From positions 372,001-436,000 of the forward strand of contig WRIS01000001.1 in NCBI GenBank assembly GCA_009782615.1: 64,000 nt of DNA. The letters run 5' to 3'. This document shows positions 1 through 64,000 of the stretch, in pieces (positions within the stretch are counted from its first letter, which is position 1; every line of letters begins with the position of its first letter). The position numbers were made by a program, and so were the translations under genes. The notes below the pieces were generated by a model. It saw only the letters and a program-made list of their open reading frames with translations. It was not told where the DNA came from and made no database searches. This DNA comes from Eggerthellaceae bacterium. Its GTDB lineage: Bacteria > Actinomycetota > Coriobacteriia > Coriobacteriales > Eggerthellaceae.

Positions 1-819
1 TTCGACAACCTTACCGCCTTTGATAAGCGGTGCTATGGCGGGGTGCGCTTTCATGTCCTCAAGCATTTGGTAGATGGGGGTATCTGCGCTGGCAAGGTCA
101 GAAATAGTTGCCACAATACCCAAAGAAACGGATTCTTTGTTGGTATAGACAAAGCCGCCGCCCACATGACCCTTAGTCGCATCCCCCACAAACAACCACG
201 CCGCGCCCTCGCCCTCGTTAGCAAGCAGCCTGTCTTCAATAACGGACGCGGGAAGTTCGATAACTTGCTTGACGCCAACCGCCATGGCAGAACCGCGCGG
301 ACGCTCAAAGCCCACCGCTTCTTTCGTCAACAGCGAATTTGCACCGTCGCACAAAATCACGACATCGGCAGTCATTTCATCTTCGCCCGCTTTGATGCCG
401 ACAACGCGATTTCCATCCTTAACCAGTTCTTCAACAGGGATTCCAAAGATATAGTCAGCGCCCGCCGCTTCGGCTTTATCGGCAAGCCATCCGTCCAAAG
501 ACCCACGCAGTACCGAATAGGAATCCTGTCCGCTGACCAACATGTCGTCGCTGGAAAAATCGATAGTGAAGTTCGAATCGGGAGTCATCATCGAGATGCG
601 CTCATGGGTGATGCGCCGCTCAAGAGGAGCTTCGTCTTCGAAGTTCGGAAAAACCTGCTTGAGGGCGTGCGTGTAGAGCCGCCCGCCAGTCATGTTTTTC
701 GCACCAGCATAATTGCCGCGCTCAACAACAAGTACCGACTTGCCCGCTTGCGCGAGTTCGTATGCAGCGATTGCGCCTGCGCAACCTGAGCCTACGATAA
801 TTGCATCAAAATCTGACAT
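1..819 (-). CDS. fixC: FixC-like FAD-dependent electron-transfer flavoprotein oxidoreductase (3' end cut)
   Basis: FAD-dependent oxidoreductase of the FixC/ETF-QO family, which accepts electrons from the EtfAB (FixBA) pair. The start codon at 819 follows a strong AAGGAGG site at 827-833. The first residues form a Rossmann FAD-binding fold (IIVGSGCAGAIAAYELA) and an acidic VVERG at the end of the second strand. The remaining visible 273 codons keep the family pattern (GGRLYTHAL, DGANSLL). The gene runs off the left edge, so its C-terminus and any fixX partner are not visible. It lies 25 bp after fixB in the order fixA-fixB-fixC, as in the E. coli fixABCX operon that serves carnitine reduction. 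A second, complete fixC paralogue lies at 58636-59991. Family call is firm; the electron acceptor is inferred. Confidence 0.9.
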   Translation of the reverse strand, partial: MSDFDAIIVGSGCAGAIAAYELAQAGKSVLVVERGNYAGAKNMTGGRLYTHALKQVFPNFEDEAPLERRITHERISMMTPDSNFTIDFSSDDMLVSGQDSYSVLRGSLDGWLADKAEAAGADYIFGIPVEELVKDGNRVVGIKAGEDEMTADVVILCDGANSLLTKEAVGFERPRGSAMAVGVKQVIELPASVIEDRLLANEGEGAAWLFVGDATKGHVGGGFVYTNKESVSLGIVATISDLASADTPIYQMLEDMKAHPAIAPLIKGGKVVE

Positions 820-844
820 GGATACGCCTCCTTCTTAGCAGTGT

Positions 845-1732
845 TTAGAGAACATCAATGAGTGCTGGAAGTACTTCTTTAATATCGCCCACCAAGCCAA
901 GATCGCACTGTTTTAAAATCGGTGCATTCTTGTCTTTGTTGATAGCAACAATCGTGCCAGCGCGATTACAGCCGACCATATGCTGCATTTGACCTGAAAT
1001 GCCTACCGCAACATATACCTTGGGGGTCAACATCAAGCCTGAAACACCTATGTATACTTCTGTGGGAAGCCAGTTGAGCCCTTCAGTCAACGGGCGGGAG
1101 CATCCAAGACCAGCACCGAGTTTGTCACAAAGCCCGCGTGCAAGGTCAAGGTCGCTTTCTTCGGCGAACCCGCGCCCAGCAGCCACGATAACGTCTGCCT
1201 TGAAAAGGTCAACGCCGCTCTTTTCGATGGGCGCTACCGCAACCAATTCAAGCGGAGTTTGGGGAGCAACCCAAGCGGCTTCTTCGATAGCATCCGTGCC
1301 TGAAGCGGGCAATTCAGCGAACGTTTCAGGATTGATGGTATAGATAGCGGTTCTAAGCGCCTTCAAGCGGCGATGAGCAACGCCCCCGAAATACATGTTT
1401 GTTGCACCTTCGCCGTCAAGCTCAAGGACATCGGTGATGACCGAAGTCTTTGCATGCGCGGCAAGTTTTCCAGCAATGACCTTCAAATGACGCGTTGGCT
1501 CGACCAAAACAAGTTCGGGTGCCTGCGCATCAAAAATTGCGTTGACGGTATCGGCAGCATCGTCATAAACTGCACCTTGAGGAAGCGCGATATGAACAAC
1601 TTTGTCCGCAACCCCCCTCGGTATTTGCCCCTCGCCAATAACAACGAGTACTACTTCGTCTGCCAAGCTGCGCGCACCTGCGCACAATTTTCCCGCAGCA
1701 TCAAAACGCTCTGCAAGTACTAATGCCTTCAT
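845..1732 (-). CDS. fixB: Electron-transfer flavoprotein alpha subunit (FixB/EtfA)
   Basis: Alpha subunit of a heterodimeric electron-transfer flavoprotein, 295 residues, somewhat shorter than the usual 310-320. The C-terminal FAD-binding half carries the ETF-alpha signature region around residues 225-270 (VAVGISGQMQHMVGC, IVAINKD, APIL). It acts in the cytoplasm with FixA, shuttling electrons between a low-potential donor or acyl-CoA dehydrogenase and FixC. It sits 19 bp downstream of fixA and 25 bp upstream of fixC. The nearby caiA-like dehydrogenase operon at 8501-9637 is the obvious partner, because both operons carry the same upstream element. Confidence 0.93.
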   Translation of the reverse strand: MKALVLAERFDAAGKLCAGARSLADEVVLVVIGEGQIPRGVADKVVHIALPQGAVYDDAADTVNAIFDAQAPELVLVEPTRHLKVIAGKLAAHAKTSVITDVLELDGEGATNMYFGGVAHRRLKALRTAIYTINPETFAELPASGTDAIEEAAWVAPQTPLELVAVAPIEKSGVDLFKADVIVAAGRGFAEESDLDLARGLCDKLGAGLGCSRPLTEGLNWLPTEVYIGVSGLMLTPKVYVAVGISGQMQHMVGCNRAGTIVAINKDKNAPILKQCDLGLVGDIKEVLPALIDVL

Positions 1733-1751
1733 GATAAATTCCTCCCTTTCC

Positions 1752-2507
1752 TTACAGCGCCGCTTTAAGAGCAGCTGCGAACCGAGACAATGCGCCCTCT
1801 TCGGCGATGTCGATGATTACCTTGGCACGATCTGCCTGCTTCGGAGCACGGCAGTCTAGCACTTCAAGCGTGTTGACAAACGAAGTTTCCGCACCACCAA
1901 CTTCAGCAGGTTTTTTTCCTGCAGAAACGATGTCTTTCATACCAGGGATACGCGGAAGTGCCGCATCAGGAGCAACTGATACAACTGCGGGAAGCGCCAC
2001 CCGCACAGTTTCGACCACATCTTCTAACGTGCGCTCAACCTCGAGTATGTTGCCCTCAACACTCAGCTTTGTTGCTGCGGTGATAACGGGAATGCCCAAT
2101 TTCGCCCCCAGCTGAACATCAACTTGTTGAGCATAATTGTCTGCTGAACCGTCACCGCATACCACCAAGTCGTAATCGCCGACCTTTTCGAGAAGTGCTG
2201 TCAGCGCTTCGGCGGAAGCGAACGCATCCATGTTGGCGCATGCGTCATCGGCGGTCATGAACAGTTCGTCAACGCCACGAGCTAATACATTTTTCTTCAA
2301 CTTTGAATCATCTATTGCAGATGAACCTGCGCTGATGGCGACAACGGAAGCGCCCGTTGCACTTGCAAGCTGTGCGGCAGCTTCAAGAGCATTGAGGTCA
2401 TACGTTGAAACCACTTGGTGAGCCTTCGAAAAATCAAGGCTCCCATCCCCTGCTACCTGAATATCTTGGTCGTCGTGGACAACCTTGAAAGAAACGACAA
2501 TCTTCAT
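1752..2507 (-). CDS. fixA: Electron-transfer flavoprotein beta subunit (FixA/EtfB)
   Basis: Beta subunit of the electron-transfer flavoprotein, 251 residues, with the N-terminal MKIVVSFKVV start and the conserved DLNALEAAAQL, CGDGSADNYAQQVDVQLG and LPAVVSVAPD regions of ETF-beta. First gene of the fixABC operon. The ATG at 2507 follows an AAAGGTG ribosome site. A 39-bp element shared with the cai-type operon lies about 160 bp upstream (2668-2706). In the Fix subgroup, FixAB can take part in electron bifurcation or carnitine reduction; sequence alone does not decide which. Confidence 0.93.
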   Translation of the reverse strand: MKIVVSFKVVHDDQDIQVAGDGSLDFSKAHQVVSTYDLNALEAAAQLASATGASVVAISAGSSAIDDSKLKKNVLARGVDELFMTADDACANMDAFASAEALTALLEKVGDYDLVVCGDGSADNYAQQVDVQLGAKLGIPVITAATKLSVEGNILEVERTLEDVVETVRVALPAVVSVAPDAALPRIPGMKDIVSAGKKPAEVGGAETSFVNTLEVLDCRAPKQADRAKVIIDIAEEGALSRFAAALKAAL

Positions 2508-2667
2508 CCTGACACCTTTCCCTTTCTGACTCGTTTTATTTCTTCGCTTACTTCTTCGTTTACTTCTTCGGCGATTTTTTCATTGGTGCCCGCATTTCTG
2601 ATACGGCCTGCACCAGCTTTTCGCATCACCTGTTTGAAGACATTAAGCGCCACATGCGGGCTTCTCG

Positions 2668-2706
2668 CATCGCCAAATCACAGTGAACTAAGAGATACTT
2701 AAAAAC
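2668..2706 (-). promoter_or_regulatory. Upstream element of fixABC, shared with the cai-type operon
   Basis: On the minus strand this reads GTTTTTAAGTAT, a few variable bases, then TTCACTGTGATTTGGCGATG. The same layout occurs at 11186-11224, with the 20-base CATCGCCAAATCACAGTGAA identical on the plus strand and the distal block ATACTTAAAAAC also identical. It contains the perfect odd palindrome TCACTGTGA. TAAGTAT could serve as a -10 region with the palindrome near the transcription start. Likely an operator or activator site for a shared regulator; this is inference from conservation in two otherwise unrelated spacers. Confidence 0.65.
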
Positions 2707-2743
2707 TTGTTATATTTGATAAGGGATTTTGCGAAAGGGGAAT

Positions 2744-2785
2744 AATAAATAAATAAATAAATAAATAGATAGATAGATAGATAGA
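2744..2785. repeat. Tetranucleotide tandem repeat (TAAA)n-(GATA)n
   Basis: About five TAAA units run directly into five GATA units between the end of the lipoprotein gene and the fixABC control region. Simple sequence repeat of a kind that changes length by slipped-strand pairing. It lies upstream of the presumed fix promoter, not between promoter and gene, so any effect on fix expression is speculative. Confidence 0.85.
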
Positions 2786-2792
2786 AGGTGGA

Positions 2793-3235
2793 CTATGCTT
2801 CTGCTTTGAATCGGATATTGGCAACAAGGTAGGTTTCGGTTTTTTTGTCATAGGCTAAAATGACAAAACCCTTTCCTCTCATGCTCCAAACGTCTCCAAC
2901 CTCACCACCATAAAACCCCAGCGATATTTCATTTTTTTTGAGAAATATATTCCTGCCTACTATTTCTTTATAGATAGTGTCTCCGCTTTTCACAATAGTG
3001 TAGTAACCGCCACAGCTCTCCCATGCGTCAAGCGAGGTAATGACTTTCTCCTCGCTCAGTTGCACAGAGCATAATTCCATAAAGTCTTTTTCATTGAGTT
3101 TTCGTTCGATTAATTCGACCAACACCTGAGAAGGATCATCTGCTCTCATACCTCTACCTTCTTCCGCAGGATGCCCACAGCCAGCAAGAGACACAAGCAC
3201 AGAAGAGATAAGGTAGTGATTAGCTTTTTGTTCAT
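2793..3235 (-). pseudogene. Small lipoprotein with a frameshift inside the signal peptide
   Basis: Mature part is about 127 residues and starts at a lipobox (SLAGC) with three further cysteines. No domain is recognised. The reading frame of the mature part has only a GTG at 3200 as a possible start, leaving seven residues before the lipobox Cys, too short for a signal peptide. In the next frame an ATG at 3235 opens with MNKKLITTLSLL, a perfect lipoprotein signal start that then runs out of frame to a stop after 29 codons. Joining the two frames with a single-base shift near 3200 restores MNKKLITTLSLL-VLVSLAGC. Either a real frameshift mutation, a sequencing error, or a slippage-controlled gene. 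It ends 286 bp before fixA. Confidence 0.6.
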
Positions 3236-3341
3236 TTCACCGTCTCAATCAGGTATTGCCCAAGCGATGCTCTTAAACTAGCACATCATGCAATTCAAGA
3301 AAAGCTACCTAACATATTAAACAGGCGCTCGGGAAAGATCT

Positions 3342-4688
3342 TTATTTTCTCTCAACGGGCAAAGAACTTGCTTCTGAAAGCGACAAGCCGCGCGTCTCGG
3401 GCGCGAGGAAAACAGACAGAACCAGTGCCACCACCACAAGCCCTGCTGCAACCAACATGGTTGGACCAATGCCGTATGCCGCAAGGAAAAGCGGCGTGCC
3501 ATAGGTGGCAATAATCGTTCCGATGCGCGAAAACGCTATGGCGATGCCCACCGCAGACGCGCGAACTTCAGTCGGAAACAGTTCGTTTGGATAGAGCCAC
3601 TGCAAGATACCTGGACCGCCGCTAAAGAATGCGTAAAGTCCAAAAGCGCACAATATCACGAGCATCGGAGCCGTCGGGAAAAAGCCTAAAATCAAAAGCC
3701 CCACCGCCATAAAGCCCAGGCTTCCAATGAGAAGTTTGCGCCGTCCCAAGGAATTCAGCCAAAACATCGCAGGAATCGAGCCAATCAAGAAAAACAGGCT
3801 CACCGCGCTTTCTCCTAAAATCGCTTCGCGCCCCACACTAGCGCCGAACGCCGCCATGATATCGGGCCCAAATGTGTAGATGGCATACATTGGCACCACC
3901 TGACAAAGCGTGAGAATACCCAGATAAAAGATGCGCTTGCCATACCCCTTCGCAAACACTTTCCGCAAGTCGGTCTTGCCTGCGTCCACACCGTCGGTTT
4001 TGACGGCGCCTCCCTCAACTTCAAGTTCCACGTCAGCCCCAAACACTTTGCCAACGATTGCTTCTGCTTCCGCGCGCCTACCCTTTTTCGCAAGCCAAAC
4101 AGGAGATTCGGGAATGTCGTGGCGCCCAATAAGTAACACGATACACGGAATAACAGCACTGCCCAACATCCATTTCCAGCCGTCAGGAACACCGTAGAGC
4201 GCATAGCCCACGAAGGCGGCAACCGTCGCGCCGAGATACCATGCCGCAGAAACGATGCCCATTGAAATAGCCCGCTGCTTTTTCGGCGTAAATTCGGCAA
4301 TCAACGATGTCGCAATGGGATAGTCGGCACCGACGAAAACGCCGATAAAAAAGCGCGTCAAGACCAGTTGCAAGGGGTTTGCGGCAAACACGCTCAAGAG
4401 AGAAAAAACGCCAATTGCAACGATGTCGATAATGAACATCTTTCGCCGCCCTACGCAATCGGTCAAATAGCCGCCCACGATGGTGCCCACAAAAATGCCA
4501 ACCAACACCGAAGCGCCAATGGCAGCGCCCATGAAAATACTCAATTCGAAATGCGGCACGATTTGCGTCAGGGCGACACCGATGAGGGACAAGACATAGC
4601 CGTCAAGAAAGGAGCCGCCACTTGAAAAGAGAGTAATCTTTTTCAAGAAGCGCGTCATTTTCACATCATCCATAGTCTTTGTTGCCAT
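3342..4688 (-). CDS. MFS transporter, sugar-porter/metabolite:H+ symporter type
   Basis: Integral membrane transporter of 448 residues with twelve predicted helices. The loop motif DCVGRRK between helices 2 and 3, PESPVWLAKKGR at the end of helix 6 and FPTEVRASAVG before helix 10 place it in the sugar-porter/aromatic-acid branch of the major facilitator superfamily. It is the last gene of the cai-type operon, 51 bp after the MaoC-like gene, with an AAGGGG ribosome site upstream of the ATG at 4688. Probably imports the substrate or exports the reduced product; which one cannot be told from sequence. No BCCT-type CaiT carnitine antiporter is present in the window. Confidence 0.88.
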   Translation of the reverse strand: MATKTMDDVKMTRFLKKITLFSSGGSFLDGYVLSLIGVALTQIVPHFELSIFMGAAIGASVLVGIFVGTIVGGYLTDCVGRRKMFIIDIVAIGVFSLLSVFAANPLQLVLTRFFIGVFVGADYPIATSLIAEFTPKKQRAISMGIVSAAWYLGATVAAFVGYALYGVPDGWKWMLGSAVIPCIVLLIGRHDIPESPVWLAKKGRRAEAEAIVGKVFGADVELEVEGGAVKTDGVDAGKTDLRKVFAKGYGKRIFYLGILTLCQVVPMYAIYTFGPDIMAAFGASVGREAILGESAVSLFFLIGSIPAMFWLNSLGRRKLLIGSLGFMAVGLLILGFFPTAPMLVILCAFGLYAFFSGGPGILQWLYPNELFPTEVRASAVGIAIAFSRIGTIIATYGTPLFLAAYGIGPTMLVAAGLVVVALVLSVFLAPETRGLSLSEASSLPVERK

Positions 4689-4739
4689 GACATGCCCCTT
4701 TCTCGAAATTACGGGTGGGAGGAAACTACTTCCTAAAAA

Positions 4740-5612
4740 CTATTCCCATTCGATAATTCCCCAGTTGAGATGCGGCTTTGCACCTGTTTCGTCTGCGTCG
4801 GCATCTGCCAGTTGGAAGCGAATTTCTTTATCGGCAACCTTCCACATCTTGGTAACAAGATGCGTGCCTGGAATCAGCGGAGACGTAACGCGCGTCTTAA
4901 AGCGCGTCATGCGCTCAGGCTCACCAGGGAAATAGGTCGCAATCGCATGGCGCATAACGATACCCGCATAGCTGATGGCATGAGCGATAGGACGGTCAAG
5001 CCCCGTTTGTTCAGTATAGTCCCAATCGATGTGCTGCTGGTGCCAATCCCCCATCAAGCGATAAATCAACGGCATGTTAAACGGCATCATTTCGGCAACC
5101 TGTGCATCAGGCTCGCGTTCGGGCATCTCAACGATATCCTTCGGCGGTGCTTCGCCGCCCCAACCACCGTCATAAATGCACACATCCCAGGTCTCAACCG
5201 TGCACAGATGGGTGCCATCAGAACTGTACGATTTGCCCGTCTGCTTAGAAAGGCAACCCCTGCCCTCGCCGCGATCAAAAAGCGCGTCTTGGGTAACGAA
5301 GGTTTCGATGCGGTCAGCCATTTTAAACGGCGCGTGGAGTTTAATTTCAAACCCGTAGTGCAGCGAACCTGCGTAGTTGTAGCCATAGTCAAGCGTTTGC
5401 GTCATTTCTTCGTGAACCGTCAAAGGCACGCCGAAAATGGGGAGCACTTTGAGATCGGGGTTGTGGGCATCTTTTTCGTTGACGTATTCAAGATCGGTCT
5501 TGCCGTCGAATGCCGCATTGCAGCCAAGAGCGCAAATCTCAAGATCCTTGAAGGTGTACTCGCGTACAAAAGGTCCAAACTCCTTGCCGACGATTTCGGT
5601 ACTGATTGCCAT
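4740..5612 (-). CDS. MaoC-like enoyl-CoA hydratase (hydratase-2 fold)
   Basis: Protein of 290 residues with two hot-dog halves as in bacterial and peroxisomal 2-enoyl-CoA hydratase 2. The second half has the hydratase-2 motif around residues 174-201: YRLMGDWHQQHID followed by GLDRPIAHAISYAG. The catalytic Asp (179) and His (184) positions are kept, while the usual Asn two residues after the Asp is His. Expected reaction: reversible hydration of an enoyl-CoA, taking the place that CaiD (a crotonase-fold hydratase) has in the E. coli cai operon. Lies 54 bp downstream of caiC with a GAAAGGAAG ribosome site. Substrate not known. Confidence 0.82.
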   Translation of the reverse strand: MAISTEIVGKEFGPFVREYTFKDLEICALGCNAAFDGKTDLEYVNEKDAHNPDLKVLPIFGVPLTVHEEMTQTLDYGYNYAGSLHYGFEIKLHAPFKMADRIETFVTQDALFDRGEGRGCLSKQTGKSYSSDGTHLCTVETWDVCIYDGGWGGEAPPKDIVEMPEREPDAQVAEMMPFNMPLIYRLMGDWHQQHIDWDYTEQTGLDRPIAHAISYAGIVMRHAIATYFPGEPERMTRFKTRVTSPLIPGTHLVTKMWKVADKEIRFQLADADADETGAKPHLNWGIIEWE

Positions 5613-5666
5613 GGTAATACTTCCTTTCTTGTCTTTCTTTCTTTTCTTTTCGTTCTTTTTGAATAG

Positions 5667-7220
5667 TTATTTCAATAACTTCTTCTCTATCTTTAAGCTG
5701 CAGGTTCGCGGGAGAAACTCCACTATCTCTATCACCGAGGGAACCTTAAACGAAGCCATATGTTCTTTGCAAAACGCCAACACCGTGTCTTCACTTAAGG
5801 AAGCGCCCGTCTTTGGTAAAACAAAAGCTTTAACTGCCTGGTCGCGAATAGGGTCAGGAATACCGATAACGGCAGCTTCTGCGATAAGCGGATGACGCAC
5901 AAGAATACTTTCAAGTTCAGTTGTTGAAATGTTTTCACCCGCACGCTTTATCATGTTGGCGCTTCGGTCGACAAAATAAAACCAACCCGATTCATCTTGA
6001 TAGCCCTTATCATCGGTGCGAAGCCAACCTTCTTCATCCAGCACCCGCGCGGTTTCGGCTTCATCATCAAAATAGCCCTTCATGATGGTGCGCCCGACAA
6101 CGCCCTTCACCCAAATTTCCCCTATTTCCCCGTGAGGAACTTCTGCGCCCTGTTCATCAACTATCTTTGCCTCATACGAAAGTCCAACGCGCCCAACCGC
6201 AGGCCACTTACGTTGCCCGTTCGGCGGGTCGGTAATAACCCAGGTGACTGATTCGGTCGAACCATAGGTGTTCATGATGCGCAGGGCAAAACGCTTTTCA
6301 AAGGCTTCTTTTTCTTCTGCGGTAAGGGGCAGAAAATAGAGAACTTCGCGCAGACAGTGGTTTTTTTCATCAGGTGAAATTGGCTGCATAAGCAGGGTGC
6401 GAACCATCATGGCAACCGCTTGAGTAAGCGTTGCCCGATACGAACAAACCTGCTCCCAAAACTTACGCGCTGAATACTTCTCAACAACAATAAGCGTCGC
6501 GCCCGCCGTCAACACAGGCGTGAGCGCGGCAAGTTGAAAGTTGGAATGGCAAGCAGGCATGGTCGTGAGCAGACGATCATCTGCCCTCATGTTTGCTTCC
6601 CAGTTTCCGTAAAGCCCCGAAAACACCATGTTGGCGTGGGTGAGAATGACTCCCTTAGGGCAAGAAGTTGTTCCTGAAGTGAAGATGATTTCTGCAATAT
6701 CATCAGAAGAAACCGTGCGCACCTCACTCAGTTCACGCGGCTGGGCAGCTTTCAATGCTTTGAAGTCCCGTATGTTGTTTCTCGGAGAGCCTAGGCGCGC
6801 GCCAATGATACCTTTGGGAAGATAGCGTGAATCTTTTGCGATATCTTGATAACAATCTATAAAGCACTCTTCAACAACGGCGCAGGTAACGGAGCATTTA
6901 TCGAGTACGTATCTGCATTCTTCTTGTAAGTTTTGTTCGTTTAAGGGCACGGCAACCGCGCCGATTTTTGCAAGCCCAAAAAGGCACATCATGAATTCGG
7001 GACAGGTGTGCATGTGAAGCGCAACCATTTCGCCCGCAGAAACGCCCAGTTCGAGAAAGAGGTTCGCTGTTTTGTTTATCTCGTCATTGAAAGCACCGTA
7101 AGTGAACTCGAAAACTTCGCCGTGCTGGTCTTGGAAGATGAGGAAAGGGTGGGTTGTGCGACTAAGAGCAAGGTGCTCCCACACGCTTTGCAAGGTTTCA
7201 GTTCCCACAATATCAGTCAT
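5667..7220 (-). CDS. caiC: CaiC-like betaine/carnitinyl-type acyl-CoA ligase
   Basis: AMP-forming acyl-CoA synthetase of 517 residues, the same length as E. coli CaiC and similar to it along its full length (for example EINKTANLF, VEKYSARKFW, IKRAGENIS). The phosphate-binding loop FTSGTTSCPKG is at residues 180-190. The C-terminal catalytic lysine is present in a changed context (CSLKIEKK instead of SGKI). The MPAFHID stretch of CaiC is MPACHSN here, so the acyl pocket differs. Activates the substrate acid to its CoA thioester to prime the CaiB transferase cycle. Located between caiB and the MaoC-like gene, with an AAAGGGAGG ribosome site. Confidence 0.88.
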   Translation of the reverse strand: MTDIVGTETLQSVWEHLALSRTTHPFLIFQDQHGEVFEFTYGAFNDEINKTANLFLELGVSAGEMVALHMHTCPEFMMCLFGLAKIGAVAVPLNEQNLQEECRYVLDKCSVTCAVVEECFIDCYQDIAKDSRYLPKGIIGARLGSPRNNIRDFKALKAAQPRELSEVRTVSSDDIAEIIFTSGTTSCPKGVILTHANMVFSGLYGNWEANMRADDRLLTTMPACHSNFQLAALTPVLTAGATLIVVEKYSARKFWEQVCSYRATLTQAVAMMVRTLLMQPISPDEKNHCLREVLYFLPLTAEEKEAFEKRFALRIMNTYGSTESVTWVITDPPNGQRKWPAVGRVGLSYEAKIVDEQGAEVPHGEIGEIWVKGVVGRTIMKGYFDDEAETARVLDEEGWLRTDDKGYQDESGWFYFVDRSANMIKRAGENISTTELESILVRHPLIAEAAVIGIPDPIRDQAVKAFVLPKTGASLSEDTVLAFCKEHMASFKVPSVIEIVEFLPRTCSLKIEKKLLK

Positions 7221-7270
7221 CTCAAAACCTCCCTTTCCCTTTCCTTCTCAACCCTCTAACACCAAATCAT

Positions 7271-8482
7271 TTACCCCAGCTTCACGACCCCATTTTCGGC
7301 GAGCGCAGCAATTTCATCTTCGCTATACCCCAATTTCGAAAGCACATCAGCGCTGTCTTGCCCCAGCCTCGGCATGGGGCGCCACACCTGACCAGGATTG
7401 TTCTTGAAGCGCGGAAACACATTCAGCCCGTGGAACGTTGAGCCGTCCTCAGTTTCCCAATCAAGCCATACTTTGCGAGCCTTCAAGTGCTCTTCTTCAA
7501 CCAAGTCGGGGAATTCCATCACAATTTGTGCGGCTATGCGATGCGCAGCAAAGTCAGCCTCGATGTCGCGTCGGTTGTTTGCCTCACAATAGGCTTCCAA
7601 CTTACGCTCGATTTCTTTGGCGTGAGGGTTAGAAAGCCAGAGCGCGCTGCAGTCCTCAGGAATTTCTTCGCTTCCCCACAGGTGCCCCAAGCCAATGCTT
7701 TCCAGCAGATATTTATTCTGATCAACGCCATAGACACACAATCCAATAAAGCCGTCCTTGCACTTATATTCGCCGATGGCGCACAGATTTTGGTTGCGTG
7801 CACCCGGACGCGGCCAGATAACGTCGGCATTCAGATAATCAACCAAATAGTATTGCCCGATTGAAAGCAGGGTTTCATACATCGCCAAATCGATGCTTTC
7901 ACCTTTGCCTGTTTTTTGCGCACGATAGAGCGCCGCCAGGGTCGATGACGCAATCATCAGCGTGTTGAAATAGTCACCCGCATAAGGACCTGGGTTCATG
8001 GGCTGTTCTTGTGTGCCGTTTTGGCACATGTAGCCGCTATACGCCATGACCGTCAAATCATAGGCGGCGCGGTTCACCATAGCCGGCTCGCCCTCTTGCC
8101 CAAATCCTGAAACATGTACGATAACGAGTTTGGGATTATGCTCCCAAAGCACTTCATCGGTCACGCCCTTTTTCGCATAGGTGCCGCCTTTGCTTGCTTC
8201 GATGAAAATGTCGGCATCTTTTATCATCTTGAAGAGAATTTCTTTGCCCTCTTCTGAAAAATAGTTAAGGGAAACGCTGCGTTGATTGCGGCGTTCTGCC
8301 TGCTTAATCCAAGGGGTATCGCGAATCGTGTCGCCTGCGCCCGTGTTCTCAAGCCAGGTAACATCCGCACCCCAATCCGCCATAAGGTCACACGCTTTTG
8401 GTGCAGCAAGTTCAACTGCTGAATAGACGATTTTGACACCATCAAGAACACCAAATGCTGGTTTGTTTGTTTCTATCGTCAT
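7271..8482 (-). CDS. caiB: CaiB-like family III CoA transferase
   Basis: Family III (formyl-CoA/carnitine) CoA transferase of 403 residues, close to the 405 of E. coli CaiB. The catalytic aspartate sits in PYAGDYFN at residue 170, matching Asp169 of CaiB, and the GGTYAKKGV and RPGARNQN regions fit. It moves CoA from the reduced product to a new substrate molecule so that ATP is needed only for priming. 18 bp after caiA, with an AAAAGGAG ribosome site. Call to the CaiB branch is firm; substrate (crotonobetaine, gamma-butyrobetaine or another enoate) is inferred. Confidence 0.92.
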   Translation of the reverse strand: MTIETNKPAFGVLDGVKIVYSAVELAAPKACDLMADWGADVTWLENTGAGDTIRDTPWIKQAERRNQRSVSLNYFSEEGKEILFKMIKDADIFIEASKGGTYAKKGVTDEVLWEHNPKLVIVHVSGFGQEGEPAMVNRAAYDLTVMAYSGYMCQNGTQEQPMNPGPYAGDYFNTLMIASSTLAALYRAQKTGKGESIDLAMYETLLSIGQYYLVDYLNADVIWPRPGARNQNLCAIGEYKCKDGFIGLCVYGVDQNKYLLESIGLGHLWGSEEIPEDCSALWLSNPHAKEIERKLEAYCEANNRRDIEADFAAHRIAAQIVMEFPDLVEEEHLKARKVWLDWETEDGSTFHGLNVFPRFKNNPGQVWRPMPRLGQDSADVLSKLGYSEDEIAALAENGVVKLG

Positions 8483-8500
8483 TGCCCACTCCTTTTCTTT

Positions 8501-9637
8501 CTAGGCGCTGTATTGCCTTAAGATGCCCTTCGCAACGGTGAGGATCATCATTTCATCGGTGCCGCCCGAAATTCTGTCAACGCGCAAATCGCGCCAGATG
8601 CGCTGAATGCGATGGTCGCCCGCAACCGCAACGCCCGCAAGTATCTGCATGGCATCGTCAACAACAGCAAACGAAGCGTTCGCGCAGTAGTACTTGCACA
8701 TCGCTGCTTGAGCCGAAGTCATTTCACCCGCGTCATAGGCGCACGCAGTTTCGTAGAGCATGTTTTTCATGGCATCAATTTTGATAGTCATCTCACAAAT
8801 CTTGAGTTGGTTTAACTGGAAGCGCCCAACGGGTTTGCCGAATTGTTCGCGCTGATTCGCGTATTTGACCGCATCCTCATAGGCGCACAGAGCGGTTCCG
8901 TAGTCACACGCACCCACCAAGAAGCGCTCGAAATCAAAGTCGCCGATGCCGCGCTTAAAGCCGTTTCCTTCGGTGCCAAAGAAATCCTTTTCCTCGAGTT
9001 CCACGTTGTCGAGATAAACCTCACAACAGCTATCCATGCGCAGACCCAGCTTCTCAAGCGGCTCAAGTTTGATACCAGGAAGGCTCATGTCCACAAAAAA
9101 TTCCGAGAACGTGTCGTAGTTGTCCGCATCGCGTGCCATGATGACCAGGAAAGGAACCCCTGCAGAAGAGGTGATAAAGGTCTTGTGCCCGTTAAGGTAG
9201 ACCTTGCCGTCGCGGCGCTGATACGTGGTTTGAAGACCGCCCACGTCAGAACCAGCACCAGGCTCAGTACACGCAGAATTCCAAATCTGCTTTCCTGTGC
9301 CCACATACGCCATAACCTTGTCGATTTGCTCTTGCGTGCCTTCGCGCAAAATAGTCTCAAAGCCAGGCAGCTGATACAAAACGTAAGTCGGTGCACCGTG
9401 GCGTCCTAATTCTTCATAAATTGCCATCAAAGTAACAAGACCCAGTTCAAGTCCACCATGCTCTTCGGGAAGCATTATCTGGTCGAAACCAAGTTCGCAT
9501 AATGCCTCGGTCCAGCGAAGGGGGTATTGGTGCTTTTCGTCACACTCTGAAAAATATGCTTCCCAGTTTTCACGCTGCATCAGTTCACTCATGTTCTCCA
9601 CAAAAAGTTGTTGCTCGTCTGAAAGTTTGAAATCCAT
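8501..9637 (-). CDS. caiA: CaiA-like enoyl-CoA reductase (acyl-CoA dehydrogenase family)
   Basis: Acyl-CoA dehydrogenase family flavoprotein, 378 residues (E. coli CaiA is 380), with long shared stretches such as [41 protein letters not shown] and [17 protein letters not shown]. In CaiA-type enzymes it reduces crotonobetainyl-CoA to gamma-butyrobetainyl-CoA with electrons from FixAB. GAGGAGG ribosome site before the ATG at 9637. Together with caiB, caiC and fixABC this is a complete anaerobic enoate-CoA reduction set, here likely used as an electron sink. Confidence 0.93.
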
Positions 9638-9660
9638 TGTTCCTCCTCTTATCTTTTTTA

Positions 9661-9736
9661 GTATTGTTCGTTCGTTCTTGTTGTTCGTTCTTATTGCTTG
9701 TTCGTTCTTGTTACTTGTTCGTTCTTGTTGCTTGTT
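9661..9736. repeat. Degenerate tandem repeat of TTGTTCGTTCTTGTTGC
   Basis: About four imperfect units of 14-17 bp fill the whole spacer between the end of the first MFS gene and the caiA ribosome site. Only T, C and G occur over most of it on the plus strand, so the mRNA is purine-rich and unstructured. May be a slippage-prone spacer inside the operon. Confidence 0.75.
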
Positions 9737-9739
9737 TAA

Positions 9740-11047
9740 CTAGTCCTCTTGCACTAATTCATCTGCAGCTTCGTTTTCTCTTTGAGCCTGCGCGTGCAAA
9801 CCTGCACGGCGCACCTGCCACGCAGCAAAAAGTCCGAGAGCCGCAAATCCGATTAACACCATGAAAATCGTGTTGTAGGCATCAACACCCTTTGCGTCAA
9901 TCATTGAACCAAACCAGGTATGCAAGAAGGTGTCGGGCAAAAAGCCCACGACCGACAAGATGCCAGTTGCAGCGCCAAAGATAGGCAGCGGAACCTTTGC
10001 TTCAGTCAAGGTGGAAGACCCGATGCTAAAGCAGCCATAAGAAATGAAGCCGACCAAAACGACCAAGGTGGCAACGGCAACAACCATCGCTTCATTGCGC
10101 GGAAGCATGAGAAACGCCGCAAGCACTACGATGGACGCTACCAAAAAGCACATGATTGCTTTTGAGGGCGATTTCATGATTTTTGCTAGACCGCCTGCGG
10201 CAGGCCCTGCAAGCAAGCCAATTCCGTAGGTGCGGATAAGTCCAACAATCGAAACCAGCGCGATTGGTGCGGAAAAACACGCCGTCATGAACGGAGTGGT
10301 ATAGGTGACTCCTTGATAAACCGCATAGATGAAAAACATTGCAACCGCAGCCCAGATAACACCAGGGTTCTTGAATGCTTTTGCCGCTTCGCTCAAGCTG
10401 AACATCTTCGCATCTTTTTGAATTTCTCCCTCAAAATTTGGAATGAGGAAGAAAGACAGAATGCCCAACACCAAAATGAGGCAGCCTAAAAAGATAAGCA
10501 GTATGCTCATCGATTGTGTGGCACTGGCAACCGAAGAAACAATGGCGGTGTTGATAAGCCCAACAATCAAGCCAGCAACACCATAGATGGAATAGCTCAT
10601 GCCTATTTGTGAAGGGTAAGAATCTTCCGAGCTAATCAAACGAACCAGCTTGTAGCGGGTTCCCCACCAAATAAGGATGGTCGTAAAGCCCATACCAATA
10701 AAGATACAGTAGAGCAAGGTCAACGAAGGCAAAGCCGCATACCAAAACGTAAACACGGCGGTGGTCACCATGCCAACCCACGACAAGGTGCGCACGCGGA
10801 TTTTATCAGCGAGAACACCAGCGGGAAGATAGCACACCATCGCAACGATAGAATACGCCGCAAGCAATCCGCCCAAATCAGCATTTGTGCAGCCAAGAGC
10901 CTGCATCAAGGGGTCGTAGAAAACGCCCTTCAAATAAGCGGGAGTATAAATAATAGAACTTCCCGCGCTTACCAAGCACAGAAGGAAAATACGCCGTGCT
11001 TTTGATAAATCGGAAAACTTCATGTCTTTTCTTGCCAAACTTACCAT
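9740..11047 (-). CDS. MFS transporter at the head of the cai-type operon
   Basis: Twelve-helix major facilitator of 435 residues with the loop ADKIRVRTLSW after helix 2 and a basic tail after helix 12 (VRRAGLHAQAQRENEAADELVQED). It looks more like the OxlT/NarK-type organic-anion group than the sugar porters, so it differs from the other MFS gene of the operon at 3342. First gene of the operon, AAGGGGG ribosome site before the ATG at 11047, and the shared upstream element lies 139 bp before the start. Most likely substrate/product antiport for the CoA-linked reduction; direction and substrate are inferred. Confidence 0.87.
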   Translation of the reverse strand: MVSLARKDMKFSDLSKARRIFLLCLVSAGSSIIYTPAYLKGVFYDPLMQALGCTNADLGGLLAAYSIVAMVCYLPAGVLADKIRVRTLSWVGMVTTAVFTFWYAALPSLTLLYCIFIGMGFTTILIWWGTRYKLVRLISSEDSYPSQIGMSYSIYGVAGLIVGLINTAIVSSVASATQSMSILLIFLGCLILVLGILSFFLIPNFEGEIQKDAKMFSLSEAAKAFKNPGVIWAAVAMFFIYAVYQGVTYTTPFMTACFSAPIALVSIVGLIRTYGIGLLAGPAAGGLAKIMKSPSKAIMCFLVASIVVLAAFLMLPRNEAMVVAVATLVVLVGFISYGCFSIGSSTLTEAKVPLPIFGAATGILSVVGFLPDTFLHTWFGSMIDAKGVDAYNTIFMVLIGFAALGLFAAWQVRRAGLHAQAQRENEAADELVQED

Positions 11048-11185
11048 GACAGCCCCCTTGTGTTCGAAATCATCTTTGCCATCGATACTCCTTTTCCGTT
11101 TTGGATTCTTCTTCTCTCCTTCTCAAAACATTACGGAAGGAAAGAACATGTTGGGGGTATTGTGCGCGCAGGAGCAAAGACGCGA

Positions 11186-11224
11186 CATCGCCAAATCACA
11201 GTGAAATCAGGAATACTTAAAAAC
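11186..11224 (-). promoter_or_regulatory. Upstream element of the cai-type operon, shared with fixABC
   Basis: Second copy of the element at 2668-2706. Twenty bases around the palindrome TCACTGTGA are identical, the TTTTTAAGTAT block is identical, and only the few bases between them differ. Flanking sequence outside the 39 bp is unrelated, which points to selection on the element itself. Its distance to the first start codon (139 bp) is similar to the fix copy (about 160 bp). Confidence 0.65.
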
Positions 11225-11280
11225 ATGCGAGGGGGTACTTACTTTTTAACGCGATCTTGCGCCATTCGATGCATTAGGTA

Positions 11281-11309
11281 TTGTTTATTATTATATATAC
11301 TTATATAAT
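11281..11309 (+). promoter_or_regulatory. Sigma70-type promoter of the relB antitoxin gene
   Basis: TTGTTT at 11281-11286 and a perfect TATAAT at 11304-11309 with a 17-bp spacer. The region continues into an AT-rich near-palindrome (TATATACTTATATAATG with TTTTTATATACC), a plausible autoregulatory operator of the antitoxin. An AAAGGAGG ribosome site follows at 11324-11331, five bases before the ATG. Confidence 0.7.
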
Positions 11310-11335
11310 GTTTTTATATACCTAAAGGAGGCCAC

Positions 11336-11614
11336 ATGAGCACAAAATTAGTTACCTTCAAAATGGACGAACAGGTCAAAAATGATTTTGATTCCTTTTG
11401 CCTTGAAGTTGGTCTCAGTGCTTCGGGCATGTTCAACATGTTCGCTCGAACCGTGATTCGCGAAAAAAGAATCCCGTTTGAAATTAATGCGGATCCGTTT
11501 TATGGGGAACGAAACACCCGAGCGCTTTTGGAGTCCATAAAAGATGCCGACGCAGGAAAATTTGCCGCCACGGCAACGGTTGATGAATTTGATGCTCTGA
11601 TGGCTGGACTCTAA
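11336..11614 (+). CDS. RelB/DinJ-family antitoxin
   Basis: 92-residue antitoxin with an N-terminal ribbon-helix-helix DNA-binding part (MSTKLVTFKMDEQVKNDFDS then a helix pair to about residue 45) and a C-terminal toxin-binding tail. RelB/DinJ antitoxins repress their own operon and neutralise a RelE/YafQ-type mRNA interferase. Here the partner toxin downstream is reduced to 30 codons, so this is an orphan antitoxin. Strong ribosome site and promoter upstream are intact. Confidence 0.85.
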   Translation: MSTKLVTFKMDEQVKNDFDSFCLEVGLSASGMFNMFARTVIREKRIPFEINADPFYGERNTRALLESIKDADAGKFAATATVDEFDALMAGL

Positions 11615-11707
11615 ATGACAAAAGCATTTACTTTTACTACTGGTGCCTTGCGAGATTTAAAGGAATGGATTTTCTGCATTAAGGACAAAATCTCTACCAG
11701 GTATTAG
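11615..11707 (+). pseudogene. Truncated RelE/YafQ-type toxin remnant
   Basis: ATG directly follows the antitoxin stop (TAA-ATG), as in an intact relBE pair. The first 18 residues (MTKAFTFTTGALRDLKEW) have the expected toxin start, but the frame stops after 30 codons where about 90 are normal. From about 11657 the sequence is coding on the other strand, so the toxin appears cut by a rearrangement that brought in the minus-strand genes. Confidence 0.6.
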
Positions 11708-11950
11708 CTGTTCTGCTGGATAGGGAACTAAATTGTGCGCATCACTTACCGTTGATTCGACCACCTTTGTAATAGGATCAAAATACATCACCGCTGCACA
11801 ATGCGGTAAAGACCCAGCACCTTGCCAAGGCACACTAGAATCAGGAACAGACCCTTCTCTTTGAGCAAATCGATAAGAAGGACTGTAAAAATCATAGAAC
11901 TGATAGTCTTTTGAGGCAACGCGCTTCATGTAGTCAATTTTCATAGTCAT
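11657..11950 (-). CDS. Hypothetical protein, 97 residues, coupled to the upstream lipoprotein
   Basis: No family recognised. No signal peptide or membrane segment; rich in aromatic residues near the start (YQFYDFYSPSYRF). Its ATG overlaps the stop of the lipoprotein gene by ATGA, so it is either translationally coupled or is the second half of one protein split by a frameshift. Last gene of the group that starts at the poly-G promoter (12911-12939). Confidence 0.6.
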   Translation of the reverse strand: MTMKIDYMKRVASKDYQFYDFYSPSYRFAQREGSVPDSSVPWQGAGSLPHCAAVMYFDPITKVVESTVSDAHNLVPYPAEQLIPGRDFVLNAENPFL

Positions 11951-12330
11951 AGTTCAAAGCCAATGCCTGCCATTGATCCATTGAAGCGGTAATCACTGGT
12001 CAGCATAGTTCCGCCGAGGAGTTCTTCGTCAAAGACCTGAAAGCCGCTGTTTTCATAATCCATGAAGGCATTAATCAACACTGAATAGGCTTCTTCCCAT
12101 TCCTCGGGATTTACGACGGGTTCTTCCTCACCAGTGGGCGGCACGCTCGGCTGTGGCTGAGGTTGTGGCTGCGTTGGCGGCTCGATTCCGTAATTGCCAC
12201 ATCCTGCAAGCAGCACAAGCAGCGCCGCGGCAAGCGTCACCATAAAGATTATCGCCCCAAGCCGATTAAAAGCCTCTGGCTTCCGCTTTGGGTGTTGCAA
12301 GAAGCTTAAACATTCGATTATGTCTACCAC
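11947..12330 (-). CDS. Small lipoprotein with Pro-Gln linker
   Basis: 127 residues. After a 28-residue cytoplasmic stretch comes a hydrophobic segment ending in the lipobox VLLAGC, a linker of alternating Pro and Gln (PTQPQPQPQPSVPP) and an acidic C-terminal part of about 70 residues with no recognised domain. GTG start at 12330 after GAGGTG. The long N-terminal extension before the hydrophobic core is unusual; an internal ATG at residue 30 (MVTLAA) would give a more typical signal peptide. Likely anchored on the outer face of the membrane. Confidence 0.65.
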   Translation of the reverse strand: MVDIIECLSFLQHPKRKPEAFNRLGAIIFMVTLAAALLVLLAGCGNYGIEPPTQPQPQPQPSVPPTGEEEPVVNPEEWEEAYSVLINAFMDYENSGFQVFDEELLGGTMLTSDYRFNGSMAGIGFEL

Positions 12331-12393
12331 TTTTTCACCTCAAGATTCGTAGTGCCATTTTGTCAAACTAAACATAATAGGAGAGCTTCCCCA

Positions 12394-12783
12394 TCAAGAA
12401 CCTGCTGAAGCAGCTATTATAGAAACAATCATAGCCATCAAAGCAAAGCCAAGAAATGCCAGCCACAATATTTTCCCAATAGGATTTGGCTTCGGGGCGG
12501 GATCTAGATAGACGGCTGTGCCGCAATGTTGGCACACGGACTGACGAATGGATACGCTGCGATTCGCAAAGATTACGAGAAAAAGAACAACCCAGCCCAA
12601 AATCGGGATGAAGATAAGAGGGACAACAATCAATGCGTTTGCTACACCCAGCGGTCTTTGCACAATCATAGGAACAATGCTGACATAAGGACTATTACAC
12701 TGCGGACACACAATTTTTGGTGGATAAGGCATTCCGAAGTTGTTCGGACTCATAGTTTCCACGTTCGGAGTCATAGCTTCCAT
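12394..12783 (-). CDS. Zinc-ribbon membrane protein
   Basis: 129 residues from the ATG at 12783, chosen because AAGGAAG lies eight bases upstream. The N-terminal part is Met/Asn/Pro-rich, then a four-cysteine zinc ribbon split by membrane segments: CPQC at about residues 27-30 and CQHC at about 84-87, with a hydrophobic hairpin (ALIVVPLIFIPILGWVVLFLVIF) between them and another helix at the C-terminus. Such zinc-ribbon/TM proteins usually have no known role. Transcription appears to start from the promoter with a ten-G spacer about 130 bp upstream, and the two downstream genes may be in the same operon. Confidence 0.7.
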   Translation of the reverse strand: MEAMTPNVETMSPNNFGMPYPPKIVCPQCNSPYVSIVPMIVQRPLGVANALIVVPLIFIPILGWVVLFLVIFANRSVSIRQSVCQHCGTAVYLDPAPKPNPIGKILWLAFLGFALMAMIVSIIAASAGS

Positions 12784-12910
12784 GCTTAGCACTTCCTTTT
12801 GTTTTTCTGAGGTAAGCGCAACTCCAAGGTCGCTATCAAAACCATCTTGAACGCCGCCTTGCCTACCACCTTTTAATAACCAGAATCCGTTACTGCCTCT
12901 ATCTGGGCAA

Positions 12911-12939
12911 ACAATACCCCCCCCCCTACAAACTGTCAA
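12911..12939 (-). promoter_or_regulatory. Promoter with a G10 tract in a 17-bp spacer (candidate phase-variable promoter)
   Basis: On the minus strand: perfect -35 TTGACA (12939-12934), then GTTTGTA plus ten G residues (12933-12917, exactly 17 bp), then -10 TATTGT (12916-12911). It faces the zinc-ribbon/lipoprotein gene group. Homopolymer tracts in promoter spacers are the known basis of slipped-strand phase variation in other bacteria, because gain or loss of one base moves the spacer off 17. The rest of 12784-13143 holds no supported gene. Confidence 0.7.
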
Positions 12940-13143
12940 GCAGGGCTTATTCGCTGCATGAATAAATCCAACCAAGAAAACACATTCTGAGCAGCACAAG
13001 CGCCCAAACAAAAGAATATGTCGCCCCTCTTTCGGCTCCATACCTGTTCTTACTTACTTTTTAGGGATACGTTTTTGGGGGTCGATACAGTAAAATGTTG
13101 AGCAAGTGAAGCACAGGACTTGAGAGCGAGGAGTTATAAAACC

Positions 13144-14601
13144 ATGGGGGCAGCAACAACACAATACGCATCTAACGGCTCCGCTCAAGAAAGCCTGACC
13201 AAAAAGCCCTTGAAGTACCTTGGTTTTGCCCTTTTGCTCGCATGGCACTATTGTCTTTGGTTCGTTCCGCGCGCATTTTTCCACGTGCCCCTTCTCGACG
13301 ACAGCGTCACCTATGCATGGCTTATTAATCTCGCGGCGACCGTATGTGCGCTTTTCGTAATTGCAAAATTACTCGGGCGAAAGCGCCACCTTTCTGATTA
13401 TCGGTGGCTTTATTGGGCTGCGCCTCTTCTCACGGGCGTGGCTACCCTCGTTTTTCTCGTTGTTCCTCAGGCTTTTTCGATACGAGCCATCACTTTTTCG
13501 CTCCCCTTCTTCTTAGGGATAACCGAAGCTGTGATGTGGATTCTTTGGGGGGAACGCTACGCATCAATCAAGGCTAATTTCTCTATCAAGCATATCGGCA
13601 TGGTTTTCGGGCTGACCCTTATCTCTACCATCGCGATTGCGTCGTTTTTGCCGCCGCTTGTATCATCGGTCTTTGTTGCCCTGCTTCCCTTGGTCTCAGG
13701 CGCGTTGCTTTTGTATGTGACGAAAGAGCAAAAAACGCAAAAGGTAACGTATCCGCCCCTACTTCCAAAAAACACTGCAAAAGAGGGATTCAGAAACCTT
13801 ATCGTGGTGTGCATTATTTCCTTTGCCGCAAGCACTGCGTGTTATTTTCTCGCAGCCATTATCCCGTGGGAAATACTGCCCACGACTGAAGAGAGCTTCA
13901 CGGTTGGTATTGTGGGTGGCGCTATCCTTATTCTTGCGATTTCGACGATTTGTATTGCAGCCGCTAATCGCATCAACATCTTCAAGCTCTATCCCTGGCT
14001 TTTGGTGGTTGAGGTTATTGCCTTTGCCCTCTTCCTTGCCGAAACAAGCTATTATTTTCCTTCGTTCATTATGGCGCTTGCTGTTTCGTCGGTGTTCGAA
14101 ATTTTCCTGATTATGTATTTCGGCATCCTAACCTCAAAGGGATATATCCCTCCCGTTTGGGCATTCAGTTTTAGCGCAGGATTTATTCGAGCGGGCATTT
14201 TAGCAGGTAATTCCTTAGCAATTTTCTACGAACTCAACCCTGCCCTTGCCCAAGCTATCACGCCTGAAACTTGTCTGGTGTTTATCGCCATTCTTCTTGC
14301 CTTGCTGATTGCGCTCGTTAAGCAGGAATACAATATCGCAGCCCTCACTTCAGAACCCTTGAGTGGAGACGATTTGAAACGCATCTGCAATGAAATCACG
14401 AAAGAATTCAGTTTGTCGGAACGCGAATCGGAAATATTGTTCCTTATCGCTTCGGGCAGAACGGCCGATTCCATCGCCAAGAAACTTGTGATATCGCCCC
14501 ATACCGCGAACACCCATATTCGACATATCTACGAAAAGACGCGGATACATAAGCGCTCCGAACTCTTGAACTACATCAACATGCAGCGCTCCGACTACTA
14601 A
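13144..14601 (+). CDS. LuxR-family regulator with N-terminal 12-TM (MFS-like) sensor domain
   Basis: 485 residues from the ATG at 13144, preferred over the upstream TTG because GAGCGAGGAG lies about ten bases before it. The first 410 residues are hydrophobic and form about twelve membrane helices; the last 65 are a classical LuxR/GerE helix-turn-helix (LSERESEILFLIASGRTADS, then SPHTANTHIRHIYEKTRIHKR). This architecture, a membrane sensor joined directly to LuxR-HTH, is common in Eggerthellaceae, often beside respiratory or catabolic operons. It is a candidate regulator of the cai-type and fix operons; that link is inference. Confidence 0.9.
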   Translation: MGAATTQYASNGSAQESLTKKPLKYLGFALLLAWHYCLWFVPRAFFHVPLLDDSVTYAWLINLAATVCALFVIAKLLGRKRHLSDYRWLYWAAPLLTGVATLVFLVVPQAFSIRAITFSLPFFLGITEAVMWILWGERYASIKANFSIKHIGMVFGLTLISTIAIASFLPPLVSSVFVALLPLVSGALLLYVTKEQKTQKVTYPPLLPKNTAKEGFRNLIVVCIISFAASTACYFLAAIIPWEILPTTEESFTVGIVGGAILILAISTICIAAANRINIFKLYPWLLVVEVIAFALFLAETSYYFPSFIMALAVSSVFEIFLIMYFGILTSKGYIPPVWAFSFSAGFIRAGILAGNSLAIFYELNPALAQAITPETCLVFIAILLALLIALVKQEYNIAALTSEPLSGDDLKRICNEITKEFSLSERESEILFLIASGRTADSIAKKLVISPHTANTHIRHIYEKTRIHKRSELLNYINMQRSDY

Positions 14602-14633
14602 CGAAGCGCTGCATGCGCCCACAAGAGGAAGAT

Positions 14634-15377
14634 CTAGCTTAAGGCACGCTCATGCGTTCCAGTAATTTCTCCTACCCGCGCCGTGGGATCAATAAAAAGC
14701 GTGCCGCTGCAATCAACTTTTTCGATTTCGCATTTAGGTCCGATGCGAATGTTTTGACCGCTGACCACTTTTGCCCTCACGCGATGCAATTCAATCTGCG
14801 TTGCTTCAATAAGGTCAATAACGCCAAGTTTCTTTCGCCATATGAACAACAGCCCCCGACGCACTTCAGAAAATATCTTCACTTCATCGCCTACGATTTC
14901 ACGGGCAACAAGCGCACCGCGTGCCTTGATGCTATCCGCCGACACTTCTTCGGCAACATGGATAACGCCCTCACAGATAATACTTGTGGTTTCAAGCTTG
15001 CCTTTAATGTCGGCAATACCTTCAACATTCATGCTCTTTGAACGTACATCGCCGTTGATATTTGCCGTACCCGCACAATAAAAATCATCGGCTTCGATGG
15101 CGCCCTCGCAGTTGAAAATGCCTTCGACATCGAGTTTTTCCGCCTTGATGGCGCCTTTATTGTTGCAGATGCCCTCAATATACATTTCCTTGAATTCGCC
15201 GCCAAAGATATTGGTGATGCCCTCTACGTAGTAGCTGCCCTCGTGCAACTCGACACTGCCAATCCCCCCAGCGCCTTTGCCGCGCTTCTTCATGTTTTTG
15301 CGCTGCACTTTACGTTCTACTTTTGCCGCTGTTCTGGCTTCTTTGAATTCCTTTTTGCTTTCTCTGTTCTCATTCAT
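14634..15377 (-). CDS. Bactofilin-type polymer-forming protein
   Basis: 247 residues from the ATG at 15377 (AAGGAGA six bases upstream). A basic, coiled N-terminus (about residues 1-35, rich in Lys, Arg, Glu) is followed by a right-handed beta-helix of short repeats with the pattern ..VEGI.N..G.I.A..L.VEG (for example YIEGICNNKGAIKAEKLDVEG). This is the polymer-forming cytoskeletal (bactofilin) fold. The large N-terminal basic region and a central insertion (RRGLLFIWRKKLG) are distinctive. Ten bp downstream of the YhbD-like gene, as in B. subtilis yhbD-yhbE-yhbF. Converges on the LuxR gene with only 32 bp between stops. Confidence 0.78.
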   Translation of the reverse strand: MNENRESKKEFKEARTAAKVERKVQRKNMKKRGKGAGGIGSVELHEGSYYVEGITNIFGGEFKEMYIEGICNNKGAIKAEKLDVEGIFNCEGAIEADDFYCAGTANINGDVRSKSMNVEGIADIKGKLETTSIICEGVIHVAEEVSADSIKARGALVAREIVGDEVKIFSEVRRGLLFIWRKKLGVIDLIEATQIELHRVRAKVVSGQNIRIGPKCEIEKVDCSGTLFIDPTARVGEITGTHERALS

Positions 15378-15387
15378 GATTGTCTCC

Positions 15388-16125
15388 TTAAGAGTTTTGG
15401 ATATTTTCCTGGCGCTTTTGAAGGGTGCGCTTAATAAGGGCCGAAGTTTCTTCAAGAGGCAGCAAAGCCACCGTGATAATTTGCTTGGAGAAAATCGGTG
15501 GGTCGCCTTGCTTGAACAAAACAAGATGCCAGCTTGCAACTAAGGTGTTGCCCGCTGATGCTTGCGCTTCGGGAACCATGATGACCGCACAACCCATAAC
15601 GTCTCCTGTCCACTGAGCCGCAAGGACGCGGGACTCAAGTGCCAGATTTATTGCCACAGACCCGAGGAGCAGTCCCTTTTCAACGAGAGTTCCCAGCGCT
15701 GCAATAAAAACCACTTCGCTAAAGCTGAGGTACTTTTCCGTGGGCGTTGTCGCAGACACCGCAGGTAAATCTGCTTGAGTTTCTGCAAGATTTTCTTGAG
15801 CAAGCCTCTCAACAAGGGCGTTCAGATAATCCTTATCGCTTTTGACAACCTCTTTCAGTTCGCTGAGCGCCACAGCGTTACCTTTTTGCGGGGTGACGAT
15901 ACTTGCTATCATTTCAAGCGAATGAGTGTCTTTGAGTTCCTTGATGGCGTTGATGCGCTCAAGCATTTGGGCACGGGGGAAAAATGTTTCTTGCCCCGTA
16001 TAGGAAGCCTGCTTAATAAACCAGTCTTCAGGAAGCAAGCGTTCGCGCTTCCATCGGTAGAGTTGACCGTATGATATGTCCGTCAACTCAAGAAGTTCCT
16101 TCTTGGAAATGAGGTCTTGTTCCAT
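15388..16125 (-). CDS. YhbD-like protein with MerR-type helix-turn-helix (DUF4004)
   Basis: 245 residues. The N-terminal 75 residues are a MerR-like winged helix (ISKKELLELTDISYGQLYRW, then RERLLPEDWF and a second half with FFPRAQMLERI). The rest resembles YhbD of B. subtilis, whose gene precedes two bactofilin genes. Here too it precedes a bactofilin gene, by ten bp, with a GAAAGGAGACG ribosome site. It probably regulates bactofilin expression or assembly. Inverted repeats at 16156-16200 upstream are likely its own operator. Confidence 0.75.
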   Translation of the reverse strand: MEQDLISKKELLELTDISYGQLYRWKRERLLPEDWFIKQASYTGQETFFPRAQMLERINAIKELKDTHSLEMIASIVTPQKGNAVALSELKEVVKSDKDYLNALVERLAQENLAETQADLPAVSATTPTEKYLSFSEVVFIAALGTLVEKGLLLGSVAINLALESRVLAAQWTGDVMGCAVIMVPEAQASAGNTLVASWHLVLFKQGDPPIFSKQIITVALLPLEETSALIKRTLQKRQENIQNS

Positions 16126-16155
16126 TACGTCTCCTTTCCTCGTCCATATAACAAA

Positions 16156-16200
16156 ACAATGTTACGCTTCTATCATGCAAGCATCGTAACATAACATTGT
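16156..16200 (-). promoter_or_regulatory. Inverted-repeat operator upstream of the yhbD-like/bactofilin operon
   Basis: ACAATGTTA at 16156-16164 pairs with TAACATTGT at 16192-16200, and an inner GTTACG (16161-16166) pairs with CGTAAC (16185-16190). The nested palindromes flank the presumed -10/-35 region 30-70 bp before the start codon, typical for an autoregulated MerR-type gene. Confidence 0.55.
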
Positions 16201-16269
16201 TCTATTAGTAAAGAGAGAATGAGGAAATTTTTCCTTATTATCGAAAATCGTTCAATGACCTCCTTTTTT

Positions 16270-16440
16270 CATTGCGAGGCGCAAGCCGAAGCAATCCAGG
16301 CAACAACCTAAAACCCTTCAACCTGCACATCATCGTCTAAGTTGCCACGTCATTCGCTACGCTCATTCCCCGCAATGACGAAATGGGGCGTGTCAAGTTA
16401 TACGTCCCCCTGACACGGTACTCATTCCTCGCAATGACGA
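16270..16440. repeat. Dispersed GCGAGGCGCAAGCCGAAGCAATCC-type repeat
   Basis: Sequence of the widespread type TTGCGAGG...CGAAGCAATC, followed by CATTCGCTACGCTCATTCC and CCGCAATGACGAAA. A second copy lies at 31890-32006 (GCGAGGAGTGAGCGTAGCG, ACGAAGCAATC, GCCCGCAATGACG) and fragments at 16512-16545 and 16743-16775. Non-coding in all frames. Probably a non-autonomous repetitive element that folds into hairpins (ATTGCGGG/CCCGCAAT). Confidence 0.6.
16391..16416. repeat. GTCAAGTTATACGTCCCCC palindromic repeat, copy 1
   Basis: Imperfect palindrome beginning TGTCA and ending TGACA, repeated at 16557-16582 with a shared ATG.AATGGG left flank. Related in style to the GGACAGGGGACGGTAC elements at 41373, 42327 and 43299 (run of five C or G next to a GAC/GTC end). 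Confidence 0.65.
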
Positions 16441-16483
16441 AAGTGCTGGTCAACTGCAATAACGAATGGTAAAAACGTACAAA

Positions 16484-16499
16484 TGTTTCACGTGAAACA
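16484..16499. other. parS centromere site (ParB binding)
   Basis: TGTTTCACGTGAAACA, a perfect 16-bp match to the bacterial chromosomal parS consensus, extended to a 22-bp perfect palindrome (16481-16502). ParB loads here and with ParA and SMC drives chromosome segregation. Chromosomal parS sites normally cluster near oriC, so the window may lie in the origin-proximal part of the chromosome. The site is in a 660-bp gene-free stretch. No other copy was seen in the window. Confidence 0.88.
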
Positions 16500-16556
16500 T
16501 TTCTGGAAGAGCGATAGAAGAATTGCAGGTCAAGGCCGCAACGATGAAATGGGATG

Positions 16557-16582
16557 TGTCAAGTTATACGTCCCCCTGACAC
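16557..16582. repeat. GTCAAGTTATACGTCCCCC palindromic repeat, copy 2
   Basis: Identical to the copy at 16391-16416 over 26 bases, with a similar left flank, and followed by a partial third copy (CGTCCCCTGACACT at 16584-16597). Confidence 0.65.
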
Positions 16583-16598
16583 TCGTCCCCTGACACTG

Positions 16599-16737
16599 GC
16601 GGTCACTGGCAAAGGGGTCGAAGTTCTCTCTGAACACAAGTTAGTAGCTTACTATGATTTCAGCAGTGGAGCGCACGAAGATTCGCAGAATCTGAGTAGC
16701 GAAACGGGTGAGCTGAGACCCCTTCGCCAGTGACCGC
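16599..16737. mobile_element. 139-bp element with 21-bp terminal inverted repeats
   Basis: Left arm 16599-16619 (GCGGTCACTGGCAAAGGGGTC without its last base fits in the family limit) and right arm 16717-16737 are inverted repeats with one mismatch. The 97-bp interior is non-coding and contains a small hairpin AGATTC-GCA-GAATCT at 16679-16693. Size and ends resemble a MITE, or a structured RNA gene. No target-site duplication was recognised. Confidence 0.5.
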
Positions 16738-16787
16738 GATATTAGGATTGCAGGTCAAGCCGCAATGACGGAAGGGCTAAACGCAGG

Positions 16788-17423
16788 TCAAGAGTGCAAG
16801 AACAAGGAAAATCGCCATTCGAGTTTGGGGTAAAAAACAATGAGCACCATAAGCAAAGCAAGAGAGATGCTCAAGCCCGCAAGCACATCGCTCGCATAAT
16901 GCACGCCAAGATAAACCCTGCTCGCACAGATAAGAAGGACAAGCATACCCAGCCCAAGCGTAACGACAATCTTGGTGCTTCGCTTATAAGACATGCGCCA
17001 AACAAGATATATTACCAATCCGTAAAACGCCATCGAAGCCATGGCGTGACCACTGGGGAAACTGTAACCCATCTCTTGTACCAGCATGAGGCCTTGCGGT
17101 CGCGCGCGAGAAAACACCTCTTTGACAAGGAGGTTGATAAGGGAAACTACCGCCAGCTCAGACAACAGCACCACGATGAGTTCCTTCTTCTTAAAAACTA
17201 GCAAAGGGAGCGCTATCGCCAAAGCAATAAGAGCAACAAAGCCGCCTAAATTGGTTATCCCTATGAAAATCCACGTGATGACAGGGTGCATATATGAAGT
17301 GAGTACGCCATAGACTAAGCTGTCAAAAGAGGTTGTTTTGCTCTGCACCACAAAGTAGGCGAACACCGCGAAAACTATTGAAAAACCGCCGCACACAAAG
17401 TAAGGGTAGTATTTTTTTATCAC
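16788..17423 (-). CDS. PAP2-family membrane phosphatase
   Basis: 211 residues from the GTG at 17423 (GGAAGGGGAG seven to ten bases upstream); a GTG seven codons earlier is possible. Six membrane helices and all three PAP2 motifs: KEVFSRARP, SFPSGHA and SRVYLGVHYASD, giving the catalytic histidines. Family members dephosphorylate lipid phosphates such as undecaprenyl or phosphatidylglycerol phosphate at the outer membrane face. Lies 56 bp after leuA on the same strand, no functional link evident. Confidence 0.87.
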   Translation of the reverse strand: MIKKYYPYFVCGGFSIVFAVFAYFVVQSKTTSFDSLVYGVLTSYMHPVITWIFIGITNLGGFVALIALAIALPLLVFKKKELIVVLLSELAVVSLINLLVKEVFSRARPQGLMLVQEMGYSFPSGHAMASMAFYGLVIYLVWRMSYKRSTKIVVTLGLGMLVLLICASRVYLGVHYASDVLAGLSISLALLMVLIVFYPKLEWRFSLFLHS

Positions 17424-17479
17424 TCCACTCCCCTTCCTTCGCACCGCTTGTGCCCTTCGCGCCGTTTTTGTCCTTTGCC

Positions 17480-18994
17480 CTATTCAGCCAAGAGACGGTT
17501 CAGCGCATTTAAGTAGGCCTTGGTTGCCGATACAACAATATCCCCATCGGATCCGCGTCCCGTGAAAGTTTCTCCCGCTGAAGAAGTTAGGCGGATGGTC
17601 ACTTCCCCCAGCGCATCAATTCCACGTGTCATCGACTGAACCGAAAATTCGGTAAGGTCATTTTCAACCCCCACAATACTGTTGACCGCTTTGTATACCG
17701 CATCAATCGGCCCAGTACCCTGCTCGCACGCACTAGCCACAACCCCTTCTGCATTTTTAAGCGTAACCGTCGCGGTCGGTGTTAACGGGAACCCGCAGCT
17801 TATCTGTACGCTTTCGAGCACCCAGATAGCACGCACATTGCGGTCGTATTCGTTGATGAGACTTTCTAAATCTTCGTCGTAAACTTCTTTTTTCTTGTCG
17901 GCAAGCACCAAAAATGCCTGATAGACATCATCGAGCACCTCTGAGGGCAATTCCCAACCCAATTCTTGAATCCGATGCTTGAGCGCCGCATGACCGCTGC
18001 GCGCGCTCAGCACGAATCTGCTTGTGCCAACACCTACCTCTTCAGGGTCGATAATCTCATACGTTTCTCGCTTCTTTAACACGCCGTCTTGATGGATGCC
18101 CGAAGAGTGAACAAAAGCATTCGCACCAACGATTGCCTTGTTCGCCTGCACCGCAAGCCCCGTAATCGACGAAACAAGGCGGCTTGCCTTGATGAATTCA
18201 CGCGTGTTGATGGTGGTATGCGCATCGAGTTCTTCTTCGTGCACCTTTATCGCCATGACCACTTCTTCTAAAGCGGTGTTGCCAGCCCGCTCGCCCAAAC
18301 CATTGATAGTGCACTCAACCTGGGTGGCGCCCTGTTTTACCCCTGCCAAAGCAAGGGCGGTTGCCATGCCTAAATCGTTGTGGCAATGCACCGCAATCGT
18401 CACGCTTTCAATACCTGAAACCGTATCGACAAGATACTTGATGCGCCCGCCAAATTCATCAGGGAGCGAATAGCCCGTTGTGTCAGGAATATTTATCACG
18501 GTGGCACCCGCGCCTATAACGGCTTGTATCACGCGTGCAAGAAAGGCGTTTTCTGCGCGACCCGCATCTTCGGCATAAAACTGGACATCGTCGACAAAGC
18601 GCTTGGCGTAGCGCACACAATGAACGGCTCGTTCGATACATTCATCTTCAGTGATGCCCAGCTTGTCTTTCAAGTGGCTCGCCGATACCCCAATGCCTGT
18701 GTGAATGCGGGGGCGTTTGGCGTATTTAAGCGCTTCTGCTGCCGCGTCGATATCCTTTTCAAGAGCGCGGGTCAGCGCACAGACAATCGCCTTGTCTTTC
18801 GCAAGTTCAGCAACGCGGCGCACACTTTCAAAATCTCCTGGGCTTGAAATGGGGAAACCCGCTTCGATAACATCGACATTCAAGCGAAGCAACTGGCGCG
18901 CAACAACCAGCTTTTCTTCAGCGTTCATTGACGCGCCTGGGGATTGTTCCCCGTCACGCAAAGTGGTATCAAATATGGCGACTTTTCGCGTCAC
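17480..18994 (-). CDS. leuA: 2-isopropylmalate synthase
   Basis: First committed enzyme of leucine synthesis, condensing acetyl-CoA with 2-oxoisovalerate. 504 residues with the start motif [12 protein letters not shown], the metal-binding [16 protein letters not shown] and GIHQDG, and the C-terminal leucine-binding regulatory domain from about residue 390. GTG start with a GAAGGG site seven bases upstream. It follows serA by 76 bp. Other leu genes are not in the window. Confidence 0.95.
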
Positions 18995-19070
18995 AGCCTA
19001 GCCCTTCACAAGCTCGGGTCACAATCCGACGGCACAACCACATATCACAGCCTGGCATTAAAGCCTGCTG

Positions 19071-20648
19071 TTACAGCCTGATGAGCCAGAGGTTTTTCAG
19101 TTCAAGTGCTGAGCGCAGGCGTGCGAGAATTCCTTCGGTCACATCACCTTCGATATTCATGAAAATCAAGGCATTCTTTCCTTTGGGTTTCATGCCAACC
19201 TGCATCGTGGTGATGTTGATGCCCTCATTGCCAAGAACGGTGCCAATAGTCCCGATTTTGCCAGGAGAATCAACATATTCAAGGATGAGCGAATTAGCCG
19301 TAGGCTCCACTTCCATACGATAGCCGAGCAAGGAAACGATACGCGGGGCTTGGGCAGAACCCGCAAGCGTGCACGCCGTTTCAAGCCCGTCGGCGTTAAG
19401 CGTTATCGTAGAAGCATATTCTGCGGCATCGGTCTTTGAGCCTGTTTTCACTTCGATCCCGTAGCGCTGAGCGAGTGCATCTGCGTTAACGGGCGTTACC
19501 GAAGAGGCTCCCTTGTTTGAAAGGATACCGCTCAAAGCCCCTGCAGAAAGGATAGACAAATCAGCGTTCGCCAGCGTTCCTGCAGCAGTAATTTTGAGAA
19601 GTTTCGGCAATTTGTCCCCGCCGATTTGCGAGAGAAGCGAACCCATCATCTGACATGCTGGCACATAAGGACCAACTGCGTCCATGACCTCGGGAGGAAC
19701 GGGTGCCATATTAACGGCAGTAGCAACAATCGAGCCGTCCAAGCCTGCCGCAACATATTCGGCAATTTGGGTGCCTGCGCGCGTTTGGGCTTCTTTTGTC
19801 GAAGCGCCCAGATGCGGCGTTAAGGTGACGTTTTCAAATTCATGCAGCGGGCTTTGCGTGCACGGTTCTTTTTCGTACACATCGATTCCTGCCGCACCAA
19901 TCTTTCCTGCAGCGATAAAATCTGCGAGCGATTCCATATTGTAGATGCCCCCGCGAGCCGTGTTGACAAGGATGACCCCGTCTTTCATAGCGGCATATTG
20001 GTCAGGTCCAAACATGCCGATGGTGTCTTTTGTCTTGGGCAGATGTACCGTAATAAAATCAGCAAGCGGCACAATTTCGTCAACGGTGTCGTAGAGCTTA
20101 ACACCCATTTCCTCTGCACGCTCAGGGGAACAGTAGGGGTCATAACCCACCAGCTTCATCCCGAAAGCCCGCGCACGTTCGGCCACCAAACCACCGATGC
20201 GCCCCAAGCCAAAGATGGCAAGGGTTTTTTCGTAGAGTTCCGTACCCGTGAATTTCGAGCGTTCCCATTTGCCCTCATGCATCGACGCATTCGCCATTGC
20301 CGTTTTGCGAGCACAGGCAAGCATAAGACACAGGGTTTGTTCTGCGGCGGAAACGATATTGGAAAAAGGTGCGTTACAGACGATGATGCCTTTTTCGGTT
20401 GCCGCTTCAACGTCTACGTTGTCAATACCAACTCCAGCACGCCCGATAACCCGAAGATTCGTGCCTGCTTCAATCACCTCACGCGTTGCTTGCGTGGCGC
20501 TGCGCACGATAAGCGCGTCATAGGCAGGAATGGTCGCAACAAGTTCTTCGGGAGTCAAGTCGAGCAACACGTCAACGTCATGCCCCTTGTCTTTTAATAT
20601 TGCAATGCCCTCATCAGCAAGTTTTTCAGAAATCAACACCTTTGCCAT
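19071..20648 (-). CDS. serA: D-3-phosphoglycerate dehydrogenase
   Basis: First enzyme of serine synthesis, 525 residues, the long type 1 form. Order: substrate domain, NAD-binding Rossmann fold (FGLGRIGGLVAERA), catalytic region (NTARGGIYN, TPHLGASTKEAQ), an intervening allosteric domain (about 320-450) and a C-terminal ACT domain (LILEYVDSPGKIGTIGTVLG). Serine feedback control is therefore likely. Forms a serine block with serC 112 bp upstream on the same strand. Confidence 0.95.
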   Translation of the reverse strand: MAKVLISEKLADEGIAILKDKGHDVDVLLDLTPEELVATIPAYDALIVRSATQATREVIEAGTNLRVIGRAGVGIDNVDVEAATEKGIIVCNAPFSNIVSAAEQTLCLMLACARKTAMANASMHEGKWERSKFTGTELYEKTLAIFGLGRIGGLVAERARAFGMKLVGYDPYCSPERAEEMGVKLYDTVDEIVPLADFITVHLPKTKDTIGMFGPDQYAAMKDGVILVNTARGGIYNMESLADFIAAGKIGAAGIDVYEKEPCTQSPLHEFENVTLTPHLGASTKEAQTRAGTQIAEYVAAGLDGSIVATAVNMAPVPPEVMDAVGPYVPACQMMGSLLSQIGGDKLPKLLKITAAGTLANADLSILSAGALSGILSNKGASSVTPVNADALAQRYGIEVKTGSKTDAAEYASTITLNADGLETACTLAGSAQAPRIVSLLGYRMEVEPTANSLILEYVDSPGKIGTIGTVLGNEGINITTMQVGMKPKGKNALIFMNIEGDVTEGILARLRSALELKNLWLIRL

Positions 20649-20669
20649 ACCTTTTGCCCCCTTAAAAAT

Positions 20670-20713
20670 CGATTCTATCTTTCTATCTATCTTTCTTTCT
20701 ATCTTTTTTTCTT
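20670..20713. repeat. TCTATCTTTCT-type microsatellite between serA and serC
   Basis: Pyrimidine-rich tract of TCTA and TCTT units (CTATCTTTCTATCTATCTTT and following) directly upstream of the serA ribosome site on the minus strand, where it reads as a purine-rich run. Confidence 0.7.
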
Positions 20714-20760
20714 AATACCTTAGTTCGTACACCAATTTGTCTATCAGGTTATCATTTCGC

Positions 20761-21843
20761 TTATTTGTTGACCTGCTCGAATTTCGCCATGAACTCAACC
20801 AGTTTTTCAACACCTGCATGCGGCATAGCGTTGTAGATGCTTGCCCTCATGCCGCCAACGCTGCGGTGTCCTTTGAGGTTTTCAAAGCCCGCTGCCTTCG
20901 CTTCTGCAACAAACTGAGCATCCAAATCAGGATTGCCCGTTACGAAGGGAACATTCATAAGCGAGCGGTCTTGAACACGCACCGTCCCTTTGAAAAGCGC
21001 ACTTTGGTCAAGGAAGTCGTAGAGCAGCGCTGCCTTTTCTTCGTTGCGTTTGCCCATAACTTCAAGCCCGCCTTGGTCTTTTATCCACTTGAACACCTTG
21101 CCGCAGATATAGATACCGTACGCGGGAGGTGTGTTGTAAAGCGATTTTTCATCTGCCTGCGTTTTCCACTTCAGCATAGTCGGCGTACCTGGCAACACCT
21201 CATCGGTAATCAAGTCCTCGCGGATAATGCTGATTACCACACCCGCAGGCCCGATGTTTTTCTGCGCACCGCCATACATAACGCCGTAGCGCGTAATGTC
21301 AACGGGTTCGGAAAGGAAGCACGAAGAAACGTCTGCCACCAAAATCTTTCCCTTTGTGTTGGGAAGTTCAGCGAATTTCGTGCCGTAAATCGTGTTGTTC
21401 TCACAGATGTAGACGTAGTCGGCATCATCAGAAATCGCTAAATCGGAACAATCAGGAATATAGGTGAAGGTCTCGTCTTCGCTTGAGGCAATGGCGCGCG
21501 CATCTCCAAAGAGTTGCGCTTCTTTATACGCTTTTTTTGCCCAAGCACCCGTAACGATGTAGTCTGCCACCCGATTCTTCATGAGGTTCATCGGCACAGC
21601 AGCGAACTGTTGCGACGCACCGCCTTGCAAGAAAAGCACCTTGTAATTTTCGGGAATGCCAATCAGTTCCCGTAAATCGGCTTCGGCGGTCTCGATGATT
21701 TCAATATAGGTCTTTGAACGATGGCTCATTTCCATGACTGACATACCACAGCCGCGATAATCAAGCATCTCAGCCGCAGCTTCTTGCAGCACTTCTTCAG
21801 GCAAAACAGCTGGTCCTGCTGAAAAATTGTATATCCTACCCAT
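20761..21843 (-). CDS. serC: Phosphoserine aminotransferase
   Basis: PLP-dependent class V aminotransferase converting 3-phosphohydroxypyruvate to phosphoserine. 360 residues, usual length. FSAGPAVLPEEVL start, MEMSHRS, the ADVSSCFLSEP region and the PLP lysine in GGAQKNIGPAG. Upstream of serA. serB is not in the window. Confidence 0.95.
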   Translation of the reverse strand: MGRIYNFSAGPAVLPEEVLQEAAAEMLDYRGCGMSVMEMSHRSKTYIEIIETAEADLRELIGIPENYKVLFLQGGASQQFAAVPMNLMKNRVADYIVTGAWAKKAYKEAQLFGDARAIASSEDETFTYIPDCSDLAISDDADYVYICENNTIYGTKFAELPNTKGKILVADVSSCFLSEPVDITRYGVMYGGAQKNIGPAGVVISIIREDLITDEVLPGTPTMLKWKTQADEKSLYNTPPAYGIYICGKVFKWIKDQGGLEVMGKRNEEKAALLYDFLDQSALFKGTVRVQDRSLMNVPFVTGNPDLDAQFVAEAKAAGFENLKGHRSVGGMRASIYNAMPHAGVEKLVEFMAKFEQVNK

Positions 21844-22046
21844 GAAAGCCTTCCTATCTGTTGTGTGCGTTAATAGCTTTGAAAGATGCCCTTATGCTGT
21901 GCCCACCTTTTCGCCCACGCGCTGCACCGCAAAAGAGCCGCCTTTATCTCGTGCGTGTATTCTAGCACTCGGCGCGCCTGTATGCTTGCCAAGGTGTGAG
22001 GTGAATAGGGAAACGGCACGGTATCTTCATGCGAAAAGCCGCCCGC

Positions 22047-22128
22047 GTTGTGCGGTGCATTGTGCGGCGCATTGTGGGATGCGTGGGCGCTGCGCCGGAC
22101 TGCGCATTGTGGGGCGCATCATGTTGCG
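22047..22128. repeat. Degenerate GCGCATTGTGGG repeats upstream of serC
   Basis: Five or so imperfect units of about 12 bp (GTGCGGTGCATT, GTGCGGCGCATT, GTGGGATGCG, GCGCATTGTGGGGCGCATC) fill the end of the 285-bp spacer between serC and the DUF2344 gene. The remainder of 21844-22046 shows no supported gene. Confidence 0.6.
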
Positions 22129-22764
22129 TTACAGCAAATTCAAAAGAGCATGTTGGTGGATGCGGGTAAGCGAAATAAGTTCTAAAGTTTCATCTTGCTT
22201 GGCAATCGATTCCACCAAAAGGTCAACACGCAAAGACCCTGTCGGTTTTGACCATAAGCTAAAGGTAAGCGTTGCGTCCTCCCAAAGCATATCCCCTTCA
22301 AGAAAGTCTGCCACCACCAATTCCTTTTCCTTTGATTTGCGCACCACCGTGATGGTTTCAGGGGGTAACAGCGCTCGGCGCGGCGCACAGAAAAACTTCG
22401 CCTCATAAACAGAAAGCGGGTAGGCAACCGAAGCCGCTGGCACCTTATTGCCGATGGGATAAACCGCTGACACCATCAAGTCGCCCACACTGACGCGTGC
22501 AAGTGCCTCAAGCACTTTTTCGGGTGCAACATAAGAGGTCAGCTGCACATCAAAACATTCTTCATCCCCACCGACTCCCACGGGCAGAGCCGAACCGAAT
22601 GCTATCTTCATGTGCGGGGAAAAGCCCGCCGACACCGCATAAGGAAGCGCGGCACGGCGAACCGTGCGCTCTAAAGCGCGCGCCAATTCAAGATGCGAAA
22701 GCAGGGCAAGCCGTCCTTTTTTTTGGAAGAAAACCCGCAGGTGAAAATGAGGATGCTCAGGCAT
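22129..22764 (-). CDS. DUF2344 / radical-SAM-linked protein
   Basis: 211 residues from the ATG at 22764, inside the end of the radical SAM gene (eight-base overlap ATGCCTGA), so the two are translationally coupled. Family hallmarks: FQKKGRLALLSHLELARALERT near the start and the GFSPHMKIAFGSALPVGVGG segment. This protein family always follows a radical SAM gene of the type upstream and is sometimes fused to it. Exact role in the modification reaction unknown. Confidence 0.85.
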   Translation of the reverse strand: MPEHPHFHLRVFFQKKGRLALLSHLELARALERTVRRAALPYAVSAGFSPHMKIAFGSALPVGVGGDEECFDVQLTSYVAPEKVLEALARVSVGDLMVSAVYPIGNKVPAASVAYPLSVYEAKFFCAPRRALLPPETITVVRKSKEKELVVADFLEGDMLWEDATLTFSLWSKPTGSLRVDLLVESIAKQDETLELISLTRIHQHALLNLL

Positions 22765-24625
22765 GGCGCACCTCCGCAAGCTCTATTTTCAAGTTCATAT
22801 CAGTGCACACACCACAGTCCGTGCAGGCGGCACAAGAACAGTCACAGGTCACGTCACCATTTTCGGCACGGTTGCGTTCTGCGCGCAAAAAATCTTGCGT
22901 AACACCAGCGCTGATATGGGTATACGGCAATACATAATTCAATTCATAGGTGTGCTCGGCAGCACAAGCCACGTCAATCCCAAGCGAAGCGGCACCCTTG
23001 TCCCAGGCATCTTTGTTGAAACATTCCGTCCACGCATCAAAGCGCGCGCCATTTATCCAAGCCTGCTCTATCACGTCCGCGCATTCCCTGCCACCCCGAC
23101 TGAGAAAGGCTTCAAGCAAACTGGTTGCAGGGTCGTGCCAATGAACAGTTATAGCCCGAGAACGCAAAGATGAGCGCACCAAATTCACACGGCGAAGCGC
23201 TTCTTCGCTAGAAATTTGCCCGTCCCACTGAAAAGGCGTCAAGGGCTTAGGCACAAACAAGGCACACGATACCGTTATTTTCAAAGCGCCTCGCATCTGC
23301 GGCAAAAGCGCTGCTTTTGCGCGGTCGTAGATGCGCTCGGCAAGATCTGCGATTCCTGCGACATCTTCGTCGGTTTCATCGGGAAGCCCTATCATGAAGT
23401 AGAGCTTGCAATGGCGCCAACCTGCAGAAAAGGCCGCATCAACCGCAGCAAAAATATCTTCTTCGGTAACGTTTTTGTTGATAGCATCACGCAAACGCTG
23501 CGTTCCTGCTTCGGGCGCAAAGGTCAGCCCTCCGCGCTTTTGCCCTGCCACCAAACCCGCCATAGAAACCCCGAACGCATCCATGCGCTGTGAGGGAATC
23601 GATATGCGGATACCCTTGTCTTGGTATTCGCGGTTAAGCCGCTCAAGCACCAGGGCAATTTGTGAATGGTCGGTTGAGGAAAGCGAGGTCAGACTTACTT
23701 CATCGTAGCCCGTTTGGGCAAGCCCTTCTACCACAGCAGAAACGATATTGTCCGCACTGCGTTCCCGCACGGGACGGCTCACCATACCTGCCTGGCAAAA
23801 ACGACACCCGCGACTGCATCCGCGCAGTATTTCAACATTAAGGCGGTCATGCACCGTTTCGGCAAAGGGCACGATACACGGCTCCCACGCCGAACTTGTT
23901 GCAAAGCCCTCAAAAACACGCTTTTCTATGACGCGCGGAATACCCTCGCCAAGAGGTTCAATCCACGAACCGCACCGTTGCGCTTCTTCTTCGTCGCACC
24001 AACGATAAAGTGCTGGCACATAGCAACCCGCAATCTGGGCTATCGCGTGTAATATTTCGCCACGGGGCGCCCCCGCGTCCTTCATTGTGCGATGACATTG
24101 GAGTACCTCGCCTAAAACATCTTCGCCCTCCCCAATCACGAACACATCGAAAAACGACCAGAAGGGTTCGGGGTTGAAGGTGCACGGCCCCCCGCCGATA
24201 ACAAGCGGGGCGGCGTCCGTGCGCTTTGCGCTATGAAGCTCAATTCCCGCAAGGTCGAGGGTTTCAAGGATATTCGTTGCCGCCAATTCATGAGAAATAG
24301 TGATGCCTATCGCATCAAATTCAGCAAGGGGCGCACAACTTTCAAGAGAAAAAAGCGGCAAGCCTTCCGCGCGCATAGTGTCGCAAAAATCATGGGCGGG
24401 CAAAAACGCCCGTTCTGCCGCCATGCCCTCTTGGCGATTAACGGCATTGCACAAGATGCGCAGCGCTTGGTTTGCCTGCCCCAGTTCATAGGTGTCGGGA
24501 TACACCATGCAGAAACGATACGCCGCTTCAGGCTTATACGTGCATGCCCATTCATGGTTGAGGTAGCGCGAAGGGCGCTGAGTGTTTCGAAGAAGCGCCG
24601 CAAGACGCAGCCAAAGGTTGGTCAC
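22757..24625 (-). CDS. B12-binding/radical SAM protein (TIGR03960-type)
   Basis: 622 residues. The radical SAM cluster motif is CSRGCRFC (about residue 272), within RLNVEILRGCSRGCRFCQAG. The N-terminal 200 residues form a domain like those that bind cobalamin in related enzymes (ITISHELAATNILETLDLAG, VIGGGPCTFNPEP). A cysteine-rich tail (CDCSCAACTDCGVC) could hold another metal site. Paired with the DUF2344 protein. In many actinobacteria and firmicutes this pair sits just before the L21/L27 genes; here it is far from them and adjoins the cell-shape operon. Confidence 0.85.
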   Translation of the reverse strand: MTNLWLRLAALLRNTQRPSRYLNHEWACTYKPEAAYRFCMVYPDTYELGQANQALRILCNAVNRQEGMAAERAFLPAHDFCDTMRAEGLPLFSLESCAPLAEFDAIGITISHELAATNILETLDLAGIELHSAKRTDAAPLVIGGGPCTFNPEPFWSFFDVFVIGEGEDVLGEVLQCHRTMKDAGAPRGEILHAIAQIAGCYVPALYRWCDEEEAQRCGSWIEPLGEGIPRVIEKRVFEGFATSSAWEPCIVPFAETVHDRLNVEILRGCSRGCRFCQAGMVSRPVRERSADNIVSAVVEGLAQTGYDEVSLTSLSSTDHSQIALVLERLNREYQDKGIRISIPSQRMDAFGVSMAGLVAGQKRGGLTFAPEAGTQRLRDAINKNVTEEDIFAAVDAAFSAGWRHCKLYFMIGLPDETDEDVAGIADLAERIYDRAKAALLPQMRGALKITVSCALFVPKPLTPFQWDGQISSEEALRRVNLVRSSLRSRAITVHWHDPATSLLEAFLSRGGRECADVIEQAWINGARFDAWTECFNKDAWDKGAASLGIDVACAAEHTYELNYVLPYTHISAGVTQDFLRAERNRAENGDVTCDCSCAACTDCGVCTDMNLKIELAEVRHA

Positions 24626-24634
24626 TTTGAGCCT

Positions 24635-25693
24635 TTAGTCACGGTCTTTTTTCAGACGCCCGACAATAATTTCGCCCGCGGCACCTGCGTGGTCGCGTAC
24701 GTTTTTTACCGCCGCATTGAGTTTCGGCTGGTCGGAAGCTGCCGCAGCAGCCTGAACCACTTTTTCGCGCGCCTTATTAACAACCTCGCCTAGCCCGCGG
24801 ATGTTGCCGCCACCTTCGAAATATTCGATAGCAGCCTTGCCCATCGCAAAGGTGCCGCTGTATCCGATTCCTGCTTTGACCGCCCAACCGAGAGCGGGAA
24901 CAAATGACATGACCTGGCGAGCGACCGAACGAAACACAAAACCGCCGCCGACCACCACCGCCAATTCCTTGGCGCGCTCAGCACTCATAGGCTGACCGTA
25001 TGCCGCCGCAATTTGTAAGAGCATCTTTGCTTGGTTTAAGGTCATCACGGGCATATCGGCACCAGGAATAAACAACACCAGTCCAACACCTGCATTTTGA
25101 AGAGCGGTTGCCTTTACCGCTTCAAGTGATAAGGTGCGGCGCACAAACGGAAACGCCATGGCGAAAGCAAGTTTCTTTTCGGGGCAGGTTGCAATAATCC
25201 ATTCCCCCATCTTGCGTATCAACGAAGAAACATTTTCTTCGCTTAAGTCTTGGGGTTCGGCAAACGTGCCCGCACGCTCTGCCAAAGCTTTTGATGAGCG
25301 CGGAATTGAAGGACTCAAAAGGTCGCATTCCAGCAGCGGGAAGGTGCTCTTTGCCGCCTGTTCGCTCACAATGTGAGGCATCGTCGTAAGAACCATGGCA
25401 GGCACCCCAGCGGCGCGCACCGCAGCAGCGTATTCGGAAATGCGCTCGTCAAACCCAGCAACAATAACCGCGATATCGGCTCCGTGACTTGCTGACGGCG
25501 CAAATTCAGGGAAAGGCGCCAACATCACCCGTGCATGAGGGGACGTGGCAGCAAATGCTTGACGCACGAAGGCTTGAAGGTCAGCGGGGGCGGTGGTGTC
25601 GAGATAGACACAAACGGATATAGGCGTATTGCGTGCCTGGTCGACATCGGTCGCTTCATTGACTATCGCCTTGATGTCTATGGGAATCTGCAT
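24635..25693 (-). CDS. DUF697-domain membrane-associated protein
   Basis: 352 residues. The C-terminal third has the DUF697/YcjF pattern: LFIPGADMPVMTLNQAKMLL, AKELAVVVGGGFVFRSVARQ and VPALGWAVKAGIGYSGTFAM, hydrophobic stretches that may insert in or lie on the membrane. The first 130 residues look like a nucleotide-binding-like alpha/beta domain (VCVYLDTT, GADIAVIVAGFD) without a clear P-loop. Function unknown. Ends ten bp before the radical SAM gene and starts 37 bp after rodA, so it may be co-transcribed with the mre operon. Confidence 0.75.
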   Translation of the reverse strand: MQIPIDIKAIVNEATDVDQARNTPISVCVYLDTTAPADLQAFVRQAFAATSPHARVMLAPFPEFAPSASHGADIAVIVAGFDERISEYAAAVRAAGVPAMVLTTMPHIVSEQAAKSTFPLLECDLLSPSIPRSSKALAERAGTFAEPQDLSEENVSSLIRKMGEWIIATCPEKKLAFAMAFPFVRRTLSLEAVKATALQNAGVGLVLFIPGADMPVMTLNQAKMLLQIAAAYGQPMSAERAKELAVVVGGGFVFRSVARQVMSFVPALGWAVKAGIGYSGTFAMGKAAIEYFEGGGNIRGLGEVVNKAREKVVQAAAAASDQPKLNAAVKNVRDHAGAAGEIIVGRLKKDRD

Positions 25694-25730
25694 GCTAAAC
25701 CTTTCTGTTCATCTCACTGGCTCGCCGATT

Positions 25731-26918
25731 CTAGCGGTTGTTATGCGCCCACACCGAACCAATAAAACCCAGTAACACAAAATTTAAGATCATGAACGAC
25801 GACCCATAACTCATAAACGGCAACGGAATGCCTGTAATCGGCATTAATCCGCAGGTCATTCCAATATTCTGAAGAATGTGAAACAGCCACATCCCCACAA
25901 TACACATCACTATCAATATGCCGAAAAGGTCTGAGGTTCGCCCTGCAATACGAAAGCATATCAAAACGAGGGTGATATAAAGCCCGAAGAGCGCCAAAAC
26001 ACCTAAAAACCCGAGTTGTTCAGCAAGCATGCAGAAGATAAAATCCGTAGGTGCTTCAGGCAAAAAGCCCAGACTTGACTGAGTACCTTGCATAAGCCCC
26101 TTGCCGAACAAGCCCCCCGAACCAATGGCAATCTTTGCTTGGTTTAAGTTGTAGCCCTCATCTGACTGCGAATAACTTTGGTCGACGAAAACGAAAAGCC
26201 GTTCCCTCTGATAGGGTTTGATGAGTTTGTAGTCCCCCAATGACCCTTTGATAAGCTCATCTAAAGCAAACAAGATGACAACAGCAACGATTAATGCCAG
26301 CAAGGTTAGCAAAAGATATTTCGGACGCGCTCCTCCCACAATCAAAGCAACCGCCGATATGGCAAAATACACCAAGCCAGTGCCCAAGTCGGGCTGCGCC
26401 ACCACGCAGATGAACGGGATGAAAAGGATGCCGAGTGCTTTTAAGTATTCCCGCGAATCATCCAGCTTTCCTCCATAGCGGGCAACCAAGCTTGCCGCAA
26501 GAAGAATTACCGTGATTTTTGCAACTTCAGCTGGCTGTACTTGCAAGCCGAACAGAGAAATCCAGCGTTTTGCACCCAGAAGCGTTACCCCAATAAAGGG
26601 CAGGCGCGGCGACAAAATCAACACGACACTTATCACCAAAAAGATAATCATATAACTTGAAAGTTTTCGGTAATCGAAAAACCAGATTGCAACCATAGCA
26701 ATTGAGCCAAGCATCACACCGAAAAGTTGGCGATTGAAACTGTAATCGTCATCGAAATATATCGCCGACCACATCACCACCAAACCATAGCCCACCAAAA
26801 GCACCACAGCTAATATCAAGGGAAAGTTGATGAAGCCAAAGCGCTGAAGAGGCCCAGGCGTCTTAATACCTGCCCGCGAAGGAGCCTTGATTGACTGTAT
26901 TTCGTGTGTACGCGGCAT
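25731..26918 (-). CDS. rodA: SEDS peptidoglycan glycosyltransferase RodA
   Basis: Lipid II polymerase of the elongasome, 395 residues, ten membrane helices. SEDS signatures: AEVAKITVILLAA, QPDLGTGLVYF and the C-terminal PITGIPLPFMSYGSS. Works with the class B PBP encoded immediately upstream (ten-bp gap). Last gene of mreB-mreC-mreD-mrdA-rodA. Confidence 0.94.
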   Translation of the reverse strand: MPRTHEIQSIKAPSRAGIKTPGPLQRFGFINFPLILAVVLLVGYGLVVMWSAIYFDDDYSFNRQLFGVMLGSIAMVAIWFFDYRKLSSYMIIFLVISVVLILSPRLPFIGVTLLGAKRWISLFGLQVQPAEVAKITVILLAASLVARYGGKLDDSREYLKALGILFIPFICVVAQPDLGTGLVYFAISAVALIVGGARPKYLLLTLLALIVAVVILFALDELIKGSLGDYKLIKPYQRERLFVFVDQSYSQSDEGYNLNQAKIAIGSGGLFGKGLMQGTQSSLGFLPEAPTDFIFCMLAEQLGFLGVLALFGLYITLVLICFRIAGRTSDLFGILIVMCIVGMWLFHILQNIGMTCGLMPITGIPLPFMSYGSSFMILNFVLLGFIGSVWAHNNR

Positions 26919-26927
26919 AAGACCTTT

Positions 26928-29090
26928 CTAGTCCGTTCTTCCTGCGCCTGTGCCTTGGCGTGCTTTCAGTTCTTCATCACTGAGTGATTTACCTGTCGAA
27001 CCAGGAATTGGAACGAGCGCATCTTCGAGGGTTCCTTCATCATAACTTAGTGCCGCGCTCAAAACTTCGGCACACAGCGGGCATGCCGAAAGCGCTCCTG
27101 CCCCACCTTCTTCAACCACTGCCGCCACCACATACTTGGGGTTTTCAAAAGGCGCATAACAGGCGAACCAACCCGTGTCAGGCCTGCCGTCGCGCTCAGC
27201 GGTACCCGTCTTTGCTCCTGCATCTCCAATTCCGTATTCCCAAAACGTTCCTGAAACGTTGTAGTCTTCAAGCGCAACCCCGTGCAAGGCGTCGCGCATG
27301 ATTTTAAGGTGCTCTTCCTTGATATTGAGCTTATCGAGTTCTTCAAGTTTGAGCTTTACCACGGTTTCACCTTCGGAATTCTTTATTTCTTTGAGCACGT
27401 GGGGCTTAATGCGCTTACCCGTTGCCACGGCAGCATAACCCATCGCCATTTGAAGCGGCGTGACTTCAACAAGCCCCTGCCCGATAGCCATATTTGAAAG
27501 GTCACCTGGAACCCACATCGCCTCTTCAGGAACATCGTGGAAGTGTTCTGCCTTCCATTCGGGGGTCGGAAGTTGCCCAGATGCCTCTCCGCCCAAATCA
27601 ACCCCCGTTTTGCTGGAAAAACCAAAGCGCTTGATGAAATCTTGCATGGCGGTATCGCCCAGTTTTCCGCGCGCTTCGTAAAAACTCTTCGCAATTTCGT
27701 AGAACACTACGTCACACGAAACCACAACACCCGTTCGAAAATCGAGTTCCCCGTGCCCGTGCAGATTCCAGCAGCCTTGACCAGGTCCTTCAAAGCCTTT
27801 CCACCAACCCTCGCAGTTCCATTTCTTTTTAGCGTCAGCAAAGCCATGGTTGAGGGCGGCAAGCCCCGTGAACGCCTTAAAGGTTGACGCAGCTGGGTAT
27901 TGTCCGCCAATCGCCCGATTGAGAAGCGGATTATAGGCTTCTTTTGCATTGATCACTTTATAGAGTTCCTCGGGCATTCCACCGATAAAATTTTCAGGAG
28001 CATAGGTTGGATAGTTGGAAAGCGCCACAATACCCCCGTCACGCACGTCAATGCACACCAGTGATGCCGTGATGCCCCTTCCCGTGCCGATGATACCGTC
28101 TTCGGGTGCGAGCATACGAGCCAAGGCTTTGTCGGCAACTTGTTGCACTTGCGAACAAATGGTGAGGTAGATGTCGTTTCCCTTGGTGGGTTCGGTTTCG
28201 CTCACCACTTCGCGCACGGTGCCATACACATCCGCCACCACGGTTCGCTGCCCATGGTCTCCTGAAAGTATGCGGTCATAACTTGCCTCAACGCCGCTTT
28301 TCCCGACGATGTCTCCCATTTTAATTTCCATGCCCTCGGGAGGATTTTTCAAATCTTCTTCAGAAGCAACGCCTGCATAGCCCAACACGTGTGCCGCCAA
28401 AGCGCCCCAGGGGTATTCTCGAATGGAACGCGTTTGGGTGCTGACCCCAGGAAAAGCACTTGAGTGTTCGGCTATGAAGGCAACATCGCGCAGCTTTACG
28501 TCACCAGCAACCACCCGCTGAGCTTGCGCTCCCGAACTGGTGTCGCGGATGCGCTCTCGCACGATGTTATGAGGAACACCAAGCAGTGCCGAAAGACGTT
28601 GCACGAGAACGCGGTCGTTGGCAACTTCAGCATCTGCCAAAACCGTAAGCGAGGTACGATTCTTCACCAAAGGAACGCCGTTGGCATCAAAGATAAAGCC
28701 ACGCGGCGCTATGGTCGAAACGGTGGTATAGAGGTTTTCCCGTGCTTGGCGGGCGTAATCTTCGCTCATGAGCACCTGCATCCCCCAAAGCCTGATGCCG
28801 AGCGCCCCAAAGATAGCGGCGGCAAAAACACCCATTGCCATAAAGCGGGAACGCAGACGTTCCACCATGCCCATCGCCAAACCTTCAGGATTGCCAACTT
28901 TAGCGTCTGAGCCACCCCAACGCTTTGCTTCAGAAAGCGAGGATGATATGTCTATGCTGTCGATGGATGTCACCGTATGTTTTCCGCCCACATACGAAGA
29001 TTTTTTCTTGCTTCGCAAGGTGAAGTAAACAAGTATTCCGACAACACAAAGAACAAGTGTTACAGCAATGGCAATGACAGCGGTTAACAC
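26928..29090 (-). CDS. mrdA: Class B penicillin-binding protein 2 (elongation transpeptidase)
   Basis: 720 residues, longer than E. coli PBP2 (633). Active-site motifs: SxxK in AASTFK, the SxN-position as SCD, and KTG in GAKTGTAERDG. The dimerisation domain is at about 130-320. Unusual: two hydrophobic segments precede the catalytic part, one at residues 1-25 and one at about 88-105, with a Ser-rich cytoplasmic-type linker between, instead of one short N-terminal anchor. Lies between mreD and rodA and would cross-link the strands RodA makes during cell-wall elongation. Confidence 0.93.
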   Translation of the reverse strand: MLTAVIAIAVTLVLCVVGILVYFTLRSKKKSSYVGGKHTVTSIDSIDISSSLSEAKRWGGSDAKVGNPEGLAMGMVERLRSRFMAMGVFAAAIFGALGIRLWGMQVLMSEDYARQARENLYTTVSTIAPRGFIFDANGVPLVKNRTSLTVLADAEVANDRVLVQRLSALLGVPHNIVRERIRDTSSGAQAQRVVAGDVKLRDVAFIAEHSSAFPGVSTQTRSIREYPWGALAAHVLGYAGVASEEDLKNPPEGMEIKMGDIVGKSGVEASYDRILSGDHGQRTVVADVYGTVREVVSETEPTKGNDIYLTICSQVQQVADKALARMLAPEDGIIGTGRGITASLVCIDVRDGGIVALSNYPTYAPENFIGGMPEELYKVINAKEAYNPLLNRAIGGQYPAASTFKAFTGLAALNHGFADAKKKWNCEGWWKGFEGPGQGCWNLHGHGELDFRTGVVVSCDVVFYEIAKSFYEARGKLGDTAMQDFIKRFGFSSKTGVDLGGEASGQLPTPEWKAEHFHDVPEEAMWVPGDLSNMAIGQGLVEVTPLQMAMGYAAVATGKRIKPHVLKEIKNSEGETVVKLKLEELDKLNIKEEHLKIMRDALHGVALEDYNVSGTFWEYGIGDAGAKTGTAERDGRPDTGWFACYAPFENPKYVVAAVVEEGGAGALSACPLCAEVLSAALSYDEGTLEDALVPIPGSTGKSLSDEELKARQGTGAGRTD

Positions 29091-29099
29091 GTGCTGCTC

Positions 29100-29684
29100 C
29101 TAAAAACGGTGCTTGGTGCGCACTTTCCCCAAATTTTTGTTTGAGGTCATGGACACATGCATTGAATCGCGTGTGCGCGAAGAAGCAGACGAACGCGTTG
29201 AATCGGTAAAGACTTTCCCCATAAGGATTAACACCAAAAGCCCCACCACGGTGTTGTAGAGGGCACACGGCAAGGCGCGCTGCAGGAAGGCAACTTGCGA
29301 ACTTTCGACCACGCCGAAGGAAAGCATGAAGATAGCGTAGAGCAACTCGAGAAGGAACACGGCGACAATCAGGATGGCAAGGGGTATGAACAAGGTGTCG
29401 TTGTCGAGCGCTTCAAAGACTTTTGAAACGGCAAAGGCCGCGATGACGAACAAGAATGCCATGGCTCCTACGGGAGAATGCCCCAACAAATCGTAGATGA
29501 TACCGAAGAAAAAAGCGATTACCAAGGTCGAATTATTGCTCGGACGCGTCAGTGCAACGATTAAGACATACAGCATGCAAAAATTCACCGTTGCCTGAAA
29601 AATAGCGATATTCGGAGCAAGAACAATTTGTAAGATGATTGCAAGAAACGCGCCAATCACCATCATAAGCGAATCACGTTCCAT
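29100..29684 (-). CDS. mreD: Rod-shape membrane protein MreD
   Basis: 194 residues with five to six membrane helices and the MreD features (ILQIVLAPNIAIF, FFFGIIYDLLGHSPVGAMAF). A basic, Ser-rich cytoplasmic tail of about 35 residues at the C-terminus (STRSSASSRTRDS) is an addition to the usual 160-170. Position after mreC confirms the call. Confidence 0.9.
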   Translation of the reverse strand: MERDSLMMVIGAFLAIILQIVLAPNIAIFQATVNFCMLYVLIVALTRPSNNSTLVIAFFFGIIYDLLGHSPVGAMAFLFVIAAFAVSKVFEALDNDTLFIPLAILIVAVFLLELLYAIFMLSFGVVESSQVAFLQRALPCALYNTVVGLLVLILMGKVFTDSTRSSASSRTRDSMHVSMTSNKNLGKVRTKHRF

Positions 29685-29719
29685 AGCTTTTCACCTCGCT
29701 TTTTAGATGCTTTGATGCT

Positions 29720-30625
29720 TTATTCATCATCGCCAGCTTCTTCGTCGTCTTTCTTGGGAGGCGCCACTGGTTCGGTCGCATCCCCTTCTGAATTCATGCT
29801 TAACACCACGGATACTTCTTCCAAAGAACGCGTTGTGGCGTTGGGGGCAACGACGATTTTTCGAGTTGAACCGCCTTGGTTTTCCTCGATTTTCACAACC
29901 GTCCCTAAGGTAAGTCCCCTAAAATAGCTGCCGCCAAGCCCTGACGTGATAATGACATCACCCACCTGAACCGTGGCATCCACGTCAAGGTTTTCCAGGT
30001 ACAAAAGGCCGTCCAAAGCACCCTTGACGATGCCTTCGGCTCGGTTCGATTGAATAAGCACGGCAACCCCGCTTTGAGGGTCTTGCAACAAACGCACGTC
30101 AGCACTGGTTGCCCGTACCGCTATGACCTGACCGATAACTCCTGACTGACCCATAACGGGAAGCCCCGTGATAACGCCGTCGCGCGAGCCGCGATTGATG
30201 GTTATCACCTTTTCCCAGGCATTGAAGCTGCGCCCCGTGACGCGAGCAGAAACGATGTCGAGGTCGTAGTAGTTCTTGAGCCTGAGCAACTCTTCAAGAT
30301 AAATGGCTTCTTGGCGATATTCTTCTAATTCGACAATTTGCTTTCGCAGTTCTTGGTTTTGCGCCCGAAGTGCCTCAAGGGTGGTTTCTGACGCTGAAAC
30401 ATTTTCGATTGCCGTTCCCGCGGCATCGGTCGCCGATCCAAGCGTCGCACCAACAAATTTTAAGGGGCGCACCATACCTGAAGCACTGCTTTGGGCTTGG
30501 TGGAGCGGGCCTTCTTCGCCTTCGCGAAAATAAATCGACACCAAGGCAAGAGAAATTACGAGCAGCGCCACAAGAAGAATGCGGCTTGAAGCACTGGTGA
30601 GAGTTTGTTGTAGTTTCGGCGCCAT
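29720..30625 (-). CDS. mreC: Rod-shape protein MreC
   Basis: 301 residues: short cytoplasmic start, one helix at about 15-30 (ILLVALLVISLALVSIYF), a coiled coil at about 75-120 (LEALRAQNQELRKQIVELEE) and the beta-barrel core with VITINRGSRDGV and ITSGLGGSYFRGLTLG. Acidic Pro-rich tail at the end. Scaffold between MreB, MreD and PBP2. Confidence 0.94.
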   Translation of the reverse strand: MAPKLQQTLTSASSRILLVALLVISLALVSIYFREGEEGPLHQAQSSASGMVRPLKFVGATLGSATDAAGTAIENVSASETTLEALRAQNQELRKQIVELEEYRQEAIYLEELLRLKNYYDLDIVSARVTGRSFNAWEKVITINRGSRDGVITGLPVMGQSGVIGQVIAVRATSADVRLLQDPQSGVAVLIQSNRAEGIVKGALDGLLYLENLDVDATVQVGDVIITSGLGGSYFRGLTLGTVVKIEENQGGSTRKIVVAPNATTRSLEEVSVVLSMNSEGDATEPVAPPKKDDEEAGDDE

Positions 30626-30639
30626 GAAAAACAGCTACC

Positions 30640-31695
30640 TTACTTAGAACGCATTAAGACCTGTTTCAACGCGGTAGGAGTTTCAAGCACCTTCAGACAT
30701 CCCATAACCACGTTGGTAAGAGATGTGTCGCTCGTCCATACCGGTATTTCAAGCTTTTCAGTCAGATAACGGTCAAGCCCTGCCAGCAAGCCACCGCCAC
30801 CAGTCAGGAGTATACCGTTTTGAATAATGTCGCTTGCCAGGTCGGGGTTCGTCTTTTTGAAGGTTTCCTTGATGTGAACCACCATTTCATCAACGGGAAT
30901 CCGCAGTGCTGCACGGACATCTTCAGATTGGATGATGACTTCTTTGGGCTGTTCGGTGACAACGTCTTGCCCCGATATCGCCATGTCACGTTCTCTGCCG
31001 TCCTCGAAAGGAAGCACAGAACCTATCTTTATCTTGATAACTTCAGCAGTACGTTCGCCGATTTTAATACCTAAAAGGTCGCGCAGATACATAGCGATTG
31101 ATTCGTCCATACGGTTTCCCGCAAGGCGCAGCGAAGAGGAAGTTACGATGCCGCCTAAGGATATGACCGCAACTTCGGTAGTGCCACCTCCGATGTCGAC
31201 AACCATAGAACCCGTGGGCTCGGTCACGGGAAGGTCGGCGCCCATTGCCGCTGCCATCGGTTCCTCGATAAGATATGCCTGGCGAGCACCTGCTTGAATC
31301 GCCGCTTCAAACACCGCACGTTTTTCAACCGAGGTCGCCCCGCACGGGATACAGATAACGATACGCGGCTTGGGCTGCCAAGGATAACGGCGCGGCGCTG
31401 CCCGATTAATGAATGCAGACAGCATTGCTTCGGTGACATCATAATCAGCGATAACGCCGTCTCTTAAGGGGTGTTCAGCCGAAAAAGCTTCAGGCGTATG
31501 GTTAATCATGTTCTTCGCTTCGTGCCCAACAGCTAAAACACGATGAGTACTTTTTTCTATGGCTACAACGGAAGGTTCGTTAATAACGATGCCTCCGCCT
31601 GAAATGGCTACCAGCGTATTTGCCGTACCAAGGTCAATAGCCATGTCGGATGACATTTGACCTGAAGCAGCTGAGAACCTATCGAGTATCGACAT
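30640..31695 (-). CDS. mreB: Actin-like rod-shape protein MreB
   Basis: 351 residues, bacterial actin fold with phosphate loop MAIDLGTANTLV, adenosine motif GILLTGGGGLLAGLDRYL and the conserved GGGTTEVAVISLGG and EPMAAAMG. Forms membrane filaments that direct elongasome movement. First gene of the mre operon; its presence argues for a rod-shaped cell. Confidence 0.96.
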   Translation of the reverse strand: MSILDRFSAASGQMSSDMAIDLGTANTLVAISGGGIVINEPSVVAIEKSTHRVLAVGHEAKNMINHTPEAFSAEHPLRDGVIADYDVTEAMLSAFINRAAPRRYPWQPKPRIVICIPCGATSVEKRAVFEAAIQAGARQAYLIEEPMAAAMGADLPVTEPTGSMVVDIGGGTTEVAVISLGGIVTSSSLRLAGNRMDESIAMYLRDLLGIKIGERTAEVIKIKIGSVLPFEDGRERDMAISGQDVVTEQPKEVIIQSEDVRAALRIPVDEMVVHIKETFKKTNPDLASDIIQNGILLTGGGGLLAGLDRYLTEKLEIPVWTSDTSLTNVVMGCLKVLETPTALKQVLMRSK

Positions 31696-31889
31696 ATAAG
31701 GCTAACCCCTTTATTTCTTAAACATACAAACTGATATTTTATCACAGGGGATAAAAAGCATGAGGAAAATTCACACGGGGTACACCTTGGGGAAATGCCG
31801 TCATTGACGAGGAAGGTTTCGTCATCATGGAACGCTTTTGTCGTAGCGGGTCAAGACCTGCAATCTTTAGACTGTTGCAAGGGGCATAC

Positions 31890-32006
31890 GACTCCCCGCC
31901 CGTCTTTGCGAGGAGTGAGCGTAGCGAACAACGAAGCAATCTAGTCGAAGATGTGCAGGTCAATGTACGATTGAAGATTGCGGGTCAGGCCCGCAATGAC
32001 GTAACT
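31890..32006. repeat. Dispersed GCGAGGAGTGAGCGTAGCG repeat between mreB and hydA
   Basis: Second main copy of the repeat at 16270-16440: GCGAGGAGTGAGCGTAGCG, ACGAAGCAATC, then GCAGGTCAATG and TTGCGGGTC...GCCCGCAATGACG. The GCGGG/CCCGC hairpin lies directly after the hydA stop and could help end transcription. The rest of 31696-31889 shows no supported gene. Confidence 0.6.
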
Positions 32007-33295
32007 TAATGAACTGAACAGGACAGACACGGGTCGTAGGAGCGAACAAGTTTTTCAACCTCAAGCTTCAACTTGTCCTCTGAAACCCCTTCTCCCACCA
32101 GCTTTTCTGCCAGTTGGCGTATGTCAGCCTCGATGTTGGCGACGTTTTGCGCCGTCGGCGTCAAAATAGAAGCTTCTACTACCTTGCCCGCTTCATCAAT
32201 CGTCAAATCATGAAACAGCGCACCACGAGGAGCTTCCGTATAGCCAACTGCGCGCCCCGCCTTCACTTCATAGGCTATCGGAGCACTTGAGCCTTCGTAT
32301 TCCCCATCAGCAAGTTTGCGACAAATACCCGCACAACGCTCAAGCGCGTCAACCAATTCGACCGCTTGGGCAACATTGTTCTTGAAGGGATTGAGCTCAG
32401 GCGGACGCAAACCTGCCTTTGCGGCAACAACTTTCGCACTGGAGCTTAAGTGTTTCCAAGAAGCATTAACACGTGCAAGAGCCGAGGTCATATACGGACT
32501 TGAGGTTTTCTTGACCCGCGCGAGCAGTGCCGCAGAATGGTCAACCAGATATTCTTCGATATAATCGTGGATATCGTCAACGTCAAACGTTTCACCCGCA
32601 TGAAGGAAACGCGCATTATCCGAGGTAATTATCGGATAATAGCCGTCCTCAACCATTGCCAATAAATCACCTTCAGACTTCATGTCAGGCACGGGGAAAC
32701 TGTTAAAGAGATCAACTGTCTTGACCATAAAGGGAAGCATTTCTTCCATTTTGTTCGCCAGTTCAAGGTATTCTTCAGCACTTATTTCGTTGGTAAAACC
32801 GCCCACCACCGCCGTAATCGGATGAATGGAGCGCCCCCCTACCCGCGTGCACAATTCATTTCCGAGCGCTTTTATTCCCAGCGCCGAATTGAGCAGTTCG
32901 GGGTCAAGTTCGGCTAAAGGAAAGACGTCGGGGGTTCCCAGATAATCGGGTGCCGCAAGCACAAACAGGTGCGTTGCGTGATTTTGCAGGTAGGAACCGT
33001 ACACGAGCAATTCACGGATAGCCTTTGTGCGTTCGGTGGGGCGAACATCAAATATCTTTTCAATAGCGCGCAGGTCAGTTACCACATGGCTTGCCGAACA
33101 AATTCCGCAAATGCGGGATGAAATATAGGTAACTTCCGTATAATCGCGCCCACACACCATGCTCTCAAAGAGGCGCGCGGGTTCGACGACGTTCATCTCA
33201 ACGGTTTCGACAACGCCGTCCTTGACGACAACATGGATATTTCCGTGCCCTTCAATGCGGGCAAGATGGTCGATATGCAAAGCAGTATTTGTCAT
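32006..33295 (-). CDS. hydA: NiFe hydrogenase large (alpha) subunit, group 3 cytosolic type
   Basis: Catalytic subunit, 429 residues. The four Ni-Fe ligands are in RICGICSASH (Cys63, Cys66) and DPCLSCSVH (Cys423, Cys426). It resembles the alpha subunit of sulfhydrogenase/NADP-linked group 3b enzymes, reversible H2 oxidation coupled to NAD(P). Odd: the stop codon follows directly after the conserved C-terminal His, so there is no peptide for a maturation endopeptidase to remove. Gene order hydB-hydG-hydD-hydA matches archaeal and bacterial group 3b operons. No hyp maturation genes are in the window. Confidence 0.92.
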   Translation of the reverse strand: MTNTALHIDHLARIEGHGNIHVVVKDGVVETVEMNVVEPARLFESMVCGRDYTEVTYISSRICGICSASHVVTDLRAIEKIFDVRPTERTKAIRELLVYGSYLQNHATHLFVLAAPDYLGTPDVFPLAELDPELLNSALGIKALGNELCTRVGGRSIHPITAVVGGFTNEISAEEYLELANKMEEMLPFMVKTVDLFNSFPVPDMKSEGDLLAMVEDGYYPIITSDNARFLHAGETFDVDDIHDYIEEYLVDHSAALLARVKKTSSPYMTSALARVNASWKHLSSSAKVVAAKAGLRPPELNPFKNNVAQAVELVDALERCAGICRKLADGEYEGSSAPIAYEVKAGRAVGYTEAPRGALFHDLTIDEAGKVVEASILTPTAQNVANIEADIRQLAEKLVGEGVSEDKLKLEVEKLVRSYDPCLSCSVH

Positions 33296-33302
33296 GACAA
33301 TA

Positions 33303-34106
33303 CTATTCCTTTCCTTGCAACGCAGGATTGGTCTGGTTAAACAACTCTAAAGCCGAATCAAAATCTTCGACATTAAGCCCATAGCGAACAACGGCTTCGC
33401 GTGCTGATTCAAGATTTGCTTCAGGAGAAAGCCCGCGACACCCGTTACACGCGCGTCCGAGGTTCACGCAACGTGCCCCACATCCAGCACGAGTGACCAA
33501 GCCAAGGCACAGTTTTTGTTGCTGGTAAAAACAGCCTGTTTCGTTGCGCTTGCAATCCCCGCACATCGTCTTTTCTGTCAGGGGGCGATTCGAACCATAC
33601 AAGGCTTTGCCGAGCACTTCGAGAAATTCGAAGGGGTCAATAGGACAACAAGGCACGCGATAGTCAACGTCGATAACGCTGGGAACACTGCGCGGAGAAA
33701 TTGCCTTGCCACCTGCGGCGGGGAAATCATCATAGACGTATTCCGAACGAGAATCGTAGTGCTTTGCCGCGATACCAGGAATACCTGCCGTGTTTGCGCA
33801 CGCCCCGATGGTGATAACTATCTTCGCCTTTTCGCGAATCTCTTCCACCAACTTCAAGGACTCTTCGTTTACGATAGCGCCTTCTATGATGGCGACATCA
33901 AAATCATCAGGCATCGGAGTGCTTGACACCAACTGCCAATAGTTCAGGTCAAACTGTCCGAGCACATCAAGCAGATGTTTTTCATTGTTCGTGATTTGAA
34001 GCTGGCAACCAAAACAGCTTGCCAAGCCGATAACAACCACGCGGGGTATTTGAGATTGAGGAACTGCCTCACAGGTAGCGGCAGCTGCTGAATTAGTGGC
34101 ACCCAT
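33303..34106 (-). CDS. hydD: NiFe hydrogenase small (delta) subunit
   Basis: 267 residues from the ATG at 34106, just after the hydG stop. The N-terminal SCFGCQLQITNNE provides the proximal Fe-S cluster cysteines next to the active site; further cysteines (VPCCPID, CGDCKRNETGC, CLGLVTRAGCGARC, GRACNGCRG) can hold two more 4Fe-4S clusters. Passes electrons between HydA and the HydB/HydG module. Seven bp before hydA. Confidence 0.9.
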   Translation of the reverse strand: MGATNSAAAATCEAVPQSQIPRVVVIGLASCFGCQLQITNNEKHLLDVLGQFDLNYWQLVSSTPMPDDFDVAIIEGAIVNEESLKLVEEIREKAKIVITIGACANTAGIPGIAAKHYDSRSEYVYDDFPAAGGKAISPRSVPSVIDVDYRVPCCPIDPFEFLEVLGKALYGSNRPLTEKTMCGDCKRNETGCFYQQQKLCLGLVTRAGCGARCVNLGRACNGCRGLSPEANLESAREAVVRYGLNVEDFDSALELFNQTNPALQGKE

Positions 34107-34107
34107 A

Positions 34108-35019
34108 TTACATCGACCCCTGAATATTCTTAGCTTCCCAATAATTGAAAACTGGTCCATCAATGCAAACGTATTGATGACCTATCTGGCAATGTCCGCA
34201 TTTGCCCATACCGCACTTCATGTGGCGCTCAAAACTCACATAGATATGGTCATAACTGATGCCTTTTTTACGCATTTCGTCGATGACAAAACGATACATA
34301 ATCGGGGGCCCGCACAATGCCCCGAAGGTGTTGCGCGCGTCAATTTCAAGATGTTCGAAGGGCTTTGTTACCAAGCCAACTTCCCCATCCCAAGTTTCAT
34401 CAGGAATATCCACGGTAAGATATAAGTCAAAATCCTTGCGATGTTGCCACATCTCGAATTGGTCGCGAAACATTATCTCAGCAGGAGTTTTCGCACCATA
34501 GATAATAGTGACCTTACCAAATTCCGAACGTTCGTCGTGAATATTGTTGATAAGTGCTCGCAGCGGCGCAATGCCCAAACCGCCCGCAACCAACAAGATG
34601 TCGTGCCCCTTCATGTCCTCAAAGGGGAATCCCCGTCCAAAAGGTCCACGCAAACCCACAATGTCACCGCATTGCATTTCATGGAGCGCCTTAGTAAATT
34701 CACCAGTTCGGCGCACGCACAGTTCGATGAAGCCCTGTTTAGACGGCGAACTCGAAATCGAAAACGGCGCTTCGCCGATGCCGAAAAGGCTCACTTCAAC
34801 AAATTGACCAGGACTGTGATGGAACGCATCGCGGATGCGCTCGTCAGTTAAGCGCATCTCGAAAAGTTTTTCTGTTGCGGTTACTTCGGTGATGGAAGTA
34901 ATCCTCGCCGACCAGGGGCGATACGGGTTCGCAAGCATCATCTGCTCACCCGTTAGCGGAGTGGCGAAATCCACAGAGGGTGCCACATGCACCGTGGAAG
35001 CAGCACAGCTATTCGGCAT
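34108..35019 (-). CDS. hydG: Hydrogenase gamma subunit, FAD/NAD(P)-binding reductase
   Basis: 303 residues from the ATG at 35019 with AAAGGTG upstream; it overlaps hydB by eleven bases. Ferredoxin-NADP reductase-like: FAD motif around APFSISSSP, nucleotide motif LLVAGGLGIAPLRALI, and a C-terminal 2Fe-2S motif of the PyrK type (MKCGMGKCGHCQIG then YVCIDGP). Site of NAD(P) reduction or oxidation in the complex. Confidence 0.9.
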   Translation of the reverse strand: MPNSCAASTVHVAPSVDFATPLTGEQMMLANPYRPWSARITSITEVTATEKLFEMRLTDERIRDAFHHSPGQFVEVSLFGIGEAPFSISSSPSKQGFIELCVRRTGEFTKALHEMQCGDIVGLRGPFGRGFPFEDMKGHDILLVAGGLGIAPLRALINNIHDERSEFGKVTIIYGAKTPAEIMFRDQFEMWQHRKDFDLYLTVDIPDETWDGEVGLVTKPFEHLEIDARNTFGALCGPPIMYRFVIDEMRKKGISYDHIYVSFERHMKCGMGKCGHCQIGHQYVCIDGPVFNYWEAKNIQGSM

Positions 35020-36046
35020 TTTCGGCACCTTTCTCTTTGAAGAATTTCAATACCTCGATAGGATTGATGTTCGCTTTGCAAGAAACAACACACCTGCCGC
35101 ACCCCACACAAAGCATGTGATTGTGATTGGCTAAAAATCCGTTGAGTTTGTGATACATGCGATGGCGAACCCGCCCCCGCGAATTTTCGCGGAAGTTGTG
35201 TCCGCCCGCAACGAGCGCGAACTGGGGTGCCGTGCACGAATCCCAAGCACGTTCGCGTTTGCCCGTTTTGCCGTCGGGGTCTAACACGTCATAAATATCG
35301 AAGCAATAACAGGTTGGACACGTTGCTGAACAGGCAGTACAGCCAAGACAACGTCCGCCCAGTTCCTCCCAAAACGGGTCTTTGTGGAAGGCGTCCATAA
35401 GCATGGCGACTTCTTGAATGTCGGGGATTTCGCGATTGAAGCTTTCTTGACGCTGGCGCGTGGCGCTGCGAAATGCGATGCGATCCTCATCAGTTGCCAC
35501 CTGTGGATTACAGGCAGCTTCCAAGATGTTAGCCGCTTCAACGCTTGAAATGCTCACCAGGTACTTATCGCCAATGTTTTGCAGGAACAAATCATAGCCG
35601 AAGCGCGCTTCGTCGCTGTTCCACAAGTGACAAAAACAGTTCTCGTTGGGCGTGCAGCTGATGCCGACGATAAGTGTTGCGTTGCGCCGAGCAACATAGT
35701 AAGGATCAGGATACGGCCCGTCCTTAAACACCAAATCAAGGCGGTTAATTGCATTGATGTCGCAGGCGTGTGCCCCGAAAATAACCCGCGGGGTAATTTC
35801 CACCGTATAATCAGTCACTTCGTTGCAGGCTACATCGAATTCAAGCAAAGTTTCCTTCGAAGGCAAGAAGTATTTCTTCGGTGAAATAATCGTCATGGTA
35901 TAGTTGACGTCAATTTCTGCTGGGTCTTCAATAATATCGAAAACGTGAACCCCATCCCGCTTAACGGGAGCCACCACTTCGTATGACTCCATGAAGGCTT
36001 GGACGAGTACAGGAAGTTCCGCCGCATCGATTACGCGATATAGCAC
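35009..36046 (-). CDS. hydB: Hydrogenase beta subunit, 4Fe-4S protein
   Basis: 345 residues; first gene of hydBGDA. The C-terminal part has two cluster motifs, CLGCTACSATCPTC and CVGCGRCVVSCKANINP, and the N-terminal part is the domain typical of HydB/sulfhydrogenase beta and anaerobic sulfite reductase A. Electron relay between HydD and HydG; in some group 3b enzymes it also gives sulfur-reducing activity. Confidence 0.9.
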   Translation of the reverse strand: MLYRVIDAAELPVLVQAFMESYEVVAPVKRDGVHVFDIIEDPAEIDVNYTMTIISPKKYFLPSKETLLEFDVACNEVTDYTVEITPRVIFGAHACDINAINRLDLVFKDGPYPDPYYVARRNATLIVGISCTPNENCFCHLWNSDEARFGYDLFLQNIGDKYLVSISSVEAANILEAACNPQVATDEDRIAFRSATRQRQESFNREIPDIQEVAMLMDAFHKDPFWEELGGRCLGCTACSATCPTCYCFDIYDVLDPDGKTGKRERAWDSCTAPQFALVAGGHNFRENSRGRVRHRMYHKLNGFLANHNHMLCVGCGRCVVSCKANINPIEVLKFFKEKGAENAE

Positions 36047-36119
36047 GATATCCTCTCCTCTTCTTGATGTGTCTTAAAACCCTTGTGTCCCGATTCAAAA
36101 AGGAAGATACCGTACGTTC

Positions 36120-36524
36120 TTATGAAAAGAATATCCCTATCTCACGTGCGGCAGATTCCGTTGAATCGGAGCCATGAATAACATTTTCATCCATAATGAG
36201 ACCAAAGTCACCACGAATTGTGCCGGGGGCTGCTGAACTCGGGTCAGTGGCACCCATGAGTTGGCGACATTTAGAAACAGCGCCTTCGCCTGAGACAACC
36301 ATCTTTACCACCGTACCCGAAGTGATATAGCTGATAAGCCCCGCGTAGAAAGGCTTGCCTTCGTGTTCGGCATAGTTTGCCTTTGCCTGTTCATCAGTTA
36401 CAAGACCGAGTTCTAAGCGCTCGAGGGAAAGCCCCGCGCGTTCGAAGCGATTGATGATCTCACCGATATGTCTATTTCTTACCCCGTCGGGTTTAATCAT
36501 AAGATAGGTTTTCTCAACTGCCAT
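36120..36524 (-). CDS. ndk: Nucleoside diphosphate kinase
   Basis: 134 residues from the ATG at 36524 (AAAGGA eight bases upstream). KTYLMIKPDGV start and the catalytic histidine in NVIHGSDS. Transfers gamma-phosphate among NTPs. Single gene between the hydrogenase operon and the TPR gene. Confidence 0.95.
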   Translation of the reverse strand: MAVEKTYLMIKPDGVRNRHIGEIINRFERAGLSLERLELGLVTDEQAKANYAEHEGKPFYAGLISYITSGTVVKMVVSGEGAVSKCRQLMGATDPSSAAPGTIRGDFGLIMDENVIHGSDSTESAAREIGIFFS

Positions 36525-36659
36525 AGGTATATCCTTTCTGGTGGCGCACAAAGTGTGCCCTTTAACTTGTTCGTCGCACAAACACTCAGAGCGCAGATTT
36601 TGCGACGTTTGTAGCTTTTGCTTTTGCAGCGTTTACAAATTTTGCGACGCTAAAAACTT

Positions 36660-38174
36660 TTAGGCGTCCTCATCATCATCTTCTGGTTGTGGTTCTGGTT
36701 GTTGTTCCGTCTGTGGTTGTTGGTCGGGCTGAGTATCGGGTTGGGTATCAGGCGTGCCCGACAAAGGCGTGGTGTCTTGAGTCATGCCTCCATCGCTGGC
36801 TGACAAAGAACCACCACCTTCAGAAGACATCTGGCTTGCATAATAAAGTTCAACGTGGGAAACCTTCCACCCGAGCATATCGCGCACTAAAACAACCTTA
36901 TACTGTGCGTCGCCACCTTGGGGAGTACGCGCCGTAACGTATGCGGTCGTTTCGCTCATCGATTTGTTCATGCCGTCAATCCGAGCCGAACGGTCGGTCA
37001 CGATTATGTTGACCATATCGTCCACTTCGGCACCTGAATCAACAAAAAGGCTGTTCGCTGCCGCTTTCGGGTCGGCGAACAATTCTTCAATAACCGATTC
37101 TTGGGACGGGTAGCCGTATCCTTGCGTGTAGGCAAAGGCAATGGCAGCAAGCCCTAAGAGCAAAAAGACAATGACGCCCACCGCAACCTTAAGCCCTACA
37201 TTGCGGTGCTTGCGCTGCTGGCGAGCGACTCCCTTTGACCACTGTTCCAGTTCTTCGTCACTAGCGTTAAAGAACCTGTCGTCGCCCGATGCATAACCAT
37301 CCTGCACCCCGTAGGTTTCAGGATAGTAGTATTGGTCGTCTTGAGCGTAGCCATAGGAACCATCGTCAGCATAGTTGGCGGATTCGTCAGCGATAACATC
37401 AAGCCCCGACATGTCATTGCCTAAAGGCGCAATCGCGCCCGTGCCCTGAGGGGTGGTACCACTTGCAAGAGCCGCAACCGCAAGCTGGTAATCCACGCTT
37501 GCAGAATCGTTAAGATGATAGGTTTTATCCGCAAGAGCAGTTTCGAAAGCCGTCACCGCTTGCTGCATTTGACCTGCTGAAACATAGGCTTGCCCCAGAT
37601 TTGCGAACAGTTTGTTCTTGGTTGGAGCATCCATGCCAAACGGCAGAGCGCTTTCGTAAGAAGCAATCGCATCTTGGGGGCGATTGAGCGCCATGAAGCA
37701 AATGCCCAGGTTCAAAAGCGCCTTGGTGGGGTCGGGGTTTCTTTCGTCAAGCGCCGCCTGTCTAAAGGCAACTCCCGCTTCGCCTGATTTGCCAAGCTTG
37801 AGAAGAGCATTTCCCATGGCAGAATAGGCTTTGAAGGGCGTATCGTAGCGGGCATCTGCTACCGCAGCTTCAAAATAAAGAATCGCATTTTCATAATCAT
37901 GGAGTGCCGCATACGCCATACCAAGATTGTAATTCACAATACCTGATGCGTCATAGTAAGCGTCGTTGGTGGATTGCGTGTAGGCGTTAATCGCTTCATT
38001 GTAATCCTGGAGCTTTATCAGACAATTTCCGATTTGATGATACAAAAGACCCACTTCGCCCGCAGCGGGAGGGTCGTAAGTATCTTGCAAACATTCGGTG
38101 AAGATGGCAAGTGCGGTGGTGTAATCTTTTGCGTCATACGCAAGGCGGGCTTCTTGAAATATCTCGTTGTTCAT
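36660..38174 (-). CDS. TPR-repeat membrane protein
   Basis: 504 residues from the ATG at 38174 (AAAGGAAT seven bases upstream). Residues 1-235 hold about six tetratricopeptide repeats (NEIFQEARLAYDAKDYTTAL, YNLGMAYAALHDYENAILYF, LNLGICFMALNRPQDAI). A Tyr/Asp/Ser-rich linker follows, then one membrane helix (VAVGVIVFLLLGLAAIAFAY) and an extracytoplasmic domain of about 95 residues resembling DUF4878/lumazine-type, ending in a Thr/Pro/Gln/acidic tail. Function unknown; architecture suggests a membrane scaffold with the TPR part inside. Confidence 0.8.
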   Translation of the reverse strand: MNNEIFQEARLAYDAKDYTTALAIFTECLQDTYDPPAAGEVGLLYHQIGNCLIKLQDYNEAINAYTQSTNDAYYDASGIVNYNLGMAYAALHDYENAILYFEAAVADARYDTPFKAYSAMGNALLKLGKSGEAGVAFRQAALDERNPDPTKALLNLGICFMALNRPQDAIASYESALPFGMDAPTKNKLFANLGQAYVSAGQMQQAVTAFETALADKTYHLNDSASVDYQLAVAALASGTTPQGTGAIAPLGNDMSGLDVIADESANYADDGSYGYAQDDQYYYPETYGVQDGYASGDDRFFNASDEELEQWSKGVARQQRKHRNVGLKVAVGVIVFLLLGLAAIAFAYTQGYGYPSQESVIEELFADPKAAANSLFVDSGAEVDDMVNIIVTDRSARIDGMNKSMSETTAYVTARTPQGGDAQYKVVLVRDMLGWKVSHVELYYASQMSSEGGGSLSASDGGMTQDTTPLSGTPDTQPDTQPDQQPQTEQQPEPQPEDDDEDA

Positions 38175-38227
38175 ATTATTCCTTTGTTTGACCGATATTT
38201 CTTCAATGGACATTCCGTGGACAAAAC

Positions 38228-38761
38228 TTAGTCGTTTACATTTTCTATTTCGATGCCTTCAATGACATCCCCTACACGAAGAGAACGAATAACATCAAAG
38301 CCTTCTGTGGTCTGCCCAAAAACAGTATAACCGTCATCAAGCATTGATTGCGACCCTAAGCAAAGGTAAAACTGCGAACCTGCAGAATTAGGGTCTTGGG
38401 AACGCGCCATCGCAAGCGCGCCGTCCAAGTGCTTATTATTCGGATTCGTGGAATATTCCTCTTTGATAGTATAACCAGGATTGCCTGTGCCTAAGCCAGC
38501 ACAGGGGTTTTTCGCTTTTTCGATAACTTCTTCGGGCGTGAATTTGCGTGTGTTGGGGCACCCGCCCTGAATGACGAAGCCTGGGACATAGCGGTGAAAC
38601 TTCAAATCCTCGTAAAAGCCCTTGTTTGCCAATTCAACAAAGTTTGCCACGTGGATAGGGGCATCTTTGCCCGCAAGCGCCACTTTGATTGCGCCTTTGG
38701 AAGTCTTGATTATTGCGACTTCTTCCCCACCTGGCTGATAACTTGGCGTATATTGTGCCAT
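38228..38761 (-). CDS. Peptidyl-prolyl cis-trans isomerase, cyclophilin type
   Basis: 177 residues from the ATG at 38761 (AAAAGGAG seven bases upstream). Cyclophilin core: FVELANKGFYEDLKFHRYVP, FVIQGGCP, GALAMARSQDPNSAGSQFYL and FGQTTEGFDVI. Catalytic Arg in FHR is present. No signal peptide, so cytoplasmic. Confidence 0.93.
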   Translation of the reverse strand: MAQYTPSYQPGGEEVAIIKTSKGAIKVALAGKDAPIHVANFVELANKGFYEDLKFHRYVPGFVIQGGCPNTRKFTPEEVIEKAKNPCAGLGTGNPGYTIKEEYSTNPNNKHLDGALAMARSQDPNSAGSQFYLCLGSQSMLDDGYTVFGQTTEGFDVIRSLRVGDVIEGIEIENVND

Positions 38762-38894
38762 GCACGCGCTCCTTTTCACTACCGTTTCGTCTACCTTCGT
38801 CATGGCCTTCGTCATGACTTTCGTCTACCTTCGCATGCGCAAACGCGCCGCGCCTCTTCGTTGCCTCACGCGTCTGTTCGTTGCCAAACGCGTC

Positions 38895-38971
38895 TGGTGC
38901 CCTTGACAAGAATCGAACTTGCGACCTTCTGCTCCGGAGGCAGACGCTCTATCCCCTGAGCTACAAGGGCA
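38895..38971 (-). tRNA. tRNA-Arg (anticodon CCG)
   Basis: Minus-strand cloverleaf: acceptor TGCCCTT paired with AAGGGCA, encoded CCA end, D-loop TAGCTCAGGGGATAGAGC, anticodon stem-loop TCTGC-CTCCGGA-GCAGA with CCG anticodon, and T-arm GGTTCGATTC-like (AAGTTCGATTCTT). 77 bases including CCA. Confidence 0.93.
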
Positions 38972-39041
38972 CAACTGAGACAATTATACGCTATTATGGG
39001 AAGAAACTATAAAGGTATACGCAAGGAATTCACAGGTTTTC

Positions 39042-40397
39042 ATGGAAGAACAGATTCTCATCAAGCGCTTAAGCTACTCAAATGCAGGAATTGGGCATAC
39101 CAAAGAGGGTAAAACTGTCTTTGTGCCCGCGAGTGCGCCAGGTGATGTAGTGCTGATTTCAATCGATGAGGACAAGGGGAATTATTGTCGCGGACACATC
39201 GTGTCGCTGGTGGAGGCTTCTCCTGTGCGTACGGCTCCCACCTGCCCTTATGGGGAAAGTTGCGGGGGCTGCCCCTGGCAACATATCCGCTACGATGCCC
39301 AACTTGAAGCGAAGCGTGCCTCGGTTGTGTCGGCTCTTGTGCACAGTGCAGGATTTGAGGAAGAAGAGGCAAACGGGCTTGTTGCGCCTTGTAAGGCAAG
39401 CAAGCGCGAAGTGGGTTATCGCAATAAACTTGAATTTGGTGCCACTTGGGATGAGGAAAGTGGATTTAATCTTGGTTTTCACACAGAAGGTTCACATGAC
39501 TTAGTAAGCCCTGACTCTTGTTTGATTGCGCACAAGCCGATTTCTGCGAGTTTGAAAGCCTTGCGAGGAGCCTTGCGTTACGCTCAAGGAAGCAACAACT
39601 TAGGCATTTATCGGGTTGGGGTGCGGGCTAGCCTGCGTACGCACGATTTGGAAGTTGCCCTCTGGACGCCGCCGAGTGCTTTTCCGCGCGCCCACGTCGC
39701 TCAACTGCTGGAAAGCAGCTTAAAGACCACGAGTATCGTGCGCGTTATGGCGGAATCGGGCAAGGCACGCAAAATCAAAGGGGTCGAAAGCCTTGGCGGA
39801 AAAGGCTTTTGGGAAGAACAGCTGAACGACTTTATCTTTGCGACAAGCGCTCCTTCCTTTTTCCAGGTAAACACCGCACAAGCAGAAGTGCTGGTTGAAG
39901 AGGTTTTGGCGGGGCTTGGAGGCGACGGACTTGGGCGTGACGGGCTTGGGCGTGGCGCGCTTGGGCGTGGTGCACTTGTTGCCGATCTGTATGCAGGCGG
40001 CGGCACTTTTTCCGTTGCCCTTGCTGAAGCGGGCTTTGACGTTATTGCCGTTGAAGCTGCCTCAACAAGCGTGAAGGATTTGCGGCGCAACGCCGAGCGC
40101 AATCAGGTAGCCATCGAAGTAGTTGGGGGGGACAGCGCGCGAGAACTCGCGGATTTAGGGGAACTCGACGCAGTTGTGGTCGACCCTCCCCGCTCAGGGC
40201 TTGCGCCTGAAGCACTCGGCGGCATTGCGAAAGCGCAGCCGAAACGCATCGCCTACGTCAGTTGCGACCCTGCCACCTGGGCCCGCGATGTTGCACGCTT
40301 CAAAGAGTACGGATATGGGCTGGTACACGTGCAGCCTGTTGATTTGTTCCCTCAGACCTATCACGTTGAAATTGTCAGCTTTTTTGAAAAGAGTTAG
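39042..40397 (+). CDS. rlmD: 23S rRNA (uracil-5-)-methyltransferase RlmD/RumA-type
   Basis: 451 residues. TRAM domain (1-60), 4Fe-4S motif CPYGESCGGCPWQ, SAM motif LVADLYAGGGTFSVALA, DPPRSGLAPEAL and the catalytic Cys in YVSCDPATWARD. Methylates a uridine in 23S rRNA (or tRNA in the TrmA-like group). Between the central beta domain and SAM motif I lies an insertion of three 15-bp repeats coding GLGRD/GLGRG/ALGRG (39927-39971), which looks like an in-frame expansion. Confidence 0.88.
   Translation: MEEQILIKRLSYSNAGIGHTKEGKTVFVPASAPGDVVLISIDEDKGNYCRGHIVSLVEASPVRTAPTCPYGESCGGCPWQHIRYDAQLEAKRASVVSALVHSAGFEEEEANGLVAPCKASKREVGYRNKLEFGATWDEESGFNLGFHTEGSHDLVSPDSCLIAHKPISASLKALRGALRYAQGSNNLGIYRVGVRASLRTHDLEVALWTPPSAFPRAHVAQLLESSLKTTSIVRVMAESGKARKIKGVESLGGKGFWEEQLNDFIFATSAPSFFQVNTAQAEVLVEEVLAGLGGDGLGRDGLGRGALGRGALVADLYAGGGTFSVALAEAGFDVIAVEAASTSVKDLRRNAERNQVAIEVVGGDSARELADLGELDAVVVDPPRSGLAPEALGGIAKAQPKRIAYVSCDPATWARDVARFKEYGYGLVHVQPVDLFPQTYHVEIVSFFEKS
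39927..39971 (+). repeat. Three in-frame 15-bp tandem repeats inside rlmD
   Basis: Units GGACTTGGGCGTGAC, GGGCTTGGGCGTGGC and GCGCTTGGGCGTGGT, each five codons, so length changes keep the frame. They code a Gly/Leu/Arg-rich loop just before the SAM-binding strand. Confidence 0.85.
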
Positions 40398-40407
40398 GAG
40401 CACCCCC

Positions 40408-41373
40408 ATGCTTACAAAGAGCAACTTAGAAGCATTGTCGGCTTTTCGCTTTGGACATGCACAAAACACCGAAGCAGGCACAGGCGCTACCGTAGTCATT
40501 GCGCCACAGGGGGCAACGTGTGGCGTTGACGTGCGCGGAGGCGCTCCTGCCACGCGCGAGACCGACCTTTTACGACCCGAAAACATGATTGAGAACATCC
40601 ATGCGGTTGTGTTGGCGGGAGGCTCTGCCTTCGGACTTGAAGCAAGTTGCGGCGTTATGGACGCATTAGCTGCGCGCGATATCGGCTTTCACCTTGAAGG
40701 AGTGGTGGTGCCTATCGTGGTGGGGGCTTGCTTGTTCGACCTTTTGGTGGGCGAAAACTGCCACCCCGACAAAACAATGGGCGTTGCTGCTACAGAAGCA
40801 GCGTTTGGGGGCACGACTTTTGGCGAGGGAAATGTTGGTGCTGGGACAGGGGCTAGTGTTGGAAAGTTGCTCGGTGCTGCCCGCGCTATGAAAGCGGGGT
40901 TTGGTATCGAAGTGCTGCAATCGGGAGAGGTGATTGTGGGTGCGCTGGTTGCCCTTAATGCACTCGGCAATATTATCGGAGAAGACGGAAACATAATTGC
41001 GGGATGTCGCGGCGAAAACGATGCTGTCGTTGATGGCTTTGATGCTCTTTTGCACGCTGCTGAACAGGCTCAAAAAGCGGGCGAAGCGGCGGCCAGTGCG
41101 CCTCAAAATACCACACTTGGCATCATTGTCACCAACGCAAAACTCACCAAAGCCCAAGCAACAAAGGTTTCATCAACCACTCACGATGCCTATGCACGTG
41201 CCATATCTCCCGTACACACGTCGCAAGATGGAGATGCTGTCTTCACCCTTGCATCGGGCGACATTGAAGCGGCGCCCGACGTGGTGGCCGCAATCGCGGT
41301 GCGCGCCATGCAACAAGCTATATATCGTGCGGTAAAAACCGCAACCCCCGCCTTTGGGCTGCCCGCCTACTAG
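40408..41373 (+). CDS. P1-family (DmpA/L-aminopeptidase) self-processing peptidase
   Basis: 321 residues from the ATG at 40408 (AGGAG eight bases upstream), eleven bp after rlmD. Peptidase family S58 signatures: GATVVIAPQGATCGVDVRGGAPATRETDLL near the start, VVLAGGSAFGLEA, and NTTLGIIVTNAKLTKAQA where the conserved small-residue plus NT(T)LG/ATNA region marks the auto-cleavage site. Members are N-terminal nucleophile aminopeptidases or amidases. The stop codon abuts a palindromic repeat. Confidence 0.85.
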   Translation: MLTKSNLEALSAFRFGHAQNTEAGTGATVVIAPQGATCGVDVRGGAPATRETDLLRPENMIENIHAVVLAGGSAFGLEASCGVMDALAARDIGFHLEGVVVPIVVGACLFDLLVGENCHPDKTMGVAATEAAFGGTTFGEGNVGAGTGASVGKLLGAARAMKAGFGIEVLQSGEVIVGALVALNALGNIIGEDGNIIAGCRGENDAVVDGFDALLHAAEQAQKAGEAAASAPQNTTLGIIVTNAKLTKAQATKVSSTTHDAYARAISPVHTSQDGDAVFTLASGDIEAAPDVVAAIAVRAMQQAIYRAVKTATPAFGLPAY

Positions 41374-41404
41374 TGGACAGGGGACGGTACTGTGTCCTGT
41401 CCAC
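41373..41404. repeat. GTGGACAGGGGACGGTAC palindromic element, short copy
   Basis: Nine-base perfect inverted repeat GTGGACAGG/CCTGTCCAC around GGACGGTACTGTGT. First of three related copies in a 2-kb stretch (others at 42327-42416 and 43299-43367). Starts on the last base of the peptidase stop codon and may act as its terminator. Repeats of this GGACAGGGGACGGT type are known as REP-like elements in several anaerobes. Confidence 0.75.
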
Positions 41405-41408
41405 AAGC

Positions 41409-41600
41409 TTAATCGACGTCGAAAAGGGGGATGTAGCCCGCTTGCTTGATGCAGCGCTGTCCTTCAACAGAAAGCATCCAGTCTAAGAAAAGCCCGCCTA
41501 TCTCCTCTTCTTCACCACCACAAATAACACCATAGTAGTTCACGGTAAGCGGGTAGGTTTTATTCCGCAAAGTATCATCGTTTGGAGCAAAGACTCTAGA
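41409..41600 (-). pseudogene. C-terminal remnant of a PstS-like phosphate-binding protein
   Basis: Minus-strand frame without a start codon that reads VFAPNDDTLRNKTYPLTVNY, YGVICGG, then FLDWMLSVEGQRCIKQAG and YIPLFDVD before the stop at 41409. This is the typical end of a PstS/solute-binding protein (YPL..NYY, FLDW.LS.EGQ..I...GY.PL). Upstream of it the frame degenerates and meets a stop, and the mazF gene begins. Dead fragment; the rest of the gene was lost. Confidence 0.7.
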
Positions 41601-41645
41601 AGTCGGATGTCGGTTTCGAGGACGTTGTTGATAATCCCGATTTGG

Positions 41646-41984
41646 CTATTCGGTATCATCTTTTCCGATATCAAGTATTTTCGCAAGTTGTCTTGAGATG
41701 GCCCGCATTTGTTCGCTTGTTAAGACACCTACTTTTTCACAAAGCTCTTTTTTGCTAACAGTAAGGATTTTCTCCGTCATTACATAGCTGTCTTTTCGCA
41801 GTCCGTTTTTTTGACCTGCAGATATAAATACCCTTGTCATAGCGTCATCAGACTTAAACGTTGTAAATAAGCACAAAACGACCGAATCAAAACCAGCAAC
41901 GCTATCTGCCTGAACGACAACAACGGGTCTTGCCTTGCTGGCGTATCCATCATCTCGTAACGTCCAAACCTCACCGCGTTTCAT
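41646..41984 (-). CDS. MazF/PemK-family toxin
   Basis: 112 residues from the ATG at 41984, which lies inside the end of the antitoxin gene (14-base overlap). MazF features: MKRGEVWTL, ARPVVVVQAD, VVLCLFTTF near the first part and SYVMTEKILTVSKKELCEKVG with the C-terminal helix. Ribosome-independent endoribonuclease when free of its antitoxin. Confidence 0.85.
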   Translation of the reverse strand: MKRGEVWTLRDDGYASKARPVVVVQADSVAGFDSVVLCLFTTFKSDDAMTRVFISAGQKNGLRKDSYVMTEKILTVSKKELCEKVGVLTSEQMRAISRQLAKILDIGKDDTE

Positions 41985-42219
41985 TGATGGTCTTTCTGGA
42001 TAGGCGTGTGGCAAAAGCGGTTGCTTCATCCTCGGTATCAAATGCTTCTAAGGAAAAATTCTTCACCTTTGTTTCGTAGGGAAAGCCTCCTTCTGCATTG
42101 AACTGAGCAACAAACATTCTGAGCGCGTCTGAAGGCGTTGTTCCTAGAGCCTTGGTTATTTCTCTAAAGCGCTTACTTTCCTGTTCGTCTATTCTTGTTG
42201 CTATTTGTACCGCTGGCAT
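41971..42219 (-). CDS. RelB/DinJ-like ribbon-helix-helix antitoxin paired with MazF
   Basis: 82 residues from the ATG at 42219 (AAAGGAGCC seven bases upstream). N-terminal ribbon-helix-helix (AVQIATRIDEQESKRFREIT, then LGTTPSDALRMFVAQF) and GGFPYETK, as in RelB/DinJ antitoxins, followed by a toxin-binding tail. MazF usually pairs with a MazE-type antitoxin of a different fold, so this is a mixed pair. Confidence 0.8.
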   Translation of the reverse strand: MPAVQIATRIDEQESKRFREITKALGTTPSDALRMFVAQFNAEGGFPYETKVKNFSLEAFDTEDEATAFATRLSRKTINETR

Positions 42220-42248
42220 CTCAGGCTCCTTTCTATAAAACAATTATG

Positions 42249-42278
42249 ATTATAACATTATATAACAATTTCTATCAA
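42249..42278 (-). promoter_or_regulatory. Promoter of the toxin-antitoxin pair with -35 inside a tandem repeat
   Basis: On the minus strand TATAAT at 42254-42249 and TTGATA at 42278-42273, 18-bp spacer. The TTGATA lies in a 10-bp tandem repeat (see 42269-42296), so two or three -35 copies exist upstream. A TTATATAATG partial palindrome in the spacer could be the antitoxin operator. Confidence 0.55.
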
Positions 42279-42296
42279 TTTCTATCAATTTCTATC
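42269..42296. repeat. Three copies of the 10-bp repeat AATTTCTATC
   Basis: Perfect CAATTTCTAT units directly upstream of the antitoxin gene promoter. On the minus strand each unit carries TTGATA, a good -35 hexamer. Confidence 0.85.
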
Positions 42297-42326
42297 TTAT
42301 AAGTTCTTCTAAAATGTATGGATGGA

Positions 42327-42416
42327 TGGACAGGGGACGGTACTGTGTCCCCTTTAGAAATTACCGAGTTCACAATGACAGAGAAACAAAGTGGACATAG
42401 TACCGTCCCCTGTCCA
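42327..42416. repeat. GTGGACAGGGGACGGTAC palindromic element, full 90-bp copy
   Basis: Terminal inverted repeats of 24 bases with one mismatch (left 42327-42350 TGGACAGGGGACGGTACTGT..., right 42393-42416). The 42-bp interior is unique and non-coding. Full-length copy of the element also seen at 41373-41404 and, divergent, at 43299-43367. Confidence 0.8.
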
Positions 42417-42562
42417 CACGTAGCCTGTTCAAGGAAGTTCGTTAATCGCCTCTTAAAAGAGGCTGCCACCCATCAACAGGGAGAACTTACCCACCACCAT
42501 TCACCTAACACACAAAACTTTATTTGGTGAGCAATAGATACAGAAATCTGATAAACTTTTAT

Positions 42563-42696
42563 TCGCCAAATTACAAAGGTCCTAACGGGCTGATCAATAA
42601 CGTATGCAGAAGGGCATCATCCTTCAAAGACGTTATTGATCTTTGTAGTTTGGCGACTAATGGATGTATGCCCTTCTTCCTATGGCATGTTTTTTT
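42563..42696. other. Highly structured non-coding element with alternative pairings
   Basis: Outer stem 42563-42578 (TCGCCAAATTACAAAG) pairs with 42641-42656 with one G-T type mismatch; inner stem GATCAATAACG (42592-42602) pairs perfectly with 42631-42641; apical GAAGG (42609-42613) pairs with CCTTC (42621-42625). A competing perfect ten-base pairing joins 42608-42617 to 42668-42677 (ATGCCCTTCT). Seven T follow at 42690-42696. Lies 50-185 bp before the lipoprotein start on the plus strand, no reading frame. Could be a cis-regulatory leader, a small RNA, or a relic of a repeat element. Confidence 0.55.
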
Positions 42697-42747
42697 CGCG
42701 AGGGTATTCCATCCATCACTCATTAGTATGACGATTGGAGAGAAACA

Positions 42748-43248
42748 ATGAAAAGAAAAACCGCCACTATCGAGACAACAAACAATTTCAGAAGAGAGAC
42801 GGGTTCCCGGACACCCTTAGCGGCCATTAGCATCATCGTTGCATTATGCCTATTTTGGACGATGCTTTTAGCAGGATGTTCGTCGAACTCTGAAAAGCCT
42901 GCTGACACCAACAATCCTCCCGCTACCGACCAACAAGCTGGGGAGACAGAATCTTCAGCTCAGCCTTCAGATTCCAGCGATTACTCTTGGCGTCAGCTTA
43001 TAAAGGACTATGAGTCTTGGGCAGATGCCTATCTGGTGTTCGTTGAGAAATATAAAGAAAACCCAACCGATCCTGCTCTCCTGAGCGACTATGCCAAGTT
43101 GGCAGAAGAATCGGCTCAATGGAGCGAGAAAGTGGAAGCATGGGATACAAACAGCCTGACGCCAGAAGAAGCCGCCGAGTACACAGAAGCATGTAACCGG
43201 ATAAGCCAAAAGGTCTTAACGGCATCCAATCTCCTTCTAGGAGGCTAG
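42748..43248 (+). CDS. Small lipoprotein, accessory
   Basis: 166 residues. Twin-basic but not twin-arginine N-terminus, hydrophobic core (PLAAISIIVALCLFWTMLLAGC) with lipobox LLAGC, a Ser/Thr/Pro/Gln linker and an acidic helical domain of about 90 residues (WRQLIKDYESWADAYLVFVE onward). Similar in layout to small secreted helical lipoproteins of unknown role in gut anaerobes. GGAGAG ribosome site five bases before ATG. Flanked by palindromic repeats on both sides, suggesting an accessory insert. Confidence 0.75.
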   Translation: MKRKTATIETTNNFRRETGSRTPLAAISIIVALCLFWTMLLAGCSSNSEKPADTNNPPATDQQAGETESSAQPSDSSDYSWRQLIKDYESWADAYLVFVEKYKENPTDPALLSDYAKLAEESAQWSEKVEAWDTNSLTPEEAAEYTEACNRISQKVLTASNLLLGG

Positions 43249-43298
43249 TGACAAGTCAGTTCCTTAACGACTAGTAATAAAAGAGAGTACCGTTCCAA

Positions 43299-43367
43299 TA
43301 GGGACAGGGGATCAGTGGTTCTATCTTGATCTCAAAACTGGGACAAAATTGTACCGCCCCCTGTCCA
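43299..43367. repeat. GGGACAGGGG palindromic element, divergent copy
   Basis: Begins ATAGGGACAGGGGATCAG and ends GTACCGCCCCCTGTCCAC, so the ends match the elements at 41373 and 42327 in inverted orientation but the interior differs. Lies between the convergent lipoprotein and rsfS genes. Confidence 0.6.
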
Positions 43368-43386
43368 CAGTGCGGGTTGGCAGTGT

Positions 43387-43803
43387 TTACTTTCCCATGA
43401 GTTTCGCGATGCGGTCGGAATATTCGACTTCGGTTAGTCCTGCCTCTTTTGCAAGGTCGATAACAGGAGCGTCGTTCCATAATGCTTCAAGACGATAGTA
43501 GTCCCTGGTTTCGGGTTGAAAAACATGAACGACAAAATCGCCGTAATCAAGCAGCGCCCACAACCCATCGCTCGTTCCTTCACGATGAAGCGGTTTGACT
43601 CCTGCAAGTTCGCGTTCCTTTTCTTCTATTTCATCAACGATGGCTTGCACCTGCCGATTGTTGGCAGCAGTCGCAATAACGAAATAATCCGTTACCGAAA
43701 CCAGTTCACGAACTTCTTGCACCATGATATCGGTTGCCTTCTTTGCATCAGCCGCCTGAGCCGCAACTAACGCCCGCTGTCTTGAATCCATTTCCTTGGT
43801 CAC
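43387..43803 (-). CDS. rsfS: Ribosomal silencing factor RsfS
   Basis: 138 residues from the GTG at 43803, chosen because GAAAGGGA lies five bases upstream; the internal ATG at 43791 has its only purine run too close. RsfS/Iojap core: KKATDIMVQEV, VTDYFVIATAANNRQVQAIV, EGTSDGLWALLDYGDFVVHVF and RDYYRLEALW. Binds L14 and keeps the 50S subunit from joining. Follows yqeK and nadD, the usual nadD-yqeK-rsfS order. Confidence 0.9.
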   Translation of the reverse strand: MTKEMDSRQRALVAAQAADAKKATDIMVQEVRELVSVTDYFVIATAANNRQVQAIVDEIEEKERELAGVKPLHREGTSDGLWALLDYGDFVVHVFQPETRDYYRLEALWNDAPVIDLAKEAGLTEVEYSDRIAKLMGK

Positions 43804-43817
43804 AGAATCCCTTTCGT

Positions 43818-44420
43818 CTAGCCTTGTTGCATCTTCATTATAGAATGGTTCCACACTTTGATGGTGTCGGGGTGTATTCGAGAGCCCCGTTCAACCAAAT
43901 GTTTGAACACCTGTTGATAGGTTCTAAAAAATAATTCGTCAAGGCTTACCAGCCCTATACCCTCGCTCAAACCCGTTCTTGTACGCCCTTGTCGTTCGGG
44001 TTCGATAACGTCAGCAATGTAGAGCACCTTGTCAAGATCGCTCATGTCAAGCGCTCCCGAAGTATGAGAAGCTACTGCTTGTAAAATATCATCTCCGATT
44101 TCAGGGAATTCCTGTTTGAGCGCCACCGCTCCTGTCATTCCGTGAAGCATGTGCGGCATGGATTCCACCAATTCAGCATCTGATGCAACACCCAATTCTG
44201 TTGCACGCAGACGTATTTCGGTGTTGGAATAATCCTTGTCCCAATCGTGGATAAGACCAGCAAGCCGCGCCTTTCGTTCGTCGACTCCGTAAGCACGCGC
44301 AATCACCTCGGCTGTTTCGGCAACGCTCAGTGCATGTTTGAAGCGAAAATCAGAAGCCCGTTCTTTCAGCCTCGCTTTGGTACTTTGGAAAAACTCTTCC
44401 GTCAGACTATACTCACTCAT
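43818..44420 (-). CDS. yqeK: YqeK-type HD phosphohydrolase (diadenosine tetraphosphatase)
   Basis: 200 residues from the ATG at 44420 (AAGGAG six bases upstream, eight-base overlap with nadD). HD-domain ligands: FKHALSVAETA, LIHDWDKDYS and ASHTSGALDMSDLDKVLYIADVIEP. The family hydrolyses Ap4A symmetrically to ADP. Coupled with nadD. Confidence 0.88.
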   Translation of the reverse strand: MSEYSLTEEFFQSTKARLKERASDFRFKHALSVAETAEVIARAYGVDERKARLAGLIHDWDKDYSNTEIRLRATELGVASDAELVESMPHMLHGMTGAVALKQEFPEIGDDILQAVASHTSGALDMSDLDKVLYIADVIEPERQGRTRTGLSEGIGLVSLDELFFRTYQQVFKHLVERGSRIHPDTIKVWNHSIMKMQQG

Positions 44421-45081
44421 GTGCAACTCCTTGGTACAAACCCTCGCGTTCAATGTAGTCAAAAACACGCTGCATCACCAGATAGCGAAGCGATTTGCCC
44501 TCCCCCACGCGTGCGCGCAAATCGGAAGACGATATGGCAAGAGCGGTTACTTCGGCATAGGTGATGGAAAAATCCGAATGAAGCAACAAATCAGCTTTTT
44601 GTTCGTCGGAAACCACATAGCCAGGCCGCGTTGCTGCTATTAAATGGGCAAGCGAAGCGATTGCTGAACTTTCGCGCCATTTGATGATACTGAAAACTGC
44701 GTCGGCACCCGTGATGAAGTACAATTCAACGTTTTCGGGATAATACGCCCGCAAATCACGAAGGGTGTCAACGGTATAGGTGTCCCCCGCACGGTCGATT
44801 TCAAGAGATGACGCATCAAAAAACGGATTGCTCTCACACGCTAAACGACACATCTCGAAACGATGATGCGCAGGGGTAATGTCGAGATGCTTCTTGTAGA
44901 CAGGAACGCCCGCTGGGATGAAAACAATCGCATCCAGCCCGAATTTTTCGCGGATTTGTTCGGCACAGGCAAGATGCCCTATGTGAATAGGGTCGAAGGT
45001 GCCGCCCATGATGCCTAAACGATAGGTGCGCTCAGGGTTATCGAAGCCCAAAGAATCGAAGCGTTCACAAATATGGGTCAC
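44413..45081 (-). CDS. nadD: Nicotinate-nucleotide adenylyltransferase
   Basis: 222 residues. Nucleotidyltransferase motif GGTFDPIHIGHL and the C-terminal ISSSDLRARV. Converts nicotinate mononucleotide to deamido-NAD. One bp after the proA stop region; heads nadD-yqeK-rsfS. Confidence 0.93.
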   Translation of the reverse strand: MTHICERFDSLGFDNPERTYRLGIMGGTFDPIHIGHLACAEQIREKFGLDAIVFIPAGVPVYKKHLDITPAHHRFEMCRLACESNPFFDASSLEIDRAGDTYTVDTLRDLRAYYPENVELYFITGADAVFSIIKWRESSAIASLAHLIAATRPGYVVSDEQKADLLLHSDFSITYAEVTALAISSSDLRARVGEGKSLRYLVMQRVFDYIEREGLYQGVAHE

Positions 45082-46359
45082 TTAATCACGCACCTGCCCA
45101 CTACCGCGAAGGACATACTTATACGAAGTCAGTGCCTCAAGGGCAAACGGCCCACGTGCATGAAGCTTCTGGGTTGAGATGCCGATTTCTGCACCCAGCC
45201 CGAATTGACCCCCGTCGGTAAACGACGTTGCCGCGTTGGCGTAGACCGAAGTTGCGTCAACTGCCGCCAAGAAATTCTCTGCTGCGGTATCGCTTGTGGT
45301 GACTATTGCTTCTGAGTGCTTGGTGCCGTAGGTGTTGATGTGGGTAATGGCTTCTTCAACCCCCGACACGCACTTGATAGCAATTTCTGACGCAAGGTAT
45401 TCGGTCTCCCAATCTTTTTCTGTTGCCAGGTCAACCTCTACAATGCCCGCAGCTTGGGCAATCGAGAGTGCTTGGGTATCAACATGCATGACCACGCCCT
45501 GTGCGGCAAGGTCAGCCATAATAAGCGGCAAGAATTCATCTGCTATCGCAGCGTCCACGAGCAGAGTTTCGGCAGCGTTGCAAACCCCCGTGCGCCGACA
45601 TTTGGAATTGATAATAATTGCCCGTGCGCTGTCAAAATCAGCCGAAGCCTCCACATAAACGTGGCAGTTACCCGTACCTGTTTCGATGACAGGAACCTTA
45701 GAGTGTTCGACACAATGGTTAATAAGCCCTGCTCCACCGCGGGGAATCAGCACATCCACAATGCCATGCAGGCTCATGAGTTCATCAGTTGCTGCTCTGT
45801 CACTCGTTTTGATGGCCGCAATGCAGTCATCGGGCATACCTGCTGCAATCGCCGCTTCTAAAAGAACGTCGGCGATGAGATTATTTGAAAGAAGCGCCGC
45901 TGACCCACCACGCAACACCACAGCATTTCCTGTTTTGATGCAAATACCCCCAGCATCAGCCGTCACGTTCGGGCGAGCCTCATACACCATGGCAACCACG
46001 CCAAGCGGCACGCTTACGCGCGTGAGTTCGATGCCGTTATACAAAGTGCGTTGTTGCTGAACAACACCAAGCGGGTCGGGAAGTGTCGCTAAATCTTCGA
46101 GGGCGCAAGCCATTCCTTCGATACGCGATTCGTCCAACATTAAGCGGTCAAGCAGGCTTTCCTTCATGCCTGCCGCCCGTTCGCGTTCCATGTCTTGTTC
46201 GTTTGCCGAAACAATGGCAGACGTGGATTGCCGCAAGGCATCTGCCATGGCTCTGAGCGCATGATTGCGCTCTTCTGCTGAAGTGGTCGCAAGTTTCATA
46301 GCAGCACGTTTGGCTGCAAGCGCAATTTCACGCACACTTTGTGTTGAAGACTCACTCAT
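45082..46359 (-). CDS. proA: Gamma-glutamyl phosphate reductase
   Basis: 425 residues, aldehyde-dehydrogenase-like fold with the catalytic Cys in KCRRTGVCNAAETLLVD and the NTYGTKHSEAIVT region. Second step of proline synthesis. Follows proB on the same strand, with a repeat-filled 77-bp spacer. Confidence 0.94.
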   Translation of the reverse strand: MSESSTQSVREIALAAKRAAMKLATTSAEERNHALRAMADALRQSTSAIVSANEQDMERERAAGMKESLLDRLMLDESRIEGMACALEDLATLPDPLGVVQQQRTLYNGIELTRVSVPLGVVAMVYEARPNVTADAGGICIKTGNAVVLRGGSAALLSNNLIADVLLEAAIAAGMPDDCIAAIKTSDRAATDELMSLHGIVDVLIPRGGAGLINHCVEHSKVPVIETGTGNCHVYVEASADFDSARAIIINSKCRRTGVCNAAETLLVDAAIADEFLPLIMADLAAQGVVMHVDTQALSIAQAAGIVEVDLATEKDWETEYLASEIAIKCVSGVEEAITHINTYGTKHSEAIVTTSDTAAENFLAAVDATSVYANAATSFTDGGQFGLGAEIGISTQKLHARGPFALEALTSYKYVLRGSGQVRD

Positions 46360-46384
46360 ACCTTGGCTCCTTTGTCTTGTCGTC

Positions 46385-46432
46385 CTTGTCTCGGTTTATC
46401 TCAGCTTATCTTGGCTTATCTTGGCTTATACC
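46385..46432. repeat. TCTTGGCTTA tandem repeat between proB and proA
   Basis: Three to four units of ten bases (TCTCAGCTTA, TCTTGGCTTA, TCTTGGCTTA, then TACC) in the spacer upstream of the proA start codon. Confidence 0.75.
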
Positions 46433-46436
46433 TATT

Positions 46437-47564
46437 TTATTCGAACATGACTAAATCATCACGGTGAATAATCGGCTTACTTGAAGCGTTATCCCCCGTG
46501 CGTTCAGAGGGTTTATCCTGGTTAGAAAGACCGCAGACGCGCTGCAATTCATCGGCAGATGTTGCCACTTTGCCACGCGCGAACAAATGGCCCGTGCAAT
46601 CCTTGATGTCAACAATGTCGTCAGCCTCAAAACTGCCTTCCACGCTTGCGATGCCCACGCATAAAAGCGAACTTCCCTGAGCGATAAGCGCCGTTTTGGC
46701 ACCAGTGTCAACCGTAAGCGTTCCTTTTGCAGCATCCCCCAGCGCAATCCAGAGCTTTTTCGGGGTGATGTCATGAGGTATTTCGCGCGCTTGGAAACGG
46801 GTTCCCTGTTCGTTGCCGTTCACGACATCAACCAACACGTTTTCTCGGCGCCCGTTGCAGATAACCATTTCGATTCCTGCCACCATGAGCACCCGTGCTG
46901 CCGTAATTTTCGTAACCATGCCGCCCGAACCAACCGTTGTCCCTGCTCCTTGCGCGTAACCTATCAATTCTTCGCTGATAAATTCAACGTGCGGAATCAG
47001 GCGGGCATCATCATAGAAATGCGGGTTCTTGTCGAAAAGCCCCTCGATATCTGAGAGTACCACCATCAAATCCGCCTGAATAAGACAGGCAACCAAAGCG
47101 GCAAGGGTGTCGTTATCGCCAAAGCGAATTTGTTCGACACTCACCGTGTCGTTTTCATTGACGATAGGGATAACATCCAGTTCAAGCAAACGCAACAAGG
47201 TATCGCGTGCATGAAGATATGATTTGCGGTCGGCGGTTTCACGGCGCGTGAGTAAAACCGTTGAAGTGATGATGTTATAGGGCGCAAACGCTTCAGCATA
47301 GGCACTTGTTAAGGCATTTTGCCCAACCGACGCTGCTGCCTGAAGGCTCGGCATGTCGGCGGGGCGCTCGGTTATTCCCAGCGCCTCAAGGCCGCACGCA
47401 ATCGCCGCTGAGGTCACAATGATGGGCTGGTAGCCTGCTTTTTTTACCTCGACTACCTGAGTTGCAAGATTACGCAGAAAAGCATAATCGACCTTGCCCT
47501 CTTTTGTGGTTAAGGTCGATGATCCGATTTTTATTACAATCTTTTTTGTCACCACATGCCTCAT
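46437..47564 (-). CDS. proB: Glutamate 5-kinase with PUA domain
   Basis: 375 residues. Amino-acid kinase fold (KKIVIKIGSSTLTTKEG, FGDNDTLAALVACLIQADLM, GTTVGSGGMVTKITAA) and a C-terminal PUA domain from about residue 275. First step of proline synthesis, usually proline-inhibited. The C-terminus has an added polar tail (QDKPSERTGDNASSKPIIHR). Confidence 0.94.
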   Translation of the reverse strand: MRHVVTKKIVIKIGSSTLTTKEGKVDYAFLRNLATQVVEVKKAGYQPIIVTSAAIACGLEALGITERPADMPSLQAAASVGQNALTSAYAEAFAPYNIITSTVLLTRRETADRKSYLHARDTLLRLLELDVIPIVNENDTVSVEQIRFGDNDTLAALVACLIQADLMVVLSDIEGLFDKNPHFYDDARLIPHVEFISEELIGYAQGAGTTVGSGGMVTKITAARVLMVAGIEMVICNGRRENVLVDVVNGNEQGTRFQAREIPHDITPKKLWIALGDAAKGTLTVDTGAKTALIAQGSSLLCVGIASVEGSFEADDIVDIKDCTGHLFARGKVATSADELQRVCGLSNQDKPSERTGDNASSKPIIHRDDLVMFE

Positions 47565-47614
47565 CGTTAAAATCTAGCCCTGTCGATTATATCTATTTGC
47601 TACACCACGTGCGC

Positions 47615-49012
<1,398 letters not shown>

Positions 49013-49028
49013 TTACGCCGTTCTTTCC

Positions 49029-49067
49029 TAAAAAATATGCCTCCTGCCATAATAGTACAGGAGGCAT
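49029..49067 (-). terminator. Rho-independent terminator after rpmA
   Basis: Minus strand: ATGCCTCCTG, 11-base loop, CAGGAGGCAT (perfect ten-bp stem, 49067-49037), followed by ATTTTTTAGG. Placed between rpmA and obgE, so obgE is expressed by read-through or its own promoter. Confidence 0.88.
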
Positions 49068-49102
49068 TCACAGATTAAGTGAATCAGTTAAATGCTCATA
49101 CG

Positions 49103-49354
49103 TTATGCACCAGGGCGCACATGAACTTTCCGACGATTGCCGCGCGTAAATTCCACGATGCCATCGCAAAGCGCAAACAAGGTGTCGTCTTTGCCGCGTC
49201 CGACATTTTCACCCGGGTGAAAATGCGTGCCGCGTTGACGAACGATGATATTTCCTGTCGTGACCACTTCTCCACCAAAACGCTTGACACCTAAACGTTG
49301 AGCGTTTGAATCGCGACCGTTGCGAGTGGAGCCAAGACCTTTCTTATGTGCCAT
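49103..49354 (-). CDS. rpmA: 50S ribosomal protein L27
   Basis: 83 residues, [19 protein letters not shown] start (no cleavable N-terminal extension) and the [16 protein letters not shown]-type core. 18 bp after rplU. Confidence 0.96.
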
Positions 49355-49372
49355 TAGTCTATCCCTCTCTCA

Positions 49373-50149
49373 CTATTCTTCAGATTTCTTATCACTCGCT
49401 GCCGATTTAGCAGGAGCCTTGCTCGCGGCGGGTTTCTTTGCCGCAGCAGGTTTAGCAGCAGTTTCAGCTTTTGCAGCTGGTTTCGCCGCAGGTTTCTTTG
49501 CAGCTGGTTTTGCAGCGGCAGCCTTTTCAGCAGCAGGTTTCGCTGCGGTTTTGCTTGCAGTTGCTGCCTTTGCAGGAGCAGCTTTCGCTGCAGCCGCAGG
49601 TTTAGCAGCCGCACTTGCAGCGGGTTTCTTCGTTGCAGCAGCGGCCTTTTCAGCAGCAGGTTTTGCAGCAGCCTTTGCGGCAGGTTTTACCGCAGGTTTA
49701 GCAGTGCTTGCTACCTTTTCCGTAGCGACCGATGCCGCTTCAACCTTTTCAGCCTTCGCAGCACTTGCTTTTGCAGGAGCCGCCTTTGCAGCAGGTTTTT
49801 GGGCTACGCTTGCTTTCGGCGCTACTTTCGTTTCTGCTTTTGAAGTGCCCACAGCAGCTATTTGAAGGCGCGTGAGGTTTTGACGATGCCCGCGCAGCTT
49901 TTTGTAGTTCTTGCGCTTCTTGAACTTAAAGACGAGTTGCTTTTCGCCCTTGAATTGCTCGAGCACTACTGCTTCGACCTTGGTTTTTGCGGCTTTTTGG
50001 GGGTCGGCTTCTATTTTTGTGCCGTCAACAATACAAATAGCTTCGAGTTCAACTTTTCCGCCCTCTTCAACATCAAGTTTCTCAACGGCGATGATATCGC
50101 CAGCAGCAACTTTATACTGTTTTCCGCCTGTTCTTACAATTGCGTACAT
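49373..50149 (-). CDS. rplU: 50S ribosomal protein L21 with long Ala/Lys/Pro C-terminal extension
   Basis: 258 residues from the ATG at 50149 (AAGGAG upstream). The first 101 residues are a complete L21 (MYAIVRTGGKQYKV, KFKKRKNYKKLRGHRQ). The remaining 157 are low complexity, made of AAKPAAKPA and KAAPAKA repeats like histone H1 tails, ending in SDKKSEE. The tail triples the size and is expected to be basic and disordered, perhaps binding rRNA or DNA. The strong promoter at 50190-50218 drives rplU-rpmA. Confidence 0.93.
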   Translation of the reverse strand: MYAIVRTGGKQYKVAAGDIIAVEKLDVEEGGKVELEAICIVDGTKIEADPQKAAKTKVEAVVLEQFKGEKQLVFKFKKRKNYKKLRGHRQNLTRLQIAAVGTSKAETKVAPKASVAQKPAAKAAPAKASAAKAEKVEAASVATEKVASTAKPAVKPAAKAAAKPAAEKAAAATKKPAASAAAKPAAAAKAAPAKAATASKTAAKPAAEKAAAAKPAAKKPAAKPAAKAETAAKPAAAKKPAASKAPAKSAASDKKSEE

Positions 50150-50189
50150 GATTGGTTTCTCCTTGAAATGTGATAAAACGCAAAGAGTC

Positions 50190-50218
50190 ATCTTATCAGC
50201 GCCCACACGGCAAGTCAA
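50190..50218 (-). promoter_or_regulatory. Sigma70 promoter of rplU-rpmA
   Basis: Minus strand TTGACT (50218-50213), 17-bp spacer, TAAGAT (50195-50190). Start expected about 35 bp before the ATG, with no room for a long leader. Confidence 0.75.
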
Positions 50219-50383
50219 TAAATTGATGGGCAACAAAAGCGATTTTTTAGAAAATTTTCCAAAAACCTCACGTATCCCATAATTTCAGGGGTGAAAATAA
50301 GGTTTCAGCACCTCGAAATCAAAGAAAATCGAAGGCAATCCCCTTCTGCAAGCAGTCTACACACGGTCTAATGCTGTGAAAAT

Positions 50384-53011
50384 TTAGTGAGCCTCCGCCC
50401 ACGTATCGCCGAAGGAAACATCCACCACTAAAGGAACCGCCAATTCCACGATGCCCTCCATCGTTTCTTTCACCATGGCGCAAAGCGCTTCAATTTCAGC
50501 TTCAGGCACCGAAAAATCTAATTCGTCGTGCACCTGCAACATGAGTTTCGCCGCAAAGCCCTCTTCCATCAGTCGGCGCTGCACTTCTATCATCGCAAGT
50601 TTGATAATATCAGCAGCACTTCCCTGCATCGGGTGATTCATGGCGATGCGCTCCCCGAAGCCTCGCTGCGCGCCGTTGCCGCGCAATTCAGGCACATGGC
50701 GCTTGCGTCCAAACATGGTAAGGGCAAAGCCGCTTTCCTTAGCGTCGCTGATAGTGCGGTCAAGATAGCTGCGCACCTCAGGGTATGCCAGAAAATAACG
50801 GTCGATTATGTCTTTTGCTTCACCAAAGGCTATGCCTAAGTTTTGGGAAAGCCCAAAAGCCTGTTGCCCGTAAACAATACCGAAGTTGACCGCTTTCGCA
50901 CGGCTTCGCAGTTCAGGTGTTATTTCTGAAAGCGGCAAATCAAAAACGCGTGATGCCGTGCCCGCATGAAAATCGGTACCCGATTTGAAGGCTTCAATCA
51001 AGCCTGCGTCTTGGGAAAGATGCGCCAGCAAACGCAATTCTATCTGCGAATAATCGGCAGAAAGGAACTTTTCTCCTGCGCTAAGCGGCACGAAACATTC
51101 ACGAATTTGGCGTCCGAAATCGGTGCGTACGGGAATATTTTGCAGATTCGGGTCAGAAGAAGAAAGCCGCCCCGTTGTCGTCACCATTTCATTGAAGCTG
51201 GTGTGCACCCGCCCATCACTTCTGCGCATGCGAGGAAGTGCGTCAATATAGGTTGACTTTATCTTCGCCATTTCGCGATACGACAAAATCATGTCAGGGA
51301 GTTCGTGTTCGGCGGCAAGTTCCTTCAACACAGCGGCGTTGGTTGAAAAGCCCGTTTGAATCTTTTTGCGCGGCGTCAAGCCTAAGCGTTCAAAGAGGAT
51401 ATGCGCAAGCTGCTTGGGAGAATCAATGTTGAACTCCTCACCCGCGCTTTCATATATCCGCGTGCGAAGCGCTTCCAGCTTTTCTGCCGTTTGTTCCCCT
51501 AAAACAGCCAAGCGGTCAACATCGATTGCCACCCCCGTGCGCTCGATGAGCGCAAGTACGGCAATGAGCGGCGCGTCAATGCTGCGATAGGCTTCTTCAA
51601 CGCCGTCTTGGGCGAGCGCTTCGGTTAAGGGGTCAACCAAAAACCGCGCGGCGGCGGCGAAGAGCGCAAGGCGACTTATATCATCGCTCGCTTCGGGAAG
51701 GATGCTTTCGCAGTGGCGCTCCATCAGCGCTTCAACCGAATAGGTGTTTGCCGATGAATCAAGGATATATCCTGCAAGCCCTAAATCGAAGGCATCCAGG
51801 GCAAACAGGTCAGTGTCTTGTATGAGCGCTGCCTGCGCGGTGTCAGCAGGATACACGTGACGCAATAAAGTCTTCACGTCAACGGCAGCAAAAGCACCTT
51901 CAGCCACGATGCGGGCGAACATTTGACGCGCGGATTCTCCCTCGAAATACGCACTCCCCTTTTCGGTGTTGACCACCAAAAATAAAGATGCATCAAAAAG
52001 AGATGCCTGAGCATTTTCCTCAAACACAAGCCCCACGCGTTGATGAGCCGCAAGGGCGTCACCCACTAAAGCTTCGGCTTGTGCAGGGTCTTTTATGAGC
52101 GGCTCCCACGCCAATTTTGCTTGCGCGCCCTTCTTTTCCTTACCGATGAGGCTCAAGGTCTTTGCCAAATGCGCATTTAAGCGCAGTTTTCCGAAGGCAA
52201 CGCTGACGGCTTCTTCGGAAAAACTCGGAAACACCAGCGCTTCCAAATCGAGTGGAAAATCAAGGTCGCACACAATGGTCGCAACTTCACGACTCACAAA
52301 AGCCGCTTCCTTATTGTCCCGCACGTTTTCAAGCTGCTTGCCTTTGAGCTTGTCGAGGTTTTCGTACAAGCCCTCAAGCGATTCAAAATCTTGCAGCAGT
52401 TTCGCCGCAGTTTTTTCGCCGATGCCAGGCACGCCAGGAATGTTATCGGAACTGTCCCCCTTAAGCCCCAAGAAATCAGGAACCTGAGAAGGTTTGATGC
52501 CGTAGCGCTCAACCACTTCGTCAGGCCCGTATAAGGCAATGTCGGTAATGCCCTTTTTCGTGGTCACAATCTGGGTCAAATCGCTTGCCAACTGATAAGC
52601 GTCTTTGTCGCCCGTTACCAGCAAGCTTTCAAAACCTAAGGCTTCATTGCGGGCGGCGATGGTTCCTAAGATGTCATCGCCCTCCCAGCCGTCAATCTTG
52701 ATAACGGGAATGTCCATGGAGTGCAAAATGTCTTCAATCAGCGGAAACTGCACCCGCAGGCTGTCGTCCATGGGAGGACGTTGCGCCTTATAACGCTCGA
52801 GCGCCTCCATCCGAAATTGGGGGCGCCCAGCGTCAAAAGCACAGACGATTGCATCGGGTTGTGCGATGTCGATAAATTTAAGAAGCATGGACAAAAAGCC
52901 GAATACCGCATGCGTCGGTGTTCCGTCAGGAGCATTCATCGTGGGCGGTACTGCGTGAAAGGCGCGATGCATCAAGGAATTACCATCGAGCACCGCAATC
53001 TTTTTCGTCAT
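50384..53011 (-). CDS. polA: DNA polymerase I
   Basis: 875 residues from the ATG at 53011 (AAGGAT seven bases upstream). Order: 5'-3' exonuclease (VLDGNSLMHRAFHA, VTGDKDAYQL, LKGDSSDNIPGVPGIG), a middle domain, and the family A polymerase (LLSADYSQIELRLLAHL, RSRAKAVNFGIVYG, QVHDELDF). In the middle domain the DxE and other 3'-5' exonuclease acid residues are not visible (the strand reads RVGLVFEENAQ), so proofreading is probably lost, as in Thermus and Bacillus Pol I. Confidence 0.95.
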   Translation of the reverse strand: MTKKIAVLDGNSLMHRAFHAVPPTMNAPDGTPTHAVFGFLSMLLKFIDIAQPDAIVCAFDAGRPQFRMEALERYKAQRPPMDDSLRVQFPLIEDILHSMDIPVIKIDGWEGDDILGTIAARNEALGFESLLVTGDKDAYQLASDLTQIVTTKKGITDIALYGPDEVVERYGIKPSQVPDFLGLKGDSSDNIPGVPGIGEKTAAKLLQDFESLEGLYENLDKLKGKQLENVRDNKEAAFVSREVATIVCDLDFPLDLEALVFPSFSEEAVSVAFGKLRLNAHLAKTLSLIGKEKKGAQAKLAWEPLIKDPAQAEALVGDALAAHQRVGLVFEENAQASLFDASLFLVVNTEKGSAYFEGESARQMFARIVAEGAFAAVDVKTLLRHVYPADTAQAALIQDTDLFALDAFDLGLAGYILDSSANTYSVEALMERHCESILPEASDDISRLALFAAAARFLVDPLTEALAQDGVEEAYRSIDAPLIAVLALIERTGVAIDVDRLAVLGEQTAEKLEALRTRIYESAGEEFNIDSPKQLAHILFERLGLTPRKKIQTGFSTNAAVLKELAAEHELPDMILSYREMAKIKSTYIDALPRMRRSDGRVHTSFNEMVTTTGRLSSSDPNLQNIPVRTDFGRQIRECFVPLSAGEKFLSADYSQIELRLLAHLSQDAGLIEAFKSGTDFHAGTASRVFDLPLSEITPELRSRAKAVNFGIVYGQQAFGLSQNLGIAFGEAKDIIDRYFLAYPEVRSYLDRTISDAKESGFALTMFGRKRHVPELRGNGAQRGFGERIAMNHPMQGSAADIIKLAMIEVQRRLMEEGFAAKLMLQVHDELDFSVPEAEIEALCAMVKETMEGIVELAVPLVVDVSFGDTWAEAH

Positions 53012-53055
53012 CGGCTTATCCTTACTCCCAACAATCGGCAAACACGTGTTGCTGC

Positions 53056-53126
53056 TTTTCCCGTTTCGCGTTGTTACTTTTCCCGTTTCGCGTTGTTACT
53101 TCGCGTTGTTACTTCGCGCTCTTACT
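53056..53126. repeat. Tandem repeat CGCGTTGTTACTT between polA and metQ
   Basis: Two 22-base units (CGTTGTTACTTTTCCCGTTT-CG) followed by two or three 13-base units (CGCGTTGTTACTT, CGCGCTCTTACTT). Fills the spacer between the metQ stop and polA start. Confidence 0.8.
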
Positions 53127-53988
53127 TCTTAATGTCATCCAAACTGGAAAGTTTCCCAGGATAGATGCACAAAGGCTCGAAATGAATCTTGCCCGCAGAA
53201 GCAAGCGTGGTTTTGTTTTCCTTATTGTAATCCTCAAGATAGGGGAAATGTTGGAAGTAGTTCGCGTCCAAATCGCCCTCGCTCAAAGCAACGTTGGGCT
53301 GTACATAATCGGAAAACTCGATAATCTCAAGCGTGTAACCTTGTGCTTCTATCAGCGGCTTGGCGAACTCGAGAATTTCTGCATGAGGAGCAGGGGAGGC
53401 ACCAACGCGAATAACGGTGTTGGCAGGGTCTTTCCTGTCTAAAACGAGTACTGAGGGAATCTCGACAAAGACCACGGCGCCAGCATAGGTTTCGTTGATG
53501 TAGTTCTTCACTTCCGCACCTTGCAGCACTTCAATAAGCACCCGCGTCTTTTCGGCACCCATGTCTTCTGCCCGAACGGCAATAAGGTTGGCGTATTCAT
53601 TCGCCGCATCCGAAGCGGGGTCTTCGCCCGCAAGAACCGTAGTCGTGTCGAGTCCAGCGCTCAGGGCGTAGTTGCCGTTGATGACGGCAAAGTCAACATC
53701 TTCTAAGGTACGCGGCAAAGCGGCTGCTTCAGCTTCAATAATCTCGATGTTGTAGGGGTTTTCAACAATGTCGTTTTTCGTTGCGGTCAATCCAGTACCC
53801 TCGCGCAACTTGATGAGCCCTTGGGCTTCTAACAATAACAACGCTCGTGCTTCGTTGGTGGTGTCAGACGGAACCGCAATCGTATAAGAACCTGAGCCCC
53901 CATTCGACCCCGAAGTGCAGCCCACCAGTGAGAAGCACAAAGCGCCTGCCAAAAGAAGTGCTCCTATCAAACCAATCTTTCTTTTCAT
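53122..53988 (-). CDS. metQ: Methionine ABC transporter substrate-binding lipoprotein
   Basis: 288 residues, NlpA/MetQ family. Signal peptide with lipobox LVGCTS, then YTIAVPSDTTNEARALLLLE and GDLDANYFQHFPYLEDYN, typical for D/L-methionine binders. Follows metI by 133 bp with a TTTC microsatellite at 53996-54016 in between. Confidence 0.92.
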   Translation of the reverse strand: MKRKIGLIGALLLAGALCFSLVGCTSGSNGGSGSYTIAVPSDTTNEARALLLLEAQGLIKLREGTGLTATKNDIVENPYNIEIIEAEAAALPRTLEDVDFAVINGNYALSAGLDTTTVLAGEDPASDAANEYANLIAVRAEDMGAEKTRVLIEVLQGAEVKNYINETYAGAVVFVEIPSVLVLDRKDPANTVIRVGASPAPHAEILEFAKPLIEAQGYTLEIIEFSDYVQPNVALSEGDLDANYFQHFPYLEDYNKENKTTLASAGKIHFEPLCIYPGKLSSLDDIKK

Positions 53989-54121
53989 AATCCTTTTCCT
54001 TTCTTTCTTTCTTTTCCCTTGTTTCTTACTATCAACGCAGATGATGTGAGTCAGTTTTTCTATCTTTTTCGTTTACTATTGCTATCTTTCTGTTTAGGTA
54101 GCCCTTTATTCGTCTGCTTCT

Positions 54122-54796
54122 TTAATTTCTCTTGTCAATCTTGCGCGCGACAATGTCGCCGATACTTTGGATAATTTGCACGAGCACAATGCAGAGAATA
54201 ACCGCAACCACCATAATGTCTCCTTGGAAGCGCTGATATCCATAGCGTATGGCAATATCTCCCAGCCCACCTGCGCCAACAGTACCTGCCATCGCGGCAT
54301 AGCCGAAAAGCGTAATGAAGGTAATGGAAGCGCCGCGCACCAGCGAAGGAAGGCTTTCTCTCAAAAACACCTTGAACACAATCTGAGATGTTGAGGCACC
54401 CGAACTCATGGCGGCTTCGATAAGCCCACTGTCGACCTCGGCAAGGCTTTGCTCAACCATCCGCCCCACAAAAGGAGCGGCGGCAACTACCAAAGGAACC
54501 ACCGCACCTGGCACGCCCAGAGATGTCCCCACAATCCAGCGGGTGAAGGGAATGAGCGCCACCAACAAAATAATGAAGGGAATCGAGCGTCCGATATTGA
54601 CAATCCAACCAAGCACAGTGTTCGCCACGCGCAAAGGACGCAAGCCCGTTGGTGAGGTCAAAACCACCAGCACCCCGATGGGAATGCCAATCACGTAGGC
54701 AAAAAAGGTTGACACCCCTGTCATGACAAGCGTGTCCCAAACCCCTTGAGCAAGAAGACTTCCGTATTGACTCAAAAATCCCTGTATCGCTTCCAT
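54122..54796 (-). CDS. metI: Methionine ABC transporter permease
   Basis: 224 residues, five helices, EAA-loop region (EAAMSSGASTSQIVFKVFLRESLPSL, 20 at a time: EAAMSSGASTSQIVFKV). Start overlaps the metN stop (TAATG). Forms the channel of MetNIQ. Confidence 0.93.
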   Translation of the reverse strand: MEAIQGFLSQYGSLLAQGVWDTLVMTGVSTFFAYVIGIPIGVLVVLTSPTGLRPLRVANTVLGWIVNIGRSIPFIILLVALIPFTRWIVGTSLGVPGAVVPLVVAAAPFVGRMVEQSLAEVDSGLIEAAMSSGASTSQIVFKVFLRESLPSLVRGASITFITLFGYAAMAGTVGAGGLGDIAIRYGYQRFQGDIMVVAVILCIVLVQIIQSIGDIVARKIDKRN

Positions 54797-55545
54797 TACG
54801 CCCCCACACTTAAGGTGTCGCTTGCAAGCAATTCTTTCGTTATGGGCGATTGCGGGTGGGCAAACACGTCTGCCGTTGAGCCCGATTCCACGATACGCCC
54901 TTCATCGATAACGGCAATCTTGTTGCAAATCTTGTGAGCGACCGACAGCGAATGGGTGATAACAACCATCGTCACGCCGAATTCCTGATTGATGTTTTTT
55001 AAAAGCTTCAAAATTGACGTGGTAGTGCGGGTGTCAAGTGCGCTGGTTGCCTCATCGCACAACATAATGGTTGGCTCGTTTGCGAGCGCGCGCGCAATAG
55101 CAACACGCTGCTGCTGCCCGCCTGAAAGTTGCGCAGGATAGCTTGTTTCTTTGTCGGCAAGCCCCACGATTTCCAGCAGTTCTCGTGCGCGCGCAACACG
55201 GTGTTGTTTGTTGTCGTGGCGCAATTCTAAGGGGAACGTAACATTGTGCAAAACGCTGCGTTGCTGAAACAAGCTGAAATCTTGAAATATCATTCCAATA
55301 CTTCTGCGCAGCTCAAGTAAGGGTTTTCCCCGCAGGTTCACCACATCAACCCCGTTGATAAAAAGCTGCCCTGCGGTGGGGCGTTCAAGAAGGTTGATAC
55401 AGCGCACCAAGGTTGACTTGCCCGCGCCCGAAGCCCCGATGATACCGTAGATATCGCCGTCTTCAATCGTGAGAGAAACATCACGCAACGCATGATGAAC
55501 GGTAGCACCTTCAAAAGTTTTTGACAGATGATTGATTTGTATCAT
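54796..55545 (-). CDS. metN: Methionine ABC transporter ATPase, short form
   Basis: 249 residues from the ATG at 55545. Walker [10 protein letters not shown], signature [15 protein letters not shown], Walker [13 protein letters not shown]. MetN normally has about 340 residues with a C-terminal NIL/ACT-like domain that binds methionine and inhibits transport; that domain is absent here, so this transporter should escape trans-inhibition. Operon partners metI and metQ make the substrate call sound. Confidence 0.9.
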
Positions 55546-55603
55546 CGCTAATCGATTACCTCGTACTTGGAAAAAATTACCATGGTGGAATTGCCGAATC
55601 GCA

Positions 55604-55680
55604 GACTCTATTATAGACGAGTCCGCATGAAAATTACGCCTGAGCGTTGGCAGATATGCCAACATACCCAGGCTTGGGCA
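55604..55680 (-). promoter_or_regulatory. metNIQ control region with inverted repeats
   Basis: Minus strand TATAAT at 55615-55610 is bracketed by the five-base inverted repeat GACTC/GAGTC (55604-55608, 55619-55623), suggesting an operator over the -10 box. Further up lie a perfect hairpin GTTGGCA-TATC-TGCCAAC (55663-55646) and a smaller CCCA/TGGG one (55665-55680). The -35 is poor. No SAM-I riboswitch core could be recognised. Confidence 0.45.
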
Positions 55681-55749
55681 TGTTCATGGTCATAGAATGT
55701 AGAATACTGAAGCTCATAGCATTTTATTATCAAGCAAGTTTCCTTGTTG

Positions 55750-57297
55750 TCAAGACGTCAGGTGTGTTTTTCCTTTTTGCTCTTCTTTTTCCTCCACCCA
55801 TCTTGTGAGTTCGAGCCTATCGATTTTGATATTGTGCCTCACGTCAACGGGGAAAGACTTTTTCAGATAGAAGCACTCAATCGGCAAAGTGTGTTCGTAG
55901 CTATCCCGTATTTTTTGGAGTTCTCTCAGCAAGCCTTTCGTTAGCTTTGGGGAGCCGCTTTTCAATTCAACCACTAAAGAAGGGGTAATCCGACCCTTGA
56001 TACAAGGTCCCACAAGCGCACTTCGTTTCACCTGAGGGTGCTGATTAAAAACACTCTCGCAGGGCACGGGATACATCTTTTTCTTCCCCACGTCAACAAC
56101 ATGGCTCTTGCGTCCCCAAAACCATATGCGCCCCTCTTCGTCTATCTGTCCCACATCACCAACTTTGTGCCAGAGCTTCTCCTCGAAAAAAAGCTTACTT
56201 GCTTGCGTGGCCTCTTCTTCGTGGTAATACTTCTTCGTAACAACGTCTCCCGAAACTATTATTTCATCCTCGTTGAAAATCTTAACCTCAACCGAAGGGA
56301 CTGCTTTACCCACACAAACACCAGCTCCGACAAGAGTCTTTTCAGCCGTAGTCTCCAAAATTTCCTTCCCTGAAATATTTGAAATAGGCAATGCCTCCGT
56401 TGCGCCATAAGGCGTATAGGTAGTTCCGTTCGGCAAAATCTTTTGCCATTTTTCATGCATGTCTTGGGCAACGGGAGCGCCAAACATAACCAGATATTTT
56501 AGGTAAGGAAGCGTGATGTCACGCGCATTACAATAATCGGCAACCTTCGTCCAAATAGCAGGAGAACCCGCCGCAAAGGTGGTGTGGTTTTCAATCATGC
56601 CCGCAACAAGGGTTTTCGGATCGGTTTTTGACGGATGAGCCGAATCCATTTCAGGGATACAAGAGGTCATACCCATGGCAAGCGTAAAAAACGAAAAGAG
56701 CGGGAAGCAGGGACAGTCAATATCGTCTGAGGTCAGTGAAAACATCTCTTGCAAAAGCCTTGTTTGCGTCATGAAAATCTTGTGAGTGTAGACAACTCCT
56801 TTGGGTTTGCCCGTTCCCCCTGAGGTGAATAAAATCGCTGCCATTTCATTTTCAGGAGCCTCATATTTTTCAAAATCAACGCTTTCGTTCTTTGCTTCGT
56901 CGCGCAAAGTCACACAACTCAGTTTTGTATGGACGCTGCTAAAGCTTTTGCGAAACACACGCGAAAGGATGCGGACAAGAGGTAGTCCAATCATAGCTTG
57001 CGGAACCACTTCCGAAACCGCCCTCACAAGATTTTTCACTCCCATCCCTGGGTCGATAAAAACGGGAATCGCGCCGATTTTGAAAAGCGCAAACGTCGTT
57101 GCAGGAAGCTCAACGGAAGGCTGTATAAAAAGCAAGACCTTCATGCCCGATGAAATTCCTTGTTTTACAAAATAGTGAGCAAAGCGGTTTATTGTTTCAT
57201 CTAACTCTTTGAAGCTTACCCTTTCGCCCCGAAAGACGACTGCCGTTTTCTCAGGAAGCTGACGTGCTTGTTTTTCGAGTAATGAAGCGGTGTTCAT
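55750..57297 (-). CDS. oleC: OleC-like beta-lactone synthetase (AMP-dependent synthetase family)
   Basis: 515 residues. AMP loop LFTSGGTGKPKGVVYTH at about 150-166, then OleC-type signatures: CFPLFSFFTLAMGMTSCIPE, GSPAIWTKV, MFGAPVAQDMHEKW and TPYGATEALPISN, GVCVGKAVPSVEVKI. OleC converts a beta-hydroxy acid to a beta-lactone using ATP. The start overlaps the oleB stop (ATGA), so the two are coupled. The thiolase OleA and reductase OleD of the olefin pathway are not in the window. Alternative: an acyl-CoA ligase of other use; the long motif match favours OleC. Confidence 0.78.
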   Translation of the reverse strand: MNTASLLEKQARQLPEKTAVVFRGERVSFKELDETINRFAHYFVKQGISSGMKVLLFIQPSVELPATTFALFKIGAIPVFIDPGMGVKNLVRAVSEVVPQAMIGLPLVRILSRVFRKSFSSVHTKLSCVTLRDEAKNESVDFEKYEAPENEMAAILFTSGGTGKPKGVVYTHKIFMTQTRLLQEMFSLTSDDIDCPCFPLFSFFTLAMGMTSCIPEMDSAHPSKTDPKTLVAGMIENHTTFAAGSPAIWTKVADYCNARDITLPYLKYLVMFGAPVAQDMHEKWQKILPNGTTYTPYGATEALPISNISGKEILETTAEKTLVGAGVCVGKAVPSVEVKIFNEDEIIVSGDVVTKKYYHEEEATQASKLFFEEKLWHKVGDVGQIDEEGRIWFWGRKSHVVDVGKKKMYPVPCESVFNQHPQVKRSALVGPCIKGRITPSLVVELKSGSPKLTKGLLRELQKIRDSYEHTLPIECFYLKKSFPVDVRHNIKIDRLELTRWVEEKEEQKGKTHLTS

Positions 57298-58142
57298 TGG
57301 ACGAATTCCTTTATTTCTTCAAGAACTTCCTCAAAAGCATCTTCCAAAATGTAATGCCCAGCATTTTCAAAAACCTGCGTTTTCGCTTGGGGAAAGAAAC
57401 CTTTCCAGCGGTTGAGAAAATGCTCGGTGAAACAAAAATCTTCCTTTGCCCAAAGAATCAAGATATCTGACTTGATTTTGTGAAGCTTGCCCTCTATCGA
57501 ATCAAGCAAGGCTCTTGTTCGATGGTCTGACTCCAGGGGAACATCTCTAAGAAACGCATAGATGCCCCTGCGGTTTTGGTAAGAATCGTAAGGCAGCAAG
57601 TAGCCTTGTTTTGCTTCCTTAGGAAGTTTTTTGATGGTGGTCATATGCGTTGCTGCTCGAGCAAACAGGTTCAGGCGCTGAATCAAAAACTTTCCAAACA
57701 CGCCCCGAGCAAGTGCAATCCTTTTCGGCATATTCAAGTCAAAGAATGCTGCCGAATTTAAAACCACAATCTTACTTATCTTTTCAAGATGAGTCACCGC
57801 GTAGCCAAAGCCAATGGGACCTCCCCAATCATGAACGACAAGAATAATGTTTTCCAAATTCAGATACTCCAAAAGACCCGTAAGATTTTCAATATGAAAG
57901 GCAAGATCCAAAACGACATCTTGGGGCTTATCGGAAAAGCCCATACCGATATGGTCAGGCGCAATTACTCTGTGAGTCTTTGACAAATCACGTATCAAGT
58001 TGCGATAAAAGAAAGACCACGTTGGGTTTCCATGCAGCATCACAATCGGGGTACCCTGCCCTTGGTCGACATAGTGCATCTTCATTTTGTTGATAGTAAA
58101 AAACTTATCGGGACTTGTCATCGCGCAACCATTCACAATCAT
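57294..58142 (-). CDS. oleB: OleB-like alpha/beta hydrolase (beta-lactone decarboxylase)
   Basis: 282 residues, haloalkane dehalogenase-like fold. Oxyanion motif HGNPTWSFFYR, nucleophile Asp105 in VVHDWGGPIG, acid Asp235 in LWAKEDFCF and His263 in AGHYILED. OleB proteins with this Asp nucleophile release CO2 from cis-beta-lactones to give long-chain olefins. Partner of oleC downstream. The start codon lies only eleven bases after a terminator hairpin and has a weak ribosome site, so expression may depend on read-through. Confidence 0.75.
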   Translation of the reverse strand: MIVNGCAMTSPDKFFTINKMKMHYVDQGQGTPIVMLHGNPTWSFFYRNLIRDLSKTHRVIAPDHIGMGFSDKPQDVVLDLAFHIENLTGLLEYLNLENIILVVHDWGGPIGFGYAVTHLEKISKIVVLNSAAFFDLNMPKRIALARGVFGKFLIQRLNLFARAATHMTTIKKLPKEAKQGYLLPYDSYQNRRGIYAFLRDVPLESDHRTRALLDSIEGKLHKIKSDILILWAKEDFCFTEHFLNRWKGFFPQAKTQVFENAGHYILEDAFEEVLEEIKEFVQ

Positions 58143-58152
58143 TTGCCATAAG

Positions 58153-58200
58153 AAAAACCGATCCCCTGCCTGTTCGGGATAGCAAGAAGGATCGGTTTTT
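58153..58200 (-). terminator. Rho-independent terminator after fixX, just before oleB
   Basis: AAAAACCGATCC (minus strand from 58200) pairs with GGATCGGTTTTT ending at 58153: a twelve-bp perfect stem with a run of five T, loop of about 24 bases. It would stop transcripts of fixC-fixX and sits directly on the oleB start. Confidence 0.85.
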
Positions 58201-58239
58201 CACTACCTTAGATTAACGCACCGTGTTTACGCGAAACAC

Positions 58240-58590
58240 TTAACTCCACTTAAGAACAATGCCTGTTCCAGCTTCAGGATACGCCCAGTCGATAGCATCA
58301 ACGGTGCAGACATATTGGCAAACGCCACATTCCATGCAGTTGGTCATGCCATGCTTCCACGTTGCCTTGCCGTCTTCCATCTCAAAGGCACCACCTGGGC
58401 AAAGCGTATAGCATATCGCACACGCTTCCCCAATACATTTATCTTGATCAACAAAGATATGCTCTTTGCTTTTTGGAATCATCTCGAATTTGCCATCCAG
58501 ATAATCGCGAATCTTTTTGCCGCAGAATTTTTCACCATGAAGCAAACCGGGATTTCCTCTGTAATAATCCTTTGCGCCCAATACACTCAT
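58240..58590 (-). CDS. fixX: FixX-like ferredoxin
   Basis: 116 residues, longer than E. coli FixX (95). Two cysteine groups: CIGEACAICYTLCP and CMECGVCQYVC, the second a standard 4Fe-4S motif; the first has an extra spacing (C-x4-C-x2-C-x3-C). The N-terminus (DYYRGNPGLLHGEKFCGKKI) is not part of the ferredoxin core. Partner of the FixC flavoprotein upstream (45-bp gap). Confidence 0.88.
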   Translation of the reverse strand: MSVLGAKDYYRGNPGLLHGEKFCGKKIRDYLDGKFEMIPKSKEHIFVDQDKCIGEACAICYTLCPGGAFEMEDGKATWKHGMTNCMECGVCQYVCTVDAIDWAYPEAGTGIVLKWS

Positions 58591-58635
58591 ATTAAACTCC
58601 TATTCTCATAGTCATTTGGCTGATTGACCTTGTTC

Positions 58636-59991
58636 CTAATCATCGGAAGCAAGAAGAGCCATCATGTCGGTAGCTTTTTTGACACCTGTCCTCAAAATTC
58701 CCGTCATGGCGCCCGCTATTACGGGAACCTCGCCTATTACTGGCAAGAACTTCGGCAACATAGAGCCAATGATGGCAGGATAGGAATAGTTCTCGAACTT
58801 CTTCTGGAAGAAGAGGTTCATGGCTTCGTCCATACAATCGATGACAACGTCAATGCTGCCTTCCCTCATTACCCGATTAATCTCAGGCACGTTGTCTTCA
58901 GGGAGCCAGGTTTCCTTCCAACGCTCTTCAAATTCAGCGAACTTCTCTTCCGAGAAATCCTTTGCCTTTGTCATTTCGGCAGCAAGCTTACCAGCAATAA
59001 TGCCTTGAGCCTGCGCGCAGTTAGCGCCGAAATTATCCAGCGGCTGGGCAAATCCGCCCGCGTCGCCCATAATCATAAGGCCCTTCATATAGCTTTTCTT
59101 GGTGTAGCCCACCAAGTCGCCTGAAGCAAGACAATGGAAGTTGCAATAAACGAAATCTGACGCATCGAGAATGTTTTTGTACGGTGGCATATTGAGCATC
59201 CACTGCGCACGTTGGTGAATATTGGTTTTGTTCTCTATCATCTCTGCGAGGCATTGATAGATGATAAGATTGATAGTGCCGTCGCGCCCTGGCTCGCACA
59301 CACAATGAGCGCCCCAGAACTCAGGTCTGTTACCTGCAAAAATGGGGAAGGCGCCATAATCGACTTCATTGCCCTCATCATCGAAATAGGTGTTCATGAG
59401 TCTGCGCAGCTCTTCAGGATCACCCTTGAAGATATACTTCAGCCCCAACATGACCTTATCAGGTCCCCAGTTGGTAAGCCCGGTTCTCTTGCCGAGAATG
59501 GCATGGAGACCCGAACAGTCCATGACGATAGGAGCAAGGAAATCGCCCTTGTCAGTTTTAACACCAACAACGCGATCTCCATCCCAAATGGCATCGCTTA
59601 CGGTAGCGCAGACTAACTCAGCACCTGCTTTTACCGCTTGTTCTGCAACCCACGGGTCGGTCTCGTTGCGAAATACCGTCTGCATTTCATACATCGTCTC
59701 AGCACCAGGCTGGACAATCATGCCGTAGAACTTGTAGTCGTTGTCAGGAGTCCAGGCAAACTGAACGCCTCCCAATTTGATATGACCATCAAGAAAATCT
59801 TGATTGACAAAGCCAGGCCAGCACTCTTCCATCCAGCTCTTGAAGAAATAGCTTCCCGACATGTTCTTTTGACCAGGAATAGCCGCGCGCTCAAGTATGA
59901 CGACTTTACAGCCACCTTGTGCAGCATGCTTTGCCGCAAGCGTTCCAGCTGGTCCTGCTCCAACAATAACAACATCGTAATTCTCTGCCAT
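58636..59991 (-). CDS. fixC: FixC-like flavoprotein, second copy (complete)
   Basis: 451 residues. FAD-binding VVIVGAGPAGTLAAKHAAQGG, KNMSGSYFF and the C-terminal GDAGGFAQPLDNFGANCAQAQG FAD motif. Similar to, but clearly distinct from, the copy at 1-819. AAAAAGGAGG ribosome site before the ATG. With FixX it forms the quinone- or ferredoxin-side half of an ETF system, but no fixAB lies next to it, so it must use EtfAB from elsewhere (for example 845-2507) or another electron source. Confidence 0.9.
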   Translation of the reverse strand: MAENYDVVIVGAGPAGTLAAKHAAQGGCKVVILERAAIPGQKNMSGSYFFKSWMEECWPGFVNQDFLDGHIKLGGVQFAWTPDNDYKFYGMIVQPGAETMYEMQTVFRNETDPWVAEQAVKAGAELVCATVSDAIWDGDRVVGVKTDKGDFLAPIVMDCSGLHAILGKRTGLTNWGPDKVMLGLKYIFKGDPEELRRLMNTYFDDEGNEVDYGAFPIFAGNRPEFWGAHCVCEPGRDGTINLIIYQCLAEMIENKTNIHQRAQWMLNMPPYKNILDASDFVYCNFHCLASGDLVGYTKKSYMKGLMIMGDAGGFAQPLDNFGANCAQAQGIIAGKLAAEMTKAKDFSEEKFAEFEERWKETWLPEDNVPEINRVMREGSIDVVIDCMDEAMNLFFQKKFENYSYPAIIGSMLPKFLPVIGEVPVIAGAMTGILRTGVKKATDMMALLASDD

Positions 59992-60182
59992 ACTAACCTC
60001 CTTTTTAAGGCTATAAACTTTTGCTTCTCAACATTGTTTTACTTGTCAGCATCACGTGGTAAAACAACCTCCCTTCTACTGAAAACACAGCACCCAAACC
60101 TCTGAGATACTATGCTCAAATATCTTGACTTCCTTTCTCTCGGGCGTGAAAAGCGCCGACTAGAAAAGGAAGTTGCTCGTTA

Positions 60183-60722
60183 TCAGCGAGGCATCATATC
60201 CAGTATTGGCTTAAAGTGCTTCTTTGCCCGAACTTGCAAATCCTTAATTTCAGCAGGCCCAAGTGAAACAAAGGGCGAAAAAATCGACATCATGCTGAGC
60301 ACTGAAGAGGTCTGTCCCTTCAACCCCTTCAGTGCGCCAAAAATGTCTCCCGACCCACTGACACTTGCCATAATCCCTGGGAGATCATCAACCTGAAGTT
60401 TGATTCCTTTGAAGCCTGCCGCCTTCACCTCATCTTCGCTCATGACATCAACAAACAAGGGCTGAGCGAGATGAACGACAATAGGAGGAGTAGGGCTTCC
60501 AAGAAGTTGGAAATAGATTTTCTTTTGCCCCTCCTTCGGCATAACTTTATTGAAAGCTTTCTGCTGCTTGTCGCTCAATTTCGGCAAAAAACCCCCCATG
60601 AGCCGCGGGGTAAATTTGTTGGAAAGAAGTATCATGCCTTTGAGGTTTTTGCGTTTGAGAAAATCCACCAAAAAGCTCATACGGGGATCAAGCGCATCAT
60701 TTGAAGAATGTCCGCTCACCAT
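60183..60722 (-). CDS. Unrecognised cytoplasmic protein, possibly SCP2-like
   Basis: 179 residues from the ATG at 60722 (AAGGGAGG upstream). No signal peptide, no clear motif. The central part (VVHLAQPLFVDVMSEDEV, then IMASVSGSGDIFGALKGL) weakly recalls sterol-carrier-protein-2-like lipid binders, which would fit the oleBC neighbours, but this is a guess. Lies 190 bp upstream of fixC and 247 bp downstream of the MalT-like regulator. Confidence 0.6.
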   Translation of the reverse strand: MVSGHSSNDALDPRMSFLVDFLKRKNLKGMILLSNKFTPRLMGGFLPKLSDKQQKAFNKVMPKEGQKKIYFQLLGSPTPPIVVHLAQPLFVDVMSEDEVKAAGFKGIKLQVDDLPGIMASVSGSGDIFGALKGLKGQTSSVLSMMSIFSPFVSLGPAEIKDLQVRAKKHFKPILDMMPR

Positions 60723-60880
60723 GCCCTCCCTTATCACCGAATGACGTTAGGTAAATTCTAGATTTTGATGGTTAAAATCTCTATTACCCACAGGGTGATT
60801 CAAGAGGGTGATTTATTGGGTAGTGAAGGGTGTTTCCCCTTCAGCATAAGCGTTCGATTTGGAATAAGCGTTCGATGTGA

Positions 60881-60955
60881 CCTTGCGAAGACACAGCCTT
60901 GCGAAGCTGTGACCTTGCGAAGATGCGGCCTTGCGAAGATGCGGCCTTGCGAAGC
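60881..60955. repeat. Tandem repeat of CCTTGCGAAGATGCGG, about 4.7 copies
   Basis: Units of 16 bp starting at 60881, 60897, 60913, 60929 and 60945, each with an identical CCTTGCGAAG half and a variable six-base half. Two AAGCGTTCGAT copies precede it. Located just after the stop of the MalT-like LuxR gene. Confidence 0.9.
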
Positions 60956-60969
60956 TATTTCATGCACCT

Positions 60970-63684
60970 TCACTCAAGAAAATCTGGTGAAATTTGTGCT
61001 GCAGCCGCACGATTGTGCACTTCAAGCTTCTTGTATATATTCTTCACGTGGGTTTTTACCGTATTAAAGGAAATGTGAAGACTATCGGCAATTTCTTGTT
61101 TGTTCAACCCCTGTTCGAGAAGTTTCAAAATCTCAACTTCACGTTTGGACAGGCTTGCTGTTACCCTTTTCGTCTGGCTTCCCTTATCTGCCCGCTGTAA
61201 TTTTCGAATGCTGAGCAAGTCCCTACAAAGGGTGCGCCTTTTAACCGAAAGCGCCGCTTTCCCTCCCCGCTCATAAAGTATCCGATATAACAACTCTTCG
61301 ATTGCTGGTGTTCCCAGCATAAAGGGAAGCACGTAATCGCCCCGATCAGCCGCATCAAGCGCAAGCGTAAGCTCAATCACCGCTACATCAATCTTCCCCA
61401 AATCATACAAGCAGGCTGCGCGTACAACCATGACTTCTTGAGATATGCCATAATAGCCCGCTTTTTGGGCATTGTAAGAAACAAGAGCAAGAGCTTTGAG
61501 CGCTTCCTCGTTTCGAAACTGCATATAAAGAATTGATGCGCGAATAAGTTCTGCTTGCATTTTGTAGTAGCTGTTGTTGGGGGAAAGATGCCTGTCCAGC
61601 TTTGCAAGAGCCGCTTGAGCCGTAGCTGGGTCACCATTTGAAAGCGCTATTTTTGCATGACAGATAAAAGTTTCCCAAGCAGAGTAGCGAGGAGCAATAT
61701 CCGAATATGAAGAAAGTGCCAATTCCGAAGCAGCGGCAATGGTGTTATAAGCCTTAAACGAATTTCCTTGCACTTTGTACAGATAGGCAAAAGCGATTTG
61801 TAGCTCAAGATGACAGAAAAGATTCTTAGATTTGAGCAACAGCGATTGCGCTTGCTTAAGGTATTCAGTCGCATCTTCAAGATTCCCACGAAACACGTTT
61901 AGCCTACCCAAGCCAACGTAGAGAAGTCCCACCGAATACAATTCGAATTTCTTGTCTCCCCCTAAAGAGGGCAAGGCTTTTTTCCATGTTTCCAGAGCAA
62001 GATCGAGCTGACCTTGCTGGAAATAGAGCTTTCCTATCTCATAAGAACAGAACTGCTCCAGTTGATTGCCTCCAAAAGCAACGCTCACTGCTTTGGCGCG
62101 ATTGTAAGAGCGCATGGACTCATCAATATCGCCCACACTAGCCAGCGCTTCCCCTAAAAGACAAAGAAGGGTTACCCTGAACCAAACGCTCCCTCCGTGA
62201 AAATCGCTCAGTGCGTTTTGGGACAACTCTATCGCGTGATAATAGTCTCCATCCATGTTGGCGTTGCCCGCTTCTATGGCGGAAAGTATTTCTTCAAGGT
62301 GTGCTGGGAGCACCGAAGAGCTGTCCTCGCTTTGCAAATCGGTAAGGCTTTGGCGCACCTTCGTTAAATAAAGGTTGCTTTCCCGAGGCCGACTCGCCAC
62401 AAAATTGCTCCATGCATTCAACAGCAGAAAAGGCGTACTTTCACTGAAGCGTTCTTCGGAAAGGGAACTGAGCCAGCCACGCTGCCGCGATTCATCAAGA
62501 ACAAAGAATTGACCTTCTATCTTATCGAAGACTTCAAACATAGAACGCTCAAACAACCTGATTACCCGATCATCATCCTCGGCGGCAAGAGCGTATTCGA
62601 TAGCATCGTCAAGAAATCCTTTTCGCTCAAACCATTCGCTTGCACGCGTATAAAGCAGCGGTATTTCTTCAGGCGTAACTAAATTCAAATGCTGTCGCAA
62701 GACCTTTGCAAAAAGCGGATGGTAGCAAAAGTATTCGCCTCGCTCATCAAGTGGCGTAATAAAAAGACCCGCTCGCACGAGTACATCCAAAACATGCTCG
62801 TGCTCTTTGCAGCCCGTTACCTCAACGCAAAGTTCTTCCGTTAGACGGTTCAGTATTGACGTTTTTAAGAGAAAATCTCTGATATGCTGCTCTTGTTGGC
62901 TGAACACTTCTTCAATAAGATAATCCTTAATATAGCGATTCGTGAGCACGGGGGTAAGCGGAGCAGAAGGCGTGTCGCCCAAGCTTTGCAAAGCGCCTGA
63001 TGCCAACTGAAGCCCCCCTATCCAGCCACACGTTAACTCGTAAAGACTATGAATATCCTCATCAGAAGCATTAATTCCCTTTATCTCACGTAAGAATTTA
63101 GTGGTTGTGTAAAGGTCGAGAAACAGATGCTCGGAGCGAATCTCAACAAGCTGGTTTTGCCCGCGCAGACGCGATAGGGGCAAGGGTGGAATAAGGCGGC
63201 TTGCAATCGCTATATGCATGTTATCAGGCATGTGCTCTATCCAAAACATGAGGTCGTCATGAATTGTAGGCGAAGTAATTTCTTGATAGTTATCCAAAAC
63301 AAGATATATCTCAAAAGGAGCGCCCGCTATTCGGTCAAGCGCTTCAATAAGCCAGCTTTTATCAGTTCCCCTGTCTTTTGATTCGGGATATCCTTCAGTG
63401 TTCAACCCCAATTCAAGTTTTTCCAATGCGCTAAAAAGCGAATCCCAAAACTGTGAGTAATTGTTGTCGCGTGAGTCCAGCGAAAGCCATATCGCATGGT
63501 GCCCAAAGCTGACCGCAGCATGGAAAAAGTGATTCAAACAGGTAGTTTTCCCTGACCCAGCAACTGACACCACAAGCGTAAGCTTGCGGTTCAAGCCTTC
63601 GCGCAAGCGTTCCTGAAGGTTGTTCCACGGCACGATACGCGATGGAATAGCAGGCGGAATAGTTTTGCTTTCCAGGTAGTTCAC
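60970..63684 (-). CDS. MalT-like LuxR-family regulator (STAND ATPase, TPR, HTH)
   Basis: 904 residues, GTG start after GGAGG. Walker A VSVAGSGKTT at residues 39-48, Walker B-like YLVLDNYQEI, a long middle region of TPR-like helices (GLGRLNVFRGNLEDATEYL and others) and a C-terminal LuxR helix-turn-helix (SLSKREVEILKLLEQGLNKQ, then SFNTVKTHVKNIYKKLEVHN). Signal-activated transcription activator of the LAL/MalT class. Faces the fixC-fixX and oleBC genes and is their likely regulator. Confidence 0.92.
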   Translation of the reverse strand: MNYLESKTIPPAIPSRIVPWNNLQERLREGLNRKLTLVVSVAGSGKTTCLNHFFHAAVSFGHHAIWLSLDSRDNNYSQFWDSLFSALEKLELGLNTEGYPESKDRGTDKSWLIEALDRIAGAPFEIYLVLDNYQEITSPTIHDDLMFWIEHMPDNMHIAIASRLIPPLPLSRLRGQNQLVEIRSEHLFLDLYTTTKFLREIKGINASDEDIHSLYELTCGWIGGLQLASGALQSLGDTPSAPLTPVLTNRYIKDYLIEEVFSQQEQHIRDFLLKTSILNRLTEELCVEVTGCKEHEHVLDVLVRAGLFITPLDERGEYFCYHPLFAKVLRQHLNLVTPEEIPLLYTRASEWFERKGFLDDAIEYALAAEDDDRVIRLFERSMFEVFDKIEGQFFVLDESRQRGWLSSLSEERFSESTPFLLLNAWSNFVASRPRESNLYLTKVRQSLTDLQSEDSSSVLPAHLEEILSAIEAGNANMDGDYYHAIELSQNALSDFHGGSVWFRVTLLCLLGEALASVGDIDESMRSYNRAKAVSVAFGGNQLEQFCSYEIGKLYFQQGQLDLALETWKKALPSLGGDKKFELYSVGLLYVGLGRLNVFRGNLEDATEYLKQAQSLLLKSKNLFCHLELQIAFAYLYKVQGNSFKAYNTIAAASELALSSYSDIAPRYSAWETFICHAKIALSNGDPATAQAALAKLDRHLSPNNSYYKMQAELIRASILYMQFRNEEALKALALVSYNAQKAGYYGISQEVMVVRAACLYDLGKIDVAVIELTLALDAADRGDYVLPFMLGTPAIEELLYRILYERGGKAALSVKRRTLCRDLLSIRKLQRADKGSQTKRVTASLSKREVEILKLLEQGLNKQEIADSLHISFNTVKTHVKNIYKKLEVHNRAAAAQISPDFLE

Positions 63685-63759
63685 AATCCTCCAATTGCAA
63701 CATACTTCTCACTCGTGCTCATCAACGCCACGAGTCCTCAAGTCAAAACAAGCCATTAC

Positions 63760-63813
63760 CCGTGATAGCTCCGAAAACAGCTTCAACAACAAAGCGCATC
63801 AGTGCTATCACGG
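63760..63813. promoter_or_regulatory. Ten-base perfect inverted repeat upstream of the MalT-like gene
   Basis: CCGTGATAGC (63760-63769) and GCTATCACGG (63804-63813), 34 bases apart, in the spacer between the partial gene at the right end and the LuxR gene. No T run worth calling a terminator, so an operator or a bent hairpin is more likely. Confidence 0.5.
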
Positions 63814-63868
63814 TTTAAAACAAATTTTCTTGGCAACTATAAGTCTCTTAGTTCCCGAAACGAAAGCC

Positions 63869-64000
63869 CTAGCCCAAAGAGCTGAGTGCTTGTTCTATCG
63901 CTTCTAGTTTCTCTGGAGTAACTTTTGCTGGTTGAATTTTCGCAAGCTTCTTAAAGGTCATTCCCCCCACAAGTTTCATCTGGGGATTCGTAGCAAAACC
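63869..64000 (-). CDS. Partial CDS, C-terminal 43 residues, unrecognised
   Basis: Minus-strand frame open from the window edge to a stop at 63869. Reads FATNPQMKLVGGMTFKKLAK, then IQPAKVTPEKLEAIEQALSS and LG. Codon use is like the neighbours. Too short for a family call. Confidence 0.55.
   Translation of the reverse strand, partial: GFATNPQMKLVGGMTFKKLAKIQPAKVTPEKLEAIEQALSSLG

Follow-up and report, generated by a model that had tools for sequence, protein, structure and literature searches.

The window is a 64-kb stretch (C1:372001-436000) of a 1.67-Mb, 15-contig assembly that is 93% complete. Over positions 12939-12911 its minus strand reads TTGACA-GTTTGTA-GGGGGGGGGG-TATTGT, in which two promoter-like hexamers are separated by a spacer of exactly 17 bp that ends in ten consecutive G residues. 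The features of the locus, in window coordinates, are the following.

12934..12939, minus strand: -35 hexamer TTGACA, perfect (sequence and 6/6 consensus match)
12917..12926, minus strand: G10 tract, the last ten bases of the spacer, abutting the -10 (sequence and homopolymer count)
12911..12916, minus strand: -10 hexamer TATTGT, 4/6 to TATAAT (sequence and consensus match)
12784..12904, minus strand: predicted 5' leader of ~120 nt, its start placed near 12904 from the -10
12394..12783, minus strand: 129-aa membrane protein with CPQC, a hydrophobic stretch and CQHC (ORF and profile search)
11947..12330, minus strand: small predicted lipoprotein (lipobox LLAGC), probably the unit's second gene (ORF; lipobox from sequence)
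11657..11950, minus strand: 97-aa ORF with a 4-bp overlap with the lipoprotein stop, no family (ORF and family search)
12394..13041, minus strand: 215-aa ORF, open across the tract at G10, the basis of a rival reading (ORF list)

Taken together, the -35 and -10 match the consensus at 10 of 12 positions. The initial annotation had described a perfect TTGACA and a TATTGT 17 bp apart with ten consecutive G between them, and direct reading confirms this. Its statement that no other ten-base homopolymer occurs in the window was also borne out, the runners-up being two T8 tracts. The location and spacing given there stand with one correction, which is that the promoter reads on the minus strand and transcribes toward lower coordinates. 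Scanning the region for the promoter consensus gave 2 promoter-like sites, no excess over the 3.1 expected in shuffles, and the case therefore depends on the G tract and its recurrence.

The promoter sits 128 bp upstream of the membrane-protein gene, which is separated from the lipoprotein gene by a gap of 63 bp; from this gap and the 4-bp overlap that follows we infer co-transcription of the three genes. The membrane protein gives a weak, sub-threshold LITAF-like match (E 0.031) and is an orphan, for which no relative turned up among the proteins of 138 genomes of the family or 398 of the class. The locus has no DNA match in the two other species of the genus, its products have no protein relative among the viral contigs searched, and a gap-tolerant promoter probe of viral contigs gave no match. 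PADLOC and PHROGs returned no convincing family for the locus products, which by sequence are a membrane protein and a lipoprotein outside any curated family, with a predicted surface role. The proposal that the promoter drives surface-type genes is plausible in so far as it concerns a membrane protein and a lipobox-bearing lipoprotein; its further elements, cell-surface exposure and co-transcription, are presumptive. Across 11300-13400, leader included, no Rfam element reached the gathering threshold. The leader does hold, at ~12842-12786 on the minus strand, a 19-codon ORF (ATGGTTTTG...TGCTAA) whose stop lies 2 nt before the membrane protein ATG, and which is possibly a coupled leader peptide.

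The arrangement can be compared with two switches known from experiment. As at Neisseria meningitidis porA, a poly-G tract lies between the -35 and -10 elements; there the G count sets the spacing around 17 bp and expression is graded (PMC3639595, PMC7864442), being high at 11G, 2-fold lower at 10G and 13-fold lower at 9G (PMC3639595). At Treponema pallidum tp0126, too, the spacer holds a poly-G tract, the promoter works best at 17 bp, and a larger ORF crosses the tract (PMC7864442). The window site shares with these porA/tp0126-type promoters the flanking hexamers and a spacing at 17 bp. There are differences as well. The porA product is a proteobacterial porin for which switching was shown experimentally, a mutS mutant switching faster, whereas the window site precedes an orphan membrane protein and a lipoprotein in a genome with no MutS, MutL or NucS detected, and its switching is a prediction. 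The tp0126 gene belongs to a spirochaete, encodes an OmpW-like outer membrane protein and was studied experimentally, whereas the present switch is predicted from sequence.

We consider it probable, at roughly 0.8, that the site is a promoter of the porA/tp0126 type, phase-variable by slipped-strand mispairing and now at its ON length. In the proposed mechanism, a slippage-prone G tract would set the -35/-10 spacing of a sigma-70-type promoter, and RNA polymerase would contact the two hexamers best when they are 17 bp apart, the spacing given by the present G10, which is predicted to be ON. Slipped-strand mispairing during replication would add or remove one G, such that G9 or G11 (16 or 18 bp) should reduce expression and G8 or G12 (15 or 19 bp) should bring it nearly off. 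A clonal population would thus be mixed for a small envelope operon comprising the CxxC membrane protein, the lipoprotein and the small ORF. Slippage in this species, length-dependent transcription, the operon and any benefit are all elements that we infer. Against a switch of this kind, the -10 matches at just 4 of 6 positions, the predicted leader of ~120 nt exceeds that of most analogues, and the 215-aa frame is open across the tract.

The strongest competitor is translational phase variation, in which the gene would start at ATG 13041, the tract would occupy codons 39-42, and slippage would toggle the frame. The reading frame, 219 codons long, stays open across the tract at its present length, and among G9, G10 and G11 only G10 connects its two halves; the chance of such an open extension is about 1.7%. 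Coding-frame G10 tracts also exist elsewhere in this genome, in a Mur ligase gene (L041) and a gene for a ChW/LRR surface protein (L043). Against this, ATG 13041 lacks a well-spaced ribosome site, having an AGG one base ahead, whereas ATG 12783 has AAGGAAG suitably placed before it. No NCBIfam family matches the 215-aa reading, which leaves unexplained both a perfect -35 lying exactly 17 bp from the -10 and the existence of a second such promoter with no ORF across its tract. There is a precedent at tp0126, where annotation had wrongly drawn an ORF across the poly-G of a promoter (PMC7864442). Codon-usage scores are neutral between the promoter and ORF readings, the accepted gene itself scoring near zero. 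On balance we regard translational switching as unlikely, though the two kinds of switching could act jointly.

The phase-variable promoter can be further assessed from the G tracts of the whole genome, which were located by pattern search. There are 15 tracts of at least G8 (five G8, four G9, four G10 and two G11), 10 of them at least G9; A9 occurs only twice and no A tract is longer. Random sequence would be expected to hold ~37 tracts of eight or more and 2.3 of ten or more. The observed numbers are 15 and 6, fewer than expected in the first class but more in the second, and the distribution is therefore shifted toward long tracts; that 6 of 15 reach ten or more is an excess over geometric decay (P about 2e-4). 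As in contingency loci, then, the window tract is longer than eight and belongs to a genome in which long tracts exceed chance. One tract lies directly before the GTG start of a CDP-glycerol glycerophosphotransferase gene, one lies upstream of a gene for a repeat-domain adhesin-like protein, and another long tract is found at a signal-peptide protein gene at a contig end. Judged by their predicted products, the genes in or beside which the long G tracts lie are classic contingency genes, several of them envelope genes. We note that the Mur ligase tract (C1:477260) is a G10 in frame in the middle of the gene, an unusual position for a contingency tract. A ChW/LRR surface gene has its 5' end present in two copies, each with a G tract before the signal peptide, G10 at C1:519992 (L043) and G11 at C10:27676 (L050); the L050 copy is decayed and breaks off behind the signal peptide.

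Two of the 10 tracts of at least G9 fall between TTGACA and TATTNT, for which the rough chance is about 1e-7. The second of these promoters, at C4:105116-105142, reads TTGACA-AAGCTA-GGGGGGGGG-TATTAT, with a G9 tract and a 15-bp spacer. No frame of at least 60 codons crosses its tract, and the next gene on the same strand encodes a 100-aa membrane protein. This promoter is predicted to be currently OFF, two G short of optimal spacing. A kinship between its product and the membrane protein of the window was considered and found unconvincing (E 0.055 for a single comparison).

The repair background was surveyed in the same genome and in relatives. MutS was detected in 0 of 21 genomes (this genome and 20 relatives), with positive controls detected in 11 of 14, and NucS exceeded the cut-off in 0 of 21, with positive controls found in 7 of 14, Corynebacterium glutamicum among them. 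MutL was not detected in this genome, the only one searched for it, with positive controls working. The assembly is 93% complete, yet the 20 relatives are likewise without detected MutS. With MutS, MutL and NucS undetected, slippage errors should escape known mismatch repair, giving the indel-permissive background found with contingency loci. In Neisseria, mononucleotide switching becomes 100- to 1000-fold more frequent once mismatch repair is lost (PMC3639595), and NucS, where present, leaves indels uncorrected (PMC8228993).

Other genomes were searched with the pattern TTGACA-N4-8-G8-N0-6-TATNNT, using the same pattern reversed as the control. The pattern matched 4 sites in 138 family genomes and 10 sites in the class, carried by 8 of 398 genomes; the reversed control gave 0 in both sets. 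At one of these sites, in a genome of the same order as the present one, 394 bp are identical to Enorma phocaeensis An718, which puts the present organism in the order of Enorma, the Coriobacteriales, though in another family, probably the Eggerthellaceae. Downstream of the class sites lie, among others, genes for signal-peptide or secreted proteins and one for a CWB2 protein of the cell wall. One downstream product (L177) is NYN-like and, judging from its sequence, cytoplasmic, and therefore not every case concerns a surface gene. When bacterial and archaeal genomes were scanned, at least 120 records came back, mostly real-looking promoters. Candidate promoters of this design occur in Clostridia, Bacilli, Saccharibacteria, Spirochaetes, Alphaproteobacteria and Coriobacteriales. 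Among the matches listed, the -10 is TATAAT in 60 of 138, where ~1 in 16 would be expected, and an ORF whose product has a signal peptide, a lipobox or a pilin-like N-terminus often begins ~40-60 bp downstream. Some genomes are especially rich, with 27 sites in a Candidatus Ancillula genome, 16 in Streptobacillus notomytis and 14 in a Clostridia MAG, against 0 in the control each time; in a few of these per-genome counts one site is counted double. The genomes were chosen for carrying the pattern, and the counts therefore describe abundance within carriers and not prevalence. In the Candidatus Ancillula MAG JAIRWY01 (L102 / L058 / L082 / L133), the 27 promoters are near-identical, mostly TTGACAAGC-G(9-15)-TGCTATAAT, all in one small genome. 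This set is, by its sequence pattern, a whole battery of putative poly-G spacer promoters.

This species is represented by one genome, and variation was gauged via analogues in other taxa. On the contigs that carry the poly-G promoters, the commonest spacing of TTGACA/TATAAT pairs that lack poly-G is 17 bp (13 of the 21 that fall within 14-21 bp). Spacers with poly-G range over 15-23 bp, and among the matches listed only 4 of 62 within 14-21 bp lie at 17 bp; the share at 17 bp differs between the two groups from the same contigs (Fisher p 6e-7). The search pattern limited the spacer range without forcing the spread, and it excludes tracts below nine. Related promoters also differ in G count. 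In differently named genomes, L065 has G9 and L107 G11 (79% over 213 bp); a single MAG holds the related pairs L075 G12 / L150 G10, L118 G10 / L162 G9 and L126 G10 / L127 G9. Within single genomes, the tracts run from G9 to G15 in the Ancillula promoters and from G8 to G11 in Streptobacillus. For the poly-G/TATAAT spacers among the matches listed, there are 15 at 16 bp, 4 at 17 bp and 12 at 18 bp. The shortage at 17 bp may be due to chance, to an effect of the search pattern or to selection against full expression. A case for selection against the full ON state from the 4 of 62 was set aside, since the pattern truncates tract lengths at nine.

These data bear on the possibility of a fixed promoter whose spacer is unusually G-rich and of constant length. 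It would fit a species known from one genome and a G10 that sits at the 17-bp optimum. However, long G tracts are in excess in this genome and lie at envelope genes, searches for MutS, MutL and NucS detected none of them, and the spacers of analogous promoters wander; we consider a constant length less likely still than translational switching. That a homopolymer came to lie beside promoter-like hexamers by chance, with which the regional consensus scan would be in keeping, is hardly credible in view of two sites in a 1.67-Mb genome, 10 against 0 in the class and 27 against 0 in the Candidatus Ancillula genome. The phase-variable promoter suggested by the initial annotation, on the other hand, is well supported by the recurrence of the architecture, the wandering spacers, the differing G counts of related promoters and the undetected repair proteins.

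That the window promoter is a fresh case of an established poly-G switch type is well supported, and the wider distribution is the more interesting result. We found no report of the architecture in Coriobacteriia in the open-access literature, which does not prove its absence. In Gardnerella, of the same phylum (Actinomycetota), homopolymer contingency loci are similar in that long homopolymers lie mostly upstream of ORFs, with lengths that vary between colonies; they belong to a different class, and no -35/tract/-10 architecture was noted for them (PMC11287997). Phase variation is known in the same class from Eggerthella lenta, where it is phage-borne and proceeds by DNA inversion and diversity-generating retroelements, not by promoter slippage (PMC8778435). 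We give even odds to the broader proposal that poly-G spacer promoters form a widespread, largely uncatalogued cross-phylum switch class, with dozens in some genomes, of which the window site would be one Coriobacteriales member, likely fast-switching without detected MutS, MutL or NucS.

If the switch is real, a mechanism already known from the meningococcus and the syphilis bacterium would here let clonal populations of a gut-type actinobacterium be mixed in envelope gene expression through a one-base change, one that ordinary annotation would overlook. The distribution suggests that poly-G spacer switches are widespread among host-associated bacteria and reach well past the pathogens of their first discovery. 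The pattern and its reversed control together provide a simple and specific sequence-only finder for such switches, and the apparent lack of MutSL and NucS makes these Coriobacteriales a natural place to test slippage where known mismatch repair is missing.

At window positions 11336-11705, a RelB-family antitoxin gene (Pfam E 4.7e-11) is followed by a ~30-codon truncated toxin-like remnant. This looks like a decayed toxin-antitoxin pair, convergent with the putative switch operon.
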